Below are positions 1-64,000 of a stretch of 64,000 nucleotides of DNA, piece after piece. The stretch is from NCBI RefSeq assembly GCF_035918095.1, contig NZ_CP109137.1, positions 2,606,001 through 2,670,000 of the forward strand. Direction: 5' to 3'. The stretch comes from Streptomyces sp. NBC_01750 (GTDB lineage Bacteria; Actinomycetota; Actinomycetes; Streptomycetales; Streptomycetaceae). The stretch's first letter is position 1; every line of letters starts with the position of its first letter. The notes beneath the pieces are model-generated. The model did not search any database. It had not been told where the DNA came from and saw only the letters and a program-made list of their open reading frames with translations. Position numbers and translations under genes: made by a program.

Positions 1-530
1 AGCTGGAGCCGGACGTCGCCGTCGTCGATGTCCGGCTCCCGCCGTCGCACACGGACGAGGGTCTGCAGTGCGCCCTGGCGGCGCGGCGGGCCAGACCCGG
101 GCTGCCGGTGCTCGTGCTCTCCCAGCATGTGGAGCAGTTGTACGCGCGTGAGCTGCTGGCGGACGGAAACGGCGGGGTCGGCTATCTCCTCAAGGACCGC
201 GTCTTCGACGCGGAGCAGTTCATCGACGCGGTACGGCGGGTGGCCGCCGGCGGTACGGCGATGGATCCGCAGGTGATCTCGCAGCTGCTCTCGCGGCGGG
301 CGCAGGACAAGCCGATGGGCGGACTGACCCCGCGCGAGCTGGAGGTCATGGAGCTGATGGCGCAAGGCCGTTCCAATGCCGCGATCGCGGGGCAGCTGGT
401 GGTCACGGAGCGGGCGGTGGCCAAGCACACCTCGAACATCTTCGGGAAGCTGGATCTGCCGGTGTCGGACGACGACAACCGCCGGGTGCTGGCGGTTCTG
501 GCGTATCTGGACCGCGGCCAGTTGCAGTGA
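1..530 (+). CDS. NarL/FixJ-family response regulator, C-terminal part
   Basis: The gene enters from the left edge; its reading frame starts at base 3 and 175 residues are visible. The first part is a receiver domain: the phospho-acceptor region VVDVRLPP with its Asp lies at the very start, and the conserved lysine sits in GYLLKD. It is followed by a LuxR-type helix-turn-helix beginning LTPRELEVMELMAQGRS and ending in a helix with AVAKHTSNIFGKL. Such proteins are cytoplasmic, are phosphorylated by a partner histidine kinase and act as DNA-binding regulators. The kinase would be expected upstream, outside the window. The target genes cannot be inferred. A short hairpin follows the stop codon. 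Confidence 0.9.
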   Translation, partial: LEPDVAVVDVRLPPSHTDEGLQCALAARRARPGLPVLVLSQHVEQLYARELLADGNGGVGYLLKDRVFDAEQFIDAVRRVAAGGTAMDPQVISQLLSRRAQDKPMGGLTPRELEVMELMAQGRSNAAIAGQLVVTERAVAKHTSNIFGKLDLPVSDDDNRRVLAVLAYLDRGQLQ

Positions 531-556
531 TCCGCAGCGTTTTCGAGAAGTCCCTC

Positions 557-575
557 CCCCGGACTTCGTCCGGGG
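557..575. terminator. Hairpin between convergent genes
   Basis: CCCCGGAC and GTCCGGGG form a perfect 8-bp stem around a 3-nt loop, between the response regulator and the convergent acetyltransferase gene. There is no clear U-tract, which is usual in high-GC actinobacteria. It could serve both genes. Confidence 0.5.
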
Positions 576-625
576 CCCCCAGCCCGGCGGGCGGACGGCA
601 CCACTTCTGAAACGCGGGGCGGCCC

Positions 626-1159
626 TCAGGCCTCGTACTCCGTGAGGTCGATCGCATAGACGCTCAGCGGGAAGCCGTACTGCGGGTGCGTCGTCTGGCG
701 CACCAGCTCCATGCCGAGCTTGCGGATCACATTCTCCGATGCCTCGTGGCCGGTCCGCGCGATGCTGACCACGCGGTCCAGGCCGCGGTCCTGGAGCGCG
801 AACTCCAGTGAGGCGTGGGCGGCTTCGGAGGCGTACCCCTGGCCCCAGAACTGGCGGCCGAGCCGCCAGCCGATCTCCACCACGGGCAGCACCTCCGGCA
901 GGAACTCAGGGACGGACAGGCCCACGAAGCCTGCCAGTTCGCCCGAGGCGAGGAGCTCGACGGCGAAGAGGCCGAAGCCCTCCTCGTCCCACTCCTCCTC
1001 CCATCGCTCGATGTCCTCGGCGGTCTGCTCGAGATCGCGGACCGAGCCGTCGCCGATCCACTCCATGACCTCCGGGTCCGCGTTGATCTCGGCCATCGGG
1101 GCAAGGTCGTCCTCGTGCCAGCGGCGGAGGAGGAGTCGGGGAGTCTGGATCTCGGTCAT
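626..1159 (-). CDS. GNAT-family N-acetyltransferase (RimJ/RimL type)
   Basis: This 177-residue protein opens with MTEIQTPRLLLRRWHEDDLA, the standard start of the RimJ/RimL-like acetyltransferase family (Acetyltransf_3 fold). The acetyl-CoA loop region reads GRQFWGQGYASEA and is followed by a SENVIRKLGM-type C-terminal motif, both typical. The family transfers acetyl from acetyl-CoA to amines or protein N-termini; the substrate here is unknown. I chose the ATG at 1159 because homologues begin at this motif; another ATG lies 9 nt upstream. A longer open frame extends to 1279 but its extra residues are not acetyltransferase-like. Confidence 0.88.
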   Translation of the reverse strand: MTEIQTPRLLLRRWHEDDLAPMAEINADPEVMEWIGDGSVRDLEQTAEDIERWEEEWDEEGFGLFAVELLASGELAGFVGLSVPEFLPEVLPVVEIGWRLGRQFWGQGYASEAAHASLEFALQDRGLDRVVSIARTGHEASENVIRKLGMELVRQTTHPQYGFPLSVYAIDLTEYEA

Positions 1160-1356
1160 GGGCCCCATCCTGCCATCCGCGGGCGCGTCCGACTTCAGCG
1201 CAATACGACGGTTTTGCTGATGGAGAATTCTACGAATTCCCGATCCGGAACCACGCGGCTTGAACACCCCATGAGCCACACCCGTATGGAACGACGCGCT
1301 TCTCCCTCAGCCGGTACCCCCCTAACCCACACCCGGCGACGAAGCAGAGGAGTTCC

Positions 1357-2913
1357 ATGGGACACGCAACGAGAAAACGCTCGACGCTGGCGAACAGGGC
1401 GATCGTCGCCTCCGCCGCATTGATCCTGGGCGGGGGTGGGCTGGTCGCGGTCAATGTGTATGCATCCGCGGGCGAAAACCATTCCGGTCAGGGCTCCGAG
1501 TGGACCAAGAAAGCCGGGCAGGGGCAGCAGGTGTCCACCATCGACTGCCCCGAAGTCGCGAACGACCTCCCGGACGTGCCGCCCCAGGCACGCCAGGAAG
1601 TCGACGGTGAGCTGGCCAAGATGGACAGCCAGATCACCGACGCGTACAAGAGATTCGCCGACCAGAAGCAGCAGGTCGAGAGCGATCCCCAATTCGGCAA
1701 GAACGCCATCCTGAATCCCCTCAGGGACAAGCGGCGGGCGAGCATCGACCGGATTGCCACGGCCATCGGCCGGAACGCCCAGCGTCCGCAGGGCATGGAA
1801 GACCTCGCCGATTGCTCGCTTCAGGCCGACGACCCCAACGGGCAGGACGACGGCCAGGGTGACGCAGGCGGCCAGGCCGACGGGAACGACGGCGCCGGGC
1901 AGGGTGACACCGGCCAGGACGGTGGTCAGAATGGTGACCAGAATGGCGGCCAGGACAACGGTCAGGGCGGTGACCAGGGCAATGGCCAGGGTCAGGGCGA
2001 TGGCCAGGGGAACGGCGGCGCACAGGGCAACGGCCCCGAGGCCGCCGACTTCGTAGACATCCAGTCGGTCCAGCCGAACGTCGCCCAGCCCCAGCAGCAG
2101 CAGGGCGGCTCCAAGGGATCCTTCGTCACCGAGTGCGGAAAGAACGAGAACGGCAAGTTCAATCCGGACAATGTCATCGTCGCCCCTGGTGTGAGCAATG
2201 GCGCGCACCATATGCACGATTACGTCGGCAACCAGGCCAATGACGCATTCGCCAGTGACGACGACCTCGCAAACGGTGACACCAGTTGCCAGAACCAGGG
2301 CGACAAGTCCACGTACTACTGGCCTGTACTGCGACTGCAGAACGGGCAGGACGAGAACGACGCCCAGGCGGACGGCGGTGGCAAGGACCAGAACATCGGA
2401 GAGATCCAGACTCCGTCCCAGGTCACGCTGAATTTCGTCGGCAATCCGGTGAGCAAGGTCACCGCAATGCCTCGTTTCCTGCGGATCATCACCGGTGACG
2501 CCAAGGCATTCACCAACGGCGATGCGAACGCGAATGCGTCCTGGAGCTGCACCGGATTCGAGGACCGTCAGCTGAAGGACAAGTACCCGATCTGCCCCGA
2601 GGGCAGCCAGGTGGTGCGCTCGTTCAAGTTCCAGAGCTGCTGGGACGGCCAGAACACCGACAGTGCGAATCACCGCACCCATGTGGCCTTCGCGGACAAC
2701 AACGGCAACTGCGGAAACGGGTTCAAGGCGATCCCGCAGCTGGTCCAGCGGATCGTGTACGACGTCCCGCCGGGCCCCGGCTTCGCGGTCGACTCCTTCC
2801 CGGAGCAGCTGCACAAGCCGGTCACCGACCACGGTGACTTCATCAACGTCTTCGACGACAACCTGATGAACAAGGTGGTGAACTGCATCAACGGCGGCAA
2901 GAAGTGCACGTGA
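1357..2913 (+). CDS. Secreted DUF1996-domain protein with Gly/Gln/Asp-rich linker
   Basis: A 518-residue exported protein of unknown function. The N-terminus has basic residues and one hydrophobic segment (about residues 14-38) that acts as a signal peptide or anchor. Residues 65-160 form a charged helical region. Residues 164-230 are an extreme low-complexity linker built from GQ, GD, GN and GG units, encoded by near-repetitive DNA at 1846-2036. From about residue 250 to the end is the DUF1996 domain, recognisable by [11 protein letters not shown] and paired cysteines (SCQNQ, WSCTGF, YPICPEG, QSCWDG, GNCGNG). The ATG at 1357 has a good ribosome site (AGAGGA). DUF1996 proteins are secreted in actinomycetes and fungi; their activity is not established. 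A strong hairpin follows. Confidence 0.88.
1846..2036 (+). repeat. Degenerate codon-level repeat encoding the Gly/Gln/Asp linker
   Basis: About 190 bp of imperfect short repeats (GGCCAGG, GGTGACCAG, AATGGC units) inside the DUF1996 gene. They encode a flexible hydrophilic spacer. Length variation between strains would be expected here. Confidence 0.65.
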
Positions 2914-2928
2914 TCCACTGACCCGGAC

Positions 2929-2959
2929 GGAGCGGCCCCCCTGGCTGGGGGGCCGCTCC
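2929..2959 (+). terminator. Strong intrinsic-type terminator
   Basis: A perfect 13-bp stem (GGAGCGGCCCCCC paired with GGGGGGCCGCTCC) around a 5-nt loop starts 16 nt after the DUF1996 stop codon and lies before the convergent lipoprotein gene. It probably terminates both. Confidence 0.8.
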
Positions 2960-2993
2960 GCTGTGGTCGGCCCCCCACCAAGTACCTGCGCGG

Positions 2994-3488
2994 TCAGCTC
3001 CCGTGGTGCCCCGAGTGGCCCCCCTGGCTCTCCCCACTGTCACCGCTGCTCCCCGAGTGGTGCTGCGAGCCGGTCTCCACCGATCCACCGAGCCGGCCGC
3101 GCAGCGCTGTGACCACCTTCGCGTCGCCGACCGCGACCCACTTCCTGCCGACGAGATACGTGCCGCCGTAGTCGTTGGCCTCGTTGATCCATTCGCGCTG
3201 GCCGCGGTCGGTGGCAAAGGTGGCCAGCACATACTTTCCGTCACCCGTGGTGCAGTTGGCCTGCCGGAGCTCGGCCGCATCCGTCTGGATGTTCGGTTTG
3301 CACTCGGCCTTCGCCGCCAGCTGCTCAAGGCTGCCCGTCGCCGTCTTCGGAGGTTCGGGACTCTTGTCGCCGCCGCCACGCCCGTCGCCGTCATCGCCCG
3401 CTCCGCAGGCCGCGGTAAGGGTCAGCACCAGAACTGCCAGTGCTGCCCGGGCCGTCCGCCTCGCGCCGGTGTTCGTACTCGTACTCAT
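2994..3488 (-). CDS. Putative lipoprotein of unknown function
   Basis: A 164-residue protein beginning MSTSTNTGARRTARAALAVL with a lipobox (LTAAC) at about residue 27, so it should be lipid-anchored on the outer face of the membrane. A Gly/Asp-rich linker follows. The compact core contains two cysteines (AECKPN, QANCTTGDGKYVLATF) that could form a disulfide. The tail is rich in His, Gly and Ser. I recognise no enzymatic motif. The start at 3488 is preferred because a classical lipoprotein signal begins there; a longer open frame reaches 3743 but overlaps the divergent gene. It is divergent from the GH89 gene with about 100 bp between. Confidence 0.75.
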   Translation of the reverse strand: MSTSTNTGARRTARAALAVLVLTLTAACGAGDDGDGRGGGDKSPEPPKTATGSLEQLAAKAECKPNIQTDAAELRQANCTTGDGKYVLATFATDRGQREWINEANDYGGTYLVGRKWVAVGDAKVVTALRGRLGGSVETGSQHHSGSSGDSGESQGGHSGHHGS

Positions 3489-3592
3489 CCGGCCATCGTG
3501 CCCTCTCGCCCTCCTGTCGGGTAGCCGAACGCCGGGTAACCTGCGCGACACGCACGCACCTGTTGTCACTCGAGCAACATGGAGGAGCGCTG

Positions 3593-6500
3593 ATGAACGA
3601 GCTGTCGAGACGTACTCTGCTGGGCACCGCAGGAGCGATCGGCATCGGCGCGGCGTTAGCCGGGCACACGCCCGCGGCCGCCGCCGGAGCCGCCGTCCCG
3701 GCCCCGGCCCCGGCGTTCTCCACGACACCCGCCCACGCGGCACTCCAGCGGCTGCTTCCCCGCCACGCCCGCCAGTTCCGGCTACGGGCTCTCGAAGGCC
3801 CCGAGCGCTTCCGTGTCACCGGCTCCACCGGCCGTATCGAGGTCGCGGGCACCAGTCCCGCCGTGCTGCTCACCGGAGTCCACTGGTACCTCAAGTACAC
3901 CTGCCGGGCGCACATCTCCTGGTCCGGCAGCCAGCTCGATCTGCCCGGACTGCTGCCCGCGCCCCGTGACGCGCTCGAACGCTCGGCGACCGTCCCGCAC
4001 CGGTTCGCGTGCAACGACACGCACGACGGCTACACCGCCCCGTACGCCGACTGGGCCCGCTGGGAGCGGCTGCTCGATGTCCTCGCCCTGCACGGCTGCA
4101 ACGAGGTCCTGGTCACCCCCGGCCAGGAGGCCGTCTACCACCGGCTCCTGCAGGACTTCGGGTACACGGACACGGAGGCCCGCACCTGGCTCCCCGCGCC
4201 CTCCCACCAGCCGTGGTGGCTGCTGCAGAACATGAGCGAGTACGGCGGCCCGCTCAGCCCCGCACTCATCGAGAGACGCGCCGGCCTCGGCCGACAGATC
4301 ACCGACCGGATGCGTGAACTCGGTATGCACCCCGTCCTGCCCGGCTACTTCGGAACGGTCCCGGACGGCTTCGTCGCCCGCAACCCCGGCGCCCGCGTCG
4401 TCCCGCAGGGCACCTGGAACGGCAGGCGCCGCCCCGACTGGCTCGACCCCCGCACCGCGAGCTTCAGCGACGTCGCCGCGGCCTTCTACCGGCACCAGTC
4501 GGAACTCTTCGGCGAGGCCGGCCACTTCAAGATGGATCTGCTGCACGAGGGCGGCACCGCCGGGGACGTCCCGGTGGCCGACGCCGCCCGTGCCGTCGAG
4601 AAGTCGCTCCGGACCGCCCGTCCCGGCGCGACCTGGGTGATCCTCGGCTGGCAGTCCAATCCGCGGCCCGCGCTGCTCGACGCGATCGATACCGACCGGG
4701 TGCTGATCGTCGACGGCCTCTCCGACCTGGACACGGTCACCGACCGGGAGACGGAGTGGGGCGGCGCGCCGTACGCCTTCGGCACCATCCCCAACTTCGG
4801 CGGGCGTACGACGATCGGCGCGAACACCGACCGGTGGACCGCGAAGTTCACCGCCTGGCGGGACAAGCCGGGCAGCGCGCTGGCCGGCACCGCGTACATG
4901 CCGGAGGCGGCCGAGCGCGATCCCGCGGCCCTGGAGCTGTTCAGCGAGCTCGCTTGGCGCGAGGAGCAGATCGACCGCGACGCGTGGTTCGCGCAGTACG
5001 CCGACATCCGCTACGGCGGCGAGGACCGCTCCGCGCGCACGGCCTTCGCCGCGCTCGCCGCGACCGCGTACAAGTTGACCAGCACCGACGGCCGCCCGTA
5101 CGACTCACTGTTCTGCCGTCGGCCCAGCATGACCTCCTCCATCGGCACCGCCTTCGACCCGGCCGGGTTCGACCGGGCCTTCGCCGCGCTGCTGGACGTA
5201 CGGCATTCGCTGCGCGACTGTGACGCGTACCGCCACGACGTGACCGATCTGGCCCGCCAGGCGCTCGCCAACCGCTCGCGCACGCTCCAGCTCCCGCTGC
5301 GCGCCGCCTACCTGGACAAGGACGTGGACACCTTCCGTGCCCTGTCCGCGCTCTGGCTGAAGCTGATGCGGCTGAGCGACACCATGGCCGGCTGCCATCG
5401 CTCGTTCCTGCTCGGTCCCTGGCTGGAGGATGCCAAGCGGCTGGCCACCGGTCCGGCCGAGGCGGTGGAGCTGGAGCGCACCGCCCGTGTGCTGATCACC
5501 ACCTGGGCGGACCGGACCGCCGCCAACCAGCTCAGCAACTACGCCAACCGCGACTGGCACGGGCTGATCAACGACGTCCATGTGCCGCAGTGGGAGGCGT
5601 ATCTGGAGGAGCAGGCCGCGGCGATGACCGAGGGCCGCGCCCCCAGGTCCTTCGACTGGTATCCGGCGGAGGAGGCGTGGACGAAGGACCGGCGCGCCTA
5701 TCCGGTGCGGGAGACGGGCGACGCGTACCGCACCGCCCAGCGCGTGTACGACACGCTCGCCACCGCCCCGTACCAGGGCTTCGTCGCCGTCAGCGCGGAC
5801 CCGCCGGCCTTCACCCCCGGCAGCACAGGCACTGTCGCCGCGGCCTTCCGCAACTTCAACGGGCTGCGCCCCACCGGCCGCGTCGACCTCGCCCTGACCG
5901 GCCCGGCCGCCGAGCCGCAGGGCGCGACCTTCCTGAAGAGCGTGCCCGCCGGCGGCACCGGCACGGTCTCCTGGCGGGTGACGGCGCCCCCCGAACCGCT
6001 CACCGAGCCACTGGTCGCCATGGACTACGGGCTGCGCACGCAGTACGGACCGCGTGGCGAGGAGCGGGTGGCCGTCACGCAGAAGGGCAAGCTGCACCTG
6101 GCGGCGCCGCTGGATCCCGAGTGGCGCACCTGCACCAGCAATGCGGCAGTCTTCGGGCAGGTCGGCGACCGCTTCGCGATCAATGGCGCGGGCAACGACC
6201 TGTGGAGGGGCACCACGCAGTTCGGCGCCGCCTACCGGGAAGGCGCGCTCACCGAAGGCGCGAGCGTGGTCCTGCGGGTGGACTCCCAGGAGAACACCAG
6301 CAGTTGGGCCCGGTCCGGCATTGTCGTACGCAACAGTCTGGCGAAACCGCAAGACACCGGATTCCTGAATCTGGCCGCGACTCCCGGCCAGGGCATCGTG
6401 CTCTCGTACGACACCAACGCCGACGGCACCCTGGACACATACCGGCGCATCACCGGTATCAAGGCTCCGGTGCTGCTGCGGCTCACCCGCGACGCCGGGG

Positions 6501-6679
6501 TCTCCTTCACCGGTGCCTGCTCCACGGACGGCGGTGCCACCTGGCGCACGGTCGCCACCGTCTCCGTGCCTGGGTCCGCCGCGGTCCAGGACGTGGGGCT
6601 CTTCATGAGCGCGGCCGGCGGTGGCAGCGGGGTCAGGGGCACGGTGCACTTCAGCGGCTGGTCGGTCACCGCGGGGTGA
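3593..6679 (+). CDS. Secreted alpha-N-acetylglucosaminidase, GH89 family
   Basis: A 1028-residue exported glycosidase, the bacterial counterpart of human NAGLU. It should release alpha-linked terminal GlcNAc from glycans outside the cell. The N-terminus is a twin-arginine signal (SRRTLLG, then a hydrophobic run and an Ala-rich cleavage region). GH89 hallmarks follow: a GVHWYLKYTC segment in the N-terminal domain, then DLLHEGG, PNFGGRTTIGAN and AGTAYMPEAAERD, and SELAWR with ADIRYG, which line up with NFGG, GMAPEG and ELGWR segments of NAGLU. The last 190 residues form a concanavalin-like beta-sandwich probably used for carbohydrate binding. The ATG at 3593 has GGAGG upstream. A TTA codon at 3656-3658 (residue 22) suggests control by the bldA leucyl-tRNA. 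Confidence 0.9.
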   Translation: MNELSRRTLLGTAGAIGIGAALAGHTPAAAAGAAVPAPAPAFSTTPAHAALQRLLPRHARQFRLRALEGPERFRVTGSTGRIEVAGTSPAVLLTGVHWYLKYTCRAHISWSGSQLDLPGLLPAPRDALERSATVPHRFACNDTHDGYTAPYADWARWERLLDVLALHGCNEVLVTPGQEAVYHRLLQDFGYTDTEARTWLPAPSHQPWWLLQNMSEYGGPLSPALIERRAGLGRQITDRMRELGMHPVLPGYFGTVPDGFVARNPGARVVPQGTWNGRRRPDWLDPRTASFSDVAAAFYRHQSELFGEAGHFKMDLLHEGGTAGDVPVADAARAVEKSLRTARPGATWVILGWQSNPRPALLDAIDTDRVLIVDGLSDLDTVTDRETEWGGAPYAFGTIPNFGGRTTIGANTDRWTAKFTAWRDKPGSALAGTAYMPEAAERDPAALELFSELAWREEQIDRDAWFAQYADIRYGGEDRSARTAFAALAATAYKLTSTDGRPYDSLFCRRPSMTSSIGTAFDPAGFDRAFAALLDVRHSLRDCDAYRHDVTDLARQALANRSRTLQLPLRAAYLDKDVDTFRALSALWLKLMRLSDTMAGCHRSFLLGPWLEDAKRLATGPAEAVELERTARVLITTWADRTAANQLSNYANRDWHGLINDVHVPQWEAYLEEQAAAMTEGRAPRSFDWYPAEEAWTKDRRAYPVRETGDAYRTAQRVYDTLATAPYQGFVAVSADPPAFTPGSTGTVAAAFRNFNGLRPTGRVDLALTGPAAEPQGATFLKSVPAGGTGTVSWRVTAPPEPLTEPLVAMDYGLRTQYGPRGEERVAVTQKGKLHLAAPLDPEWRTCTSNAAVFGQVGDRFAINGAGNDLWRGTTQFGAAYREGALTEGASVVLRVDSQENTSSWARSGIVVRNSLAKPQDTGFLNLAATPGQGIVLSYDTNADGTLDTYRRITGIKAPVLLRLTRDAGVSFTGACSTDGGATWRTVATVSVPGSAAVQDVGLFMSAAGGGSGVRGTVHFSGWSVTAG

Positions 6680-6692
6680 TCCGCTGCGGGCA

Positions 6693-6711
6693 GCACCGGC
6701 ACAGCCGGTGC
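6693..6711 (+). terminator. Hairpin after the GH89 gene
   Basis: GCACCGGC and GCCGGTGC form a perfect 8-bp stem with a 3-nt loop, 14 nt after the GH89 stop codon. It probably separates that gene from the phosphatase gene downstream. Confidence 0.6.
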
Positions 6712-6806
6712 CGCGCCGGTGGCCCGACCGTCGACTACCGTTCCGCACAGAGCACGGCTATTCGGTAGATATCGACCCGCACGATCAGTCAGGGAGCCTT
6801 CCCGCG

Positions 6807-7607
6807 ATGACCGCGATCCCCGCCCACACCGTCGCCAATCTCCGCGACCTCGGCTCCATCGCGCTGGCCGGCGGCGGTTCCGTACGCTCCGGCCTCGCCT
6901 TCCGCTCGGGGATGCTAGACCGGTTCGACGCCGCCGCCGATCCGGTCGTCGCCGCGCTGGGGATCCGTACGGTCGTCGACTTCCGCACCGAGGCCGAACG
7001 CCGCTCCCGCCCCGACCGCGTCCCCGCGGGCGGGCGGCTTCTGCTCGCCGACGTCTTCGCCGACCAGGTGGCCTTCGGCCGGACGCCGGCCGCGGCCCAG
7101 CTCAAGCAGGTGCTGAGCGATCCGGCCTTCGCCGAGCGGGAGTTGGGCGGCGGCCGTGCGCAGGAGCTCTTCGCGCGCACCTACCGCGCCTTCGTCGGCA
7201 GTGACTCCGCGCGGCACGCCTACGGCGCCTTTCTCGGCGAACTGGCCGAGGAAGGCGCGGGACCGCTGCTCTTCCACTGCACGGCGGGCAAGGACCGCAC
7301 CGGCTGGGCGACGACGATCCTGCTCACCCTCCTCGGCGCGACCCCGGAGACCGTCGAGGCGGAGTACCTCTCCGTCAATACGGCGGTACGGCAGGCTTTC
7401 GCCTCATTGGTGGAGGGTTTCACCGCGCAGGGCGGCGACCCGGAGATCGCCCTCGCGGTCATCGGTGTCTTCCCGGAGTATCTGGCGGCGGCGCTGGACG
7501 AGGTCGCTGCCCGCCACGGCACGATGGAGAGGTACGTACGCGAAGGGCTCGGCGTCCCGCCGGAGGCGATCGAACGCATCCGGGAGCGACTGACAACGAC
7601 CGGCTGA
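6807..7607 (+). CDS. Tyrosine-protein phosphatase family protein
   Basis: A 266-residue cytoplasmic protein of the bacterial protein tyrosine/serine phosphatase family (Y_phosphatase3, PF13350). The catalytic P-loop is HCTAGKDRTGW at about residue 157, with the Cys and Arg of the CX5R signature intact. The N-terminus begins NLRDLGSIAL, followed by LAFRSGMLDRF and VVDFRTEAER, the usual opening motifs. Family members act on phosphotyrosine proteins or phosphoinositides; the substrate here is unknown. The ATG at 6807 is preceded by AGGGAGCC. It lies in the same direction as the GH89 gene but behind a hairpin, so co-transcription is uncertain. Confidence 0.9.
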   Translation: MTAIPAHTVANLRDLGSIALAGGGSVRSGLAFRSGMLDRFDAAADPVVAALGIRTVVDFRTEAERRSRPDRVPAGGRLLLADVFADQVAFGRTPAAAQLKQVLSDPAFAERELGGGRAQELFARTYRAFVGSDSARHAYGAFLGELAEEGAGPLLFHCTAGKDRTGWATTILLTLLGATPETVEAEYLSVNTAVRQAFASLVEGFTAQGGDPEIALAVIGVFPEYLAAALDEVAARHGTMERYVREGLGVPPEAIERIRERLTTTG

Positions 7608-7654
7608 GTTCCCGGGCCTGGTGACCGTAAGACGATTCGCTCGTTCTGCTGAAC

Positions 7655-9691
7655 GTGCGCCCACAGGATGTCGTCACCCCTCCCGCTCCCGCCCCCTCCC
7701 CCACCGCCGGCCGTGTCGAGGTCGAACAGGCCGAGGCGGCCCTTGTCGAGCACTATCCCCGGCTCGTACGGATCGCGTATCTCGTACTGCCGCCGTCACT
7801 CGGCCGCAACCGCCGCGTGCTGACCGCGCACGCCCTCGCGCAGCGCTCGCTGCCGCGCGGCCGCACCGCTCCCGCGGGCGCCACAGACGCCATGGACACC
7901 GCGATCCCTGCCTCCCGTCGGGCGCCGGGCGACGCCGACCCCGGATATGCGTATGTGCGGGGAAGGGTGCTGCGCCAGGCCCTGGACGCCGGACTCCCGC
8001 TGCGGCGGCTGGCCTGGCCGAAGCGCTCGCAGCTCCCGCCGCTGCTGCCGCACGTGTGGGGTCTGCGGGTCTTCCCGCGCTCGGGCGGTGCCGATGAACT
8101 CGCCCTGGACCAGTGGCTCTCCGCGCTTTCGGGGCCCGCGAGGGCCGCTTATGTGCTGCGCGGTCTGGAAGGGCTGTCCGACGCCGATGTACAGCAGGCC
8201 CTCGGCGCGGCCGGGGTCGGTGATCCGCAGGCCGCGCTGGCCGAGGCGGACGGCCTGGACCCGGCCGCGGGAGTGGGCCCGGAGGGAGGGGGCACGGAGA
8301 GCAGGGGCGCCGAGGGAACGGGCACCGGCGGAAAGGGCGCCGCCGCTCTTCTCGAGTCCTCCGAGTTCGACCCGTGTTCTCTGCAGGCGCGCCCCACCGA
8401 TCTGATGCGCCGCCGCCAGCATGTCAAGGCGGCCGTGGTGGCGGCCGCGGCCCTCGCGGTGTGCGGCGCGCTGCTCGGGCTGCCGGGCGACGGCTGGGGC
8501 AGGGACGGTGCGGCCGCGCCCCCGTACGCGCGTAACCCCGCGGCCGAGTCCGCCCTGGACCCGGCGCTGCTGACCCGGGTCCCCGCCACGGCGTGGCAGC
8601 GCTCCTCCCGTACGGACTTCTCCGTCTGGCCGGCCCGCGGCGGTCTCACCGATGACGAGGCGCTGCTGCGCCGCGCGCTCGTGGTCTGGGCCAGGCCCGG
8701 CAACGCGGTGCAGGTCTCGGCGACACCCGGCACTCCGCCGGGACCGCCGATGGGCTCGCCGCAACTGCTGTACGCGGGCGAGGTCGACCAGGCGCGTGTG
8801 GTGCTGCTCCACGACGGGCTGCGGGTGGTCCGCTATGCCGAGCCGAAGGACGGAACCGGCGGTGTGGCGCTCGACTTCGCGCGGACGGACGGCGCCGACG
8901 CCGCCTCCTCGGGCGCGCTCGTGGCAGGCCGTACCGACGGCAGTGTCCGCTATCTGACGGCTCCGTGGGTGCAGAAGACGTCCGTACGCGATCTGCTCGA
9001 CCCGGCGGGCAGTCCGCGTCCCCTCCAGCGGGGTACCGACGGCGTGACCGGTCCGCTGCCGAGCCCCGCGCAGGCGCGGGACTGCCGGTCCTGGGACGTG
9101 CTCGAGCTGCGCGACGACACGGCCGACCGGCTGCTGACGGACCTCGGTGAACTGACCCCCGCCCGGCTCACCTCGGGGCCGCCGTCCGCCCCGAAGGACG
9201 TCACCGGTCAGGGGGCCCGCGCCGCGTGGGCCCGTACGGGCTGTCTGCTGTCCGGGGTGCGCGTGCACGGTGTGCGCAGCGTCAACTCGTGGCAGTACGC
9301 GCAGCAGTCGCTGCCCGAGTCGAACGGCACGGCGGCCTGGCTGTGCACGCGTGCGGAGACCTGGCGGGGTACGGGGAGCCGGGTCATGGCCCAGTTCCAG
9401 GCGCCGGGGGCCCGGGCGGGTGCGCCGGGCGCGATCGCGGCGCGGGCCGAGGACACGCCGTCCTGCGGAGTGCGGGATCCGCGGGTGCTGGCGGGTGTGC
9501 TGTGGAAGTCGCGGGCCGGGCACTGGTTCGTACTGGCGGCGGGAAGCGAGCAGTTCGCTTCGCTGGCCACCTCCGGTGGGGTGGACGGCAGCGCGAAGGG
9601 GCATCTGCTGGCGGTACCGGCGAAGGAGGGTGCACGGGCGGAGCTGAACGGCCGCCTGGAGGACGGCAGTCGGGTGGGCGCGCTGCACTGA
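7655..9691 (+). CDS. Membrane protein with sigma-factor-like N-terminal half
   Basis: A 678-residue protein of unknown function. Residues 25-200 look like a degenerate ECF-sigma architecture: a region-2-like EHYPRLVRIAYLVLPPSLG, and a region-4-like segment AYVLRGLEGLSDADVQQALG that fits a helix-turn-helix. A Gly/Glu-rich linker follows (residues about 205-235). One transmembrane helix (about 257-277, HVKAAVVAAAALAVCGALLG) leads to a roughly 400-residue domain that would be extracytoplasmic. That domain has a few cysteines but no motif I know. The start is a GTG at 7655 with a poor ribosome site, so the exact N-terminus is uncertain. The layout suggests a membrane-tethered regulator or sensor; this is inference. 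Confidence 0.75.
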   Translation: MRPQDVVTPPAPAPSPTAGRVEVEQAEAALVEHYPRLVRIAYLVLPPSLGRNRRVLTAHALAQRSLPRGRTAPAGATDAMDTAIPASRRAPGDADPGYAYVRGRVLRQALDAGLPLRRLAWPKRSQLPPLLPHVWGLRVFPRSGGADELALDQWLSALSGPARAAYVLRGLEGLSDADVQQALGAAGVGDPQAALAEADGLDPAAGVGPEGGGTESRGAEGTGTGGKGAAALLESSEFDPCSLQARPTDLMRRRQHVKAAVVAAAALAVCGALLGLPGDGWGRDGAAAPPYARNPAAESALDPALLTRVPATAWQRSSRTDFSVWPARGGLTDDEALLRRALVVWARPGNAVQVSATPGTPPGPPMGSPQLLYAGEVDQARVVLLHDGLRVVRYAEPKDGTGGVALDFARTDGADAASSGALVAGRTDGSVRYLTAPWVQKTSVRDLLDPAGSPRPLQRGTDGVTGPLPSPAQARDCRSWDVLELRDDTADRLLTDLGELTPARLTSGPPSAPKDVTGQGARAAWARTGCLLSGVRVHGVRSVNSWQYAQQSLPESNGTAAWLCTRAETWRGTGSRVMAQFQAPGARAGAPGAIAARAEDTPSCGVRDPRVLAGVLWKSRAGHWFVLAAGSEQFASLATSGGVDGSAKGHLLAVPAKEGARAELNGRLEDGSRVGALH

Positions 9692-9799
9692 GCGGCTCCC
9701 GCCGGCGGGCGGCCCCGGCTCCCTCGAGGCCGGTCCGGACCACTCGGGCCGCACCGACCATCTTCCCGACGTACGTTCGCCGCCCGTTAGGGTGTTCGC

Positions 9800-10549
9800 A
9801 TGACGACCGGGGTACGCCGCAGGATGGACGTCGAAGAGCGCAGGCAGCAGCTGATCCGGGTGGCTCTGGAGCTGTTCAGCCACCGCTCGCCCGACGATGT
9901 GTCGATCGACGAGATCGCCGCGGCCGCCGGTATCTCGCGGCCGCTCGTCTACCACTACTTCCCGGGCAAGCAGAGCCTGTACGAGGCCGCGCTGCGGCGG
10001 GCCGCCGACGAGCTGGCCGGGCGGTTCAGGGAGCCGCCCGAGGGGCCTCTCGGCGCGCGGCTGCTGCGGGTCATGGGACGGTTCTTCGACTTCGTGGACG
10101 ACCACGGGGCCGGGTTCTCGGCGCTGATGCGGGGCGGTCCCGCGGTCCCCGCGGGCGGAGCCTGCTCAAGGAATGCGCTGTCGGCGACGAACGCCATGAT
10201 CGATGATGTGCGGCAGGCCGCGTACGAGCAGATCCTGACCCATCTGGGGGTCGATACGCCCTCACCCCGCCTGGAGTTGGTCGTACGGTCCTGGGTGTCG
10301 CTCGCCGAGTCGACGGCGCTGATCTGGCTGGACGGACGGCGCATTCCGCGCGGCGAGCTGGAATTGCAGCTGGTGCACGACTTCGCGGCGCTGTGTGCGG
10401 TGAGTGCGGCGTACGACGAAGAGATGGCGGACATCCTGATCCGCGTACTCGTGGACGAGCCGGCCGACGGCCCGTTCGGCGATCTGGTCGGCCGGCTCAT
10501 GACGCTGAAGCCCTCGCTCCCCGAGGTGCCCGCTCAGCGCCTGCGGTAG
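9800..10549 (+). CDS. TetR-family transcriptional regulator
   Basis: A 249-residue one-component repressor. The N-terminal helix-turn-helix is clear (RRQQLIRVALELF, then IDEIAAAAGISRPLVYHYF and GKQSLYEAAL). The C-terminal ligand and dimerisation domain is all-helical and not assignable to a ligand. The ATG at 9800 sits at the end of a short intergenic region. The gene stands alone between a membrane-protein gene and a convergent small gene, so its target is not obvious; autoregulation is likely. Confidence 0.9.
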   Translation: MTTGVRRRMDVEERRQQLIRVALELFSHRSPDDVSIDEIAAAAGISRPLVYHYFPGKQSLYEAALRRAADELAGRFREPPEGPLGARLLRVMGRFFDFVDDHGAGFSALMRGGPAVPAGGACSRNALSATNAMIDDVRQAAYEQILTHLGVDTPSPRLELVVRSWVSLAESTALIWLDGRRIPRGELELQLVHDFAALCAVSAAYDEEMADILIRVLVDEPADGPFGDLVGRLMTLKPSLPEVPAQRLR

Positions 10550-10659
10550 GACGCTTCCAGGTCGCGCACCTCGGCGCAGACGGGCGCTACGCCCTCGGCC
10601 CGCTTCGGTTCGCCGGTGGATTCCAGGTTCGCGGATTCGTCGACGGTGATCTGCGGCAT
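10534..10659 (-). CDS. Small hypothetical protein (41 aa)
   Basis: A short open frame with a well-spaced ribosome site (CTGGAG, 8 nt before ATG at 10659). It begins MPQITVDESANLEST and ends in SYRRR. The first residues MPQITVD match the start of tautomerase-superfamily proteins such as 5-carboxymethyl-2-hydroxymuconate isomerase, which use the Pro after Met as catalytic base. The remainder is far too short and does not resemble them. Its 3' end overlaps the convergent TetR gene by 16 bp. It could be a real small protein or a chance frame with a good ribosome site. Confidence 0.45.
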   Translation of the reverse strand: MPQITVDESANLESTGEPKRAEGVAPVCAEVRDLEASYRRR

Positions 10660-10773
10660 CGGGCGCTCCAGCACGGGTGACGAGGGATGGTCGGGGCACG
10701 GTCGGGGCCCGGTCGGGCAGTTGCGGGACTCCACCCTTACGCAGGCCTCCGTGATCCCGTCAATAATGCGGGG

Positions 10774-11283
10774 ATGAAGATCATCTGCCGGCTCGCCGCC
10801 CACACCGATGTGGAAACCCTTGTCGCTCTCTTCGACGGGGCCGCCCGCTGGATGCAGCTCAACGGCATCGCCCAGTGGAAGCCCGGCGACAAGGACGCCG
10901 ATCACTTCGGGCACTGGATGAAGGAGGGGGAGGTCTGGATCGCGGAGACCGGGGACGGCGTAACGATCGGGGCGTACGAACTGTGGTGGGAGGACCAGGC
11001 CGCCTGGGGAATCCAGCCTCCCGTGGCCGGGTACGTACACCGGCTGATGATCGACCGGGATACGGCTCCGGCCGGGTTCGGCCGGCTGCTGCTCGCGCAC
11101 GCGGAGCAGCGGATCGCCGATACCGGGCGGGAGTTCGTACGGCTGGACTGCCTGTCGAACAATCCCGGGCTGCGGACGTACTACGAGGCTGCCGGCTACC
11201 GCGTCGCCGGTGAGGAGCCGGGCAAGGTGGGGAAGGACGGCAGCCGCTACGGAGTGGTCCTGCTGGAGAAGCTGGTGAGCTGA
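10774..11283 (+). CDS. GNAT-family N-acetyltransferase
   Basis: A 169-residue acetyltransferase of the GNAT fold. The core acetyl-CoA-binding stretch is VHRLMIDRDTAPAGFGRLLL, and the C-terminal part has VRLDCLSNNPGLRTYYEAAG, the common pattern in which an Asn and a Tyr approach the thioester. The N-terminal part WMQLNGIAQW is like acetyltransferases annotated in Streptomyces as resistance- or metabolite-modifying, but the substrate is unknown. The ATG at 10774 follows a GGGG ribosome site. It is convergent with the SpoIIE phosphatase gene 20 bp downstream. Confidence 0.88.
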   Translation: MKIICRLAAHTDVETLVALFDGAARWMQLNGIAQWKPGDKDADHFGHWMKEGEVWIAETGDGVTIGAYELWWEDQAAWGIQPPVAGYVHRLMIDRDTAPAGFGRLLLAHAEQRIADTGREFVRLDCLSNNPGLRTYYEAAGYRVAGEEPGKVGKDGSRYGVVLLEKLVS

Positions 11284-11303
11284 AGCCGGTCGATCGGGGC
11301 CGG

Positions 11304-12899
11304 TCAGCTGAACCCGGTCAGCTGAAGGGCCAGCAGCGCGACGTCGTCCTCGCGGGTGCCGAAGCAGTCCAGCAAGGCGTCGCAGAGCGCGGCGACGCCC
11401 TGCGGCGCGTGCGCCGCGGCGCGGCGGAGTCGTTCGAGGGAGACCGTGAGGTCCGTGCCGCGGGTCTCGATCAGTCCGTCGGTGACCATCAACAGCCGTT
11501 CACCGTGAGCCAGTTGGACCTCTGCCGGATGCGGATGATCCAGCTCGAGACCGAGCAATGGGCCGGAGACCGCCAGGTAGGACGCCTCTCCGTCGTCCGT
11601 GACGACCAGCGGGCGGATATGGCCGGCGTTCGCGATCCGGGCGCGGCCGGTGTGCGGGTCGATCAGGGCCAGGCAGACGGTGGCCGTGGCCTCCGGGTGG
11701 TAGCGCTGGAGCATCCGGTCGAGGCGGCGCAGCAGAACGGCAGGGTCGCTCTCGTCGGTCGCGTACGCGCGCAGGGCGTGTCGCAGTTCGACCATCACGG
11801 TCGCCGCGTCCAGTGAGTGGCCGACGACGTCGCCGACACCGACCAGCAGTCCGGCGGGGGTGGAGAGTGCGACATAGAAGTCGCCGCCGATCTCGGCGTT
11901 CCGGGAGGCGGGCACATAGCGCAGAGCCAGGTCGGCCCCGGGCAGCGCCGGCGGCCGCTGGGGCAGGAAGCTGCGCTGCAGGGTCAGCGCCACATGGCGT
12001 TCCTCGGCGGTGGTGCGCAGCGTCTCGGCGGTGAGGGCCGTGGCTTGGGCGAGCCGACCGAGCAGGTGTGCCGTGTCCGGATCGTCGGAGGCGCGGGCCG
12101 GGCGGGCCAGGCAGACCGGCGGCTGGTCCGCCCGGCTGCGGGCCAGCAACAGGGCCGCGCCGCCGCTGACTTCGGGGACGAGGAATCCCGGCGGCCACAG
12201 CGGCGCCGGCGCTGTCACGGGATGTACGCCCGAGCGGCCCGCCATGCACCGCTGCAGCAGCTGGGCCACGGCCGTGCGGGCGCCGGAGTCCGGCGGGAAG
12301 TCGCAGCGCAGGCTGCCCGCGTACAGCGCGTCCCCGGGGCCGAAGACAAAGGCCGCCGCCGGGCCGGCGGTGAGCCGGGCGGTGGCGACGGCGGCGAGAT
12401 CGGCCAGTTCCTGCGGGCCGTGCGCGCAGTGCACCTCCGTGATCGCGGCGGCGAGCCGGGTCAGCCGGCTCGCCTGCGCCTCGGCGTCGTGGCGGGAGCG
12501 GGCCCCGCGCAGCGCGGCCCTGATCACCGCTTCGATCTCCTCCGGTTCCACCGGGATCGTCAAATAGGCGTCGGCGCCCGCGTCCAGACCGCGGCTGCGG
12601 TCGCGCGGGGTGATCGCCGCGGCGCTGAAGTGCACCACAGGCATCGCGGCGATCACCGGGTGAGCCTTGATCCGGCGGCAGAGCTCGAAGCCGTTCATGT
12701 CGGGCAGGCCGATGTCGACCAGCGCGGCGTCCGGCAACGCACCCGACCTGAGTCTCGTATCGAGCTCGATCAGTGCGTCGCCGGCGCTCGCGGTGGGCAC
12801 CACCCGGTGACCTGCCCGGCGCAGTACCGCGCCCATGGCGTAGCGATTGGCCTCGAGGTCGTCGACGACCAGCACAGTGGCGCCGTCGGCTTCGCTCAT
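11304..12899 (-). CDS. Receiver domain-SpoIIE/PP2C-type serine phosphatase
   Basis: A 531-residue signalling protein. Residues 5-125 are a receiver domain (VLVVDDLEANRYAM; phosphorylation site in ALVDIGLPDMNG; HFSAAAI; DAYLTIPVE). Note the conserved receiver Lys is replaced by Ile in LTIPVE. A middle region (about 140-295) resembles a GAF-like sensory domain. The C-terminal 210 residues are a SpoIIE/RsbU phosphatase: IGGDFYVAL, GDVVGHSLDAA, NAGHIRPLVV, LMVTDGLIETR and REDDVALLAL carry the metal-binding Asp residues. Proteins like this dephosphorylate anti-anti-sigma factors and so release alternative sigma factors. The start at 12899 is set by GAGGAG nine bases upstream. No partner kinase or anti-sigma gene is adjacent. 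Confidence 0.88.
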   Translation of the reverse strand: MSEADGATVLVVDDLEANRYAMGAVLRRAGHRVVPTASAGDALIELDTRLRSGALPDAALVDIGLPDMNGFELCRRIKAHPVIAAMPVVHFSAAAITPRDRSRGLDAGADAYLTIPVEPEEIEAVIRAALRGARSRHDAEAQASRLTRLAAAITEVHCAHGPQELADLAAVATARLTAGPAAAFVFGPGDALYAGSLRCDFPPDSGARTAVAQLLQRCMAGRSGVHPVTAPAPLWPPGFLVPEVSGGAALLLARSRADQPPVCLARPARASDDPDTAHLLGRLAQATALTAETLRTTAEERHVALTLQRSFLPQRPPALPGADLALRYVPASRNAEIGGDFYVALSTPAGLLVGVGDVVGHSLDAATVMVELRHALRAYATDESDPAVLLRRLDRMLQRYHPEATATVCLALIDPHTGRARIANAGHIRPLVVTDDGEASYLAVSGPLLGLELDHPHPAEVQLAHGERLLMVTDGLIETRGTDLTVSLERLRRAAAHAPQGVAALCDALLDCFGTREDDVALLALQLTGFS

Positions 12900-12966
12900 G
12901 TCGCGCATCTCCTCGGACGGAGGAAACCCCGCTCCGTAGTCGGCCCACCACGCTAGCGCGCTGCGG

Positions 12967-15900
12967 TCAACTGTGGGAGAAGACGGCGACGCTACGCGCC
13001 GGTACGGTGAAGGTGCCAGAACTCCCTTCGTATGAAGCTGACTTGGTGATAGGATCCGCGCCCGCGAGCTGCACCGGGTGGAGCGCGTACGCCTTCCCGG
13101 CCAGTGCCGTGACCCGCTGCGTCTGCCGCTCCGGTGTGGCGTTGAAGACCACGACCAGATCGCCGGCCCTCATCGTGATCACTCCCGGGGTCTCGTCCTT
13201 GCCGGAGAGCGGGAAGGAAACCGCGGACTGCACCTCACCGGCCGTGCTCAGACCAAAAGCCTTCTCGGTACGGCGGATGGTGAGGAGGTCCCGGTAGGCG
13301 GCCGACGCGCCGTTGATCTGCGGGCATCCCACTGTCAGTGAGCCGGCCGTCAACAGCGGTTTCGCATAGGGCCACTTGGTCTTGTTGTCGGCCTGCGGCG
13401 GCAGCCCGCGGCCGAAGCCGTTGCCGTCCCGGCAGTCCCAGTGGATCGCGTTGAACCAGTCACCGCTGTCATACGAATTGCGGTCCAGCGACTTGGAACG
13501 GAGCAGGTCGGTCCCGGCCTGTGAGAGCGCCGGTCCCTGGGAGAGAGCCGCGGTCGCCATCGCCAGTACCTGCATACGGGCCCGGTCCGCCGGTGACGTG
13601 GCGGGCGGGAGCTTGAAGGCGAGGGCGTCGTACAGCGACTCGTTGTCGTGGGCGTCCGCGTAGGCGAGGGCGTCGCCGGGAGCGGCGGCGTACCCGGCCG
13701 GGGCGCCGTTGTAGTCGACCTCGGATCCCTTGACACTCCGGCCGGAGCTGTCGGTGAAGGAGTACGCGGCGAGATTGCCCGTCAGACCCACCTTGATCAG
13801 GTCCTGGTAGTGCAGCAGCCGGGCCTTCTGCTCGGCCGGAGTTCCGTTCGCGGCCGAGGAGTTGGGGTCGGTGTAGAGGCCGGAGGCGAAGCCCTGCACG
13901 CGCGGGTCCTCGTCGAAGGGCCCGCCGCCGCGCACCGCGTCACGGGCCCGGTCGGAGAAGGTCGCCACCCCCGTGCCTGCCATGTTCTTCTGGGTGGCCT
14001 GGACGAAGCGGGCGTCGTCCGCGATCTCCCCGAAATTCCAGCCCTCGCCGTAGAGGATGATCTTCTTTCCGTCCACGCCGTCGCGCGCGGGCGTCAGCGC
14101 GTCGAGCGCCGCGCGCACCGCGAGGATATTGGCCTTCGGGTGGTGGCCCATCAGGTCGAAGCGGAAGCCGTCGACCTTGTACTCCTTGGCCCAGGTGACG
14201 ACCGAGTCGACGACGAGCTTGCCCATCATGGCGTTCTCGGGGGCGGTGTTCGCACAGCAGGTGGAGGTGGCGACTGTGCCGTCGGCGAGCAGCCGCTGAT
14301 AGTAGCCGGGCACGATCTTGTCGAGCACGGACTTGTCGGCCTGTCCGCTCGCCACGGTGTGGTTGTAGACGACGTCCATGACGGTGCGCAGGCCACTGGA
14401 GTTCAGGGACTGCACCATCTGCCGGAACTCGAGCGTACGCCTGGTGCCCTCCGGGTCGGAGGCGTACGAGCCCTCCGGGACGGTGTAGTGCAGCGGGTCG
14501 TAGCCCCAGTTGTAGGCGTCCTTGGCGGCGGCCTTCGCGACGCACGCCTGCTGCTCGTCCGAGTCCGGGGCGTACACCTTCACATCGCAGTCGGGCACGG
14601 TCTGGTCGGACTTCTTCTCGGGGATGGTGCCGATGTCGAAGGCGGGCAGGAGGTGGACGTAGGAGGTACCGGCGGCGGCGAGCGCGCGCAGATGCTTCAT
14701 GCCCTGCGAGTCACGGTCGGCGAAGGCCAGATACTGGCCCGGGTGCTTCGATGTGCGGTCCGCGACCGAGAAGTCGCGGATGTGGAGCTCCTGGATCTGC
14801 GCGTCGCGCAGCGGTGTCGCGGCCGGCTTCCTGAGACCGGTCCACCCCGCCGGGGCGAGCTTCGGGTCGGCGAGGTCGATGACGAGGCTGCGAGCCGAGT
14901 CGGTGGTCAGGGCGGTGGAGTACGGGTCGGTGACCTTGTTGGTGACGAGCTTCTGGACGCCGGGCGCCCAGACCTTCACCGCGTATCTGTACTGCTTTCC
15001 GGCCCAGCCCTTGGGGCCGGCGACGGACCAGACGCCGCTCGCCTCGTCCCGTCGCATGGCGACCGTCCGGCCGTCGAGTTCGAGCGAGACGGAGTGAGCG
15101 GTGGGAGCCCAGAGGGAGAGGGTGGGGCGGCCGCGGTCGAAGACCGGTCCGAGGGCGGCCTTGGTGGCCTTGGCCGCGTACAGGTCGTCGAGGATCCCTG
15201 CCGTCTGGACGCCGGTGGCGGCGAGCAGCGCGCCGTTGGCCGCGCGCTGGGTGGCGATGAGCTGGCCGCGCAGCGACTGCCGGACCCGGTCCCGGTCGCG
15301 CGTGTCGACGGTGAACGCCGGATAGTCCTTGAGGTGCGGGTACTTCGCCTTCTGCGCGTCGGTCAGGGCGGCGGAGGTGAGACGCAGCCACCGGCCCTCG
15401 TCGGACAGTGCGCCGTCCTTGACGGTGATACCGCCGTCCGCCGCGTACACCAGCTGCTGACTGGTGGCATCGCTCGCCTTCACCTTCCAGACGACGGTGT
15501 CCCGGTCGATCCACTGGGCCTCGGCCCTGGCGAGGTCGAGCGAGGGCGCGCCGCCGGTCTGCGGCAGCAGATACTTCGGCTGCCCGGCGAGCAGCCAGAC
15601 CTCGTTCGTGTACGTCGCGAGGTCCAGGGACTGGTCGGTCGGCAGGTCCTTCTGGTCGCCCTTGTGGAGGATGTAGCTGAGCGAGGTCGCGCCGGCGGCG
15701 AGCGGCACCTCGAAGGTGACTCCGTACGCGTCCTTCCTCACCGGCTGGAGCGGCTTGGACCAGTCCGTGGGCGATGCGGCGCCGGTCCAGGTGTGCAGAC
15801 CCCAGCCGTCGTAGTCGCCGTCGGCGCGGTTGTAGTGGAGGACGGCCTTCGTCCTGTCCTGCGGCGGGTAGGCACCGTCGGGCGCGGTGTCCGACTGGCC

Positions 15901-18282
15901 TTCCCTGCCCTGCGCGATCCAGACCTGGCCGGTGCGGGCCAGTTCGACGGTGCGCTGCGGGCCGTCCACGGTGCCGTTCTTCTCGACGGTGTACGGGACG
16001 GTCGTGACGCCCTCGGCGAGCTTGATCCAGGCGAAGGCGCCGTACGCGTCACGGCCGGTGAAGGCGGTCCGCCGGGTGCCTGTGCTGAGCTGCCAGCCGT
16101 CGTAGTCGCCGTCGGGCCGCTGGTAGTGGACGACCGCGTAGTCGCGTTCGACAGCCACCGGCTTCTCCGGCGGCGGGGCCTGGCCGGCGGTCGTCTCCGC
16201 CCGGTCACTGGCGGTACGGCCCGCGCTGTCCACCACAACCGCCTTGTAGCGCAGGGGGGTTCCGGCCGCCGTATCGAGGTACTGAGTGACCTTGTACGGG
16301 GCGTGGTCGGCCGAGCCGAGGGTGCGCCACTTGCCGTTGCCGGCCTGGGCGGCGAAGACGACGCGGTTGAGGCCTCCGCCGTTCACGTCGGCAGATATCT
16401 CGACGGTGCCGGTGGCGCCGGCGGCCGGCGCCTTGAGGGTGAGCGTGGGCTTGGCGGCGGGCCCGGCGAGCGGCTTCGTGGCCCGGAGCACGACGGATGA
16501 CAGCGCCGGCACGGTGACGGTGATCTTCCCGTCGACAGCGTGCACCGCGCCCGAGCCGCCGTACAGCGTACGGAAGTCCTTGGCGTCTGCCGGGATGGTC
16601 ACGGTCTTCGCGGTGTCCGCGTTGTTGACGGCGACGAGATACTCGATGGAACCGGTGCGCGCTTTGGCGTCGGTGCGGGAGAAGGCGTACACCGAGTCCT
16701 TGGCGTACCGCTCCGTCTGGACACCGTCGCGCAGCGCCGGATGCTCCTTGGTGAGCTTCGACAGCGCGGCGATCGACCGGTAGACGGGGTGCGAGGTGTC
16801 GTACGCGTCGGACGCGTGTGTACGGTCCGAGCCGAGCTGGTCGTCGTCCAGATAGTCCGCGGTTTGGGAGGCGAAGAGGCTCTGGCGGGCGTCCTTGTCG
16901 CCGCCCGCGCCGGTGAAGCCCTGCTCGTCGCCGTAGTAGATCACCGGATTTCCGCGGGACAGGAACATCAGCTCGTTGGCGAGCCGCGCCCGCTTCAGCA
17001 GCTCGGCGTCGCCCGCCTTCGGATTGTCCTGCTTGAGGAAGGTGCCGATACGGCCCATGTCGTGGTTGCCGAGGAAGGTCACCTGCTCATAGGCGTTGGC
17101 CTTGTCGCTGGTGTATCGGTAGTCGTTCCCGAAGACGCCGGCGAGCTGGTCGGCGGACGCGCCCTGCGAGGCGTAGGCGCGGGCAGCCCCCTGGAAGGGG
17201 AAGTCCAGTGTGGCGTCGAGCCGGCCGCGCGTGACGTACGGCGAGGTGATCGCCGTGTCCCCGGCGAAGACCTCGCCGAACATGAAGAAGTCGTCCCGGC
17301 CGCGCTTGGCGGCGTAGGCGTCGAGCGCCGTGGCCCACTGGGTCCAGAAGTCCATGTCGACGTGCTTGACGGTGTCGATGCGGAAGCCGTCGATGTCGAA
17401 GTCGCGGACCCACTTCTCGTAGATCTCCTCCATGCCCCTGACGACCTCGGGGCGCTCGGTCCACAGGTCGTCGAGACCGGAGAAGTCACCGTACTCGGAG
17501 CTCTCGCCCGCGAAGGTCGAGTCGCCGCGGTTGTGGTACATCGTCGGGTCGTTGAGCCAGGCGGGCACCTTCTTCCCGCTGGTCCTTGGCGTGTACGGGA
17601 AGGAGCCGGCGTCGACCTTCCCGGTCCCCGCCCGGTCGTCGAACGGGCGGCCGCTGCTGTCCAGATACGGATAGGCGCCCTTGGGGCGGTAGCCGTACTT
17701 CTTCTCCGCGTAGTCGACGGTGTCGGCGGTGTGGTTGGTGATGACGTCGAAGAAGACCTTCATGCCCTTGGAGTGGGCCTTGTCGATCAGCTTCTCGAGG
17801 TCGGCGTTGGTGCCGAAGTGCGGGTCGACCTGGGTGAAGTCGGTGATCCAGTACCCGTGGTACGCGGCGGACGCGTCCTTGCCGGTGCCCTGGACGGGCC
17901 GGTTCTTGAAGATGGGCGCCATCCAGATGGCGGTGGTGCCCAGGCCCTTGATGTAGTCGAGTTTGCTCGTCAGACCCTTGAGGTCGCCGCCCTGGTAGAA
18001 GCCCTTGTCGGTGGGGTCGTACCCGGTCTCCAGCCGCGAACCGGTGAGCCCGCCACGGTCGTTGGCCGTATCGCCGTTGGCGAACCGGTCGGGGAGGACG
18101 AAGTAGAACTGCTCCCGCGTCAGATCATGTCGCGCGGGCTGCGCGGCGAGCGCCTTGTCCGAGGGCGGGGCGGGGGGTCTTGGCGCGCCGGCGGCCGGCC
18201 CGGCGGTTATGAGCGCCGCGAGGAGGGCGGCGGCGGTGCCTATGGCGGTGCCGGCCGCGCTGACGCGGGGGGTGGTGGTCAC
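12967..18282 (-). CDS. pulA: Secreted bifunctional alpha-amylase/pullulanase (amylopullulanase)
   Basis: A 1771-residue exported enzyme with two GH13 catalytic units. After a signal peptide (about residues 1-33) the first GH13 domain runs to about 600, with DVITNHT, GFRIDTVKH, MFGEVF and LGNHDMGR as conserved regions I-IV. A beta-sandwich linker follows, then two tandem CBM41-type starch-binding modules (VVHYQRPDGDYDGWQL and VLHYNRADGDYDGWGL). A pullulanase N2 region and a CBM48 (LSLWAPTAHSVSLEL) precede the second GH13, which carries the pullulanase marker YNWGYDP and MDVVYNHT, GFRFDLMGHH, YGEGWNFGE and ADAHDNES. Together it should cut alpha-1,4 and alpha-1,6 bonds in starch, glycogen and pullulan. 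It lies downstream of the alpha-amylase gene, separated by a repeat-rich spacer. Confidence 0.93.
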   Translation of the reverse strand: MTTTPRVSAAGTAIGTAAALLAALITAGPAAGAPRPPAPPSDKALAAQPARHDLTREQFYFVLPDRFANGDTANDRGGLTGSRLETGYDPTDKGFYQGGDLKGLTSKLDYIKGLGTTAIWMAPIFKNRPVQGTGKDASAAYHGYWITDFTQVDPHFGTNADLEKLIDKAHSKGMKVFFDVITNHTADTVDYAEKKYGYRPKGAYPYLDSSGRPFDDRAGTGKVDAGSFPYTPRTSGKKVPAWLNDPTMYHNRGDSTFAGESSEYGDFSGLDDLWTERPEVVRGMEEIYEKWVRDFDIDGFRIDTVKHVDMDFWTQWATALDAYAAKRGRDDFFMFGEVFAGDTAITSPYVTRGRLDATLDFPFQGAARAYASQGASADQLAGVFGNDYRYTSDKANAYEQVTFLGNHDMGRIGTFLKQDNPKAGDAELLKRARLANELMFLSRGNPVIYYGDEQGFTGAGGDKDARQSLFASQTADYLDDDQLGSDRTHASDAYDTSHPVYRSIAALSKLTKEHPALRDGVQTERYAKDSVYAFSRTDAKARTGSIEYLVAVNNADTAKTVTIPADAKDFRTLYGGSGAVHAVDGKITVTVPALSSVVLRATKPLAGPAAKPTLTLKAPAAGATGTVEISADVNGGGLNRVVFAAQAGNGKWRTLGSADHAPYKVTQYLDTAAGTPLRYKAVVVDSAGRTASDRAETTAGQAPPPEKPVAVERDYAVVHYQRPDGDYDGWQLSTGTRRTAFTGRDAYGAFAWIKLAEGVTTVPYTVEKNGTVDGPQRTVELARTGQVWIAQGREGQSDTAPDGAYPPQDRTKAVLHYNRADGDYDGWGLHTWTGAASPTDWSKPLQPVRKDAYGVTFEVPLAAGATSLSYILHKGDQKDLPTDQSLDLATYTNEVWLLAGQPKYLLPQTGGAPSLDLARAEAQWIDRDTVVWKVKASDATSQQLVYAADGGITVKDGALSDEGRWLRLTSAALTDAQKAKYPHLKDYPAFTVDTRDRDRVRQSLRGQLIATQRAANGALLAATGVQTAGILDDLYAAKATKAALGPVFDRGRPTLSLWAPTAHSVSLELDGRTVAMRRDEASGVWSVAGPKGWAGKQYRYAVKVWAPGVQKLVTNKVTDPYSTALTTDSARSLVIDLADPKLAPAGWTGLRKPAATPLRDAQIQELHIRDFSVADRTSKHPGQYLAFADRDSQGMKHLRALAAAGTSYVHLLPAFDIGTIPEKKSDQTVPDCDVKVYAPDSDEQQACVAKAAAKDAYNWGYDPLHYTVPEGSYASDPEGTRRTLEFRQMVQSLNSSGLRTVMDVVYNHTVASGQADKSVLDKIVPGYYQRLLADGTVATSTCCANTAPENAMMGKLVVDSVVTWAKEYKVDGFRFDLMGHHPKANILAVRAALDALTPARDGVDGKKIILYGEGWNFGEIADDARFVQATQKNMAGTGVATFSDRARDAVRGGGPFDEDPRVQGFASGLYTDPNSSAANGTPAEQKARLLHYQDLIKVGLTGNLAAYSFTDSSGRSVKGSEVDYNGAPAGYAAAPGDALAYADAHDNESLYDALAFKLPPATSPADRARMQVLAMATAALSQGPALSQAGTDLLRSKSLDRNSYDSGDWFNAIHWDCRDGNGFGRGLPPQADNKTKWPYAKPLLTAGSLTVGCPQINGASAAYRDLLTIRRTEKAFGLSTAGEVQSAVSFPLSGKDETPGVITMRAGDLVVVFNATPERQTQRVTALAGKAYALHPVQLAGADPITKSASYEGSSGTFTVPARSVAVFSHS

Positions 18283-18501
18283 CGGTTGGTTCTCCTTGGG
18301 TGGGGACGCCCTTCGGGCGTGTCCTCAATCGCCGGACGGGCTGAAATTCCCGCCGGTCCGGCGGAATTCAGCCCCGCCGACGGTTGAGGCGCGGGGTCTG
18401 GGGCGGAGCCCCAGGTCGGACGGTGCCAAATCAAGCCCCGCCGGCGATTGAGGCGCGGGGCTTGGGGCGGAGCCCCAACAGGAGCCCCGCCCCGGCAAGG
18501 G
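18283..18501. repeat. Intergenic repeat cluster with two near-identical hairpin units
   Basis: The spacer between the amylase and amylopullulanase genes holds two 44-nt direct copies of one unit, at 18370-18413 and 18434-18477, differing at a few positions. Each ends in a hairpin (TTGGGGC-GGA-GCCCCAA in the second copy). An inverted, partial relative of the same unit lies at about 18321-18370. From general familiarity, elements of this type (GAGGCGCGGGG plus a GGGGC-GGA-GCCCC hairpin) are scattered between genes in many Streptomyces genomes. They may terminate or attenuate amylase transcription before the amylopullulanase gene. Confidence 0.75.
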
Positions 18502-19887
18502 CTAGCCGCAGGCGCGGGCTCCCGCGTGGAGCGCCACCGCCGTGTTCGGGGGCAGCGTTGCCGTGAACTGGCCCGAGGCGCCGACCGTCACCGGACGGCC
18601 CGACTGCACATCGCAGTAACCACCCGCGGGCAGCGACGTCTGGAACGTGCGGGTGAGTGACGACGACTCGTGGTTGATGGCGACGTACGCCTTCGAACCC
18701 CGCCCGAACGCGATCTGGTCCCCGCCGTTGTCCCACCAGTTGACGACGCCCTGACCGCGCGCCGTATTGCGGAAGGCGACCATGGACTTGATCTCGGGCC
18801 AGGCGTGCTGGCACTTCCAGCCGTCCTGCCAGCAGGCGTTCACCGTCCCGCCGTTGGGCGGTCCCGCGTCCTTGTCCGACCACTCGTAGCCGGAGTGAAC
18901 GTCCGGCGATCCGTACGGCCACGCCAGCATGAAGACATTCGCGAGGGTGTAGTTGGCGCCGTCCTTGTAATTGAGGGTGTCGCCGCCGCGCTCGGTGTCG
19001 TGGTTGTCCACGAAGACCCCGGACTTGCCGGACTCCATGTACCCCCACCCCTCGCCGTAGTTCTTCAGATAGGCGAGGTTCTCGTTGTTGAAGACGCGCT
19101 TGAGGTCACGGGCGTACCGGAACTCCTGGACGTCGCCGTTCCCCAGGTACTCGCTGGGCGAGACCGGCTCGCCGGCCCCGTAGATCGCTTCCTGCTTCCA
19201 GTACACGCCGGGATTGCTGAGCCTGGACTTGATGTTGGCGAGGTCCGTGGCGGGCATGTGCTTCGCGGCGTCGATACGGAAGCCGTCGACGCCCAGGGTG
19301 AGCAGGTCGTTCAGATACGCGGCGATGCGGCCGCGCACGTAATCCTCGCCGGTGTCCAGGTCGGCGAGCCCGACGAGTTCACAGTTCTGGACGTTGGCGC
19401 GGTCGCCGTAGTTGGTGATGTTCGACCGGCAGTCGTCCATGTCGGCGCCGGAGTAGGTGCCCGGGTAGTTGTACTTGTCGTACGAGGAGCCGCCGGTGCC
19501 GGTACCGGACGCGGACGCCATGTGGTTGATCACGCTGTCGACGACGACCTTCACACCCGCCGCGTGGCAGGTGCTCACCATGCTCCGGAACGCGGTGCGG
19601 TCGCCGAGCCGCCCGGCGATCCTGTAGCTGACGGGCTGGTACGAGGTCCACCACTGCCCGCCCTGAATGTGCTCCTGGGGCGGAGAGACCTGGGCATAGC
19701 CGTAGCCGGCCGGCCCCAGGGTGTCGGTGCACGCCTTCGCGACCGACGCGAAATTCCACTCGAAAAGGACAGCCGTGACGTCCCTGTCCCCCGGCGGGGC
19801 CGCCTGCGCGGCGCCCGTCGGTGCAACCACACTCACCGCGGCGCCCGCCACAAGGGCGAGCGCCGCGGCCAGAGGTTTGCCGGCCAT
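18502..19887 (-). CDS. aml: Secreted alpha-amylase, GH13
   Basis: A 461-residue secreted endo-alpha-1,4-glucanase. A signal peptide ends around the AAQAAPPGD region. The four GH13 regions are present: [20 protein letters not shown] (nucleophile Asp), a QEAIYG segment with the acid/base Glu, and FVDNHDTER. The C-terminal all-beta domain C ends at the stop; there is no CBM20 starch-binding module, unlike several longer Streptomyces amylases. The start at 19887 has an ideal AGGAGGAAAA site. Upstream lie GCAAG/CTTGC dyads, suggesting repression by the adjacent LacI-type protein or MalR and induction by maltodextrin. Confidence 0.95.
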
Positions 19888-20220
19888 TTTTCCTCCTGCA
19901 TGGGGGGAGGTGCGGGTGACGGTGCAGCCTTGTCCGGCAACGCGCCGTGCCCGTAAGGCCTTTGAGAGTTCTTGCTGCAAGGCAGCAGAAAGTTATTGCG
20001 GTCGCGACCGTACGAGCCTCCTGGTCCGGGGTCAACCCTTCGGACACACTCTCGTCGCACTGCGGAAATCTTGCCGTTTCCCAACTGCAAGACCTTACGC
20101 AAGGCTTGCAGTGGTGCTACTTTCAGCCATGGCTCCGGGCCGGCCGGCCGGGGGCCCGGCAGCTCCGGTCCCCACGCGCTCGGCCGGCCGGTCCGGTTAC
20201 GCGTCCACCGGATTACGCGT
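19888..20220. promoter_or_regulatory. Amylase promoter region with LacI-type operator candidates
   Basis: This 333-bp gap holds repeated CTTGC/GCAAG elements: CTTGC-T-GCAAG at 19971-19981, CTTGC at 20070-20074 paired with GCAAG at 20087-20091, and GCAAG-G-CTTGC at 20099-20109. These inverted and direct elements resemble the operators reported for maltose/amylase repressors of the MalR/Reg1 type. They sit 85-225 bp upstream of the amylase start codon. The 3' end of the lacI-type gene lies on the far side. Confidence 0.65.
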
Positions 20221-21279
20221 CTACCGACGCGCCTGCGCGGTGGTGCCCCGGACCACCAGTTCCGGCTGGAACACATACTCCGTGCTCTGTACCGGACTTC
20301 CCTGCAGCTCCTCCAGCAGCGCGCCGACCGCCGCGGCCGCCATCGCCTTCACCGGCTGGCGGATCGTCGTCAGCGGCGGATCCGTGAACGCCACCAGTTG
20401 CGAGTCGTCGAACCCGACCACCGAGAGGTCGTACGGCACATCGAGGCCGCGCTCCCGGGCCGCCCGGACTACACCGAGCGCCATCATGTCGCTGCCGCAG
20501 ACGATGGCGGTGCACTCCTTGTCCAGCAGCGCACCGGCCGCCGCATGGCCGCCCTCGACACTGAACAGGGAACGCTGGACCAGTTGTTCGGCAGCGGCGT
20601 CGGTGTAACCGAGGATGGAGGCGAGACCGTCCAGGAAGCCTTCGGTCTTGCGGTGGGCCGGCACATAGCGGCCCGGACCGATCGCCAGACCGATCCTCTC
20701 GTGCCCCAGCTCCGCCAGATGGTGCACAGCCATACGCATCGCCGACCGGTCGTCGCAGGAGACGCAGGGCGCGCTGATGTGCTCGCTGTACCCGTTGATG
20801 AGGACGAACGGAACTCCCCGGGCGACGAGTTCGGCGTACCGCGTGTGATCGGCCGAGGTGTCGGAGTGCTGTCCGGACAGAAAGACGATGCCGTTGACGC
20901 CGCTCTCCTGGAGCTGTTCGACCAGCTCGTCCTCGGTCGCGCCGCCCGGCAGCTGGGTGCAGAGCACCGGGGTGTAGCCGTGCCCGGCCAGGACCTGTTC
21001 GACGGCCTGGGCGAACGCGGGGAAGATCGGGTTGGTGAGCTCGGGGGTCAGCAGGCCGATGAGACCGGCACTGCGCTGCCGCAGCCGTACGGGCCTCTCG
21101 TATCCGAGCACGTCGAGCGCCGCGAGCACCCGCTGGCGGGTGCCGCTCGCCACGCCCGGTTTGCCGTTCATCACCCGGCTCGCGGTCGCCTCGCTGACGG
21201 AGGCCTGAGCCGCGATGTCCGCGAGCCGCGGGGCGGTGCCGGTCTGGACGACGCCGCCCCGCGCCGGGGGAATCGTCAC
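20221..21279 (-). CDS. LacI-family regulator, MalR paralogue
   Basis: A 352-residue repressor closely related to MalR encoded at 28454-29485. The helix-turn-helix reads RLADIAAQASVSEATASRVM followed by NGKPGV. The periplasmic-binding-protein-like effector domain includes LIGLLTPELTNPIFPAF and the C-terminal VVGFDDSQLVAFTDPPLTTI. The hinge and recognition helix are almost the same as in MalR, so both may recognise related CTTGC/GCAAG operators. The start is a GTG at 21279 overlapping the stop codon of the alpha-glucosidase gene (GTGTGA), so the two are translationally coupled. Its N-terminus carries about 16 extra residues before the helix-turn-helix. It probably controls amylase and/or mal genes. 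Confidence 0.88.
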   Translation of the reverse strand: MTIPPARGGVVQTGTAPRLADIAAQASVSEATASRVMNGKPGVASGTRQRVLAALDVLGYERPVRLRQRSAGLIGLLTPELTNPIFPAFAQAVEQVLAGHGYTPVLCTQLPGGATEDELVEQLQESGVNGIVFLSGQHSDTSADHTRYAELVARGVPFVLINGYSEHISAPCVSCDDRSAMRMAVHHLAELGHERIGLAIGPGRYVPAHRKTEGFLDGLASILGYTDAAAEQLVQRSLFSVEGGHAAAGALLDKECTAIVCGSDMMALGVVRAARERGLDVPYDLSVVGFDDSQLVAFTDPPLTTIRQPVKAMAAAAVGALLEELQGSPVQSTEYVFQPELVVRGTTAQARR

Positions 21280-22943
21280 ACCGTCCACCACACAGCGGTG
21301 TCCGCGGGCAGCTCGGCCTCGCCCTCGGCCGTCCGAGCAGCGCTGCTGGCCAGCAGTACGCGGCCGGGTGCCGGTATCCGTACGGCCGTGCCCGTGGTGT
21401 TGACGGTGCAGACGAAGCCGCCTTCCCGGCGGAAGGCGAGCACGCCCTCGGGCGCCGCCAGCCACTCGACCGCGTCGCCCGTGCCCAGCGCCGGGTGCGC
21501 GCGGCGGGCCGCGAGGGCACTGCGGTACAGCTCCAGGGTCGAGTCCGGGTCACCGGTCTGCGCCTCGACGCTGAGCCCGGCCCAGCTGTCCGGCTGGGGC
21601 AGCCAGCTGCCGCCCGTGCCGAAGCCGTACGACGAGCCCTCGGTGGTCCACGGGATCGGCACCCGGCAGCCGTCGCGGAAGCCGTCCTGCCCCTCCGTGC
21701 GTCCGAAGGCCGGGTCCTGCCGGACCTCGTCGGGCAGGTCGGTGACGTCGGGAAGACCGAGCTCCTCGCCCTGGTAGAGATAGGCGGATCCGGGCAGCGC
21801 CAGCATCAGCAGGGTGGCGGCGCGGGCGCGTCGCAGTCCCAGCTCCCGGTCGCCGGCCTCACGGATCTGGGTCCCCGCCGGCGGGCCCGCGAAGCGGGTG
21901 GCGTGGCGGGTCACATCATGGTTGGAGAGCACCCAGGTGGCCGGGGCGCCGACGGGCCGCATGGCGTCAAGCGACTCGTCGATCACCCGGCGCAGCTCGT
22001 CCGCGACCCAATGGGTGCCCAGGTACTGGAAGTTGAAGGCCTGGTGCAGCTCGTCGGGGCGCACGTAGTTGGCGGTGCGCTCGACGGTGGGGGTCCATGC
22101 CTCGGCCACGGCGATGCGATCGCCCGGGTACTCGTCGAGGATCTTGCGCCAGGCGCGGTAGATCTCGTGGACGCCGTCCTGGTCGAAGAAGGGCATGACA
22201 TCGTTCCCCAGCAGTTTCAGCTGGTCGCTGCCGCCGATGTCGGGCAAACCCGGTGCCTTGACCAGGCCGTGGGCGACGTCGATCCGGAAGCCGTCGACGC
22301 CCATGTCGAGCCAGAAGCGCAGGATCGAGCGGAACTCGTCCGCGACGGCCGGGTGTTCCCAGTTGAAGTCGGGCTGCTCGGGGGCGAAGAGGTGCAGATA
22401 CCAGTCGCCGGGGGTGCCGTCGGGGTTCTCGGTACGAGTCCACGCGGAGCCGCCGAAGATGGACTCCCAGTCATTGGGCGGGAGTTCGCCGTCATCACCC
22501 TTGCCGGGACGGAAGTGGTAGCGGTCGCGCAGCGCGGAACCCGGGCCCTCCTCCAGAGCGCGCTTGAACCACTCGTGGGCGTCCGACGAGTGATTGGGCA
22601 CCAGGTCGACGATGATGCGCAGCCCGAGGTCGTGCGCGTCCCGGATCAGCGCGTCGGCGTCCAGCAGCGTGCCGAACATCGGGTCGATGGCCCGGTAGTC
22701 GGCGACGTCGTAGCCGGCGTCGGCCTGCGGGGAGGCGTAGAAGGGGCTCAGCCACACGGCGTCGACGCCGAGTTCCCTGAGGTACGGCAGTCTGCTGCGG
22801 ATGCCCGGAAGGTCGCCCATGCCGTCGCCGTTCCCGTCGGCGAAGCTGCGCGGGTACACCTGGTAGATGACGGCGTCTCTCCACCAGTCCGCGGAAGCCG
22901 CGGGCAGGTCGGCGCGATGGGCGTCAGCCAGGTACTGGGTCAT
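21276..22943 (-). CDS. aglA: Alpha-glucosidase, GH13 (mal operon)
   Basis: A 555-residue cytoplasmic GH13 alpha-glucosidase with no signal peptide, expected to release glucose from imported maltose and maltodextrins. It opens with WWRDAVIYQVYPRSFADGNG and shows IIVDLVPNHSS, GFRIDVAHGL (nucleophile Asp), AEAW (acid/base Glu) and WVLSNHDVTRH. GDLPGIRSRLPYL and the QGEELGLP motif are typical of alpha-1,4-glucosidases and oligo-1,6-glucosidases. It follows malEFG in the same direction, 87 bp after malG, and is coupled to the downstream lacI-type gene. A paralogue lies at 26791-28428. The start at 22943 has AGAGGGA upstream. Confidence 0.93.
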   Translation of the reverse strand: MTQYLADAHRADLPAASADWWRDAVIYQVYPRSFADGNGDGMGDLPGIRSRLPYLRELGVDAVWLSPFYASPQADAGYDVADYRAIDPMFGTLLDADALIRDAHDLGLRIIVDLVPNHSSDAHEWFKRALEEGPGSALRDRYHFRPGKGDDGELPPNDWESIFGGSAWTRTENPDGTPGDWYLHLFAPEQPDFNWEHPAVADEFRSILRFWLDMGVDGFRIDVAHGLVKAPGLPDIGGSDQLKLLGNDVMPFFDQDGVHEIYRAWRKILDEYPGDRIAVAEAWTPTVERTANYVRPDELHQAFNFQYLGTHWVADELRRVIDESLDAMRPVGAPATWVLSNHDVTRHATRFAGPPAGTQIREAGDRELGLRRARAATLLMLALPGSAYLYQGEELGLPDVTDLPDEVRQDPAFGRTEGQDGFRDGCRVPIPWTTEGSSYGFGTGGSWLPQPDSWAGLSVEAQTGDPDSTLELYRSALAARRAHPALGTGDAVEWLAAPEGVLAFRREGGFVCTVNTTGTAVRIPAPGRVLLASSAARTAEGEAELPADTAVWWTV

Positions 22944-22989
22944 TCTCGATCCCTCTGAGGCTCGGTGCAGCGATTCGGGGCAAGACCGG

Positions 22990-23016
22990 GGCACCCGGCC
23001 GGCCGGGCCGGGTGCC
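22990..23016 (-). terminator. Hairpin between malG and aglA
   Basis: GGCACCCGGCC and GGCCGGGTGCC form a perfect 11-bp stem with a 5-nt loop in the malG-aglA gap. It may partially terminate or stabilise the malEFG transcript, so aglA expression could be lower than malG. Confidence 0.5.
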
Positions 23017-23030
23017 GGGGTTCGTACGGG

Positions 23031-23957
23031 TCAGGATTTGGCGGCACCGGCGGTGAGGCCGGTGACCAGATGGCGCTGGACCAGGTAGAAGAACAGCGAC
23101 GCGGGGATGGCGATGAGTACGGAGGTCGCGGCCATCAGGTCCCACTGGGTGTCGTGCTCGCTGATGAAGGTGGTCAGGCCGATGGCGAGGGTGTACTTGC
23201 CCTCGCTGAGCATGAAGACCGACGCGTAGGCGACCTCCGCCCAGGCGGTGAGGAAGGTGTAGAACGCGGCCACCGCGATGCCCGGCCGGGCGAGCGGCAG
23301 GATCAGCCGGTAGAAGGTGCCGAACGGAGTGAGACCGTCGATCCGGCCGGCTTCGTCGATCTCCGCCGGGATGGTGTCGAAGTACCCCTTGAGCAGCCAG
23401 GCGCAGTACGGGATGGCCGTGGTGCAGTAGACCAGGATCAGGGCCCAGTAGGTGTCGAGCAGACCCAGGTTCGCCAGGATGTTGTAGAGCGGCACCATCA
23501 GGATGGCGACCGGGAACATCTGGGTGACCAGGAAGGTCCACATGAGCTGCCGGTGTCCGGGGAAACGCATCCGGGAGACGGCGTAGCCGGAGCTGGCGGC
23601 GATGAAGACACCCAGCACGCACGTACCGAGCGCGACGATCAGCGAGTTGACGAACCACTGGAGGAACGAGGTGTCGTTCAGGACCGTCGTGTAGTTCTCG
23701 AAGCTGATCTTGTCGGCGATGTCGCCGGGGTGCAGGAAGTCGGTCTTGTCCGGGCCGAGCGAGATCCAGGCGATCCAGCCGATCGGGAATGCCGCGATGA
23801 AGCTCGCGATGATCAGCGCGCCGTGGATCAGCAGGGATACGGAACGGGGGCGCTCTCCGCGCTTCAACTGGCGCCTGCCCGCGGCCCGCTTGCGGGGCGG
23901 GCCGGCGGTGGCCGACTCGGCCGCTCCCGCGACCCGGACATCTGCTGTGGTGCTCAT
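23031..23957 (-). CDS. malG: Maltodextrin ABC transporter permease MalG
   Basis: A 308-residue inner-membrane permease of the MalG family with six expected transmembrane helices, beginning at LLIHGALIIASFIAAFPIGW. The EAA loop that docks the ATPase is IDEAGRIDGLTPFGTFYRLI followed by LPLARPGI. It works with MalF and the MalE binding protein to import maltodextrins. No ATP-binding subunit is encoded in the cluster; in Streptomyces such systems use the shared ATPase MsiK. I chose the start at 23957 because AAAGAGAGGG lies eight bases before it; an ATG at 23981 is also possible. Confidence 0.95.
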   Translation of the reverse strand: MSTTADVRVAGAAESATAGPPRKRAAGRRQLKRGERPRSVSLLIHGALIIASFIAAFPIGWIAWISLGPDKTDFLHPGDIADKISFENYTTVLNDTSFLQWFVNSLIVALGTCVLGVFIAASSGYAVSRMRFPGHRQLMWTFLVTQMFPVAILMVPLYNILANLGLLDTYWALILVYCTTAIPYCAWLLKGYFDTIPAEIDEAGRIDGLTPFGTFYRLILPLARPGIAVAAFYTFLTAWAEVAYASVFMLSEGKYTLAIGLTTFISEHDTQWDLMAATSVLIAIPASLFFYLVQRHLVTGLTAGAAKS

Positions 23958-24018
23958 GGGGTTGGCCCTCTCTTTCGTCATGGCTGGTGCTGATTGCCCG
24001 GTTGCCCTGGGCGGGCCG

Positions 24019-25017
24019 TCAGACGGCCTTCTCGTTGCGGGCCAGCCATCGCCGGTAGAAGGAGGCGAAGACGATGAGCATCGACAGGATGATGACGCCG
24101 TACGCGGCGGAGCCGGCGTAGTCGCGCGGGTCCTGTCCGAAGCCGAGGCGGTATGCCCAGGTGACGAGGATCTGGGCGTCCGTGCCCGAGTTGTTGCCGA
24201 ACAGCAGGAAGATGACGACGAACTGGTTGAAGGTCCAGATGACGCCGAGCAGGACGACCGTGCTGCTCACCGAGCGCAGGCCGGGAATCGTCACATGGCG
24301 GAAGCGCTGCCAGGGGGTGGCGCCGTCCACCTCGGCGGCCTCGTAGAGCTCGGGCGGGATCGACTGCAGACCGCCGAGCAGAGAGACCATCATGAAGGGG
24401 ACGCCGACCCAGGTGTTGACCATGATGGCGGCGGTCTTCTGCCAGAAAGGCTCACTGAGCCAGGCCGGCGTGGGCAGATGCGCCCATTCCAGAGCCATGT
24501 TGAGGACACCGCCGTCGTCGGCGAGGATCAGCCGCCAGGCGAAGACGGTGACAAAGGTCGGCACCGCCCACGGCAGGATCAGGACCATCCGGTAGAAGGT
24601 GCGGCCGCGGATCTTGCGATTGAGCAGCAGGGCGAGGCCCATGCCGATCCCGTAGTGCAGCGCCACACAGATGGCGGTCCAGACGATGGTCCATATGAAG
24701 TGGGGCCAGAACTGATGGTCGCCACCGGAGAGGATCTCCGCATAGTTGTCGAAACCCACCCACGAGAAGCTGTCGGGGATCTCGTTGACGCCGATCGTCC
24801 GGCCGACGTTGTTGCTGTTGGCATCGGTCAGCGACAGATAGATGCCGCGCACCAGGGGGTAGAGCACCAGCACGCCGATGACCGCGACCACCGGGGCCAC
24901 CATCGCCCAGGCGTACCAATTCCGGTTGTACGACTGCCTGATACGGCTCATCGGCCCGCGGCGCGGCCCGGCGCCACGCTGGGTCTTTCGGCTTCCGCCC
25001 TCGACGGCGACGGTCAT
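24019..25017 (-). CDS. malF: Maltodextrin ABC transporter permease MalF
   Basis: A 332-residue inner-membrane permease, partner of MalG. Hydrophobic helices begin with NWYAWAMVAPVVAVIGVLVL. The EAA motif reads YEAAEVDGATPWQRFRHVTI followed by PGLRSV. It lacks the long periplasmic P2 loop and extra N-terminal helices of the E. coli protein, as is usual in actinobacteria. The start at 25017 follows AAAGG with suitable spacing; a GTG at 25026 is the alternative. The malE-malF spacer contains two long hairpins. Confidence 0.94.
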   Translation of the reverse strand: MTVAVEGGSRKTQRGAGPRRGPMSRIRQSYNRNWYAWAMVAPVVAVIGVLVLYPLVRGIYLSLTDANSNNVGRTIGVNEIPDSFSWVGFDNYAEILSGGDHQFWPHFIWTIVWTAICVALHYGIGMGLALLLNRKIRGRTFYRMVLILPWAVPTFVTVFAWRLILADDGGVLNMALEWAHLPTPAWLSEPFWQKTAAIMVNTWVGVPFMMVSLLGGLQSIPPELYEAAEVDGATPWQRFRHVTIPGLRSVSSTVVLLGVIWTFNQFVVIFLLFGNNSGTDAQILVTWAYRLGFGQDPRDYAGSAAYGVIILSMLIVFASFYRRWLARNEKAV

Positions 25018-25057
25018 CTTCGACACCTTTACGACAGATTCTTGAGCGGGTGTACGG

Positions 25058-25141
25058 CGTGGTGGTACGGCCGGGATCCCGGCCGTACCACCACGGGCGG
25101 CCGTCCGGCCCGCCCCTGTTCGGGGGCGGTCCGGACGGCCG
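25058..25141 (-). promoter_or_regulatory. Two long hairpins in the malE-malF intercistronic region
   Basis: 25058-25095 is a 38-nt perfect palindrome (19-bp arms, no spacer, core CCGGGATCCCGG). 25098-25141 is a second hairpin of about 19 bp with one mismatch and a 5-nt loop. Both sit between the malE stop and the malF start. This position suggests 3' protection of malE mRNA and partial termination, giving more binding protein than permease, as known for other sugar ABC operons. Confidence 0.75.
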
Positions 25142-25150
25142 GCGGCCGCC

Positions 25151-26422
25151 TTAGGAGAAGTCCTTGAGCAGCTTCTTGTAGGACTCGGCGGTGGTGTCCA
25201 GGCCCTTCTGGGTGCTCACCTTGCCCTGAAGGATCGCGGTGAGGTTGGTGCCGAGGTCGGCGAAGAGCGAGCTGTACTCGGGCAGCTCGGGACGCGGCCG
25301 GGCGGAGCCGGCGAGGATCGCCTGGAACTCGGTGATGCCGGGGGTGGCCTTGACCTCGGCGGTGTAGGCGGAGGTGCGGGTCGGCAGCGTGCCGTTCTTC
25401 AGCGCGATCTTGGCCTGGGTCTCACCCGAGGTCATGAAGCCGACGAACTTCTGGGCCGCGGCCTGGTGCGCCTTGTCGGAGCCGGCGTACACGGAGAGGT
25501 TGTGACCGCCCGTCGGGGCGCCGGCCTTGCCGGAGCCGGTGGCCGGGACGTTGGAGATGCCCAGGTTGGCCTTGTCCTTGAAGGCCGCGCCCTTGTAGAT
25601 GTTCGTCAGCTCCCACGGGCCCTGGACGATCATCGCGACCTTGCCGGTGTTGAACGCGTCCATCATGTGGGCGTAGGAGTCGGCGGTCACATCGAGCTTG
25701 GAGACGCCCGGCGCGGCGAGCAGGGCCTTGCTCGTGTCCACGGCCTTGACGGCCTCGGGCGAGTTGACCGTGATCTTCTTGCCGGCGGCGTCGACCATGT
25801 CGGTGCCCTCGCCGAAGAGGAACGGCAGCTCGAAGTAGGCGTCGGCGCGGAGGGTGAAGCCGTCGACGCCGGCCTTCTCCTTGACCGCCTTGGCGACGGT
25901 CTTCACCTCGTCCCAGGTGGCCGGCGCCTTGTCGTAGCCGGCCTTCTTCAGGACTTCCTTGTTCCACATCAGGCCGAGGGAGTCGGTGACGAAGGGGGCA
26001 CCGTAGGTCTTGCCCTGGTACTGAGCCTGCTTGAGGAGCGAGGGAGTGATGTCCCCGGTGTTCTTGAGCGCGTCCGTGCCGTCGAGCGGGGCCAGGAACT
26101 GCGACTTGGCCCAGGAGGCGGTCCAGCCGACCTCGGCGCGGATGATGTCGGGGGCACCCTTGCTGCCGGCCGCGGTCTGGAACTTGTTCTGCGCCTGGTC
26201 GAACGGGACGTTGACGTACTTGACCTTGATGTCCTTGTTCGCCTTTTCGAACTCGGCGATCATCGCCTTGTACGTCGGCGCCTCGTTGGTCGCGTTCGAC
26301 GTGTCCCACCAGGTGAGGGTGACCGGGCCGGCGGCCTTGTCGCCGCCGTCGTCCCCGCCGCATGCCGTCGCTGCCAGTGCCAGTGCCGCTACCAGCGCGG
26401 TGGCCGCTATGCCACGCCTCAT
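25151..26422 (-). CDS. malE: Maltodextrin-binding lipoprotein MalE
   Basis: A 423-residue extracellular solute-binding protein, lipid-anchored through a lipobox Cys (AATACGG at about residue 21). After a Gly/Asp linker the type-1 binding-protein fold starts TLTWWDTSNATNEAPTYKAM and includes MIVQGPWELTNIYKGAAF and the FVGFMTSGETQAKIAL region typical of sugar binders. It is the first gene of malEFG and delivers maltodextrins to MalFG. The ATG at 26422 has an ideal AAGGAG site. It is divergent from the second alpha-glucosidase gene, and operator-like repeats lie between them. Confidence 0.95.
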   Translation of the reverse strand: MRRGIAATALVAALALAATACGGDDGGDKAAGPVTLTWWDTSNATNEAPTYKAMIAEFEKANKDIKVKYVNVPFDQAQNKFQTAAGSKGAPDIIRAEVGWTASWAKSQFLAPLDGTDALKNTGDITPSLLKQAQYQGKTYGAPFVTDSLGLMWNKEVLKKAGYDKAPATWDEVKTVAKAVKEKAGVDGFTLRADAYFELPFLFGEGTDMVDAAGKKITVNSPEAVKAVDTSKALLAAPGVSKLDVTADSYAHMMDAFNTGKVAMIVQGPWELTNIYKGAAFKDKANLGISNVPATGSGKAGAPTGGHNLSVYAGSDKAHQAAAQKFVGFMTSGETQAKIALKNGTLPTRTSAYTAEVKATPGITEFQAILAGSARPRPELPEYSSLFADLGTNLTAILQGKVSTQKGLDTTAESYKKLLKDFS

Positions 26423-26790
26423 GTGAACTCCTTCAGAGATGCCCGAGATGGCGGAGGCGACCAGGCCCCCTGCCGACCGCTCCCTCGCGGCGCCGGGTTC
26501 GGCAGGAACGTAACAAGGATGAAAGAGAGCGGAAAGACCTTGCGGCAATTTTCTGCAAGAGCGGGGGATCGTTACATCCGCGTGTCCTGAGAGTTGCCAT
26601 TGGATCGCTTGACGGCGGCTGTTTCCGCTGCCCCAGGGCGCCCGGGGCAGAGCCCTGCGACACTCCTCGCAAGCTCTTGCAAGGCTGTTATTTTTGTCCC
26701 CCGGGCACCGTCACCATGCGCCCGCACCCACGTTGACCTCGTTAGTTGTACGTCCTCCCCCTGCTCCCGGACCGTACGAGAGGGACTTTC
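26423..26790. promoter_or_regulatory. Divergent malE / alpha-glucosidase promoter region
   Basis: This 368-bp gap carries operator-like elements matching those before the amylase gene: CTTGC at 26539-26543 with GCAAG at 26555-26559, and GCAAG-CT-CTTGC at 26669-26680, running on as CTTGCAAG (26676-26683). The first lies about 115 bp from malE and the second about 110 bp from the glucosidase gene. It is the likely MalR control point for both transcription units. No gene is seen here. Confidence 0.7.
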
Positions 26791-28428
26791 ATGACCCACG
26801 AGCCCGCTTCCGCCGTCGGCCTCCTCGGCCCCGCGGCAGCCCAGGGGCCGCGCCCTGCAAGCTCTTCCACGGAGGATGACGGCTGGTGGCGCGATGCCGT
26901 CATCTACCAGGTGTACGTGCGCTCCTTCGCCGACAGTGACGGTGACGGCGTCGGAGATCTGCCCGGGGCCACCCGGCGTCTGCCCCATCTCGCAGAGCTG
27001 GGCATCGACGCCGTATGGATCACGCCCTTCTACGCCTCGCCACAGGCCGACGGCGGCTACGACGTCGCCGACTACCGGGCGGTGGACCCGCTCTTCGGGG
27101 ATCTCGCCGACGCCGACGATCTCGTCCGCACGGCCCACGCGCTGGGCCTGAAGGTGATCGTGGACATCGTCCCGAACCACACGTCGGACCAGCACCCGTG
27201 GTTCCGGGCCGCGCTCGCGGACCACGACGGGGGCGCGGCCCGCGGGCGCTACTGCTTCCGGCCCGGCAAGGGCGCCGCCGGCGAGCTGCCGCCGAACGAC
27301 TGGGAGTCGGTCTTCGGCGGCCCCGCCTGGACCCGCACTCCGGACGGTGCGTGGTTCCTCCACCTCTTCGCACCCGAGCAGCCCGACCTCAACTGGGACA
27401 ACGAGGAGGTGCACAAGGAGTTCGAGTCGGTGCTGCGCTTCTGGCTGGACCTCGGCGTCGACGGCTTCCGTATCGATGTCGCGCACGGCATGGTCAAAGC
27501 GGCCGGCCTGCCGGACATCGGCCACAAGGAACAGGCCAGGCTGATCGGCGCCCAGAAGCTGCCCTTCTTCGACCAGGACGGCGTACACGAGATCCACCGC
27601 TCCTGGCGCAGGCTCCTCGACTCCTACCCCGGCGACCGGATCGGCGTCGCCGAGGCCTGGGCCCCCAGCCCGGACCGGCTCGCGCTGTACGTACGCCCCG
27701 ACGAGCTGCACCAGGCCTTCAACTTCCAGTTCCTGCGGTGCCCTTGGGATCCCGGGGCGATGCGCGGCGTGATCGACGAGTCACTGGCCGCCACCGCATC
27801 GGTGGGGGCCACCACCACCTGGGTGCTCTCCAACCACGACGTGGTCCGCCACACCACCCGCTACGGCGGCGGGAAGCAGGGGCTGCGCCGGGCCCGCGCG
27901 GCCGCGCTGCTCATGCTCGCGCTGCCCGGTTCGACGTACATCTACCAGGGCGAGGAGCTCGGACTGCCCGAGGTCACCGATCTGCCGAGCGAGGTGCGCC
28001 AGGACCCCGCCTTCTTCCGCGCGGCGGGGCAGGACGGCTTCCGCGACGGCTGCCGCGTACCGATCCCCTGGTCCGGCGAGGAGCCGCCGTACGGGTTCGG
28101 CCCCGGATCCAGCTGGCTGCCCCAGCCGGACAGCTGGCGGGAGCTGTCCGTGGCGGCCCAGACCGGCGACCCGCACTCGACGCTCGAGCTCTACCGCTCG
28201 GCGCTGGCGCTCCGCCGTGAGCTGCCGGGCGGCCCGATGCGGTGGCTGCCGGGCCCCGAAGGGCTGCTCGCCCTGTCCCGCCCGGGCCTGGTCTGCACCC
28301 TCAACACCACCGGATCGGTGATCGAACTGCCCCTGCCGGGACAGCTGCTGCTCTCCTCAGGGACCTTGGAGCCGACGGGTGACACAGCCCGTATTCCGGC
28401 TGATTGCTGTGCGTGGTGGGCAATCTGA
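26791..28428 (+). CDS. Alpha-glucosidase paralogue, GH13
   Basis: A 545-residue cytoplasmic GH13 glucosidase, closely similar to the aglA product (21276-22943) across the whole length. Shared motifs are WWRDAVIYQVYVRSFADSDG, VIVDIVPNHTS, GFRIDVAHGM, AEAW and WVLSNHDVVRH. It has about 30 extra low-complexity residues at the N-terminus rather than a signal peptide. It should hydrolyse maltodextrins inside the cell; how its specificity differs from its paralogue is unknown. The ATG at 26791 has GAGAGGGA upstream. malR follows only 25 bp downstream, so they form an operon divergent from malEFG. Confidence 0.92.
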   Translation: MTHEPASAVGLLGPAAAQGPRPASSSTEDDGWWRDAVIYQVYVRSFADSDGDGVGDLPGATRRLPHLAELGIDAVWITPFYASPQADGGYDVADYRAVDPLFGDLADADDLVRTAHALGLKVIVDIVPNHTSDQHPWFRAALADHDGGAARGRYCFRPGKGAAGELPPNDWESVFGGPAWTRTPDGAWFLHLFAPEQPDLNWDNEEVHKEFESVLRFWLDLGVDGFRIDVAHGMVKAAGLPDIGHKEQARLIGAQKLPFFDQDGVHEIHRSWRRLLDSYPGDRIGVAEAWAPSPDRLALYVRPDELHQAFNFQFLRCPWDPGAMRGVIDESLAATASVGATTTWVLSNHDVVRHTTRYGGGKQGLRRARAAALLMLALPGSTYIYQGEELGLPEVTDLPSEVRQDPAFFRAAGQDGFRDGCRVPIPWSGEEPPYGFGPGSSWLPQPDSWRELSVAAQTGDPHSTLELYRSALALRRELPGGPMRWLPGPEGLLALSRPGLVCTLNTTGSVIELPLPGQLLLSSGTLEPTGDTARIPADCCAWWAI

Positions 28429-28453
28429 CGTGCGACCGGTACAGTCCAATCCT

Positions 28454-29485
28454 GTGACCGCACGGCTTGCCGACATCGCAGCCCAGGCGGGGGTCAGCGA
28501 AGCCACAGTCAGCCGCGTGCTCAACGGCAAGCCCGGTGTGGCCGCGGCAACCCGCGAATCCGTACTCGCCGCGCTCGACGTGCTCGGATATGAGCGCCCC
28601 GTGCGCCTGCGGCAGCGCAGCGCCGGCCTGGTCGGCCTCATAACGCCGGAGCTGGACAACCCGATCTTCCCGGCACTCGCCCAGGTCATCGGCCAGGCAC
28701 TGACCCGGCAGGGCTACACCCCGGTCCTGGCCACCCAGACCCCGGGCGGCTCCACCGAGGACGAGCTCACCGAAATGCTGGTGGACCGCGGGGTCTCCGG
28801 AATCATCTTCGTCTCGGGCCTGCACGCCGACACCACGGCCGATATGCAGCGCTACGACCAGCTCCGCGGGCAGGGTGTCCCCTATGTCCTGCTGGGCGGC
28901 TTCTCGTCCAAGGTGAAGGCCCCCTTCGTCTCGCCCGACGACCGGGCCGCGATGCACCTCGCGGTGACCCATCTCGCCTCGCTCGGCCACACCCGGATCG
29001 GCCTGGCGGTCGGCCCGAAGCGCTTCGTTCCCGTGCTGCGGAAGATCGAGGGCTTCCAGCAGGCGATGGAGAATCAACTCGGCCTCGCCCCCGAGGAGTC
29101 CGAAGAGCTCATACAGCACTCCCTCTACACGCTGGAAGGCGGTCAGGCCGCGGCAAGCGCCCTGATCGGGCTCGGCTGCACCGCCGTGGTCTGCGCGAGC
29201 GACATGATGGCGCTCGGCGCGATCCGGGCGGCCCGTGGACTGGGTCTGAAGGTGCCGCGGGATGTATCCGTGGTGGGCTTCGACGACTCTCCGCTCATAG
29301 CGTTCACGGACCCGCCGCTGACCACCATCCGGCAGCCGGTGCAGGCCATGGGTCAGGCGGCCGTCCGCACCCTCCTGGAGGAGATCGGCGGCACCCCCGC
29401 CCCGCACAGCGAGTTCGTTTTCATGCCCGAACTGGTGGTTCGCGGTTCAACGGCTTCCGGACCCGGAGCCGCCGGGCGTACGTGA
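28454..29485 (+). CDS. malR: Maltose operon repressor MalR, LacI family
   Basis: A 343-residue LacI/GalR repressor. The helix-turn-helix is RLADIAAQAGVSEATVSRVL followed by NGKPGV; the effector domain has LVGLITPELDNPIFPAL and VVGFDDSPLIAFTDPPLTTI. It strongly resembles Streptomyces MalR/Reg1, which represses mal and amylase genes and responds to maltodextrin. I chose the GTG at 28454 because the regulator family begins directly with TARLADI; a GTG at 28430 would add eight residues. It is co-transcribed with the upstream glucosidase and divergent from malEFG. Confidence 0.92.
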   Translation: MTARLADIAAQAGVSEATVSRVLNGKPGVAAATRESVLAALDVLGYERPVRLRQRSAGLVGLITPELDNPIFPALAQVIGQALTRQGYTPVLATQTPGGSTEDELTEMLVDRGVSGIIFVSGLHADTTADMQRYDQLRGQGVPYVLLGGFSSKVKAPFVSPDDRAAMHLAVTHLASLGHTRIGLAVGPKRFVPVLRKIEGFQQAMENQLGLAPEESEELIQHSLYTLEGGQAAASALIGLGCTAVVCASDMMALGAIRAARGLGLKVPRDVSVVGFDDSPLIAFTDPPLTTIRQPVQAMGQAAVRTLLEEIGGTPAPHSEFVFMPELVVRGSTASGPGAAGRT

Positions 29486-29570
29486 GTCGTCCGCAAGGGG
29501 TAGCGGATGCGTCGGCAACCCAACCCTGGGATGACCGGTCGGAGGACGGCATCTGGCAGACTCTCGTCCT

Positions 29571-30455
29571 ATGGGTGAAACGACCGTGAAGACCATGGAA
29601 AGCCGGACGGCTGCTCCGTCACCCACGGTGGACGAGGCCGCCGACGCGCCCGCGCGCATCCGGCTGCACACACTACGGTCGCCCCGCCGCCCGCGGATCT
29701 GGTTCGAAGTCCTGCTGATCGCGGTCAGTTACTGGACATATTCGCTGGTCCGCAACGCCGTGCCGGAGCAGAAGACGCAGGCACTGCGCAACGCCGACTG
29801 GATCTGGGACGCCGAGCAGTGGCTGGGCATCGCGGTGGAGCAGACGGTCAACCACGCCGTGAATTCGGTGACATGGCTGATCGTTTCGATGAACTACTAC
29901 TACGCCACCCTGCACTTCATTGTGACGATCGGCGTACTGGTGTGGCTCTACCGGTGGCATCCGGGCCGATACGCGGCTGCCCGTTCCGCCCTTTTCGCCA
30001 CGACAGGTGTGGCTTTGGTCGGCTATTACCTGTACCCGCTCGCACCGCCCCGGTTGATGAACGGCCACGACTTCGTCGACACGGTCCTGGTCCACCACAC
30101 CTGGGGTTCCATGGCCTCGGGCAACCTCAAGAACATGTCGAACCAGTACGCGGCGATGCCGTCGATGCACATCGGCTGGTCGCTCTGGTGCGGTCTCATC
30201 ATTTTCGCCGTTGCCTCGGCGCCGTGGGCGAAGATCCTCGGCATCCTCTACCCGACGGCGACCCTGGTCGTCATCGTGGCCACGGCGAACCACTTCTGGC
30301 TGGACGCGGTGGGCGGCATGATGTGTCTGGCGTTCGGCTTCACCGTCTCGTACGCCTGGTACCGGACGCTGCCGCATCGGCTGCCGCGGCTGGTGGAGAA
30401 GAGCGACGGCACCAGCCGGCCGCTCCCCCGGTTCAGCTCCGGGCAGCTGTCCTGA
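29571..30455 (+). CDS. PAP2-family membrane phosphatase/transferase
   Basis: A 294-residue multi-spanning membrane protein of the PAP2_3 group (PF14378), related to actinobacterial inositol-phosphotransferase and phosphatidic-acid-phosphatase-like enzymes. Motifs are YYLYPLAPPRLMNGHDFVDT, the catalytic AMPSMHIGWS with its His, and ANHFWLDAVGG with the second His. About six hydrophobic helices are visible, the first at residues about 45-62. A likely role is transfer or hydrolysis of phosphate on membrane lipid or inositol intermediates; the exact substrate is unknown. It is followed by the convergent glnE gene. Confidence 0.85.
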   Translation: MGETTVKTMESRTAAPSPTVDEAADAPARIRLHTLRSPRRPRIWFEVLLIAVSYWTYSLVRNAVPEQKTQALRNADWIWDAEQWLGIAVEQTVNHAVNSVTWLIVSMNYYYATLHFIVTIGVLVWLYRWHPGRYAAARSALFATTGVALVGYYLYPLAPPRLMNGHDFVDTVLVHHTWGSMASGNLKNMSNQYAAMPSMHIGWSLWCGLIIFAVASAPWAKILGILYPTATLVVIVATANHFWLDAVGGMMCLAFGFTVSYAWYRTLPHRLPRLVEKSDGTSRPLPRFSSGQLS

Positions 30456-30506
30456 CCTCCTGACGCCGCCGCGCGCACCCTGCTGCGCCCCGCTGCCTGC
30501 GCACCG

Positions 30507-33494
30507 CTACGCGCCGTAGAACAGCTCCTCCACCACGGCGCGCGCTCTGCGCGTGATCCGGCGGTAGTCGTCCAGCATGTCGCCGACACGCCCCGGGCCG
30601 TATCCCAAGTACCGGCCCACCGCGCCCAGTTCGCGGCCGTCCGACGGGAAGGTGTCACCTGCCCGGCCGCGTACCAGCATCACGCCGTTGCGCACCCGGG
30701 TCGCCAGCACCCAGGCCTCGTCCAGGATCTGCGCGTCCTCCGTGGAGATGAGGCCCGCCGCGTGCGTGGCCGCCAGCGCCTCGCGGGTGCGGGTCGTCCG
30801 CAGGCCCGGTTCCGCCCAGCCGTGGCGCATCTGGAACAGCTGGACCGTCCATTCCACATCGCTCAGCCCGCCGCGGCCCAGCTTGGTGTGGAGCGTGGGA
30901 TCCGCGCCGCGTGGGAGTCGTTCGGACTCCATCCGGGCCTTCAGCCGGCGGATCTCGCGGATCGCGTCGTCACCGAGCCCCTCTGCCGGATAGCGCAGGG
31001 GGTCGATCAGATCGATGAAGCGCCTGCCCAGGTCCGCGTCGCCGGCCATCGGCTCCGCCCGCAGCAGCGCCTGGCTCTCCCACACCAGGGACCAGCGCCG
31101 GTAGTAGGCCTCGTAGGAGGCGAGCGTGCGGACCACGGGGCCGCTCTTGCCTTCGGGACGCAGATCCGCGTCGATCAGAAGCGGCGGGTCCGTGGTGGGC
31201 AGCTGAAGCAGCCTGCGCATCTCCGCGACGACCGCGTTCGCGGCCCGCGACGCCTCCTGCTCGTCCACGCCCTCACGCGGTTCGTGGACGAAGAGCACAT
31301 CCGCGTCGGAGCCGTAACTCTGCTCACGGCCGCCGAAGCGGCCCATGCCGATGACCGCGAACCGCGTCGGCAGCGTGTCGCCCCACTGCGCGCGCACGGC
31401 GGCCCTCAGCGCGCCCGAGACCGTCGCGGCGTTCAGGTCCGTGACCGCGTTCCCGACCCGGTCCACGAGCTCGCCCGGGTCGGCCTCGGCCGGGTTGTCC
31501 TCGGTGCCGTACGAGCCGATCAGATCCGCCGCGGCGGTACGGAACAGCTCCCGGCGGCGTACGCCACGGACCGCGGCGACCGCGGCCTCCGCCGTGTCCG
31601 CGCGTCCGACGGCTGCCAGAACCTCCTGTTCGAGCGCGTCGCTGCAGCGCGGTGCGAGACCCTCCGGGTCGCCCAGCAGGGCCACCGCCTCCGGGGCTCG
31701 CAGCAGCAGGTCCGGGGCGAGCCGCCCGGCGGACAGAACCCGCGCCAGATTCTCCGCGGCCGCGCCCTCGTCCCGCAGCAGCCGCAGATACCAGGGTGTC
31801 TTGCCGAGCGCGTCGGACACCTTGCGGAAGCCGAGCAGACCGGCGTCCGGGTCGGCCGAGTCGGCGAACCAGCCGAGCAGCACCGGCAGCAGCGTGCGCT
31901 GGATCGCGGCCTTCCGGGTCACGCCCGACGACAGGGCCTCCAGATGGCGCAGGGCGGCGCCGGGATCGGCGTAACCCAGCGCCTCCAGCCGCTGCCGCGC
32001 CGCCTTCGGGCTGAGCCGCGTCTCGCCGGGGGTGAGCTGGGCGACGGCATCGAGCAGCGGCCGGTAGAAGATCTTCTCGTGCAGCCGTCGCACCACAGAC
32101 GCGTGGCGCTTCCACTCCTTGTTGAGCTCGCCGACCGGGTCCGTACGCAGTCCGAGCGAACGCCCGAGGCGGCGCAGATCGGCCGCGTCCTCCGGCACCA
32201 GATGCGTACGCCGCAGCCGGTACAGCTGGATGTGGTGCTCCATGGCGCGCAGGAAGCGGTACGCCAGGTCCAGCTGCGCGGCGTCGGCCCGGCCCACATA
32301 TCCACCGTGCGCCAGCGCCCGCAGGGCCTCCAGTGTGGTGCCGCTGTGCAGCGTCGCGTCGCTGCGCCCGTGCACCAGTTGCAGCAGCTGTACGGCGAAC
32401 TCGACGTCCCGCAGGCCTCCGGGGCCGAGCTTGAGCTCGCGCTCCACCTCGGCGACCGGGATGTTGTCGACGACGCGACGGCGCATCTTCTGCACGTCGG
32501 CGACGAAGTTCTCGCGTTCCGCGGCCTGCCACACCAGCGGTGCGACGGCTTCGATGTAGTCCTCGCCGAGCGCGAGGTCACCGGCGACCGGACGGGCCTT
32601 GAGCAGCGCCTGGAACTCCCAGGTCTTGGCCCAGCGCTGGTAGTACGCGAGATGGCTGGAGAGCGTACGGACCAGCGGGCCATTGCGCCCCTCGGGCCGC
32701 AGATTGGCGTCGACCGGCCAGATGGTGCCCTCGACCGTCGTCTCGGAGCAGATCCGCATCAGGTGGGAGGCCAGCCGGGTCGCGGCCTGGACGGCCTTGC
32801 TCTCGTCGGCGCCCTCCACCGGTTCACCGACGAAGATGACGTCCACGTCGGAGACGTAGTTGAGTTCATGGCCGCCGCACTTGCCCATGGCGACGACCGC
32901 GAGCCGGCACTGCACCGCGTCGGCGGGCGCGGCGGCGCGTGCGATGGCGAGGGCCGCCCGCAGTGTGGCCGTCGCCAGGTCGGCCAGTTCGGCGGCGGTC
33001 TCGGCGACATCGGTCGTACCGCACACATCGCGGGCGGCTATGGCCAGCAGGCACCGCCGGTAGGCGACCCGCAGGGTGACCGGGTCGGTGGCGTCGGCGA
33101 GGCCGCGTTCGAAGTCGGCGACGCCCGGGTGCAGATCGGTCGCCTCGTACGTCACGAGGGCCTGCCAGTCGCGCGGGTGGCGGGCCAGGTGGTCGCCGAG
33201 CGCCTCGGAGGCGCCGAGCACTCCGAGCAACCGGTCACGGAGCGGTTTCGCGGTGATCAGGGTGTCGAGGAGGCTCTGGCGCTCGGCCGGGTCCTGCGCC
33301 TCCACCAGCCGTACGAGGCCACGGAGCGCGAGGTCGGGGTCGGCGGTGGCCCCGAGCGCGTCGAGCAGCACCGGGTCCGTCCGCGCGGAGGACATGTCGG
33401 GGATGTCGAGGAGACGTTCGGCGGCGGAGGGATCGGTGAAGCCGTGCCGCAGCAGTCGGGTGAAGTTACTGCTCCTGCGCCCCGGCACCGTCAT
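30507..33494 (-). CDS. glnE: Glutamine synthetase adenylyltransferase/deadenylylase GlnE
   Basis: A 995-residue bifunctional regulator of glutamine synthetase I. Two nucleotidyltransferase domains each carry the GG-x-E-x-Y-x-SD-x-D motif: MGKCGGHELNYVSDVDVIFV in the N-terminal (deadenylylase) half and GRFGGREQSYGSDADVLFV in the C-terminal (adenylyltransferase) half. Each is followed by a GlnD UR-UTase-type helical domain. It attaches or removes AMP on GlnA according to nitrogen status. Length agrees with the family. glnA2, which encodes a GS-like enzyme, lies 13 kb downstream; its product appears to lack the target tyrosine. The start at 33494 has GGAGACGGCGGA upstream. Confidence 0.96.
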   Translation of the reverse strand: MTVPGRRSSNFTRLLRHGFTDPSAAERLLDIPDMSSARTDPVLLDALGATADPDLALRGLVRLVEAQDPAERQSLLDTLITAKPLRDRLLGVLGASEALGDHLARHPRDWQALVTYEATDLHPGVADFERGLADATDPVTLRVAYRRCLLAIAARDVCGTTDVAETAAELADLATATLRAALAIARAAAPADAVQCRLAVVAMGKCGGHELNYVSDVDVIFVGEPVEGADESKAVQAATRLASHLMRICSETTVEGTIWPVDANLRPEGRNGPLVRTLSSHLAYYQRWAKTWEFQALLKARPVAGDLALGEDYIEAVAPLVWQAAERENFVADVQKMRRRVVDNIPVAEVERELKLGPGGLRDVEFAVQLLQLVHGRSDATLHSGTTLEALRALAHGGYVGRADAAQLDLAYRFLRAMEHHIQLYRLRRTHLVPEDAADLRRLGRSLGLRTDPVGELNKEWKRHASVVRRLHEKIFYRPLLDAVAQLTPGETRLSPKAARQRLEALGYADPGAALRHLEALSSGVTRKAAIQRTLLPVLLGWFADSADPDAGLLGFRKVSDALGKTPWYLRLLRDEGAAAENLARVLSAGRLAPDLLLRAPEAVALLGDPEGLAPRCSDALEQEVLAAVGRADTAEAAVAAVRGVRRRELFRTAAADLIGSYGTEDNPAEADPGELVDRVGNAVTDLNAATVSGALRAAVRAQWGDTLPTRFAVIGMGRFGGREQSYGSDADVLFVHEPREGVDEQEASRAANAVVAEMRRLLQLPTTDPPLLIDADLRPEGKSGPVVRTLASYEAYYRRWSLVWESQALLRAEPMAGDADLGRRFIDLIDPLRYPAEGLGDDAIREIRRLKARMESERLPRGADPTLHTKLGRGGLSDVEWTVQLFQMRHGWAEPGLRTTRTREALAATHAAGLISTEDAQILDEAWVLATRVRNGVMLVRGRAGDTFPSDGRELGAVGRYLGYGPGRVGDMLDDYRRITRRARAVVEELFYGA

Positions 33495-33646
33495 TCCGCC
33501 GTCTCCCGTCCTGCTTGCCTGTCCTGCTTGCCCTGTTCCGGCCGGGCGCTGCGGTCCCGTACCGGCCGATCAAGGTCCGGATTCGAGCGTAGCCGCAGGG
33601 GCGCTCGCGGGACCCCGCTGATCGGCGGGCCCTTCCGGACGTTTCC

Positions 33647-33738
33647 GGTGAGCCGCCGCGCGGATGACGGGTGAGCCGCCGTGCGCACGAGCGGTGAGCC
33701 ACCGCGCAGACGGGCGGTGAGCCATCGAACAGTCGCAG
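33647..33738 (+). repeat. Four 23-bp tandem repeats (GGTGAGCC units)
   Basis: Copies start at 33647, 33670, 33693 and 33716, exactly 23 bp apart. Each begins GGTGAGCC; the next bases are GCCGCGC, GCCGTGC, ACCGCGC and ATCGAAC, and conservation falls off towards the last copy. A spacing of about two helical turns would place the units on one DNA face. They lie 150-240 bp upstream of the PIG-L gene and directly abut a short dyad. Confidence 0.75.
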
Positions 33739-33757
33739 ATGGCGTGACATACGCCAT
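33739..33757. promoter_or_regulatory. Dyad-symmetric operator candidate
   Basis: ATGGCGT-GACAT-ACGCCAT is a 7-bp inverted repeat with a 5-nt centre, 131 bp before the PIG-L start codon and directly after the 23-bp tandem repeats. Confidence 0.5.
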
Positions 33758-33887
33758 GTTGTTCGACCTTTGGAGCGAATGAACCGCGTGCGCGATTCTT
33801 CCGTCTTCTTGGCCGACCACCGCTGATCCCTCTCGGTCACTGCTGGTCAGGACCTATTGATCCCTTGAAAACCGAAGGCTCAACCGC

Positions 33888-36056
33888 ATGCTGTCGTCCG
33901 GGCCCCGCCGCTTCGCCCCGCTGTCCCGTCGTGGCCTGACGGCGACCTTGATCCTGGGTCCGCTCGTCGGCATCGCCTGCCTCTCCGGCGCCGGGGAAGC
34001 CACCTCCGACGCCCAGGAGAACGTGATCCCGGCGGCACGTCCCGCGGGCGCTTCCGTGATGCAGATCGTCGCCCATCCGGACGACGATCTGTTCTTCATG
34101 AACCCGGACACCAGCCAGTCGGTCGGCTCCGGCCGCGCTCTGACGTCGGTGTACCTCACGGCGGGCGAGGCGGACGGGGTGAACGCGTCCAAGACCGCTC
34201 CGGGCGGCGGCCCGCTGTCCGCGGACGCGCTCGCCGAGCTGCCCGCCGCCGACAAGGGCCGCTACGCGGAGGCCAGGCAGAACGGCATTCGCGCGGCCTA
34301 CGCGGAGATGGCCACCGGCAACCGCACCAGCCCCTGGCAGCGCGTCACGATCCCCACCGCGGGCGGCGGCACGGCCGAGCTCGACACTCTCAAGGCGCGG
34401 CCCGAGGTCAACCTGGTGTGGGTGCAGCTGCACGAGGCCGGGTCGATAGCCGGCGACCGGCCGAAGAGCCTGCACGGCCTGTGGGACGGCCGGGTGGACA
34501 CGCTCGGCTCGCAGCTCGCCTCCTCCAGCCCGGTCACCAAGGGCTTCTCGTACACCAAGGAGCAGGTCGTCGACACGGTCGCCGGCCTCCTCGAGCGGTT
34601 CCGCCCGACCCACGTCCGGATGCAGGACCCGACGCCGGGCCGGACCGGCACCTCGGGCAAGGTCACCGACCACCAGGACCACATGTACGGCGCACGGTTC
34701 GTGCAGGCCGCGCTCACGCGATACGCGGGCTCAACGGGCCGTCCCGCCTTCAGCGTCCAGAACTACCTGGGCTACTTCACCAGCCGGCTGCCGCGCACCC
34801 TCGACCCCGCCACCGCCGCGGCCAAGCTGCGCACGCTGAAGACGTACGCCTGGATGGACGGCGAGAACCACTGCGGAGACGAGGCCGGCTGCGGCGACCG
34901 CAAGGTGGCCGCCCGCCCCGGAGGGCACGGCTGGGCGCAGTCCGTCCGCTACACGCGCGGCGAGTCCACTTCCTGGGTGCAGCCGGGCAGGGACGGCGGG
35001 CTGTGGGCGTTCTCAGTGCTCGACACTCGGCTGGCGGTCTGGCACAGGGCGGCCGGGGCCACCGGGTCCGCCGGGTCCGCCGGCGCGGCCGGCGCGTGGA
35101 GCGGTCCGAGGCTGCTGGCGGGCGAGGGCATCGACAGCGGAGTGACCTCGGTGAAGCTGCCTGATGGGCGGATCGCCGTGTTCGGTACTCGTACGACGCT
35201 CGGCGACGGCCCGGAGGACTATCGCAGGGACGTCGTCACGACCGTGCAGCGCACGCCGGACGGCGCGTTCGGACCGTGGCGCTCGCTGGGCACCCCCGAG
35301 CGCGACGACGCCTCCGGGACCTCCGACATCAGCGCCCCGGCGGTGACCGTGGACCGCGCCGGCCTGATGACTGTCTATCTGCGCGACGGCAGCCACTCGC
35401 TCAGCTCCACCGCCCGGCGGCCGGACGGCTCCTGGACGCCGTGGCAGGGGCGGGGCGGCCGGGATGTGCACGGCGACCCGGTCGCCGCGACGGACGCGAA
35501 GGGCCGCCAGTACGTGTTCGTCGGCACGGCTCGCTCGGTCGTCTCCTTCATCCAGCCGGCGCCCGGCGCGCCGCTGACGGGCCCGACCGCGACCGGAGTG
35601 CCGCCGACGACACTCACGCTGAGCGCGGGCCGTGACGGCGACGGCGTACGGCTCTGGTTCCGCAAGCCCGGCTCGGGCGACGTCCGAACGGTCCGGTTCT
35701 CCGGCACCGGCGTCTCACCGGTGACGGAGCTGGGTGGCCCGGCGGGCTTCGGTCCGGTCGGCGTCTCGGGTCCGGACAGCACCCTGCTCGCGGTCCGCTC
35801 CAGGACCGGGACACCCGGCACGGCGCTGCTCGCACCGGCCGTCGCGGGAACCGGCGAGGCAGGCGCGGCAGGTAGGTCTGCGCGGACCGGGCGGGCCCAG
35901 TGGCGCGCGGCCGGTTCGCTGTTCGCGGGCGCGCCGGCGGGCGTACCGAGCGGGGCGAAAGGCGCGGGTCTGGCCGCGGTGGGCCTCGACGGGCGCCTGT
36001 ACTGGGCACAGGCGGACGCCCGCGGTTCGCCGGCTTCCTGGACCCCGGTCGGCTGA
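33888..36056 (+). CDS. Secreted PIG-L family deacetylase with C-terminal repeat domain
   Basis: A 722-residue exported protein. The N-terminus is basic then hydrophobic (LTATLILGPLVGIACLSGAG), a signal peptide. Residues about 55-330 are a PIG-L/LmbE deacetylase: the zinc motif is IVAHPDDDLFFMNPD, with a later DHQDHMYGARFV segment supplying the other metal ligands. Members deacetylate GlcNAc-containing molecules. The last 370 residues are repeated beta-strands (WSGPRLL, GPWRSLG, WTPWQGRG, QWRAAGSL, SWTPVG) consistent with a beta-propeller or tachylectin-like fold that could bind sugars. The combination suggests extracellular action on amino-sugar glycans. The ribosome site (GAAGG) is only fair. 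Confidence 0.85.
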   Translation: MLSSGPRRFAPLSRRGLTATLILGPLVGIACLSGAGEATSDAQENVIPAARPAGASVMQIVAHPDDDLFFMNPDTSQSVGSGRALTSVYLTAGEADGVNASKTAPGGGPLSADALAELPAADKGRYAEARQNGIRAAYAEMATGNRTSPWQRVTIPTAGGGTAELDTLKARPEVNLVWVQLHEAGSIAGDRPKSLHGLWDGRVDTLGSQLASSSPVTKGFSYTKEQVVDTVAGLLERFRPTHVRMQDPTPGRTGTSGKVTDHQDHMYGARFVQAALTRYAGSTGRPAFSVQNYLGYFTSRLPRTLDPATAAAKLRTLKTYAWMDGENHCGDEAGCGDRKVAARPGGHGWAQSVRYTRGESTSWVQPGRDGGLWAFSVLDTRLAVWHRAAGATGSAGSAGAAGAWSGPRLLAGEGIDSGVTSVKLPDGRIAVFGTRTTLGDGPEDYRRDVVTTVQRTPDGAFGPWRSLGTPERDDASGTSDISAPAVTVDRAGLMTVYLRDGSHSLSSTARRPDGSWTPWQGRGGRDVHGDPVAATDAKGRQYVFVGTARSVVSFIQPAPGAPLTGPTATGVPPTTLTLSAGRDGDGVRLWFRKPGSGDVRTVRFSGTGVSPVTELGGPAGFGPVGVSGPDSTLLAVRSRTGTPGTALLAPAVAGTGEAGAAGRSARTGRAQWRAAGSLFAGAPAGVPSGAKGAGLAAVGLDGRLYWAQADARGSPASWTPVG

Positions 36057-36123
36057 CCGATGAATACAGGCGCCGGGCGCGGTCTACACATTCGGTGACC
36101 CCCGAATGCGAGAGGACCGCGCC

Positions 36124-36675
36124 ATGCCCGAGAACGACCCTCTGAACAGCCCCGGGAACGCCCCCGACGACGAACCCCAGGCCGAACTGGACGCCCGCTA
36201 CAGCGACGAGAAGGCCACCACCGCCGACTGGTCCCGGGCGGTCGAGCGCCTGAGCGCCGCCGAGATTTTCTGGCTGTCGACCGTGCGGCCCGACGGCCGT
36301 CCGCACGTCACCCCGCTGATCGCCGTGTGGCACGACGGCGGGCTGCATTTCTGCACCGGCGCGGACGAGCGCAAAGCCAAGAACCTCCGCCACAATCAGG
36401 AGGTCGTCCTCACCACCGGCGCCAACGTCCTGAGCGAGGGCTACGACCTGGTGGTCGAGGGCCGGGCGGTACGGGTGAGCGACGAGACGCGACTTCGCGC
36501 GCTGGCCGCGGTGTATGTCGACAAGTACGGCGAGGACTGGAAGTTCGACGTCCGCGACGGCGCCTTCGTCGGCGACGGCGGCCCGGCGCTGGTGTTCCGG
36601 GTCGCGCCGCGCACGGCGTTCGGCTTCAGCAAGGGCGACCCGTTCGGCCAGACCCGCTGGCAGTTCGCCCAGTGA
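36124..36675 (+). CDS. Pyridoxamine 5'-phosphate oxidase-family protein
   Basis: A 183-residue split-barrel flavoprotein-like protein. The conserved stretch EIFWLSTVRPDGRPHVTPLI followed by AVWHDGGLHFCTG is the standard PPOX/F420-binding fold, and RKAKNLRHNQEVVLTTG is the usual third strand region. Family members bind FMN, F420 or heme; the cofactor and reaction are not decided by sequence alone. The acidic N-terminal 30 residues look disordered. The start at 36124 follows GAGAGG. The VOC-protein gene follows 48 bp later in the same direction. Confidence 0.87.
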   Translation: MPENDPLNSPGNAPDDEPQAELDARYSDEKATTADWSRAVERLSAAEIFWLSTVRPDGRPHVTPLIAVWHDGGLHFCTGADERKAKNLRHNQEVVLTTGANVLSEGYDLVVEGRAVRVSDETRLRALAAVYVDKYGEDWKFDVRDGAFVGDGGPALVFRVAPRTAFGFSKGDPFGQTRWQFAQ

Positions 36676-36723
36676 ACTCAATCGATCTCCACTCAACCGA
36701 TCTCGGCGAGGGGAACACCACCG

Positions 36724-37155
36724 ATGGAACTGACGCTTGAAGTGATCATGGTCCCGTCCTCCGATCTCGACCGGTCGAAGACGTTCTACGAGGACGGCTG
36801 CGGCTTCAAGGTCGACCTCGACCAGGAGGTGGCCCCCGGTATCCGCATCATCCAGCTGACCCCGCCGGGCTCCCGCTGCTCGATCGCGCTGAGCAGCGGC
36901 ATGCCCGACCGCCCGGACCAACAGGCCATGACCCCGGGCTCGCTCCAGGGCCTCCAGCTGTGCGTGACGGACATCGCCGCGGCCCACGCGGCGTTGACCG
37001 GACGGTCCGTGCCCGTCAGCGCGATCCAGCACGTGGGCCGAGGGGGCTGGGAGGACGGCCCGGGCGAGGAATGGAACTCGTTCATGTTCTTCAAGGACCC
37101 GGACGGCAACGGCTGGGTGGTCCAGGAGGCACCGGCACCACTCTCGGAACGCTGA
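36724..37155 (+). CDS. VOC (glyoxalase/bleomycin-resistance fold) protein
   Basis: A 143-residue protein of the vicinal oxygen chelate superfamily. The first half has EVIMVPSSDLDRSKTFYEDG and the second FMFFKDPDGNGWVVQE, with the metal-ligand Glu in the last strand; the first metal-ligand position (usually His) is replaced in EVIMVP. It could be a dioxygenase, lyase or binding protein; no substrate can be assigned. It probably shares a transcript with the PPOX gene. The 3' end is overlapped by a decayed gene on the other strand. Confidence 0.87.
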   Translation: MELTLEVIMVPSSDLDRSKTFYEDGCGFKVDLDQEVAPGIRIIQLTPPGSRCSIALSSGMPDRPDQQAMTPGSLQGLQLCVTDIAAAHAALTGRSVPVSAIQHVGRGGWEDGPGEEWNSFMFFKDPDGNGWVVQEAPAPLSER

Positions 37156-37484
37156 CTCGGTCGGCCGGGTCTCCGCGTGCGGCGCAGCCGGGGCAGCATC
37201 CCGGTTCAGGAGCGCGGAAGGCGCGGTCGCAGCGGTCGCAGTTCTGGAGCGGGTCGGGGCGGGGTGTGACCGCGACGGCGGGAAGCGGCGGGGGCAGCAT
37301 CGCCGTCAGTCGGTGGGCGACGAGGGCCGCCGGGTGGTGGATCGGGTCGGCGGGCAGCGCCGCGGTGAGGGTACGGCGCCGGGCTCGATGCCGCGTTCCA
37401 GCCAGGCGGACACGGCAGGGGCGAGGCGGCGGACGTCCCGCGCCAGAGCAGGAGCCGGGGGGCGTGGGCGCGCAGGCTGGGCAC
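37091..37484 (-). pseudogene. Frameshifted remnant with a CxxC-type C-terminus
   Basis: Downstream of the XRE regulator, a coherent protein can be read only by changing frame twice. A GTG at 37484, four bases after the regulator stop, starts PSLRAHAPRLLLWR; a second frame gives DVRRLAPAVSAWLERGIEPG; a third gives TLTAALPADPIHHPAALVAH and then NCDRCDRAFR with CCPGC. The breaks lie near 37441 and 37378. The final part resembles a Cys-rich metal-binding tail. The pieces join end to end without overlap, which argues for a real gene broken by indels, or for sequencing errors. The last part overlaps the VOC gene in antisense. The original function is unknown. Confidence 0.6.
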
Positions 37485-37487
37485 TGC

Positions 37488-38885
37488 TCAGGCGGCGACG
37501 CCGAGTTCGGAGCGGGTGCGGTGGACGAACTCGCAGACGGCTGGCTCGCGCCGCCAGGGCGCCAGGGCCGCGTTGAACTCGCGGACGTAGTCCTTGGCCC
37601 GGCTGGACTGAACGCGGGCGAGGATGTCGACGGAGCGGTTGCCGAGCTCGAGACCGTGGTCGAGGTCGCGGGCCTGCAGATGGGCGGTCCCAACGATCGC
37701 GAGCCGCATCCCGACAGAGCGGGTGAACACCCCGGTCGGCATCGCGACGGCCTGCTTGTTCCAGGCGAGGGCAGCCTTGGGGTTCTTCAGGTCGCGGAAG
37801 ACCTCGGCGGCGTCCGCCGAGAGGCGGGCGTGGTGATAGAAGTCGATCCATCCGGGCTCGTCGCCGCTGTCGGCCTTGGCCCGGACCAGCAGATCCTCGG
37901 AGGCCGCCAGGGCCCGGGAGGCGGCCCGGGGGTCGTTCTCGCGGGCGTGAGCGCGGGCCTCGATCAGCTTGGTGAACGCCAGCACCCTCGGCGCCGCCTG
38001 CCCCTTGGCGCGTTCGAAGGCTCCCTGGGCCATGTCCACGGCCTCGGAGGAGAAGCCCCGCATCAGGGACTGCATGGCCATCGTGGTCAGGACATAGCAG
38101 CCCAGCTGCACATCCCCGCCCGCGCGGGCCAGGCGGAGAGCCTGGATGAAGTGCCGCTGGGCGGCATCGTGCTGCCCGACGTCGAACGCCGTCCACCCGG
38201 CAAGCCGCGACAACTCGGCGGTCACGCTGAAGAGTTCACGGCCAACGTCGTCGGAGAAGGTGCCCTGCAGGAGCGGGGCCGCCCGGTGCTCAAGGCAATC
38301 GGTGACGGAGCTGGACTTCCAGTTCCCGCCGCCATACTTCGAGTCCCAGTGACGGGCGTGGTCGGCGGCCTCGCGCAGTTCGTCCAGGTCTGAGCGGCCG
38401 ACTTGCTGGCCGCCCCGGTGGTCGGCGGTCTCGTCGGCGGGGCTGACCAGCCAGCGGGTGACGGGGAGGGTGAACGCGGACACGGCGAAGCCGGACCCGG
38501 TCTCCTTGAGGAAGTCGCGGCGGTTCACGGAGCTCCAGAACGAAGTGGCGACGCGGACAGCGTCGGCGGGATCTCGCGAGAAATCCAACCCCACCGAAGC
38601 GTCGATTGTCTCCGCCTCGCCCATACCGATTTCCGCGAGATTGACGGGCCGCCCCAGCCGTTCCCCGATCGCCTGGGCCAGCAGCCGGGGCACCGGCGGC
38701 TTCGGGATCATCCCGCGCCGGCACCAGTTCGCCACGGACGTATGCGAGTAGTCGGTCTCTGTCCCGGCCTGGTGGGCGAGCTGGTTCACGCGCAGAGCCA
38801 GGGACTTGTGGCTTGCGCCAGAGGCTTCGATCAGCCGGGCCAGGTCCGTATTGGGCGGACGGGTCCGACGGACGCTCGATGCCAC
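37488..38885 (-). CDS. XRE-type regulator with C-terminal TPR-like domain
   Basis: A 465-residue actinobacterial regulator. The N-terminal 85 residues contain a helix-turn-helix-like segment (TDLARLIEASGASHKSLALR through YSHTSVANWCRRGMIP). A conserved NRRDFLKETG motif at about 135 is followed by a hydrophobic stretch. The rest is helical repeats of TPR type (RHFIQALRLARAGGDVQLG, MAQGAFERAKGQ, RALAASEDLLVRA). Proteins of this build often sit next to specialised-metabolite or morphogenesis genes. The start is a GTG at 38885 behind AAGGGGGAC; the open frame runs further upstream but without similarity. It is divergent from the amidotransferase chimera. Confidence 0.8.
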   Translation of the reverse strand: MASSVRRTRPPNTDLARLIEASGASHKSLALRVNQLAHQAGTETDYSHTSVANWCRRGMIPKPPVPRLLAQAIGERLGRPVNLAEIGMGEAETIDASVGLDFSRDPADAVRVATSFWSSVNRRDFLKETGSGFAVSAFTLPVTRWLVSPADETADHRGGQQVGRSDLDELREAADHARHWDSKYGGGNWKSSSVTDCLEHRAAPLLQGTFSDDVGRELFSVTAELSRLAGWTAFDVGQHDAAQRHFIQALRLARAGGDVQLGCYVLTTMAMQSLMRGFSSEAVDMAQGAFERAKGQAAPRVLAFTKLIEARAHARENDPRAASRALAASEDLLVRAKADSGDEPGWIDFYHHARLSADAAEVFRDLKNPKAALAWNKQAVAMPTGVFTRSVGMRLAIVGTAHLQARDLDHGLELGNRSVDILARVQSSRAKDYVREFNAALAPWRREPAVCEFVHRTRSELGVAA

Positions 38886-39223
38886 GACGTCCCCCTTGAC
38901 CAGTACTGGAGCGATGCGCACGAGGTCGTACTCGACTGGGCACAGAAAGTGGCACGCGGACGAGCTGAGGATTTTCAGTCGTACGCGAACCCCTCGCTGG
39001 GCACGAAGAGTCGTACACGCTACGTGTGTTGGGTCACCGAGGGTATTGCCTTCCGGGCTCCCAGTGAACCGCGCACGCGAGTTGTGAGCCCCCCTGCGAG
39101 CCCTCCCCGGTCCTGTCCCCGACCGCTGTGATGAAGGCCCAGGCCACCGCCGGAGCTGGACGAGGCTCCTTCCGGCGGTGGCCGCCGACAGGGCACCACC
39201 ACTCACTCTCGGGGGTGAACCAG
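38886..39223. other. Divergent intergenic region with a short dyad
   Basis: 338 bp between the XRE regulator and the amidotransferase chimera. ACACG-CTA-CGTGT at 39015-39027 is a perfect 5-bp inverted repeat that could bind the regulator. I see no gene or other structure. Confidence 0.4.
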
Positions 39224-40498
39224 ATGTGCGGAATCGCAGGACTGGCTGGACCGGACGCTCAGTGGCACCAGACGACGGTGAAGGCCATGGGCACCGCCCA
39301 GCACTACCGCGGACCGGACGGCACCACGCACGCCGCGTCCAGCGACGGGCGGGCGGTGCTGGCCATGAACACGCTGCTGATCGTCGACCCGCTCGCCCAT
39401 CCCGGCCCTTACCTCGACCGCACCACGGGAGTGCTGCTGGCCTTCAACGGCGAGATCTACAACTACCAGCAGCAGGCCGCCGCCTGGGGCATCGAACTCG
39501 GCGAGAAAGAGACCGACGCCCACCTGGTCCTCAAGGCATGGACGAAGCTCGGGCCGTCCTGCCTGGACGGGCTGGACGGCATGTTCGCCCTCGCGGTCTA
39601 CGACCCACGCGGCGGCAAGCTGTTCCTGACCCGCGACCGGCTCGGTGAGAAGCCGCTCTACTGGCGCCTGGACGGCGGCCGGCTCACGTTCGCCTCCGAG
39701 GTCACCACCCTGACCGGATACGGCCAGGCGCCACTGATCGTCCGCCCGGAGATGCTGGCGATCGAGACCCCCGTCGGCGTCGACACCCCGTTCCAGGGCA
39801 TCCAGCTGCTGGCCCCCGCCACCCTGCTGACCTTCGACGTCGTGACAGGCTCGCTCGACCAGCACACCTGGTGGCAGCTGGAGAACCGGCTGCCGTTCGC
39901 CGGCGAGGTCCTCGGGCACGACCCCCGGATCGGCCGGCGTGGCATGCGCCCCGGCCTCGGGTTCGGCGGCGGCTGCCTGCCCAAGGACATCCGCGGTTTC
40001 ATCGCCCAGGCCGTGGCCCTCGGCGCCGAAGCAGCCACCGGCATCCTCCGCGAAGCCGACGCGGTCAACACCCGCCGCCGCGAGGCCATGATTGACCTCG
40101 CCCGCGAACAGCTCGGCGGCGACCTCATGGGCAAGCGGATCACCGTCTGGGGCGCCGCCTTCAAACCCAACACCGACGACATCCGCGACTCGCCCGCCCT
40201 CGCCGTCGCCCAGAAACTCCACGAACTCGGCGCCACCGTCACCGTCACCGACCCCAAGGCCTTGGACAACGCCCGCAAACTCCATCCCGAACTCGACTAC
40301 GTCGAGGACCCGATCGCCGCCGTCCAGGACGCCGACCTGCTGCTGCACCTGACCGAATGGGCAGAGTTCGGTCACATCGACCCGCACCGCCTCGCCCACC
40401 GCCCGACTCAGCCCCTGGTCATCGACGGCCGCGGCGCCCTCAACCCCGACACCTGGCGCCAGGCCGGTTGGACCTACCGGGCCCTCGGCCGCCCCTGA
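39224..40498 (+). pseudogene. In-frame chimera: glutamine amidotransferase domain fused to C-terminal half of UDP-sugar dehydrogenase
   Basis: One uninterrupted 424-residue frame made of two unrelated halves. Residues 1-222 are a class II glutamine amidotransferase as in asparagine synthetase B: nucleophile Cys2 in MCGIAGL, RGPDG, AFNGEIYNY and LFLTRDRLGEKPLYW are intact, but the ATP-dependent synthetase domain is missing. From about residue 225 the sequence becomes the C-terminal two-thirds of a UDP-glucose/GDP-mannose dehydrogenase: GHDPRIGRRG, GLGFGGGCLPKDIRGF with the catalytic Cys at residue 251, GAAFKPNTDDIRDSPAL and RQAGWTYRALGRP. The NAD-binding N-terminal domain is missing. This looks like a deletion that fused asnB-like and ugd-like genes. 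Amidase activity of the first half may survive; dehydrogenase activity should not. Confidence 0.85.
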
Positions 40499-40742
40499 TC
40501 CCAAGGCCCACAACGCCGACAGCTGGGACATCAAACACAGCCAGCTCGTCATCGGCGACTACAACGGCGACGGACTCGACGACATCGGCGCCATGTACCA
40601 CCAGCCTGACGGCGCCGTGAAGATGTGGACCCGGACCGCGCGGGCAGAGGACGCCAAATTCAACGGGGCGCTGGCCAGTTGGTCCTACACGGCACCCCAG
40701 TGGGTCTACGCATCAACCCGTTTCTTCAAGCCTTACAACTAG
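40497..40742 (+). pseudogene. C-terminal fragment of an FG-GAP/VCBS repeat protein
   Basis: An open frame with no start of its own begins exactly at the chimera's stop and reads DPKAHNADSWDIKHSQLVIG, then DYNGDGLDDIGAMYHQPDGA, ending FFKPYN and a stop at 40740-40742. The DxNxDGxxD calcium-binding signature and the surrounding pattern are those of FG-GAP beta-propeller repeats in secreted actinobacterial proteins. All upstream parts are absent, so it is a remnant. Its fusion at the stop codon of the chimera marks a second recombination joint. Confidence 0.7.
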
Positions 40743-40755
40743 CGACACCCCACAC

Positions 40756-40787
40756 CGCTCCCGGCAGCCGGCCAGCTGCCGGGAGCG
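40756..40787 (+). terminator. Terminator hairpin
   Basis: CGCTCCCGGCAGC and GCTGCCGGGAGCG form a perfect 13-bp stem with a 6-nt loop, 13 nt after the FG-GAP stop codon. It was probably the terminator of the lost secreted-protein gene. Confidence 0.75.
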
Positions 40788-40883
40788 ACCTCGTTCAGCT
40801 GCACCTCACGCCTAACCCATTCATCGCTGCGCCCCCGCGACTGGCGCGGGCAGCGGCCGAACTCCGGTCAGGCTCCGGGCGAT

Positions 40884-42203
40884 TCAGCCGAGCGGCATGT
40901 CCAGCACGGCCTTTCGGTGGCTGAAGGTCTCCAGGGAGTAGCGGCCGTGGTAGTTGCCCATGCCGCTCTCGCCGACACCTCCGAAGGGCAGATCGGACAC
41001 CGTGAGATGCGCCAGCGGGAGGCCGAACCCGACGCCGCCCGAGGAGGTCTCCGCCAGCAGCCGGTCGCGGGTCGTGGTTGATTCCGTGAACGCGTACAGC
41101 GCCAACGGCTTGTCCCGCTCGTTGATGAACGCGATGGCCTCGTCGAGGCCGGCGACCTCCACGATCGGCAGGATCGGGCCGAAGATCTCCTCGGACATGA
41201 CCGGGGAGTCCGGCGCCACTCCCGCCAGTACGGTCGGGGCGAAGTAGCGGATCGCGCGGTCGTGCTCGCCCCCGACGACCGGACGGCCCGAGCCGAGGAG
41301 GCCGGTCAGCCGGTCGAAGTGCCGTTCGTTGACGATCCGGCCGTATTCGGGCGAGGCGGCCGGATCGTCGCCGTACGCCTGCTGCACCGCCGTCTCCAGG
41401 GCGTCCTCGAGCTTGCTCGCGGTCACCGGGTCGGTGAGCACATAGTCCGGGGCTACGCAGGTCTGCCCCACGTTGAGGAACTTCGTGGCCACGAGCCGGG
41501 ACGCCACCGTCTGCAGGTCCGTTCCCTGGTCGACGAACGCGGGCGACTTCCCGCCGAGTTCCAGAGTCACCGGGGTGAGGTGCTCGGCGGCCGCGCGCAT
41601 CACGATGCGGCCCACGGTTCCGTTGCCGGTGTAGAAGATGTGGTCGAAGTGCTGCTCCAGCAGGGCGGTGGTCTCCGGGACGGCACCTTCCACCACGGCC
41701 AGCGCATCGGTGTCGACGAACTGCGGCAGCAGCTCGCCGAGGACCCGGGAGGTGGCCGGAGCCAGCTCGCTCGGCTTGGCGACGACGCAGTTGCCCGCGG
41801 CGAGCGCTCCGACCACCGGCGCGAGCAGCAGGTGCGCCGGATAGTTCCACGGCGCGATGACCAGTACGACACCCAACGGGTCACGCACCGTCCACGCGGT
41901 CGCCGTACGGAGACGTTCGGGAACCTCGGCGGGCTCGGGCCGCAGCCACTCCTCCAGGTGTTCCAGGGTGTTGTCGATCTCGCCCAAGGTGGAGCCGATC
42001 TCGGTACGGAACACCTCGCGCTCACTCTTGCCGAGGTCCGCACGGAGCGCGGCGACGAACTCCTGACTGCGCTCGGTCAGCATGGTCCGCAGGCCGGTCA
42101 GCTGCTCCCTGCGCCAGGAGAGCGGCCTGGTACGCCCGCTGCGGAAGGTGGCACGCAGCCGGGCGACGACATCGGCGGGCTGTTCAGCGTTTGAGTGCAC
42201 CAT
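40884..42203 (-). CDS. Aldehyde dehydrogenase family protein
   Basis: A 439-residue NAD(P)-dependent aldehyde dehydrogenase of the class-3-like group, shorter than the usual 480-500 residues and lacking the long N-terminal arm. Catalytic features are visible: PWNYPAHLLLAPVVGALAAG for cofactor binding, TLELGGKSP with the general-base Glu, NVGQTCVAPDYVL with the nucleophile Cys, and SEEIFGPILPIV. Such enzymes oxidise medium-chain or aromatic aldehydes to acids. The ATG at 42203 has GAGGAG upstream. It stands alone; its substrate is not indicated by neighbours. Confidence 0.93.
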   Translation of the reverse strand: MVHSNAEQPADVVARLRATFRSGRTRPLSWRREQLTGLRTMLTERSQEFVAALRADLGKSEREVFRTEIGSTLGEIDNTLEHLEEWLRPEPAEVPERLRTATAWTVRDPLGVVLVIAPWNYPAHLLLAPVVGALAAGNCVVAKPSELAPATSRVLGELLPQFVDTDALAVVEGAVPETTALLEQHFDHIFYTGNGTVGRIVMRAAAEHLTPVTLELGGKSPAFVDQGTDLQTVASRLVATKFLNVGQTCVAPDYVLTDPVTASKLEDALETAVQQAYGDDPAASPEYGRIVNERHFDRLTGLLGSGRPVVGGEHDRAIRYFAPTVLAGVAPDSPVMSEEIFGPILPIVEVAGLDEAIAFINERDKPLALYAFTESTTTRDRLLAETSSGGVGFGLPLAHLTVSDLPFGGVGESGMGNYHGRYSLETFSHRKAVLDMPLG

Positions 42204-42316
42204 GGCTCCTCGATACGGATGTAGGTGTATCTACCAGCAATGCGGCACGGGCCCGCACTTCCCTCGTCGCCGTGTTTCGGCAGCTCTCGCCGACTCGGCA
42301 CCCGTGGCGTCGCGCC

Positions 42317-42658
42317 TCAGTGGACAAGGGAGTAGCTCCGCCACGGCTTGGCCACGGGGGCGATGTTGTCGGACAACGTGGTCGCCACATACGTCGACGT
42401 ACCGCCGGAGCAGTTCCCGCCCGGATAAAGGATCATGTCCACCATGGTGTTGTTGATGACCCTGACCGCACCGGCGGGCCCCAGCCGGTGGCAACCCGTG
42501 ACCAGGGGATTCGACACCGTCACAAGGGCGTCCTTCTCCGTGCTGTAGGAGATGGTGCCCACCGCGTTGCGGCCGAGGGCGGAGCAGCCCGTGACCGCGA
42601 CAGTCAGGAGCACGGCCCCGGCGGCGACGCCGAGACGCCGGTGATCGGTCACGGACAT
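42317..42658 (-). CDS. Small putative lipoprotein
   Basis: A 113-residue protein with a lipoprotein signal: MSVTDHRRLGVAAGAVLLTV then VTGCSALG, the Cys at about residue 25 being the lipidation site. The mature part has two further cysteines (TGCHRLG and GNCSGG) that may pair, and ends in PWRSYSLVH. I recognise no family. It lies 113 bp upstream of the aldehyde dehydrogenase in the same direction; a shared transcript is possible. Confidence 0.7.
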   Translation of the reverse strand: MSVTDHRRLGVAAGAVLLTVAVTGCSALGRNAVGTISYSTEKDALVTVSNPLVTGCHRLGPAGAVRVINNTMVDMILYPGGNCSGGTSTYVATTLSDNIAPVAKPWRSYSLVH

Positions 42659-43009
42659 GGGCGGTCCTCGTCTGTGCGGGAGAGTCCTGATGGAGCCACC
42701 CTGCCGGTTTCCGGGCCGGGCGGCATCCGGTGAGCCGCCGGCCGGGCTACGACGCCACCGAGGCCGCGGCACGGGCCGCCGCCGGGACAGCTGAGCGATG
42801 TGCCGCGCCGCCGCGGCCGGAACACCGGAGCGCCACGCCAACACAAGGCCATATTCCAGCCCGTTGGGTGATCAATAGTATGAGTGGCGTCTTCTGGACA
42901 TCCACATAGAAAACGGTTGTCCGCCACTCCGGTCCCCCGAGAGACTCATTGGCATGCCCGCCGCAAGAGCGCGGGCATGCAGCTCGACAACCAGTAGGGG
43001 GAGTCACAC
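42659..43009. other. Divergent intergenic region with 5'-leader hairpin
   Basis: 351 bp between the lipoprotein and peptidase-inhibitor genes. GCATGCCCGC (42952-42961) and GCGGGCATGC (42971-42980) form a 10-bp stem with a 9-nt loop ending 29 nt before the inhibitor start codon. The stretch just before (42860-42950) is less GC-rich and is the likely promoter. No convincing gene is seen. Confidence 0.5.
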
Positions 43010-43579
43010 ATGGCGTTACGCAAGCTGACCACACCGGTGGTCGCGGTGATGACACTGATCGCCGCAGCAATGATCGGACTCACGGGTACGGCCTCCGCCG
43101 CAAGCGGTAACAGCCACCAGGAATTCGCAGCCCAGGCGAAGCATGCGGGGCTGACCGGCGCCCAGGCGAAACAACTCCAGACCACGGTGGACGGCTACCT
43201 CACCACGGCGGGCGGCAAGCAGGTCGCCGCCAACAAGATCGAACTGGCGGGCAGGGGCGAGATCGTCGTCGCCGTCCCCGGAGAGCGCTACGCCCGCGAC
43301 CTGTCCGGCGCGGCGGGCCCGAAGGCAGCCTGTCCGTACGAGAACTTCTGCATGTGGACCGGTACCAGCTTCACCGGCACCCAGTTCAACCTGTGGAAGT
43401 GCCAGACGTACGACCTTTCGAACTGGAACGGCCCCGGATCCTGGAGCAACAACCAGACCCCGGGCACCAGGGCCAGGTTCCTGGACCGCGGCTACAACAC
43501 CATCTACACCACGCCCGGCGCGTACGCCAACAACGGCAACTACAACTGGGCCCCGGTCTGGCACGTCACCCCGTGCTAG
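43010..43579 (+). CDS. Secreted peptidase inhibitor I36-type protein
   Basis: A 189-residue secreted protein. The signal peptide ends at GTASAASG (about residue 31). A helical pro-region follows (SHQEFAAQAKHAGLTGAQAK). From about residue 110 is a compact beta-gamma-crystallin-like domain with cysteines in ACPYENFCMWTGTSFTG, WKCQTYDLSNW and the terminal VTPC, the pattern of inhibitor family I36 (Streptomyces metalloproteinase inhibitor). It likely inhibits or protects against extracellular proteases. The ATG at 43010 follows TAGGGGGAG. A strong terminator follows. Confidence 0.82.
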   Translation: MALRKLTTPVVAVMTLIAAAMIGLTGTASAASGNSHQEFAAQAKHAGLTGAQAKQLQTTVDGYLTTAGGKQVAANKIELAGRGEIVVAVPGERYARDLSGAAGPKAACPYENFCMWTGTSFTGTQFNLWKCQTYDLSNWNGPGSWSNNQTPGTRARFLDRGYNTIYTTPGAYANNGNYNWAPVWHVTPC

Positions 43580-43890
43580 AGGTCCGGTGATCCGGCCCCG
43601 GGCCGCGCGGCACACAGCCGCCGGCCCGGGGCCGGCTGCCCCGCTCGAGAGGGTGCCGCAGTCACCCGGTCCCGGTCCCGGTCCCGACGATCACCATGTG
43701 CCGGCCGCTGCGATCGAGCCCCGGGCACAACTCGGCGCCGTGGCCGGGATTCGCACGCGGCTTGATCGGCGAGGCGCTCGTGGCCGTCTGGGGACCGACC
43801 GCCTACGTATCAAGATCCACGCTCTCTCTTGTCCCGCCCACGGGCACATGCTGGACTGGCCCCGTACGGGGCCAAGGAAGGGGCGGGCAC
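43580..43890. other. Intergenic region with terminator and hexamer repeats
   Basis: 311 bp between the inhibitor gene and the next gene. It holds the terminator at 43592-43635 and three-plus direct CCCGGT hexamers at about 43665-43685. The remaining part is featureless and presumably contains the downstream promoter. Confidence 0.45.
43592..43635 (+). terminator. Strong terminator of the inhibitor gene
   Basis: CCGGCCCCGGGCCG (43592-43605) pairs perfectly with CGGCCCGGGGCCGG (43622-43635), a 14-bp stem with a 16-nt loop, 12 nt after the stop codon. Confidence 0.75.
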
Positions 43891-45252
43891 ATGACTGCGG
43901 TGCTCAGCACGGGGTGGGACAGCGTGCGGCAGCGGGCCACGCTCAGCACCCACGCAGCCGGGGCCGCCACCCCGGTGGAGCGGCTGACCGCGCTCGGGCG
44001 GGCAGAGTTACTCGGGCGGCTGCGCTGGGAGGTCATCCAGGGCGGCTCCCTGTTCCTGTCCTATCCGCAACTGCTCGACGGCGCCGCCTTCGCCGTGCTC
44101 CGGCCCGCCGCACTCCTCGACGAGTTGGCGATCCGGACGATCGGTGGTGGCGCGATGCTGCCGATCCGGGTGAACTCCCAGGGCGCGGACCTGGCCGGGC
44201 AGCTGATCGCGATGCTCTCGAGCGGTTTCCTCTTCTCTTCCCTCCCGATCCCCGACGAACAATGCCTGGAACTCCAGCGGGAGTTGGCCGCCCGCGCGGA
44301 CGGCGAGGCTGCGGTCGCGGCCCTCGCCGCAGAGGGGCCGGTCGTCATGGCGGACAGGCTGCTGGCAGCGACCGGTGTCCTCGACCCTCCGCTGCGGCGG
44401 CGCACAGTCGCCCGTTGGGGTGACTGGCTGGAGGCCGCCGAGCGCGGCCTCCTGGAGGTCAGCCCCCTGGTACCGGCCGACTTCGAGACCGCGTACGCGG
44501 TGCGGCCCCCGCCGCGGCCTGAGGACGTGGCCGGCGACCAGGGCCGGGCGGTGCTCGCCGCCTGGACCGGCGGGGACTTCGACGTACGCGGCCGGCCCAA
44601 CCGTAGCCGCCTGTACGAGAGCCTTGCCCCCCTGCTGCGCTCCGCCGACCCCGCGGCGCGGGCGGACGCGCAGACGCTGCGCGAGTCCTTCGACGAGACG
44701 TACTACCGAGCCATCGCCGCGGGCGAGGGCTGCCTGCTCGGGCTGGCCGCACCCCGGCGCGGCGTCCGCCGCCGGGAGGCAGCGGTGCAGGCGGAGCGGA
44801 CACCGGTCGTGACCTACCCGACCTGGTTCGAGCTGCGGCTCGGCCTGATGAGCGGGGAGCAGTGGCGGCGTTTCACCGACGACGCTGCCGACGCTCTCGC
44901 CAACTGGTGGCAGCGCCACGACCTCGCCGCGCTGCAGGAGGTGGGCGACCTGCTCGGGGGTCGTACGAAGGAGCCACCGGCCGGTGGCGTGGACGCGGTG
45001 CCGGTCACCCGGATCCAGCGGGTCGTACGGGCCGCGCGCGGGATCACCGCCCAGATGGCCGCGGGCGGCGGACTGAGCCTGGCCGCCGATATGTTCGGGG
45101 AGGGGGCGCCTGCGGCACTCGCGGCCGGCGCGGGCGGGGCGCTGGCGCCGGTCGTCGTCGCGGCCGTGGCCGCCGGGCTGCCCCGCCTGACCGACTACCG
45201 GGGGCGGTATGACGTGATGGAGCTCCCCGAGGCGCTGACAAGGAGGGTCTGA
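43891..45252 (+). CDS. Protein of unknown function with a TTA codon
   Basis: A 453-residue protein I cannot assign. It is mostly helical, rich in Ala, Arg and Leu, with WEVIQGGSLFLSYPQLLDGA near residue 50 and conserved-looking WGDWLEAAERGLLEVSPLVP and TYPTWFELRLGLMSGEQWRR segments. Near the C-terminus there is a Gly/Ala-rich hydrophobic stretch (about residues 393-430) that could contact the membrane. The ATG at 43891 has GGAAGGGGCGG upstream. A TTA leucine codon at 44008-44010 (residue 40) makes it a candidate bldA target. Its stop codon overlaps the NUDIX start (TGATG), so the two proteins are made together and may share a pathway. Confidence 0.75.
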   Translation: MTAVLSTGWDSVRQRATLSTHAAGAATPVERLTALGRAELLGRLRWEVIQGGSLFLSYPQLLDGAAFAVLRPAALLDELAIRTIGGGAMLPIRVNSQGADLAGQLIAMLSSGFLFSSLPIPDEQCLELQRELAARADGEAAVAALAAEGPVVMADRLLAATGVLDPPLRRRTVARWGDWLEAAERGLLEVSPLVPADFETAYAVRPPPRPEDVAGDQGRAVLAAWTGGDFDVRGRPNRSRLYESLAPLLRSADPAARADAQTLRESFDETYYRAIAAGEGCLLGLAAPRRGVRRREAAVQAERTPVVTYPTWFELRLGLMSGEQWRRFTDDAADALANWWQRHDLAALQEVGDLLGGRTKEPPAGGVDAVPVTRIQRVVRAARGITAQMAAGGGLSLAADMFGEGAPAALAAGAGGALAPVVVAAVAAGLPRLTDYRGRYDVMELPEALTRRV

Positions 45253-45806
45253 TGGACACCCAGGCGCCGCGCACGCACACCCGCAAGGCCTACACCGACG
45301 CTGATGGCGGGCGGTGGTGCGAGGTGTACCTCGACACCTACCGCTTGCCGTCCGGCACCGAGGCCGTCCGGCACCGCATCCGCGTCGGCGGCAGCCGTCC
45401 GGGAGTCGTGGTGCTGGCCCGACGAGGTGACGACGTACTGATGGTCCGCCAGTGGCGACCCGCCATCGGCCGGTGGGCCTGGGAACTGCCGCGCGGCTTC
45501 GGCGAGACCGATCCCGTCTCGGACGCGCTGCGCGAACTGGTCGAGGAAGCGGGACTGGCGGCGTCCGCAGCGGCTGTAGTGGCGTACCTGGACGTCGACT
45601 CCGGCATGCTGGAGAGCGAGGTTGCCGTCGTCGAGGTCACTGTTCCTGCCGACGCCCCGCTGCACCCCGACGCGGCCGGCGGCGGCGAGGTCGCCGACGC
45701 GCGGTGGTGGAGCCCGGACGACATCGCGAAGGCGATCCGCGCGGGAGAGCTGCGGGACGGCTTCACGCTCGCCGCGTTCGGCGCGTTCAGCGCGACCCGG
45801 GGCTAG
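45252..45806 (+). CDS. NUDIX hydrolase
   Basis: A 184-residue NUDIX hydrolase. The Nudix box region ELPRGFGETDPVSDALRELV followed by EEAGL carries the metal-binding Glu residues (RELVEEAGL); the first half of the box is offset by one residue from the consensus, as in other ADP-ribose-pyrophosphatase-like members with ELPRG. The upstream VLMVRQWRPAIGRWAWELP and downstream YLDVDSGMLES also resemble ADP-ribose/nucleotide-sugar hydrolases. It should cleave a nucleoside diphosphate linked to another group. The start overlaps the previous gene's stop, giving translational coupling. Confidence 0.88.
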   Translation: MDTQAPRTHTRKAYTDADGGRWCEVYLDTYRLPSGTEAVRHRIRVGGSRPGVVVLARRGDDVLMVRQWRPAIGRWAWELPRGFGETDPVSDALRELVEEAGLAASAAAVVAYLDVDSGMLESEVAVVEVTVPADAPLHPDAAGGGEVADARWWSPDDIAKAIRAGELRDGFTLAAFGAFSATRG

Positions 45807-46138
45807 GAACGTGTCCGGCGGACCTCGATGGGGAGCCCCCACGAGCCACCGGCACCCGACGCCCTGCGCCCTGCGTCCCCGACACGGGAGAGGGCTGCGG
45901 CCCGCGCCGGGGAGAGATCTTTTCGGCGTGCCGGACGAGGCAGTGGGCCATGCCTCGGGATGGCTCCGCATCGCCCGCGTTTTTTCACATCGTGCTGGTA
46001 TCCACACGTGCTGGGCCGTGCTCTCACGCGTCCTACGGCCCACGGACGGCCCAGAGCGAATGAGACGGCTCCGGGCCGGCGGCGGTACGCCTCCGGCCCG
46101 GATCGTTGCTCTGTCGGCTGAGCGCCGCTGACCTGCGG
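45807..46138. other. Convergent intergenic region
   Basis: 332 bp between the NUDIX and glnA2 genes. Apart from the hairpin at 46070-46102 I see nothing. Confidence 0.4.
46070..46102. terminator. Hairpin downstream of glnA2
   Basis: TCCGGGCCGG (46070-46079) pairs with CCGGCCCGGA (46093-46102), a 10-bp stem with a 13-nt loop, 36 nt beyond the glnA2 stop on the minus strand. It may also serve the convergent NUDIX transcript. Confidence 0.6.
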
Positions 46139-47500
46139 CTACAGCACCGGCAGGTTCTTGCGCAGCTCGAAGGCCGTGACCTCGGAGCGGTACTCCTCCC
46201 ACTCCTGCTTCTTGTTGCGCAGGAAGAAGTCGAAAACATGCTCGCCCAGCGTCTCGGCGACCAGCTCGCTGCGCTCCATCAGCGTGATCGCCTCGCCGAG
46301 GTTCTGCGGCAGCGGCTCGATGCCCATCGCCCGGCGCTCCGCGTCGGAGAGCGCCCACACGTCGTCGTCCGCGCCGGCCGGGAGTTCGTAGCCCTCCTCG
46401 ATGCCCTTGAGGCCCGCAGCCAGCAGGACCGCGTACGTCAGATAGGGGTTCGCGCCCGAGTCGATCGAGCGGACCTCCACCCGGGCCGAGCCGGTCTTGC
46501 CCGGCTTGTACATCGGGACGCGGATCAGCGCCGAGCGGTTGTTGTGGCCCCAGCAGATGTACGAAGGGGCCTCGCCGCCCGCGCCGGCGCTGCGGGCCGA
46601 GCCGCCCCAGATGCGCTTGTAGGAATTCACCCACTGGTTGGTCACGGCCGAGATCTCCGCCGCGTGCTTGAGCAGGCCCGCGATGAAGGAGCGGCCGACC
46701 TTGGAGAGCTGGTACTCCGAGCCGGACTCGTAGAAAGCGTTCCGGTCGCCCTCGAAGAGCGAGAGGTGGGTGTGCATGCCCGAGCCCGGGTACTCGCTGA
46801 ACGGCTTCGGCATGAAGGTCGCCTGCACGCCCTGCTCCAGCGCGACCTGCTTCATGACCAGGCGGAAGGTCATGATGTTGTCCGCGGTGGACAGCGCGTC
46901 CGCGTACCGCAGGTCGATCTCCTGCTGGCCCGGCGCGCCCTCGTGGTGGCTGAACTCCACCGAGATGCCCATGGACTCGAGCATGGTGATCGCCTGCCGG
47001 CGGAAGTCCATGCCCACGTTCTGCGGGGTGTGGTCGAAGTAGCCGGAGTTGTCGGCGGGGGTGGGGCGGGTGCCGTCGAGCGGCTTGTTCTTCAGCAGGA
47101 AGAACTCGATCTCCGGGTGGGTGTAGAAGGTGAAGCCCAGGTCGGAGGTCTTGGCGAGGATGCGTTTCAGTACGTAGCGGGGGTCGGCGAAGGACGGGGA
47201 GCCGTCCGGCATCAGGATGTCGCAGAACATCCGCGCCGTGCCGGGGGCCTCGGCGCGCCACGGCAGGATCTGGAAGGTGCTCGGATCCGGCTTGGCGATC
47301 ATGTCGGACTCGTAGACCCGCGCGAAACCCTCGATCGCGGAGCCGTCGAAGCCGATGCCCTCGTCAAAGGCCTGCTCGAGCTCGGCGGGAGCCACCGCGA
47401 CCGACTTCAGGAAGCCGAGCACATCGGTGAACCACAGGCGCACGAAGCGAATGTCGCGCTCCTCGAGCGTACGGAGCACGAATTCCTGCTGCTTATCCAT
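46139..47500 (-). CDS. glnA2: Glutamine synthetase-like enzyme GlnA2 (gamma-glutamylpolyamine synthetase type)
   Basis: A 453-residue GS-I-family enzyme. Conserved elements include GFDGSAIEGFARVYESDMIA, EIEFFLL (metal ligands), EFSHHEGAPGQQEIDLRY, GSGMHTHLSLF, and NNRSALIRVP with VEVRSIDSGANPYL. The place where GlnA enzymes carry the adenylylated tyrosine reads DDDVWALS, so GlnE control is unlikely. In S. coelicolor the glnE-linked GlnA2 has been described as a gamma-glutamylpolyamine synthetase that starts polyamine breakdown; orthology is inferred here from similarity and position. The start at 47500 has GATGGGTG upstream. Two 16-bp direct repeats lie about 115-150 bp upstream of the start codon. 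Confidence 0.88.
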   Translation of the reverse strand: MDKQQEFVLRTLEERDIRFVRLWFTDVLGFLKSVAVAPAELEQAFDEGIGFDGSAIEGFARVYESDMIAKPDPSTFQILPWRAEAPGTARMFCDILMPDGSPSFADPRYVLKRILAKTSDLGFTFYTHPEIEFFLLKNKPLDGTRPTPADNSGYFDHTPQNVGMDFRRQAITMLESMGISVEFSHHEGAPGQQEIDLRYADALSTADNIMTFRLVMKQVALEQGVQATFMPKPFSEYPGSGMHTHLSLFEGDRNAFYESGSEYQLSKVGRSFIAGLLKHAAEISAVTNQWVNSYKRIWGGSARSAGAGGEAPSYICWGHNNRSALIRVPMYKPGKTGSARVEVRSIDSGANPYLTYAVLLAAGLKGIEEGYELPAGADDDVWALSDAERRAMGIEPLPQNLGEAITLMERSELVAETLGEHVFDFFLRNKKQEWEEYRSEVTAFELRKNLPVL

Positions 47501-47615
47501 TTTCACCCATCCTTGCTGGTCAAGCCGCCTGCTCCGCACGAGCATGCCATCGAAGAGTTTCAGGCGCGTTGCGGACCCGTCCACTGGCAGCGCGCCGATG
47601 CCCGCTGTACCGACT

Positions 47616-47648
47616 GAGCCCATTGTGGGTCCGAGCCCATTGTGGGTC
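47616..47648. promoter_or_regulatory. Duplicated 16-bp element upstream of glnA2
   Basis: GAGCCCATTGTGGGTC occurs twice, at 47616-47631 and 47633-47648, a 17-bp period. Each copy has an internal near-dyad (GACCCACAATGGGCTC on the other strand; CCCA...TGGG). It sits between divergent glnA2 and the gene at 47766 and could be a regulator site for either. Confidence 0.6.
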
Positions 47649-47765
47649 AGGACGTGGCCACCGACGACCCTGAGATTCCCTTCGCTCCTTCCCGGCGGGT
47701 GGGGATGGCTGTTTACCAGCCCCGTATGAGGTGCGGAGCGCCGCTGCCCACTACCATCTGCGGCC

Positions 47766-48122
47766 ATGGGGGGTTCACGGCTCAACCACATCGCGCGCAC
47801 CGCGCGTCCCATGGCACTGCTGAGTGCCGTGACGACGCTCCTCGGCGCGCTCTTCATCTGTCTGAGCCCGTCGGCACCCCACCACAACAATGCCCTGCCG
47901 GCCGTCCCGACCGCGTACACCTGCCCGTACGACGACGGCGCCTGCGGTCTGCTGCCGCTGGCCGGCCCGGCCGTGCTCACCGCGCCGCCGCCGGCCGCCC
48001 CGCTCGAGGCCGGCGCGCAGCCCCCGCATCTCGACCTGCCGGCTCCCACCGGCCGGCTGCCCCGGTCCGGGGCGCTCCCGCGCGCCCCGGACCTTCACGT
48101 CCTTCAAGTGCTGCGGACGTAA
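47766..48122 (+). CDS. Small secreted or membrane-anchored hypothetical protein
   Basis: A 118-residue protein with a hydrophobic N-terminal segment (PMALLSAVTTLLGALFICLS), two cysteines (YTCPYDDGACG) and a Pro/Ala-rich tail. No family is recognised. The ribosome site is weak. It precedes the DUF3105 gene by 59 bp and probably shares its transcript. Confidence 0.6.
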   Translation: MGGSRLNHIARTARPMALLSAVTTLLGALFICLSPSAPHHNNALPAVPTAYTCPYDDGACGLLPLAGPAVLTAPPPAAPLEAGAQPPHLDLPAPTGRLPRSGALPRAPDLHVLQVLRT

Positions 48123-48181
48123 CAGGCCCCGCCGCCCCCAGCCCCTTGATCACCGCAGACTTCACGAAGGACGACACCACC

Positions 48182-48823
48182 ATGGCTTCCCGCAACAGCG
48201 ACCGCCGGACCCGGATAGAAGAGATGCGCCGCGCCGAGCAGGCCCGCGAGCGCCGTAACCGCATCATCACGATCAGCGTCAGCGCTGTCGTCGTCGCCGG
48301 TCTCGTCGGCTTCGGCGTCTTCGCGCTCAACAAGGAGTCGGACAAGAAGGAGCAGAAGGTCGCCGAGGCCAAGTCTCCGATCACCGGTGAGAAGTCCTGG
48401 GACGCCAAGAAGCTCGGCCGCACCCATGTCACCAAGACGGTCACCTACCCGATGAAGCCGCCGGTCGGCGGCGACCACAACCAGGTGTGGATGAACTGCA
48501 ACGGTGACGTCTACAAGGAGGCGATCCCGGACATGAACGCCGTGCACTCGCTGGAGCACGGCGCGGTCTGGGTGACGTACAACGACAAGGCTCCCGCGGC
48601 CGATGTGACCAAGCTCGGCGAGAAGGTCAAGAAGACCCCTTACACGCTGATGAGCCCGGTCAAGGACCAGTCCGGTGCGATCATGCTCAGCGCCTGGGGC
48701 AAGCAGGTCACCGTGGACAGCGCCGACGACCCGCGCGTGAACAAGTTCTTCACCAAGTACGTCCAGGGCGCGCAGACGCCCGAGCCGGGCGCGGCGTGCA
48801 CCAACGGTCTGGGCGCCAAGTGA
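48182..48823 (+). CDS. DUF3105 membrane-anchored protein
   Basis: A 213-residue protein with a charged cytoplasmic head (RRTRIEEMRRAEQARERRNR), one transmembrane helix (about residues 29-50) and an extracytoplasmic DUF3105 domain. The domain is recognised by YPMKPPVGGDHNQVWMNCNG, VHSLEHGAVWVTYN and SPVKDQSGAIMLSAWGKQV; the conserved His, Asp, Cys and Glu residues are suited to bind metal. Its function is not established. The next gene (DUF305) overlaps its stop codon, so the pair is coupled; the association with a multicopper oxidase nearby hints at copper handling. Confidence 0.88.
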   Translation: MASRNSDRRTRIEEMRRAEQARERRNRIITISVSAVVVAGLVGFGVFALNKESDKKEQKVAEAKSPITGEKSWDAKKLGRTHVTKTVTYPMKPPVGGDHNQVWMNCNGDVYKEAIPDMNAVHSLEHGAVWVTYNDKAPAADVTKLGEKVKKTPYTLMSPVKDQSGAIMLSAWGKQVTVDSADDPRVNKFFTKYVQGAQTPEPGAACTNGLGAK

Positions 48824-49491
48824 CCCGCATGACCCGTACGCACTGGGCGGCCATCACGGCGGTCGTGCTCGCGCTGCTCTTCGCGGGGGCCGCCACGGTG
48901 GCCTCCGCGGGCGGCAGCGGCAATGACGGCGCCAACTTGCGTACACCGGCGGCGACTTCTGCGGACGCCGGATTCGCGCGCGATATGTCGGTCCATCATC
49001 AGCAGGCGGTGGAGATGTCCTTCATCGTCCGGGACCGTACGAAGGACGACGAGGTGCGCCGCCTCGCGTACGACATCGCCAACACCCAGGCCAACCAGCG
49101 GGGGATGATGCTGGGCTGGCTGGATCTGTGGGGACTGCCGAAGGTCTCCACGGACAGCGAGCCGATGGCGTGGATGATGCCGGACATGAAGGGCGCTCAC
49201 GCCACGCACTCCGGACATCAGGCCAAGGACGGCTCGCTGATGCCGGGCATGGCGACCAACACGGACCTGGGGCGGCTCGGCAGGGCCGGCGGCAAGCAGG
49301 CCGAGATCGAGTATCTCCAGCTGATGATCATCCACCACAACGGCGGCATCTCGATGGCCGAGGGCTGCGTGAAGCTCTGCACCGTGGATACGGAGCGGAA
49401 TCTCGCCCAGGGAATGGTGGACGCCCAGCGCTCGGAGGTCGGACTGATGGTCGATCTGCTGCACAAGCGGGGTGCCGAAGTCCGTACCTGA
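48820..49491 (+). CDS. DUF305 secreted protein
   Basis: A 223-residue exported protein. The N-terminal hydrophobic segment (THWAAITAVVLALLFAGAAT) is a signal or anchor. Two DUF305 half-domains follow, each with an H-x-Q/H-N motif: FARDMSVHHQQAVEMSFIV and LQLMIIHHNGGISMAEGCV, with Met-rich WMMPDMKG between. Such His/Met clusters are typical of copper-related ferritin-like four-helix bundles. The GTG at 48820 overlaps the previous stop (GTGA); an ATG at 48829 is the alternative. Its stop codon sits in the first of three 20-bp tandem repeats. Confidence 0.88.
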   Translation: MTRMTRTHWAAITAVVLALLFAGAATVASAGGSGNDGANLRTPAATSADAGFARDMSVHHQQAVEMSFIVRDRTKDDEVRRLAYDIANTQANQRGMMLGWLDLWGLPKVSTDSEPMAWMMPDMKGAHATHSGHQAKDGSLMPGMATNTDLGRLGRAGGKQAEIEYLQLMIIHHNGGISMAEGCVKLCTVDTERNLAQGMVDAQRSEVGLMVDLLHKRGAEVRT

Positions 49492-49545
49492 GGGTCCGGG
49501 CCGAGACCTGAGGGCCCGGAGCCAGACCTGAGTGCCCGGGCAGTG
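49486..49545 (+). repeat. Three 20-bp tandem repeats over the DUF305 stop codon
   Basis: Copies start at 49486, 49506 and 49526, each beginning ACCTGAG and containing a CCGGG or CCCGG run. The first copy contains the gene's last codon and stop (ACC TGA). They may be a local slippage product. Confidence 0.6.
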
Positions 49546-49562
49546 CGCTCGGCAGGCCGTGC

Positions 49563-49772
49563 TCAGCCGTCCGTCCCGGGCAGCCGCCGGGCGATCCGGG
49601 GCGGACGGACGGCATCGGGCGCGGTGACGGCCTCGACGGGGATCTCGAAGACCGCCTCGGCCGCGCCGGCGGACACCAACTGGTCGGGATCCCGGCCGCG
49701 CTGTGTGCCCACATGGATGTGGCGTTATACGCCGCAGGCACTGCCGGGCAGCTCATGGCCCTCAATACGCAG
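49563..49772 (-). pseudogene. Decayed DUF5990 gene
   Basis: On the minus strand the frame reads LRIEGHELPGSACGV, an in-frame TAA, then RHIHVGTQRGRDPDQLVSAG, AAEAVFEIPVEAV and a short unrelated tail ending LPGTDG. The two motifs around the stop match the start of DUF5990 proteins, but the segment between them is shortened and the C-terminal half is missing. It is therefore a remnant. No start codon is certain. It lies between the DUF305 gene and the alpha/beta hydrolase. Confidence 0.55.
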
Positions 49773-49802
49773 GGTCGGCCGTGCCCTGCCTGAGGTCCCA
49801 TT

Positions 49803-50687
49803 TCACCCGTTCGACCTGCAGAGGTCGCGTACACGCGGACCGTAACCGTCCAGTACGGCCCGGGCCACCGCGTCCGGGCGGTCCAGCATCATCAGATGGC
49901 CCGCCGGTCCGACCGCCTCGAAGCGGGCACCGAGCCGCTGGGCCAGTGCGCGCTGCCGCTCCACCCAGCGCGCCCCACCGGCCGTCGCGTTGTCCGTCGC
50001 GGCGAGGACGGTGACCGGGACGTCCGGCAGGGCGTGGCGCCCGCGCAGGGCGAGGAGTTCGGCGGCCACGGCTCGGTAGTGCGTGTTCTCCAGCAGAGCG
50101 CCTTGCAGCACCCGGGAGGTGGCGTAGCAGCGGCGTACGAGAGCGGCGGGGGCCGGGTCGCCACCGCCGGTGCGGGAGAGGCGGACCGTGGCGCGGCGGG
50201 TCAGCGGTCCGAGGGCCGCGGGCACTCCGGCGGCGCTGAGCACGGTGCCGAGCGTACGGGCTGCGGCGGTGCGCAGCGCGGGCGCGGCCGGCACGCGCGC
50301 GTCCTCCTCGACACTGGAGTCGACGAGGACAACGGCCGCGGTACGGGCGGGGTGGAGGCGGGCAAAAGCCTCGGCGTGGAACCCTGCGATCGAGTGCCCC
50401 ACGACCGTGGCGGGTCCGTCCTGACCGGGCCCGTCCAGGACGAGCGCGTCAAGGATGCCCGCGATGCGATGAGCCTCACCGGCGGCGGACGGCGGCACGG
50501 CGGCCGGGCCGCTCAGCCCGTGTCCGGGCCGGTCGAAACGGACGACGGTGCGGTGCGGTGCGAGCAGCGGCACGACCGGGTCCCAGTCGAACCAGCTCAT
50601 CGCGAGACCCGCGCTCAGTACGCAGACCGGGCCGCTGCCTTCGACGACCACATGGTGCGGCACGCCTCCCACCTGTACAAAGGTCAC
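49803..50687 (-). CDS. Alpha/beta-fold hydrolase
   Basis: A 294-residue alpha/beta hydrolase. The oxyanion region is LSAGLAMSWFDWDPV, then VRFDRPGHGLS, the nucleophile elbow VVGHSIAGFHAEAFAR with Ser, an Asp in the VTVLAATDNA region, and the catalytic His in GPAGHLMMLDRPD. Substrate unknown. The start is a GTG at 50687 with GAAGGAG upstream; it overlaps the end of a small upstream frame by four bases, suggesting coupling. Confidence 0.88.
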   Translation of the reverse strand: MTFVQVGGVPHHVVVEGSGPVCVLSAGLAMSWFDWDPVVPLLAPHRTVVRFDRPGHGLSGPAAVPPSAAGEAHRIAGILDALVLDGPGQDGPATVVGHSIAGFHAEAFARLHPARTAAVVLVDSSVEEDARVPAAPALRTAAARTLGTVLSAAGVPAALGPLTRRATVRLSRTGGGDPAPAALVRRCYATSRVLQGALLENTHYRAVAAELLALRGRHALPDVPVTVLAATDNATAGGARWVERQRALAQRLGARFEAVGPAGHLMMLDRPDAVARAVLDGYGPRVRDLCRSNG

Positions 50688-50905
50688 CGTCGCTCCTTCG
50701 CCCCCTCCCGCGCCAGGGACAGCGCGGGCACCGATGGCCAGCCTGCCACGAAGAGCATGTGGAGCCGTTGCCAGGCCCCGGTGGACCCGGCCCCCTTGGC
50801 CCCCATGGAGGGCGGCGACGGCGGCCGGGTCCGGACGGTGGTGAGCGCTCCCGCCAGGACGACCAGGACACTAATGGACATAACCACCGGAATATTTCCG
50901 GACAT
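50684..50905 (-). CDS. Small hypothetical membrane protein
   Basis: A 73-residue frame beginning MSGNIPVVMSISVLVVLAGA, with one hydrophobic segment and a basic tail ending REGAKERR. Its stop overlaps the GTG of the hydrolase (GTGA). It may start instead at the ATG at 50881, which would leave the CCGGAA-TAT-TTCCGG dyad (50887-50901) in its promoter. The ribosome sites are weak. The coupling is the best evidence that it is real. Confidence 0.45.
   Translation of the reverse strand: MSGNIPVVMSISVLVVLAGALTTVRTRPPSPPSMGAKGAGSTGAWQRLHMLFVAGWPSVPALSLAREGAKERR
50887..50901. promoter_or_regulatory. Dyad CCGGAA-TAT-TTCCGG
   Basis: A perfect 6-bp inverted repeat with a 3-nt centre in an unusually AT-rich stretch between divergent genes. 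It is a candidate operator or promoter element for the hydrolase unit or the small-protein/multicopper-oxidase unit. Confidence 0.5.
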
Positions 50906-50977
50906 TATGGGCTAATAGTCGAGGGGGAGAGGGCGGGTCGCATGTTGACGTATACCGGGTGGGGGTAGGGTGCGGCC

Positions 50978-51421
50978 ATGGCGATCGGTCGGCGTGGGCG
51001 GTTCGGACAGCTACTGCTGTTCGTGGCGCTGCTGTTCGGAATCGCCACGATGCACACCGTGGGACGCCCGATGCCGGGGCAGGACGGCGGTGCGCGGGAG
51101 CACACGGTCGCCACCTCGGCGGTGGGGTACACCGCCTCGTCCCCGGCGGTGGGCGTGACGCCCGCCGGGCGCCACCAGACCGCCGGTCCCGTGGCCCTGC
51201 CGAATGCCGGACCGGCATTCCCGGGCATAGGCGTGGATCTGATGACCCTGTGCCTCGCCGTGCTGGACACCTTCACCCTCGTCCTGCTGACCGCGGGGCT
51301 GTTGCGGACCGACCGCGTCGCTCTGCTCGCTGCATGGCACGCCCGGATACTGCGTGCGCTGTGGCCCAACCCGCCTCCCCGCAAGACCCTCCTCGCCAGG
51401 CTGTCGGTGCTGCGGATCTAG
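50978..51421 (+). CDS. Small membrane protein upstream of multicopper oxidase
   Basis: A 147-residue protein with an N-terminal hydrophobic segment (RFGQLLLFVALLFGIATMHT) and a second at about residues 85-108 (VDLMTLCLAVLDTFTLVLLT), so both ends are probably cytoplasmic. The loop between is low-complexity with a few His. It resembles small actinobacterial membrane proteins often found beside copper genes (DUF6153-like), but the match is loose. The multicopper oxidase gene follows 105 bp later. A possible copper-sensor site lies directly upstream. Confidence 0.65.
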   Translation: MAIGRRGRFGQLLLFVALLFGIATMHTVGRPMPGQDGGAREHTVATSAVGYTASSPAVGVTPAGRHQTAGPVALPNAGPAFPGIGVDLMTLCLAVLDTFTLVLLTAGLLRTDRVALLAAWHARILRALWPNPPPRKTLLARLSVLRI

Positions 51422-51526
51422 AAGTCCGCCCGGCTGCCTGGGAACCTCCGCGCTCCGAGCGGTGTACCAGAAGCAGCAGACGCGACCATCTGCCACATCA
51501 CCACACACCACGAGGTGCACTCAGTC

Positions 51527-53131
51527 ATGCGCGCTCACCAAACTCGCCGTGCCGTGCTCGGCGCAGCAATCGCCGCCGCCGGTGCGGGAGTTCTGGCCGC
51601 CTGCTCCGACTCGTCGGGCACCGGCCACGGACCGATGAACCACGGGGGCAGCGCTCCGACGCCGACGCGGCAGGGCTATGTCGCCCCCGAAGCCCCGGAG
51701 GGCTATGTCACCGCCAATGGCGCGGAGGTCCTCAGTCGGGAGAAGGAACGAGGCTCCGGGGCCGTCCGCACCTTCAAGCTGACCGCCACGGCCACCCGGC
51801 TGGAGCTGGGCGGTGGCCGGACGGTCAGGTCGTGGGCGTACGGGGACCGGCTGCCGGGCAAGGAGGTGCGTGTCACGGCCGGCGAGACCCTCTCACTCTC
51901 CCTCGCCAACAACCTGCCGCAGGACACCTCGCTGCACTGTCACGGCATCTCGATGCGCAATGACATGGACGGGGTGCCGGGTGTGACACAGCAGCCGATC
52001 CGCCCCGGTGCGGAGTTCACGTACCGCTTCGTGGTCGCCCACCCGGGGACGTACTGGTTCCATCCGCACTCGGGTGTGCAGCTGGACCGCGGTATGTACG
52101 CCCCGCTGATCGTGGAGGACCCGAAGGAGCCGCTGTCGTACGACAAGGAGTGGGTCGTCCTCCTGGACGACTGGGTGGACGGGGTCGACGGCTCCACACC
52201 GGACGCGGTCCTGGCGGAGCTGAACCACGGCAGGGCCGGGCACTCGGGCGCGGACATGCCGTCCATGGTGTCCCCGACCGGGAAGGCGCAAGGCCCGTCG
52301 CGGGTCAGGAAAGGCACCAGCCGGCTGCTCGGCGGCGAGGCGGGCGATGTCGCCTACCCGCACTACCTGATCAACGGGCGTACGGCGGACGACCCTGCAC
52401 AGTTCACCGCCAGGCCCGGCGACCGCATCCGGCTGCGCATCATCAACGCCGGCGGTGAGACGGCCTTCCGGGTGGCGCTCGGCGGCCACACGCTGACGGT
52501 CACCCACACCGACGGCTTCCCCGTCCAGCCCACCAGGACCGAAGCCCTGCTGGTGGGCATGGGCGAGCGGTACGACGTGCTGGTCACCGCCAAGGACGGG
52601 GTCTTTCCGCTCACCGCCCTCGCCGAAGGCAAGAAGGCCTCGTCGATGGCCGTCCTGCGCACCGGCGGCGGGGCGCGCCCCGCGCCGTCCGTGCGTCCGG
52701 CGGAGCTCGACGGGGTGGTGCTGAAGTCGGCCGCTGACCTCGAACCCGCCGAGTCGGTGGCACTGCCCCGGCGCAAGCCGGACCGCATCATGCGGATCAA
52801 GCTGACCGGAGGCATGGAGAAGTACGACTGGGCCTTCGACGACAAGCCCTACTCCCCGGACCGGCTCTATGCGGTTCGATCCGGCGAGCGGGTCCGCATG
52901 GTGTTCATCAACGCCACGGACATGTGGCATCCCATCCATCTGCACGGCCACACCTTCGCCCTGGCGGGCATCAACGGTGCCGGCGCCCGCAAGGACACGG
53001 CGGCGGTTCTGCCGCACCGCAAAGTGACCGTGGACTTCGACGCCGACAATCCGGGCCTGTGGATGCTGCACTGCCACAACATCTACCACTCGGAGTCCGG
53101 GATGATGACGACCGTCGCCTACCGCGCGTAG
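51527..53131 (+). CDS. Multicopper oxidase lipoprotein (laccase/CopA-like)
   Basis: A 534-residue extracytoplasmic copper oxidase. The N-terminus has TRRAVLG followed by a hydrophobic run and lipobox VLAACS, so it is exported (possibly by Tat) and lipid-anchored. Three cupredoxin domains are present. All four copper motifs are intact: SLHCHGISM, TYWFHPHSG, WHPIHLHGHTF and LHCHNIYHSESGM, supplying the type 1 and trinuclear sites. It should oxidise Cu(I), other metals or phenols with oxygen as acceptor. The ATG at 51527 follows GAGGTG; a GTG at 51515 is possible. Neighbouring DUF305 and small membrane protein genes support a copper role. Confidence 0.92.
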   Translation: MRAHQTRRAVLGAAIAAAGAGVLAACSDSSGTGHGPMNHGGSAPTPTRQGYVAPEAPEGYVTANGAEVLSREKERGSGAVRTFKLTATATRLELGGGRTVRSWAYGDRLPGKEVRVTAGETLSLSLANNLPQDTSLHCHGISMRNDMDGVPGVTQQPIRPGAEFTYRFVVAHPGTYWFHPHSGVQLDRGMYAPLIVEDPKEPLSYDKEWVVLLDDWVDGVDGSTPDAVLAELNHGRAGHSGADMPSMVSPTGKAQGPSRVRKGTSRLLGGEAGDVAYPHYLINGRTADDPAQFTARPGDRIRLRIINAGGETAFRVALGGHTLTVTHTDGFPVQPTRTEALLVGMGERYDVLVTAKDGVFPLTALAEGKKASSMAVLRTGGGARPAPSVRPAELDGVVLKSAADLEPAESVALPRRKPDRIMRIKLTGGMEKYDWAFDDKPYSPDRLYAVRSGERVRMVFINATDMWHPIHLHGHTFALAGINGAGARKDTAAVLPHRKVTVDFDADNPGLWMLHCHNIYHSESGMMTTVAYRA

Positions 53132-53184
53132 CCCTGGAGCGAGGGGCGGGTCCTTCCCCGGGCCCCCTCCCCGACCCCCTCCCC

Positions 53185-53210
53185 GGGGGACCGGGCGCGC
53201 CCGGTCCCCC
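53185..53210 (+). terminator. Palindromic terminator after the multicopper oxidase
   Basis: A 26-nt perfect palindrome (GGGGGACCGGGCG then its complement) starts 53 nt after the oxidase stop codon and before nadE. Confidence 0.7.
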
Positions 53211-53292
53211 CGGGCACCCTCGCAGCGGGGCGTGGGGTGGCAATCACCACACGACAGGACATCGCGTCAGAAAGACGATTACACTGGTCCGC

Positions 53293-55050
53293 GTGCCTCA
53301 ACTACGCCTCGCTCTGAATCAGATCGACTCGACCGTCGGTGATCTCGCCGGCAATGCCGAGGCGGTCGTGCACTGGACCCGGCACTCCGCCGAGCAGGGG
53401 GCGCATCTCGTCGCCTTCCCCGAGATGGTGCTGACCGGCTATCCCGTCGAGGACCTGGCCCTGCGGTCGTCCTTCGTCGAAGCGTCCCGAGCCGCCCTTC
53501 GCGCGCTCGCCGCACGCCTGGACGACGAAGGCTTCGGTGAGCTGCCGGTCATCCTCGGCTACCTCGACCGTTCCGAGCGGGCCCAGCCCCGCTACGGCCA
53601 GCCCGCCGGGTCACCGCAGAACGCGGCCGCCGTGCTGCACCGCGGTGAGGTCGTGCTCAGCTTCGCCAAGCACCATCTGCCCAACTACGGCGTCTTCGAC
53701 GAGTTCCGCTACTTCGTGCCCGGCGACACCATGCCGGTGATCCGCGTGCACGGCATCGATGTGGCGCTCGCGATCTGCGAGGACCTCTGGCAGGACGGCG
53801 GCCGCGTCCCTGCCACCCGGTCCGCCGGGGCCGGGCTGCTGATCTCCGTCAACGCCTCACCGTACGAGCAGAACAAGGACGACACCCGGCTCGAGCTGGT
53901 GCGCAAGCGCGCCCAGGAGGCCGGCTGCACCACCGCGTATCTCGCCATGATCGGCGGGCAGGACGAGCTGGTCTTCGACGGCGACTCGATCGTCGTCGAC
54001 GCGGACGGCGAAGTCGTCGCCCGCGCCCCGCAGTTCGCGGAGGGCAGCGTAGTCCTCGATCTGGAGCTGCCCGCCGCCGGTGCCATACCTGCGGGCGTGG
54101 TCGACGACGGGCTGCGGATCGAGCATGTCGTGCTCTCCGAGGAGCCGCTGCCTGCGTACGAGGCGGAGCTCGCCGGCGGTTACGCCGACCGGCTCGACGA
54201 CGACGAGGAGGTGTACTCCGCGCTGGTCGTCGGCCTGCGCGCGTACACGGCCAAGAACGGCTTCCGGTCGGTACTGATCGGGCTGTCCGGCGGTATCGAC
54301 TCGGCGCTGGTGGCGGCGATCGCCTGCGACGCGCTCGGCGCGCAGAACGTCTACGGCATCTCCATGCCCTCGAAGTACTCGTCCGACCACTCCAAGGGCG
54401 ACGCGGCCGAGCTGGCCCGCCGCACCGGGCTCAACTTCCGCACCGTACCGATCGAGCCGATGTTCGACGCGTACATGGGCGCGCTCCATCTGACCGGTCT
54501 CGCCGAGGAGAACCTCCAGTCGCGGCTGCGGGGCACGATGCTGATGGCCGTCTCCAACCAGGAGGGCCACATCGTGCTCGCACCGGGCAACAAGTCCGAG
54601 CTGGCGGTCGGCTATTCGACGCTGTACGGCGATTCGGTCGGCGCGTACGGGCCGATCAAGGACGTCTACAAGACGACGGTCTTCCGGCTCGCGAAGTGGC
54701 GGAACCGGGCGGCGCAGGAGCGCGGCCAGACCCCGCCGATCCCGGAGGCCTCCATCACCAAGCCGCCGAGCGCGGAGCTGCGCCCCGGCCAGGTCGACAC
54801 CGACTCCCTGCCGGACTACGACGTACTGGACCGGATCCTGGAGCTGTACGTCGACCGGGACCAGGGCAAGGACGCGATCGTCGCGGCCGGCTTCGACGAG
54901 GAGCTGGTGGCGAAGACGCTGCGGATGGTGGACACGGCGGAGTACAAGCGGCGCCAGTACCCGCCGGGCACCAAGATCTCGGCGAAGGGCTTCGGCAAGG
55001 ACCGGCGGCTGCCGATCACGAACCGCTGGCGGGAGACGACGAGCGGCTGA
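53293..55050 (+). CDS. nadE: Glutamine-dependent NAD+ synthetase
   Basis: A 585-residue enzyme for the last step of NAD synthesis, amidating deamido-NAD with ammonia from glutamine. The N-terminal nitrilase domain has its triad in LVAFPEMVLTGYP (Glu), KHHLPNYGVFDE (Lys) and LAICEDLWQDGG (Cys). The synthetase domain has the P-loop GLSGGIDSALVAA, SMPSKYSSDHS and KSELAVGYSTLYGD. Length fits the two-domain bacterial form. The start is the GTG at 53293 because the protein family begins at PQLRLALNQID. The 3' end overlaps the convergent MFS gene by 35 bp. Confidence 0.95.
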   Translation: MPQLRLALNQIDSTVGDLAGNAEAVVHWTRHSAEQGAHLVAFPEMVLTGYPVEDLALRSSFVEASRAALRALAARLDDEGFGELPVILGYLDRSERAQPRYGQPAGSPQNAAAVLHRGEVVLSFAKHHLPNYGVFDEFRYFVPGDTMPVIRVHGIDVALAICEDLWQDGGRVPATRSAGAGLLISVNASPYEQNKDDTRLELVRKRAQEAGCTTAYLAMIGGQDELVFDGDSIVVDADGEVVARAPQFAEGSVVLDLELPAAGAIPAGVVDDGLRIEHVVLSEEPLPAYEAELAGGYADRLDDDEEVYSALVVGLRAYTAKNGFRSVLIGLSGGIDSALVAAIACDALGAQNVYGISMPSKYSSDHSKGDAAELARRTGLNFRTVPIEPMFDAYMGALHLTGLAEENLQSRLRGTMLMAVSNQEGHIVLAPGNKSELAVGYSTLYGDSVGAYGPIKDVYKTTVFRLAKWRNRAAQERGQTPPIPEASITKPPSAELRPGQVDTDSLPDYDVLDRILELYVDRDQGKDAIVAAGFDEELVAKTLRMVDTAEYKRRQYPPGTKISAKGFGKDRRLPITNRWRETTSG

Positions 55051-56278
55051 GTTCCGGCTCCGCGGTACGGGGGCTTCCTGCGGCGATCACGCGGGAGGCC
55101 CCCTCTGTCGTGGCCCGGCCGCCCCGGCCACCCCGGCCGCCCCGGTCGAGAAGGCCCGCCGTCACAGCGATCGCCAGACCGGCGGCGGCGAGTACCGCGC
55201 CGACGACGGCCGGTGAGGTCCAGCCCCAGCCCGCCGCGATGGCCGCGCCGCCGAGCCAGGCGCCGCCCGCGTTGGCCAGGTTGAACGCCGAGTGGTTGGA
55301 GGCGGAGGCGAGCGTCGGCGCGTCCTGCGCCTTCTTCATGACCAGCATCTGCAGCGGTGTGGTGGTCATGAAGCCGACCGCGCCCAGCACCACCACCGTG
55401 ACCAGGGCAGCCCACTGGATGTGCATGGTGAAGCGGAAGGCAACCAGCACGAGCGCGAGGGCGGTCAGCGAGCCGTACAGCGTGGGACGCAGCGCCCGGT
55501 CGGTCAGCGGTCCCGCGGCCAGCGCGCCGAGCGTCATGCCGATGCCGAAGAGAGCGAGCACCAGCGTCACCGAGGACTCGCCGAAGCCCATCACCTCGGT
55601 CGTCATCGAGGCGAGGTAGGAGTACACCGCGAACACGCCGGCGAAGCCGAAGACCGCGGTGAGCAGTCCGAGCAGCACCTGCCGGTTGCCCAGTGCGCGC
55701 AGCTCGCGGCCCACGCTCTGGTGCGCGTCGACGGGTACGTACGGAACGAGGCGGGCGAGCGCGGCCATCGCGACCAGGCCGATCACGGTGACGACCAGGA
55801 AGGTGGCGCGCCAGCCGAGATTCTGGCCGAGCAGGGTGGCCGCGGGTACGCCGACGATATTGGCGACCGTGAGGCCGAGGAACATCGTTGCCACGGCCCG
55901 CGCCTGCCGCCCGTCCGCGACGAGCCGCGCGGCGACGACCGCGCCGACGCCGAAGAACGCGCCGTGCGGCAGCCCGGCGAGCACGCGACCGGCGATCAGC
56001 CAGCCGAAGCCGGGCGCGAGCGCCGAGGCGAGGTTGCCGACGACGAAGAGCGCCATCAGCAGCAGGAGCATCCGCTTGCGCGGGATGCGGGAGCCGAGGG
56101 CGGTGAGCAGCGGTGCGCCGATGACGACGCCGATCGCGTACGCGGAAACGAGGTAACCCGCCGTGGGGACGGTGGTGTTGAGGTCGTCCGCGACATTGGG
56201 CAGCAGGCCCATCATCACGAACTCGGTGGTGCCGATACCGAAGGCGGATACGGCGAGCGCGAGCAGCGCGAGCGGCAT
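55016..56278 (-). CDS. MFS transporter, AraJ/chloramphenicol-exporter type
   Basis: A 420-residue major facilitator with 12 expected helices. The opening LALAVSAFGIGTTEFVMMGL followed by LPNVADDL is diagnostic of the DHA1 AraJ/Cmx/YdhP subgroup. IPRKRMLLLLMALFVVGNLA and GLPHGAFFGVGAVVAARLV are the conserved A and C-motif regions. Members export sugars or drugs such as chloramphenicol; the substrate is unknown here. The C-terminal 45 residues are a Gly/Arg/Ser-rich tail overlapping the nadE 3' end in antisense. Confidence 0.9.
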   Translation of the reverse strand: MPLALLALAVSAFGIGTTEFVMMGLLPNVADDLNTTVPTAGYLVSAYAIGVVIGAPLLTALGSRIPRKRMLLLLMALFVVGNLASALAPGFGWLIAGRVLAGLPHGAFFGVGAVVAARLVADGRQARAVATMFLGLTVANIVGVPAATLLGQNLGWRATFLVVTVIGLVAMAALARLVPYVPVDAHQSVGRELRALGNRQVLLGLLTAVFGFAGVFAVYSYLASMTTEVMGFGESSVTLVLALFGIGMTLGALAAGPLTDRALRPTLYGSLTALALVLVAFRFTMHIQWAALVTVVVLGAVGFMTTTPLQMLVMKKAQDAPTLASASNHSAFNLANAGGAWLGGAAIAAGWGWTSPAVVGAVLAAAGLAIAVTAGLLDRGGRGGRGGRATTEGASRVIAAGSPRTAEPELSRSSSPASGS

Positions 56279-56368
56279 GGAGTGCCCTTCCGAGGTTAGT
56301 TCTCCTTCGAAACAAATGCTCGCACGCCGATTGTTCCCACGGATGAACAGGTGGTTGCCGTCACATAG

Positions 56369-56387
56369 CCGGGGGCCGCGCCCCCGG
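56369..56387 (-). terminator. Hairpin after the EEP gene
   Basis: CCGGGGGC and GCCCCCGG form an 8-bp stem with a 3-nt loop in the gap between the EEP gene and the MFS gene. Confidence 0.55.
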
Positions 56388-56429
56388 ACCCCCGCGCCAG
56401 GAAGCCGGTGAGCCCGGAATTCGGGGCGG

Positions 56430-57452
56430 TCACATCTTGATGCGCGCCGCGATCGGCAAGTGGTCGCTGTCGGTTCGCGGCAGGGTCCAGGAGGAGACCG
56501 GCTCGATGCCCTTCACCATGATCTGGTCAATGCGCGCCATCGGGAACGCCGCGGGCCAGCTGAAGCCGAAGCCATTGCCCGCGGCGCCCTGGGTGGAGCG
56601 CATCTGGGAGGTGACGGCGTTCAGCGAGCGGTCGTTCATCGTGCCGTTGAGGTCACCGAGCAGCACGACCTTGCTGTGCTGCTCGTGGGCGATCGCCTCG
56701 CCGAGCGCGTCCGCGCTGTTGTCCCGCTGGTTGGCGGTGAAGCCGGAGTTGAGCTTGACGCGTACGGACGGCATATGGGCCACGTACACCTCTACCTCAC
56801 CTACGGGCGTCGTCACCGTGGAGCGCATGGCGCGGGTCCAGCCCAGCCGGATGTTCACGGGCTGGGTGTCGCTCATCGGGTACTTGCTCCACAGCCCGAC
56901 CGTGCCCTGTACCGAGTGGTACTTGTACGTCCCGGCCAAGGCCTCTTCATACGTGGAGACCTGACCTGCCGGCAGTTCCTGCAGCGCGAGTACGTCCGCG
57001 CCCGAGGCCGCGACATCCTTGGCCGTGCCCTGGGGGTCCGGGTTGTCGGCGTTGACGTTGTGCGTGGCGACGGTCAGATCGCCGCCGCCGCCCGACTTGT
57101 CGGTGTGCAGCCCGCCGAAGAGATTGAGCCAGATGACGGCCGGCACCAGCAGCGCGATCAGCGCGGTGGCCGAGCGCCGCATCAGCGCCACGACGAGGAT
57201 GACGGGGATGAAGATCCCCAGCCACGGCAGAAACGTCTCGGTGAGGCTGCCCAGGTTGCCGATCCGGTTCGGGATCTGCGCGTGCAGGCTCATCAGCAGG
57301 GCGAGCAGTACGGCGACGGCCGCGAGGGCGATACCGCGCCGCCAGATGCCGGGATCGCCGCGCCAGCGGTCGAGCAGGCTCCGGACCCGGGATCCGGTAG
57401 GCCGGTTCGCCGGGCCGCCGTTCCCGGTTTCCGTCATTTCCGCCTGCGCCAT
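56430..57452 (-). CDS. Membrane-anchored endonuclease/exonuclease/phosphatase-fold protein
   Basis: A 340-residue protein with three transmembrane helices in the first 120 residues (IALAAVAVLLALLMSLH; FLPWLGIFIPVILVVALM; ALIALLVPAVIWLNLFGG). A DNase-I-like EEP domain follows on the outer face: VATHNVNADNPDP, LALQELPAGQ (metal Glu), VLLGDLNGTMNDRS and TDSDHLPIAARI. This architecture is common in actinobacteria. It may act on nucleic acids, lipids or inositol phosphates; the substrate is not known. An ATG five codons downstream could also start it. Confidence 0.88.
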   Translation of the reverse strand: MAQAEMTETGNGGPANRPTGSRVRSLLDRWRGDPGIWRRGIALAAVAVLLALLMSLHAQIPNRIGNLGSLTETFLPWLGIFIPVILVVALMRRSATALIALLVPAVIWLNLFGGLHTDKSGGGGDLTVATHNVNADNPDPQGTAKDVAASGADVLALQELPAGQVSTYEEALAGTYKYHSVQGTVGLWSKYPMSDTQPVNIRLGWTRAMRSTVTTPVGEVEVYVAHMPSVRVKLNSGFTANQRDNSADALGEAIAHEQHSKVVLLGDLNGTMNDRSLNAVTSQMRSTQGAAGNGFGFSWPAAFPMARIDQIMVKGIEPVSSWTLPRTDSDHLPIAARIKM

Positions 57453-57657
57453 GGAGCCGTCCTCACTGCCTTGCCGTCACGCCGCCCTCGCCGTTGACCC
57501 TAGGCGATGACGGGCGTTTTCCTGCCGTCGCCGGACGGCCGTCCTGCCTCGATGACGACAGGGCGGCACGCGGGGTTCCGGCTCACGGGCCAGGCAGGGA
57601 CGCTGTGACAGAACACGCACACTTCCCACCGCGGGGAAAAGAGCGCGGAAGGGCTGT

Positions 57658-58479
57658 TCAGAGGGGCGGGCGCACACCGTCCAGCACGGCGTCGACGATC
57701 CGCTCCGCGGCCCCCTCGCCGGGCGTTCCGTCCGGCCGCAGCACGGTCCGTACCAGCATCGGGCCGACGAAGAGATCGCCGAGCAGATCGAAGTCGATGT
57801 CGGCCCGGATTTCGCCGTTCGCGATCCCGCGCCGCAGCACTTCGTCCATCCGCTGCCGACGCGGGAGTACCGAAGTGCGGTGGTACATGTCCCACAGTTT
57901 GGGATAACTCTGCATCTGCGCGAAGACGTTGTGCAGCAGGGCCGAGGAGCGTTTGGCGAGCCCGCGCTGCCGCAGCATCTCGAGCATCGCGACGAGATCG
58001 TCGCGGACCGAGGTGCCGGGCAGCGGCGGGTCCACCGGTTCCATCGAGCGGACGACATCGACAAAGAGGGCCTCCTTGCCCTCCCAGCGGCGGTAGATGG
58101 TGGCCTTGCCGACTCCGGCGGTGCGGGCTATGCGCTCGATGGAGAGTTCCGAGAGGGGTACGCCCTCTTCGAGGAGGCGCACGACGGCCTCGACGATCGA
58201 GCGCTCGGCGGCCTCGCTGCGGGGCCGTCCGCGCCGCCCCGCGGCGGAGGATGCGGCGGAGCCGGTTGACCCGGGCCCGGACAGGGCGGCGGACGCCGCG
58301 CCGGAGACGCCCGGCACCGGGGCCACCCCGGAAGCCGAAGCCGCCGCGGCCCGCCCCGCGCCGCGGGGCGGGCTCTCGCGGCGGGCGGCGGGACCGGCAT
58401 TGCGGCCGCGGTTGTCCTGATGGTCGCTCACCGGCACGTCCGGTCCGCCTCTCGTCATCGTCATCGTCCGTCTCGTCAT
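57658..58479 (-). CDS. TetR-family regulator of the adjacent MFS exporter
   Basis: A 273-residue regulator. The helix-turn-helix begins unusually late: residues 1-82 are an Ala/Gly/Ser/Pro-rich, probably disordered arm, then [40 protein letters not shown] and W. The ligand domain matches the TetR_C_16/AcrR-like group. The ATG at 58479 overlaps the stop of the MFS gene (ATGA), so the two are co-expressed. It most likely represses this operon through the palindrome at 60108-60126. Later in-frame starts at 58458 and GTG 58431 are possible. Confidence 0.85.
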
Positions 58480-60083
58480 CGTCCGCTGACGGGCAGCGCC
58501 CGCCCCGGAGCGCCTTCGGGGCTCTCCCGTTCAGGCTCGGGTTCTCCGTCCGGCAGGAAGACCGCCACCACCAGCGCGCCGATCAGCGCCACACCCGTCG
58601 AGACCAGCGCCGTCAGATGCATCGCGTGCAGGAACGCCTCGTTCGCCGGGACGATCAGCGCCTTTCCGGCCGGGCCGAGTCTCTCCGCTGCCGCGAGCGT
58701 CGCCTCGATCGATTCGGCCGCGGCATGGCGGGCACTGCCCGGGACTGCCGAGAGGTGCCCCTCGATCGCCCCCCGGTACTGCGTGGACAGCAGCGAACCG
58801 AGCACCGCGACACCCAGTGCCCCACCGACCTGGCGGAAGGTGTTGCTGACCGCCGAGCCGGACCCCGCCTTCTCGCGGGGCAGCGACTGCATCACCGAGA
58901 CCGTCACAGGCGGCGTGATGAGCGCCATCGCCGTGCCCTGCACCAGGAGGACCGCTTCGATCCCCCACAGCGGGGTCGAGGCATCGAACATCACGAAAGC
59001 GCCCAGCACCGTGGCGACCAGCAGCATGCCGACCGTGCACACCTTCCGCGCCCCGAACCGGCCGACGATCAGCCGTGCGCGCAGCGCTACGACCATCTGC
59101 GCCACGGCCATCGGCAGAATGAGCAGGCCCGCTTCCAGCGGGCCGTAGCCGCGCACGCTCTGCAGATAGAACGCGGAGAAGAAGGTCACACCCGTCAGCG
59201 CGAAGAAGACCAGCGCGATCGCGGTGACCGCCGCCGCGAAGGCCGGCCTCTTGAAGTACGTGATGTCGATGGCCGGATGGTCGCTGCGCCACTCGTGGAG
59301 TACGAAGCAGACGAGTACCACCAGACCGCCCAGCATCGGCAGCAGCACGGACGGCGCCGAGAAGTCCGCCAGCTCGCCGCCGCGGATGATTCCGTACACC
59401 AGCAGGATCAGCCCGATGACGGACAGCACTACGCCGAGCGGGTCCATACGCCCGGGGTTCGGGTCTCGGGAGTCCGGCAGGAGCAGCGTCATCGCGATCA
59501 GCGCGACGACCACGACCGGCACGTTGATCAGGAAGATCGAGCCCCACCAGAAGTGCTCGATGAGCAGCCCGCCGGTGATCGGGCCGATGGCCATGCCGAC
59601 GCCGACGCTGCCCGCCCAGATGCCGATGGCCCTGGGCTGCTCGTGGCGCTCGAACACGTCCATCACCACGGCGAGGGTCGCCGGCATCACGAAGGCCCCG
59701 CCGAAGCCCATCACCGCGCGGTACGCGATGAGCTCGTCGGGCGAGCCGGAGAACGCCGCGAAGGCCGAGCCGATGCCGAAGACGGCGACGCCGAAGAGCA
59801 GCACCTTCTTGCGGCCGATGCGGTCGCCGAGGAGACCCGCGGTGAAGAGAAGTCCGGCGAAGACGAGCGTGTAGGAGTTGATCGCCCACTCCAGCTGGCT
59901 CTGGGTGGCGCCGATGCCGGTGGGCGCGGGGCCGGCGATCGTCTTGACGGCCACATTCAGGATCGAGTTGTCCAGCACGACGATGAGCAGGCTGAACATC
60001 AGGACCGTGAGGATCGCCCATCGGCGCCGGTGGACGGCCTCGGGTATGCGGGGTACGGCAGGTGCGGCGGACGCTGTCGACAT
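58476..60083 (-). CDS. MFS drug exporter, EmrB/QacA (DHA2) family
   Basis: A 535-residue proton-driven exporter with about 14 helices. Motif evidence: [20 protein letters not shown] (D1), [16 protein letters not shown] (motif A) and [20 protein letters not shown] (motif C). Such pumps expel cationic dyes, antibiotics or fatty acids. It is the first gene of an operon with the TetR regulator and is preceded by a perfect 9-bp inverted repeat. The ATG at 60083 is followed by [20 protein letters not shown]; a longer frame upstream overlaps the operator and is not used. Confidence 0.93.
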
Positions 60084-60104
60084 GTACCTCAGCCTGAACC
60101 TTTT

Positions 60105-60129
60105 CCGATACGAGACCGTCTCGTATAGG
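60105..60129. promoter_or_regulatory. TetR-type operator palindrome
   Basis: ATACGAGAC-C-GTCTCGTAT (60108-60126) is a perfect 9-bp inverted repeat with a 1-nt centre; two further outer pairs extend it to 60105-60129. It lies 25 bp upstream of the MFS start codon and is the likely binding site of the regulator at 57658-58479. Confidence 0.8.
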
Positions 60130-60245
60130 AAACACAGTACCGAACGGACGGGTCCTCTTCCGCCGGAGCGGCACGAGGTGCCACCATGTAGGGGATCCGG
60201 GGACGCCGTCAGGGCGCCTCGAGATGACGAAGGAGCCGTTGAGCC

Positions 60246-61106
60246 ATGACGCTTCAGGCTGCCCCGAAGCCCTCCGACAGCAGCAAGGCGCTGTACGGCG
60301 GCAAGGGCACTCGCCGTATCACCGTCCACGACATCGCCGCCGCCAAGGAGCGCGGTGAGAAGTGGCCCATGCTCACCGCCTACGACGCGATGATCGCGTC
60401 CGTCTTCGACGAGGCCGGTATCCCGGTCGTGCTCGTCGGCGATTCCATGGGCAACTGCCATCTCGGCTACGAGACCACCGTGCCTGTCACGATGGACGAG
60501 ATGACCCTCCTGTCCGCCGCCGTCGTACGGGGCACCAAGCGCGCCCTCGTCGTCGGCGACCTCCCGTTCGGCTCGTACCAGGAAGGGCCCGTCCAGGCCC
60601 TGCGCAACGCCACCCGGCTGGTCAAGGACGCGGGCGTCGGCGCGGTCAAGCTCGAGGGCGGCGAACGCTCACTCGGCCAGACCGAGCTGCTGGTGCAGGC
60701 CGGTATCCCGGTCATGTCGCACCTCGGCCTGACTCCGCAGTCCGTCAACACCATGGGCTACCGGGTGCAGGGTCGCGCCGACGAGGATGCGCACCGGCTG
60801 CTCCGTGACGCCAAGGCGGCACAGGACGCGGGCGCCTTCGCGGTCGTCCTGGAACTCGTACCGGCCGAGCTGGCCGCCGAGGTCACCCGCAGTCTGCACA
60901 TCCCGACCATCGGCATCGGCGCGGGACCCGACACGGACGCCCAGGTCCTCGTCTGGACCGACATGGCCGGCCTTACGGGCGGGAAGGTGCCGCGTTTCAC
61001 CAAGCAGTACGCCGACCTCCGCCGGACGCTCGGCGACGCCGCCCGCGAGTTCGCCGAGGATGTCGCCGGCGGGGCGTTCCCGCAGGAGGAGCACACCTTC
61101 CACTGA
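60246..61106 (+). CDS. panB: 3-methyl-2-oxobutanoate hydroxymethyltransferase PanB
   Basis: A 286-residue enzyme for the first committed step of pantothenate and coenzyme A synthesis: transfer of a hydroxymethyl group from methylene-tetrahydrofolate to ketoisovalerate. Conserved motifs include [40 protein letters not shown] (magnesium Asp), [16 protein letters not shown] and [10 protein letters not shown] (catalytic Glu). The N-terminal 20 residues are a typical actinobacterial extension. AAGGAG lies upstream of the ATG at 60246. It is followed by a strong terminator. Confidence 0.96.
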
Positions 61107-61123
61107 CCACCTCCGGTACAGAC

Positions 61124-61159
61124 GACAGCCCGCCGATCATCCCCCGTCGGCGGGCTGTC
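61124..61159 (+). terminator. panB terminator
   Basis: GACAGCCCGCCGA (61124-61136) and TCGGCGGGCTGTC (61147-61159) form a perfect 13-bp stem with a 10-nt loop, 18 nt after the panB stop codon. Confidence 0.8.
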
Positions 61160-61229
61160 GGCATGAGTCCCCCAGCGCCCCCGTACGGGCTCGCGGCTCC
61201 GACCTGCCTCCGCTGAGGCATCGCGGGCT

Positions 61230-61280
61230 TGTCGACCATGTGTCGGCGGTTCGTCGGCAGCTTGTCGGCGGCCTGTCGGC
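61230..61280 (+). promoter_or_regulatory. Five heptamer repeats at 11-bp spacing (SARP-like site)
   Basis: TGTCGAC (61230), TGTCGGC (61241), CGTCGGC (61252), TGTCGGC (61263) and TGTCGGC (61274) are spaced exactly 11 bp apart with 4-bp spacers. SARP regulators bind heptamer direct repeats with this geometry. The last repeat ends 22 bp before the DrrA-like start codon, which lacks a clear ribosome site and could be leaderless. A SARP/AfsR-like regulator is encoded 1.9 kb downstream. Confidence 0.65.
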
Positions 61281-61302
61281 GAGGCCGGGCACCGTTGACG
61301 GC

Positions 61303-62321
<1,019 letters not shown>

Positions 62322-62325
<4 letters not shown>

Positions 62326-63173
62326 GTACGGCGACTGCCACCACCACCGCCCAGTCGCCCGCGCCCGCCCCGGTGAAGAGCGCGCCGGCCGGCGAGGGCA
62401 GGATCGGCCTGCGGGCCAATCTCCGGCACATCGGCGCGCTGGTGCGCCGCAACGCCCTGCAGATCAAGCAGGACCCGGAGTCGATGTTCGACGCCGTACT
62501 GATGCCGATCGTCTTCACGCTGCTGTTCGTGTACGTCTTCGGCGGCGCGATCTCCGGCAAGGGCAACCAGCAGGAGTACGTCAACTATGTGATCCCGGGT
62601 CTGATGGCGATGCAGGGCATGAACATCGCCATGGCCGTAGGCACCGGCGTCAACGACGACTTCAAGAAGGGCGTGATGGACCGTTTCCGGTCCATGCCTA
62701 TCGCCCGCTCCTCCGTCCTCATCGCGAAGATCGTGGTCGAGGTCGGCCGGATGCTGGTGGCCACGACCATTCTGCTCGGCATGGGCTTCCTGCTCGGCCT
62801 GGAGATCCACACCTCGGTCCTCGAACTGTTCGCGGCGGTCGGCCTGTCCATGGTCTTCGGCGCCTCGCTGATGTGGATCTTCATCCTGCTCGGTCTCACC
62901 ATGAAGACGGCCCAGGCCGTCCAAGGAGTGGCCATGCTCGTACTGATGCCGCTGCAGTTCGGCTCGTCGATCTTCGCACCGCCGACCACGATGCCCGGCT
63001 GGCTGCAGAGCTTCACCGACTACAACCCGCTTTCCAACCTCGCCGACGCGGCCCGGAGTCTGATCAACGGCGGTCCGGTCGCCCACGCCGTGTGGATGAC
63101 GCTCGGCTGGGCGGCGCTGATCACCCTGGTCACGGCGCCGCTCGCGGTCGCCAAATTCCGCAAGAAGACCTGA
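62322..63173 (+). CDS. ABC-2 type exporter permease, DrrB family
   Basis: A 283-residue integral membrane subunit with six expected helices. The ABC-2 pattern is clear: IGALVRRNALQIKQDPESMF, ADALMPIVFTLLFVYVFGGA-like first helix region, MDRFRSMPIARSSVLIAKIV and FIFAPPTTMPGWLQSF-like exit loop with YNPLSNLADAARSLING. The start overlaps the DrrA-like stop (ATGA), so the two subunits are translationally coupled. It forms the channel of the exporter. The gene is convergent with the SARP-like gene 13 bp beyond. Confidence 0.93.
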
Positions 63174-63186
63174 TCCCGCCATGGGG

Positions 63187-64000
63187 TCACACGAGGGCGG
63201 CTGCCTCATCGACGGTGAGGCGGCCGCCTTCGGCATAGGCGGACTCGTACGCCGCGTCCCCGAGGACGGCGCGCACGGCCGCCTCGGCGTCGGCCCGGGT
63301 CTCCCGCTCGTGCCGCGGCGCGAAATGGCCGGGCGGCACCAGGGCGTCGGACGCCCCGATGATCCGGGCCGCGTCGCGCGCGCGCTCCGGCCGGCCCAGG
63401 GCCAGTGCCTGGGCCACTGTCACCATCTGAATCGAGCGCATCTGCGGAGCGACCATCAGGGTCAGCGGGTCCTGCGCCTTGGCCAGCGCGAAGCGCGCCC
63501 TCTCCAGCGCCAGCTCGTACTCGCCGTCGAGCAGGTCCAGCCAGCCGAGGAAACCGGTCACCATACCCTCGAAGATCGCGAGGGTTCTGGAACGGAACTG
63601 CACCATCAACAGCTCGATCTCGGCGCGGGCCTCCTGGACGCGACCGTTGCGGCCCAGCCACAGGGCGAGGAACATCCGGGCCACAGCCGACGACTCGTTG
63701 TTCGCGGCCCCGTGGTCGGCCAGCACCTCGCGGACGAGCGCCTCGCCCCGCTCGCCCTCCCCCATTTCCATCAGGACGCCGGCGAGGCGGGAGCGGAGCA
63801 CCGCCGTCTGGGCCTGCGCTCCGATCTGCTCCGCGTACTCGATGGCGGCCGTGAAGTCCTCTGCCGCGAGCGGGTAGGCGCCGATGCGCTCCCGCGCCTC
63901 ACCACGCGCGGACAGGGCCTCTGCAGCGCCCCAGAGATCGCCGAGCCGGGTGAAGATCTCCAGGGCCTCTTCCGCGTCGCGGGACGCCTCGGCCGCCCAG
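63187..64000 (-). CDS. AfsR/SARP-like large regulator, C-terminal TPR part
   Basis: The gene runs off the right edge; about 270 C-terminal residues are visible. They form helical TPR-type repeats (ASRDAEEALEIFTRLGDLWG, ARERIGAYPLAAEDFTAAIE, EYAEQIGAQAQTAVLRSRLA) and end with ARIIGASDALVPPGHFAPRH and AYAEGGRLTVDEAAALV, the usual tail of AfsR/SARP or LAL-type regulators in Streptomyces. The DNA-binding and ATPase domains would lie outside the window, so SARP versus LuxR-type cannot be decided here. It could control the neighbouring exporter through the heptamer repeats. Confidence 0.75.
   Translation of the reverse strand, partial: WAAEASRDAEEALEIFTRLGDLWGAAEALSARGEARERIGAYPLAAEDFTAAIEYAEQIGAQAQTAVLRSRLAGVLMEMGEGERGEALVREVLADHGAANNESSAVARMFLALWLGRNGRVQEARAEIELLMVQFRSRTLAIFEGMVTGFLGWLDLLDGEYELALERARFALAKAQDPLTLMVAPQMRSIQMVTVAQALALGRPERARDAARIIGASDALVPPGHFAPRHERETRADAEAAVRAVLGDAAYESAYAEGGRLTVDEAAALV

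Follow-up and report, generated by a model that had tools for sequence, protein, structure and literature searches.

The asnB::ugd fusion frame of Streptomyces sp. NBC_01750 is, with a probability of roughly 90%, the deletion scar of a four-gene cassette. The frame lies at positions 39224-40498 (+) of the window, a 64,000-nucleotide stretch of contig NZ_CP109137.1, and joins the 5′ part of an AsnB-like amidotransferase gene (asnB) to the 3′ part of a UDP-sugar dehydrogenase gene (ugd). In the proposed parental cassette, an NsdA-family regulator faces asnB, a NUDIX hydrolase gene, and ugd, in that order. A single deletion of ~2.33 kb would have taken the asnB synthetase part, the NUDIX gene in full, and roughly the first 242 codons of ugd. 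The evidence lies in the parts of the fusion, its breakpoints, the parental gene order in relatives, and an assembly that has no other copy of the lost DNA. A preliminary description had proposed a deletion scar through a sugar or metabolite cluster, and this proposal is borne out by asnB-NUDIX-ugd cassettes in relatives on which the two ends of the window's gap fall at fixed points, the lack of a fusion match outside the strain's own genome in the results listed, and the absence of the missing DNA. It correctly placed the cuts in asnB and ugd and missed the NUDIX gene between them, which is wholly lost.

The fusion is a single open frame of 424 codons plus a stop. Read mechanically, the frame could begin as far upstream as a GTG (39128), but conservation places the start at ATG 39224, with Cys2 directly after it (MCGIAG). 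Residues 1-227 (39224-39906, +) are the glutaminase half of an AsnB-like protein, made up of a class II glutaminase domain with Cys2 and the stretch leading up to the synthetase domain. The remainder (39907-40498, +) is the C-terminal part of a UGD and comprises the end of the central domain with the GGGCLPKD motif, the UDP-binding domain, and the native stop. Pfam places GATase_6/GATase_7 within residues 40-163 (GATase_7, E = 3.9e-25) and the UDP-binding domain PF03720 at residues 308-408 (profile 2-103 of 103, E = 1.9e-27). Between them, at residues 228-283, lies an incomplete UGD central domain, which matches PF00984 at profile positions 40-93 of 94. The catalytic Cys of GGGCLPKD is retained at residue 251. 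A Pfam search of the fusion found neither the NAD-binding domain PF03721 nor the C-terminal, ATP-using synthetase domain PF00733. In the intact relatives, PF00733 occupies residues 254-570 of AsnB (P0001), and UGD (P0003) contains PF03721 at residues 2-179 and PF00984 from profile positions 2 to 93. The preliminary description had read the frame in the same way, as an open joining of a glutaminase domain with Cys2 to a UGD part that keeps Cys251 and lacks its NAD-binding domain.

The class II glutaminase domain is common to the fusion, the AsnB-type asparagine synthetases (PDB 1ct9), and AsnB-like amidotransferases such as MoeH5 of moenomycin biosynthesis; the intact relative also carries a synthetase domain, without which the fusion should not make an amide. 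The intact UGD relative matches UDP-glucose 6-dehydrogenases (best solved match PDB 4a7p) end to end, whereas the fusion keeps the GGGCLPKD Cys and the UDP-binding domain and has lost the opening stretch of the central domain along with the NAD-binding domain. With a UGD part that begins inside the central domain and an AsnB part that lacks the synthetase domain, the fused protein should carry out neither of the parental reactions, amide formation or dehydrogenation. Judged by its domain content, the protein would be no more than a residual glutaminase attached to a UDP-binding lobe. PADLOC returned no match for the fusion, AsnB, UGD, or the regulator, and a single match for the NUDIX protein (PDC-S07, 29.5 bits).

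In relatives, the stretches that match the two halves belong to separate genes, lie ~2.3 kb apart, and keep a conserved order, with the NsdA-family regulator facing asnB, NUDIX, and ugd. The NUDIX gene lies between asnB and ugd in most of the census rows that hold both. Four plasmid records annotate the regulator as "sporulation protein" (three) or "hypothetical protein" (one), and the genes divergent from it as asparagine synthetase B or asparagine synthase-related protein, NUDIX domain-containing protein, and UDP-glucose/GDP-mannose dehydrogenase family protein. The cassette is found on Streptomyces linear plasmids and chromosomes, including NZ_CP108096, NZ_CP107787, and NZ_CP034539. The nearest named relative among the matches listed is Streptomyces sp. 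ISL-1 (locus L044), which matches the AsnB half at 93% identity. The Streptomyces copies resemble the window in gene order, and the halves that the window retains are 91-93% identical to L044 and less so to others; unlike these copies, the window has neither the NUDIX gene nor the adjoining parts of asnB (3′) and ugd (5′). The full-length AsnB of L044 (8001-9764), a locus scored as full in the census below, has Arg in place of its catalytic Cys2 and, by its sequence, presumably lacks glutaminase activity.

The regulator of the cassette is still present in the window. It is encoded divergently from the fusion at 37491-38921 (-), is intact, and is 95.6% identical over 477 amino acids to the L044 regulator in the equivalent place. 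The preliminary description had called this gene XRE; it is instead an NsdA-family regulator that belongs to the cassette, with NCBIfam NsdA_fam_reg (NF053720) matching window positions 37488-39017 (E = 8.4e-129). The divergent intergenic region upstream of the native asnB start (38922-39223) is retained as well, inside one continuous DNA alignment of 37479-39906 with L044 at 93.5% identity.

The deletion joint maps to 39901-39906, within the interval of 39890-39910 that had been proposed for it. The two alignment arms overlap at this place: with L044, L037, and L164 alike, the left arm stops at 39906 and the right arm starts at 39901. The alignment coordinates give 2,334 bp of missing DNA relative to L044, 2,340 bp relative to L037, and 2,332 bp relative to L164. 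The lost stretch encodes AsnB residues ~228-588, all 145 residues of the NUDIX protein, and UGD from residue 1 to ~242. The asnB part is 92.5% identical to residues 1-228 of the 588 residues of L044 AsnB, and the ugd part is 91.4% identical to L044 UGD residues 243-439. The joint is not a chance resemblance, since the fusion halves are 88-93% identical at the protein level to two adjacent but separate genes of the closest relatives and the DNA is similarly identical (~89-93%) on either side. In each of the three proxies, both parental ends agree with the window at bases 39904-39906, so the sequence common to the two ends is about 3 bp, and perhaps slightly more in the true parent. Ends with so little in common suggest that the scar probably arose by illegitimate joining and not by recombination between long repeats. 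Such joining would fall in frame by chance about one time in three.

The lost DNA appears to be gone and not moved, because it is absent from the rest of the assembly. A search of the window's own genome with the 2,332-bp L164 version found only a 66% identical ugd (3.586 Mb) and a 36-bp match, and the NUDIX protein gave three weak matches (E = 4.4e-5 or worse). At two other places the same genome has an asnB-like and a ugd-like gene, 33-42% identical to the fusion halves, within ~5 kb of each other (G000:C1 1295625-1300828) and within ~12 kb (G000:C1 4696158-4707728; L003-L006).

Two observations speak against the scar: the fusion has neither stop nor frameshift, and neutrality over the whole branch is rejected. 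The principal alternative is a maintained new protein, an ammonia-releasing glutaminase beside a UDP-binding lobe that is kept by selection. Such a protein would have begun as a chance in-frame chimera and might serve, for example, to supply ammonia under regulation or to sense UDP-sugars in partnership with the NsdA-family regulator; this origin is improbable. The open frame, the retained Cys2 and GGGCLPKD, and the retained native start region favor the alternative as a whole, as does a window-branch ratio of 0.24. The preliminary description had raised a neofunctionalised protein as its second choice, which is compatible with this ratio, is not needed for the explanation, and is unlikely. 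Against it stand a UGD part that begins at position 40 of the 94-position central-domain profile, an occurrence known from one genome only in the results listed, a selection signal that may wholly predate the deletion, and frequent breakage of the cassette elsewhere.

The genome samples for the fusion search comprised one genome per species. Beyond the strain itself, no match spanned residues 1-424, whether among the matches listed in rank order for 199 genomes (this strain's counted), in the 23 of 392 genomes (again counting it) that reached 1e-80, or among the best 80 of the 586 loci listed from a species-level collection. None of the 19 plasmid records covered 80% of the fusion in one place. 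The wide conservation that would have spoken for an established family does not appear in the results listed. A few weak UGD alignments continue past the joint into AsnB sequence, at G145 (residues 177-424) and at L062 and L088 (residues 163-424), and one AsnB alignment extends to residue 238 (G381). All four are taken here as loose ends, and the UGD alignments probably come from ordinary UGD proteins.

Selection was assessed by parsimony against three relatives. The AsnB half has 8 synonymous and 7 non-synonymous window-private substitutions and the UGD half has 11 and 6; these counts are low because sites at which the other three sequences disagree were scored as unchanged. Pooled over both halves, the branch ratio of 0.24 rejects neutrality for the whole branch (P = 6.3e-5). 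If the background is taken as 0.22, neutral evolution could account for ~30% of the branch (P = 0.051). The intact regulator has a branch ratio of 0.23, and the relatives range from 0.19 to 0.49. In a mixed alignment (A1) of the fusion with separate halves, the N halves aligned in part to the C half, and it was left out of the comparison. Over both halves the window-branch ratio is like that of relatives, compatible with genes that worked until a young deletion or with a maintained protein. The substitutions carry no sign of relaxed selection, which fits a recent deletion, and a maintained protein would look alike. A young deletion would explain the rejected neutrality, and the deletion that left the scar is judged to be recent.

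Damage to the cassette is common in the loci compared, and the deletion in the window is one more case. All four genes are full in 20 of 44 locus rows and not full in 24, the window among them; loci entered the set through their similarity to the fusion halves, so they are not a random sample. Two pairs are identical (L181/L192 over 12,926 bases and L185/L194 over 7,748) and L042 and L043 are contigs of one genome, so the 44 rows represent 41 distinct cases, with all four genes full in 20 and not in 21, window included. The census counted only tblastn matches of at least 55% identity to L044 proteins, and each row required an asnB match or a ugd match of at least 68%. Duplicate loci (L045, L046, and L151) and loci of at most 8,000 bases (89 of 194) were left out beforehand. 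Of the plasmid records, 13 of 19 were taken in (H1-H6, H8-H12, H14, and H16) and H13, H15, and H17-H19 were left out; H7 equals L041 in record length and place.

The damage takes several forms. The ugd gene carries a stop or frameshift or is in pieces in L038, L126, L181, L192, L185, L194, and L186, and is reduced to fragments in L178 and L193. The regulator gene is split over two frames in L042, L050, and L126, and only its end is left in L185 and L194. The asnB gene is missing from L174, L052, L177, and L179, truncated in L175 and L186, and contains an inverted inner segment in L183. NUDIX is missing or reduced to its end in L048 and L047, and a contig end cuts the L043 row. L051, L053, and L176 probably represent different architectures and not decay. 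L052, L177, and L179 consist of the NsdA-family regulator and ugd only, without asnB and NUDIX, and would represent either a shorter form of the cassette or the clean removal of its two middle genes. In L183 (6185-7952), on a S. cyaneofuscatus plasmid, the inversion spans asnB residues ~284-341 and the gene is annotated as two proteins.

An assembly artefact, in which the real genome would have an intact cassette that was wrongly joined, is very improbable. The assembly consists of 3 contigs with a completeness rating of 100%, the contig that contains the joint is 8.89 Mb long, the ends at the joint share only a few bases and form no repeat that would mislead an assembler, and the missing 2.3 kb is not found anywhere in the assembly. 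An ancient fused family as the source of the separate genes has nothing in its favor and is scarcely credible, given that relatives among the genomes sampled show separate genes, mostly with the NUDIX gene between them, and that each half is highly identical to its separate gene.

The far side of the fusion is marked by a second joint. About 16 bases past the ugd stop begins the 3′ remnant of an FG-GAP-repeat gene (40514-40787, +), with 82% DNA identity to the end of a gene in NZ_CP107895 that is annotated as an FG-GAP-like repeat-containing protein and lies close to one end of a Streptomyces linear plasmid. The remnant's frame of 80 residues matched no Pfam family. An empty-site comparison for the island with flank relatives L161-L163, chosen from a search that scored only one or two candidates per genome, matched only the neighboring aldehyde dehydrogenase (~40884-42200) and not the other flank, and so did not reveal the site as it was before insertion.

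The function of the intact cassette can be proposed from its enzyme classes. UGD-type enzymes convert UDP-sugars to UDP-uronic acids, and AsnB-like amidotransferases are able to amidate carboxylates. One such enzyme is the AsnB-like MoeH5, whose substrate is a uronic acid unit. The intact UGD scores 395.6, above the curated cut-off of 189.8 for nucleotide sugar dehydrogenases, and the intact AsnB scores 243.4, under the curated cut-off of 267.1 for asparagine synthase (TIGR01536). In the predicted pathway, UGD would oxidise a UDP-sugar to a uronic acid, the AsnB-like enzyme would then amidate the carboxylate to a uronamide, and the NUDIX enzyme may cleave a nucleotide-linked intermediate. The simplest proposal for the cassette product is a UDP-uronamide or a derivative of it. 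A paper on moenomycin biosynthesis attributes to the amidotransferase MoeH5 much of the variety at a carboxyl group, with carboxamide among the forms (PMC8778134). Among the papers listed in literature searches for the cassette and for uronamides and amidotransferases, none concerned this cassette, by titles and the beginnings of abstracts, and a search for deletion chimeras found nothing.

The scar itself is ordinary and of little importance, although it is a clean example of how a deletion across three genes can pass for a designed fusion. It directs attention to a small conserved cassette of a regulator, an AsnB-like amidotransferase, a NUDIX hydrolase, and a UDP-sugar dehydrogenase. The intact cassette, often damaged and with a testable predicted product in the form of a nucleotide-linked uronamide, is a better lead than the scar.
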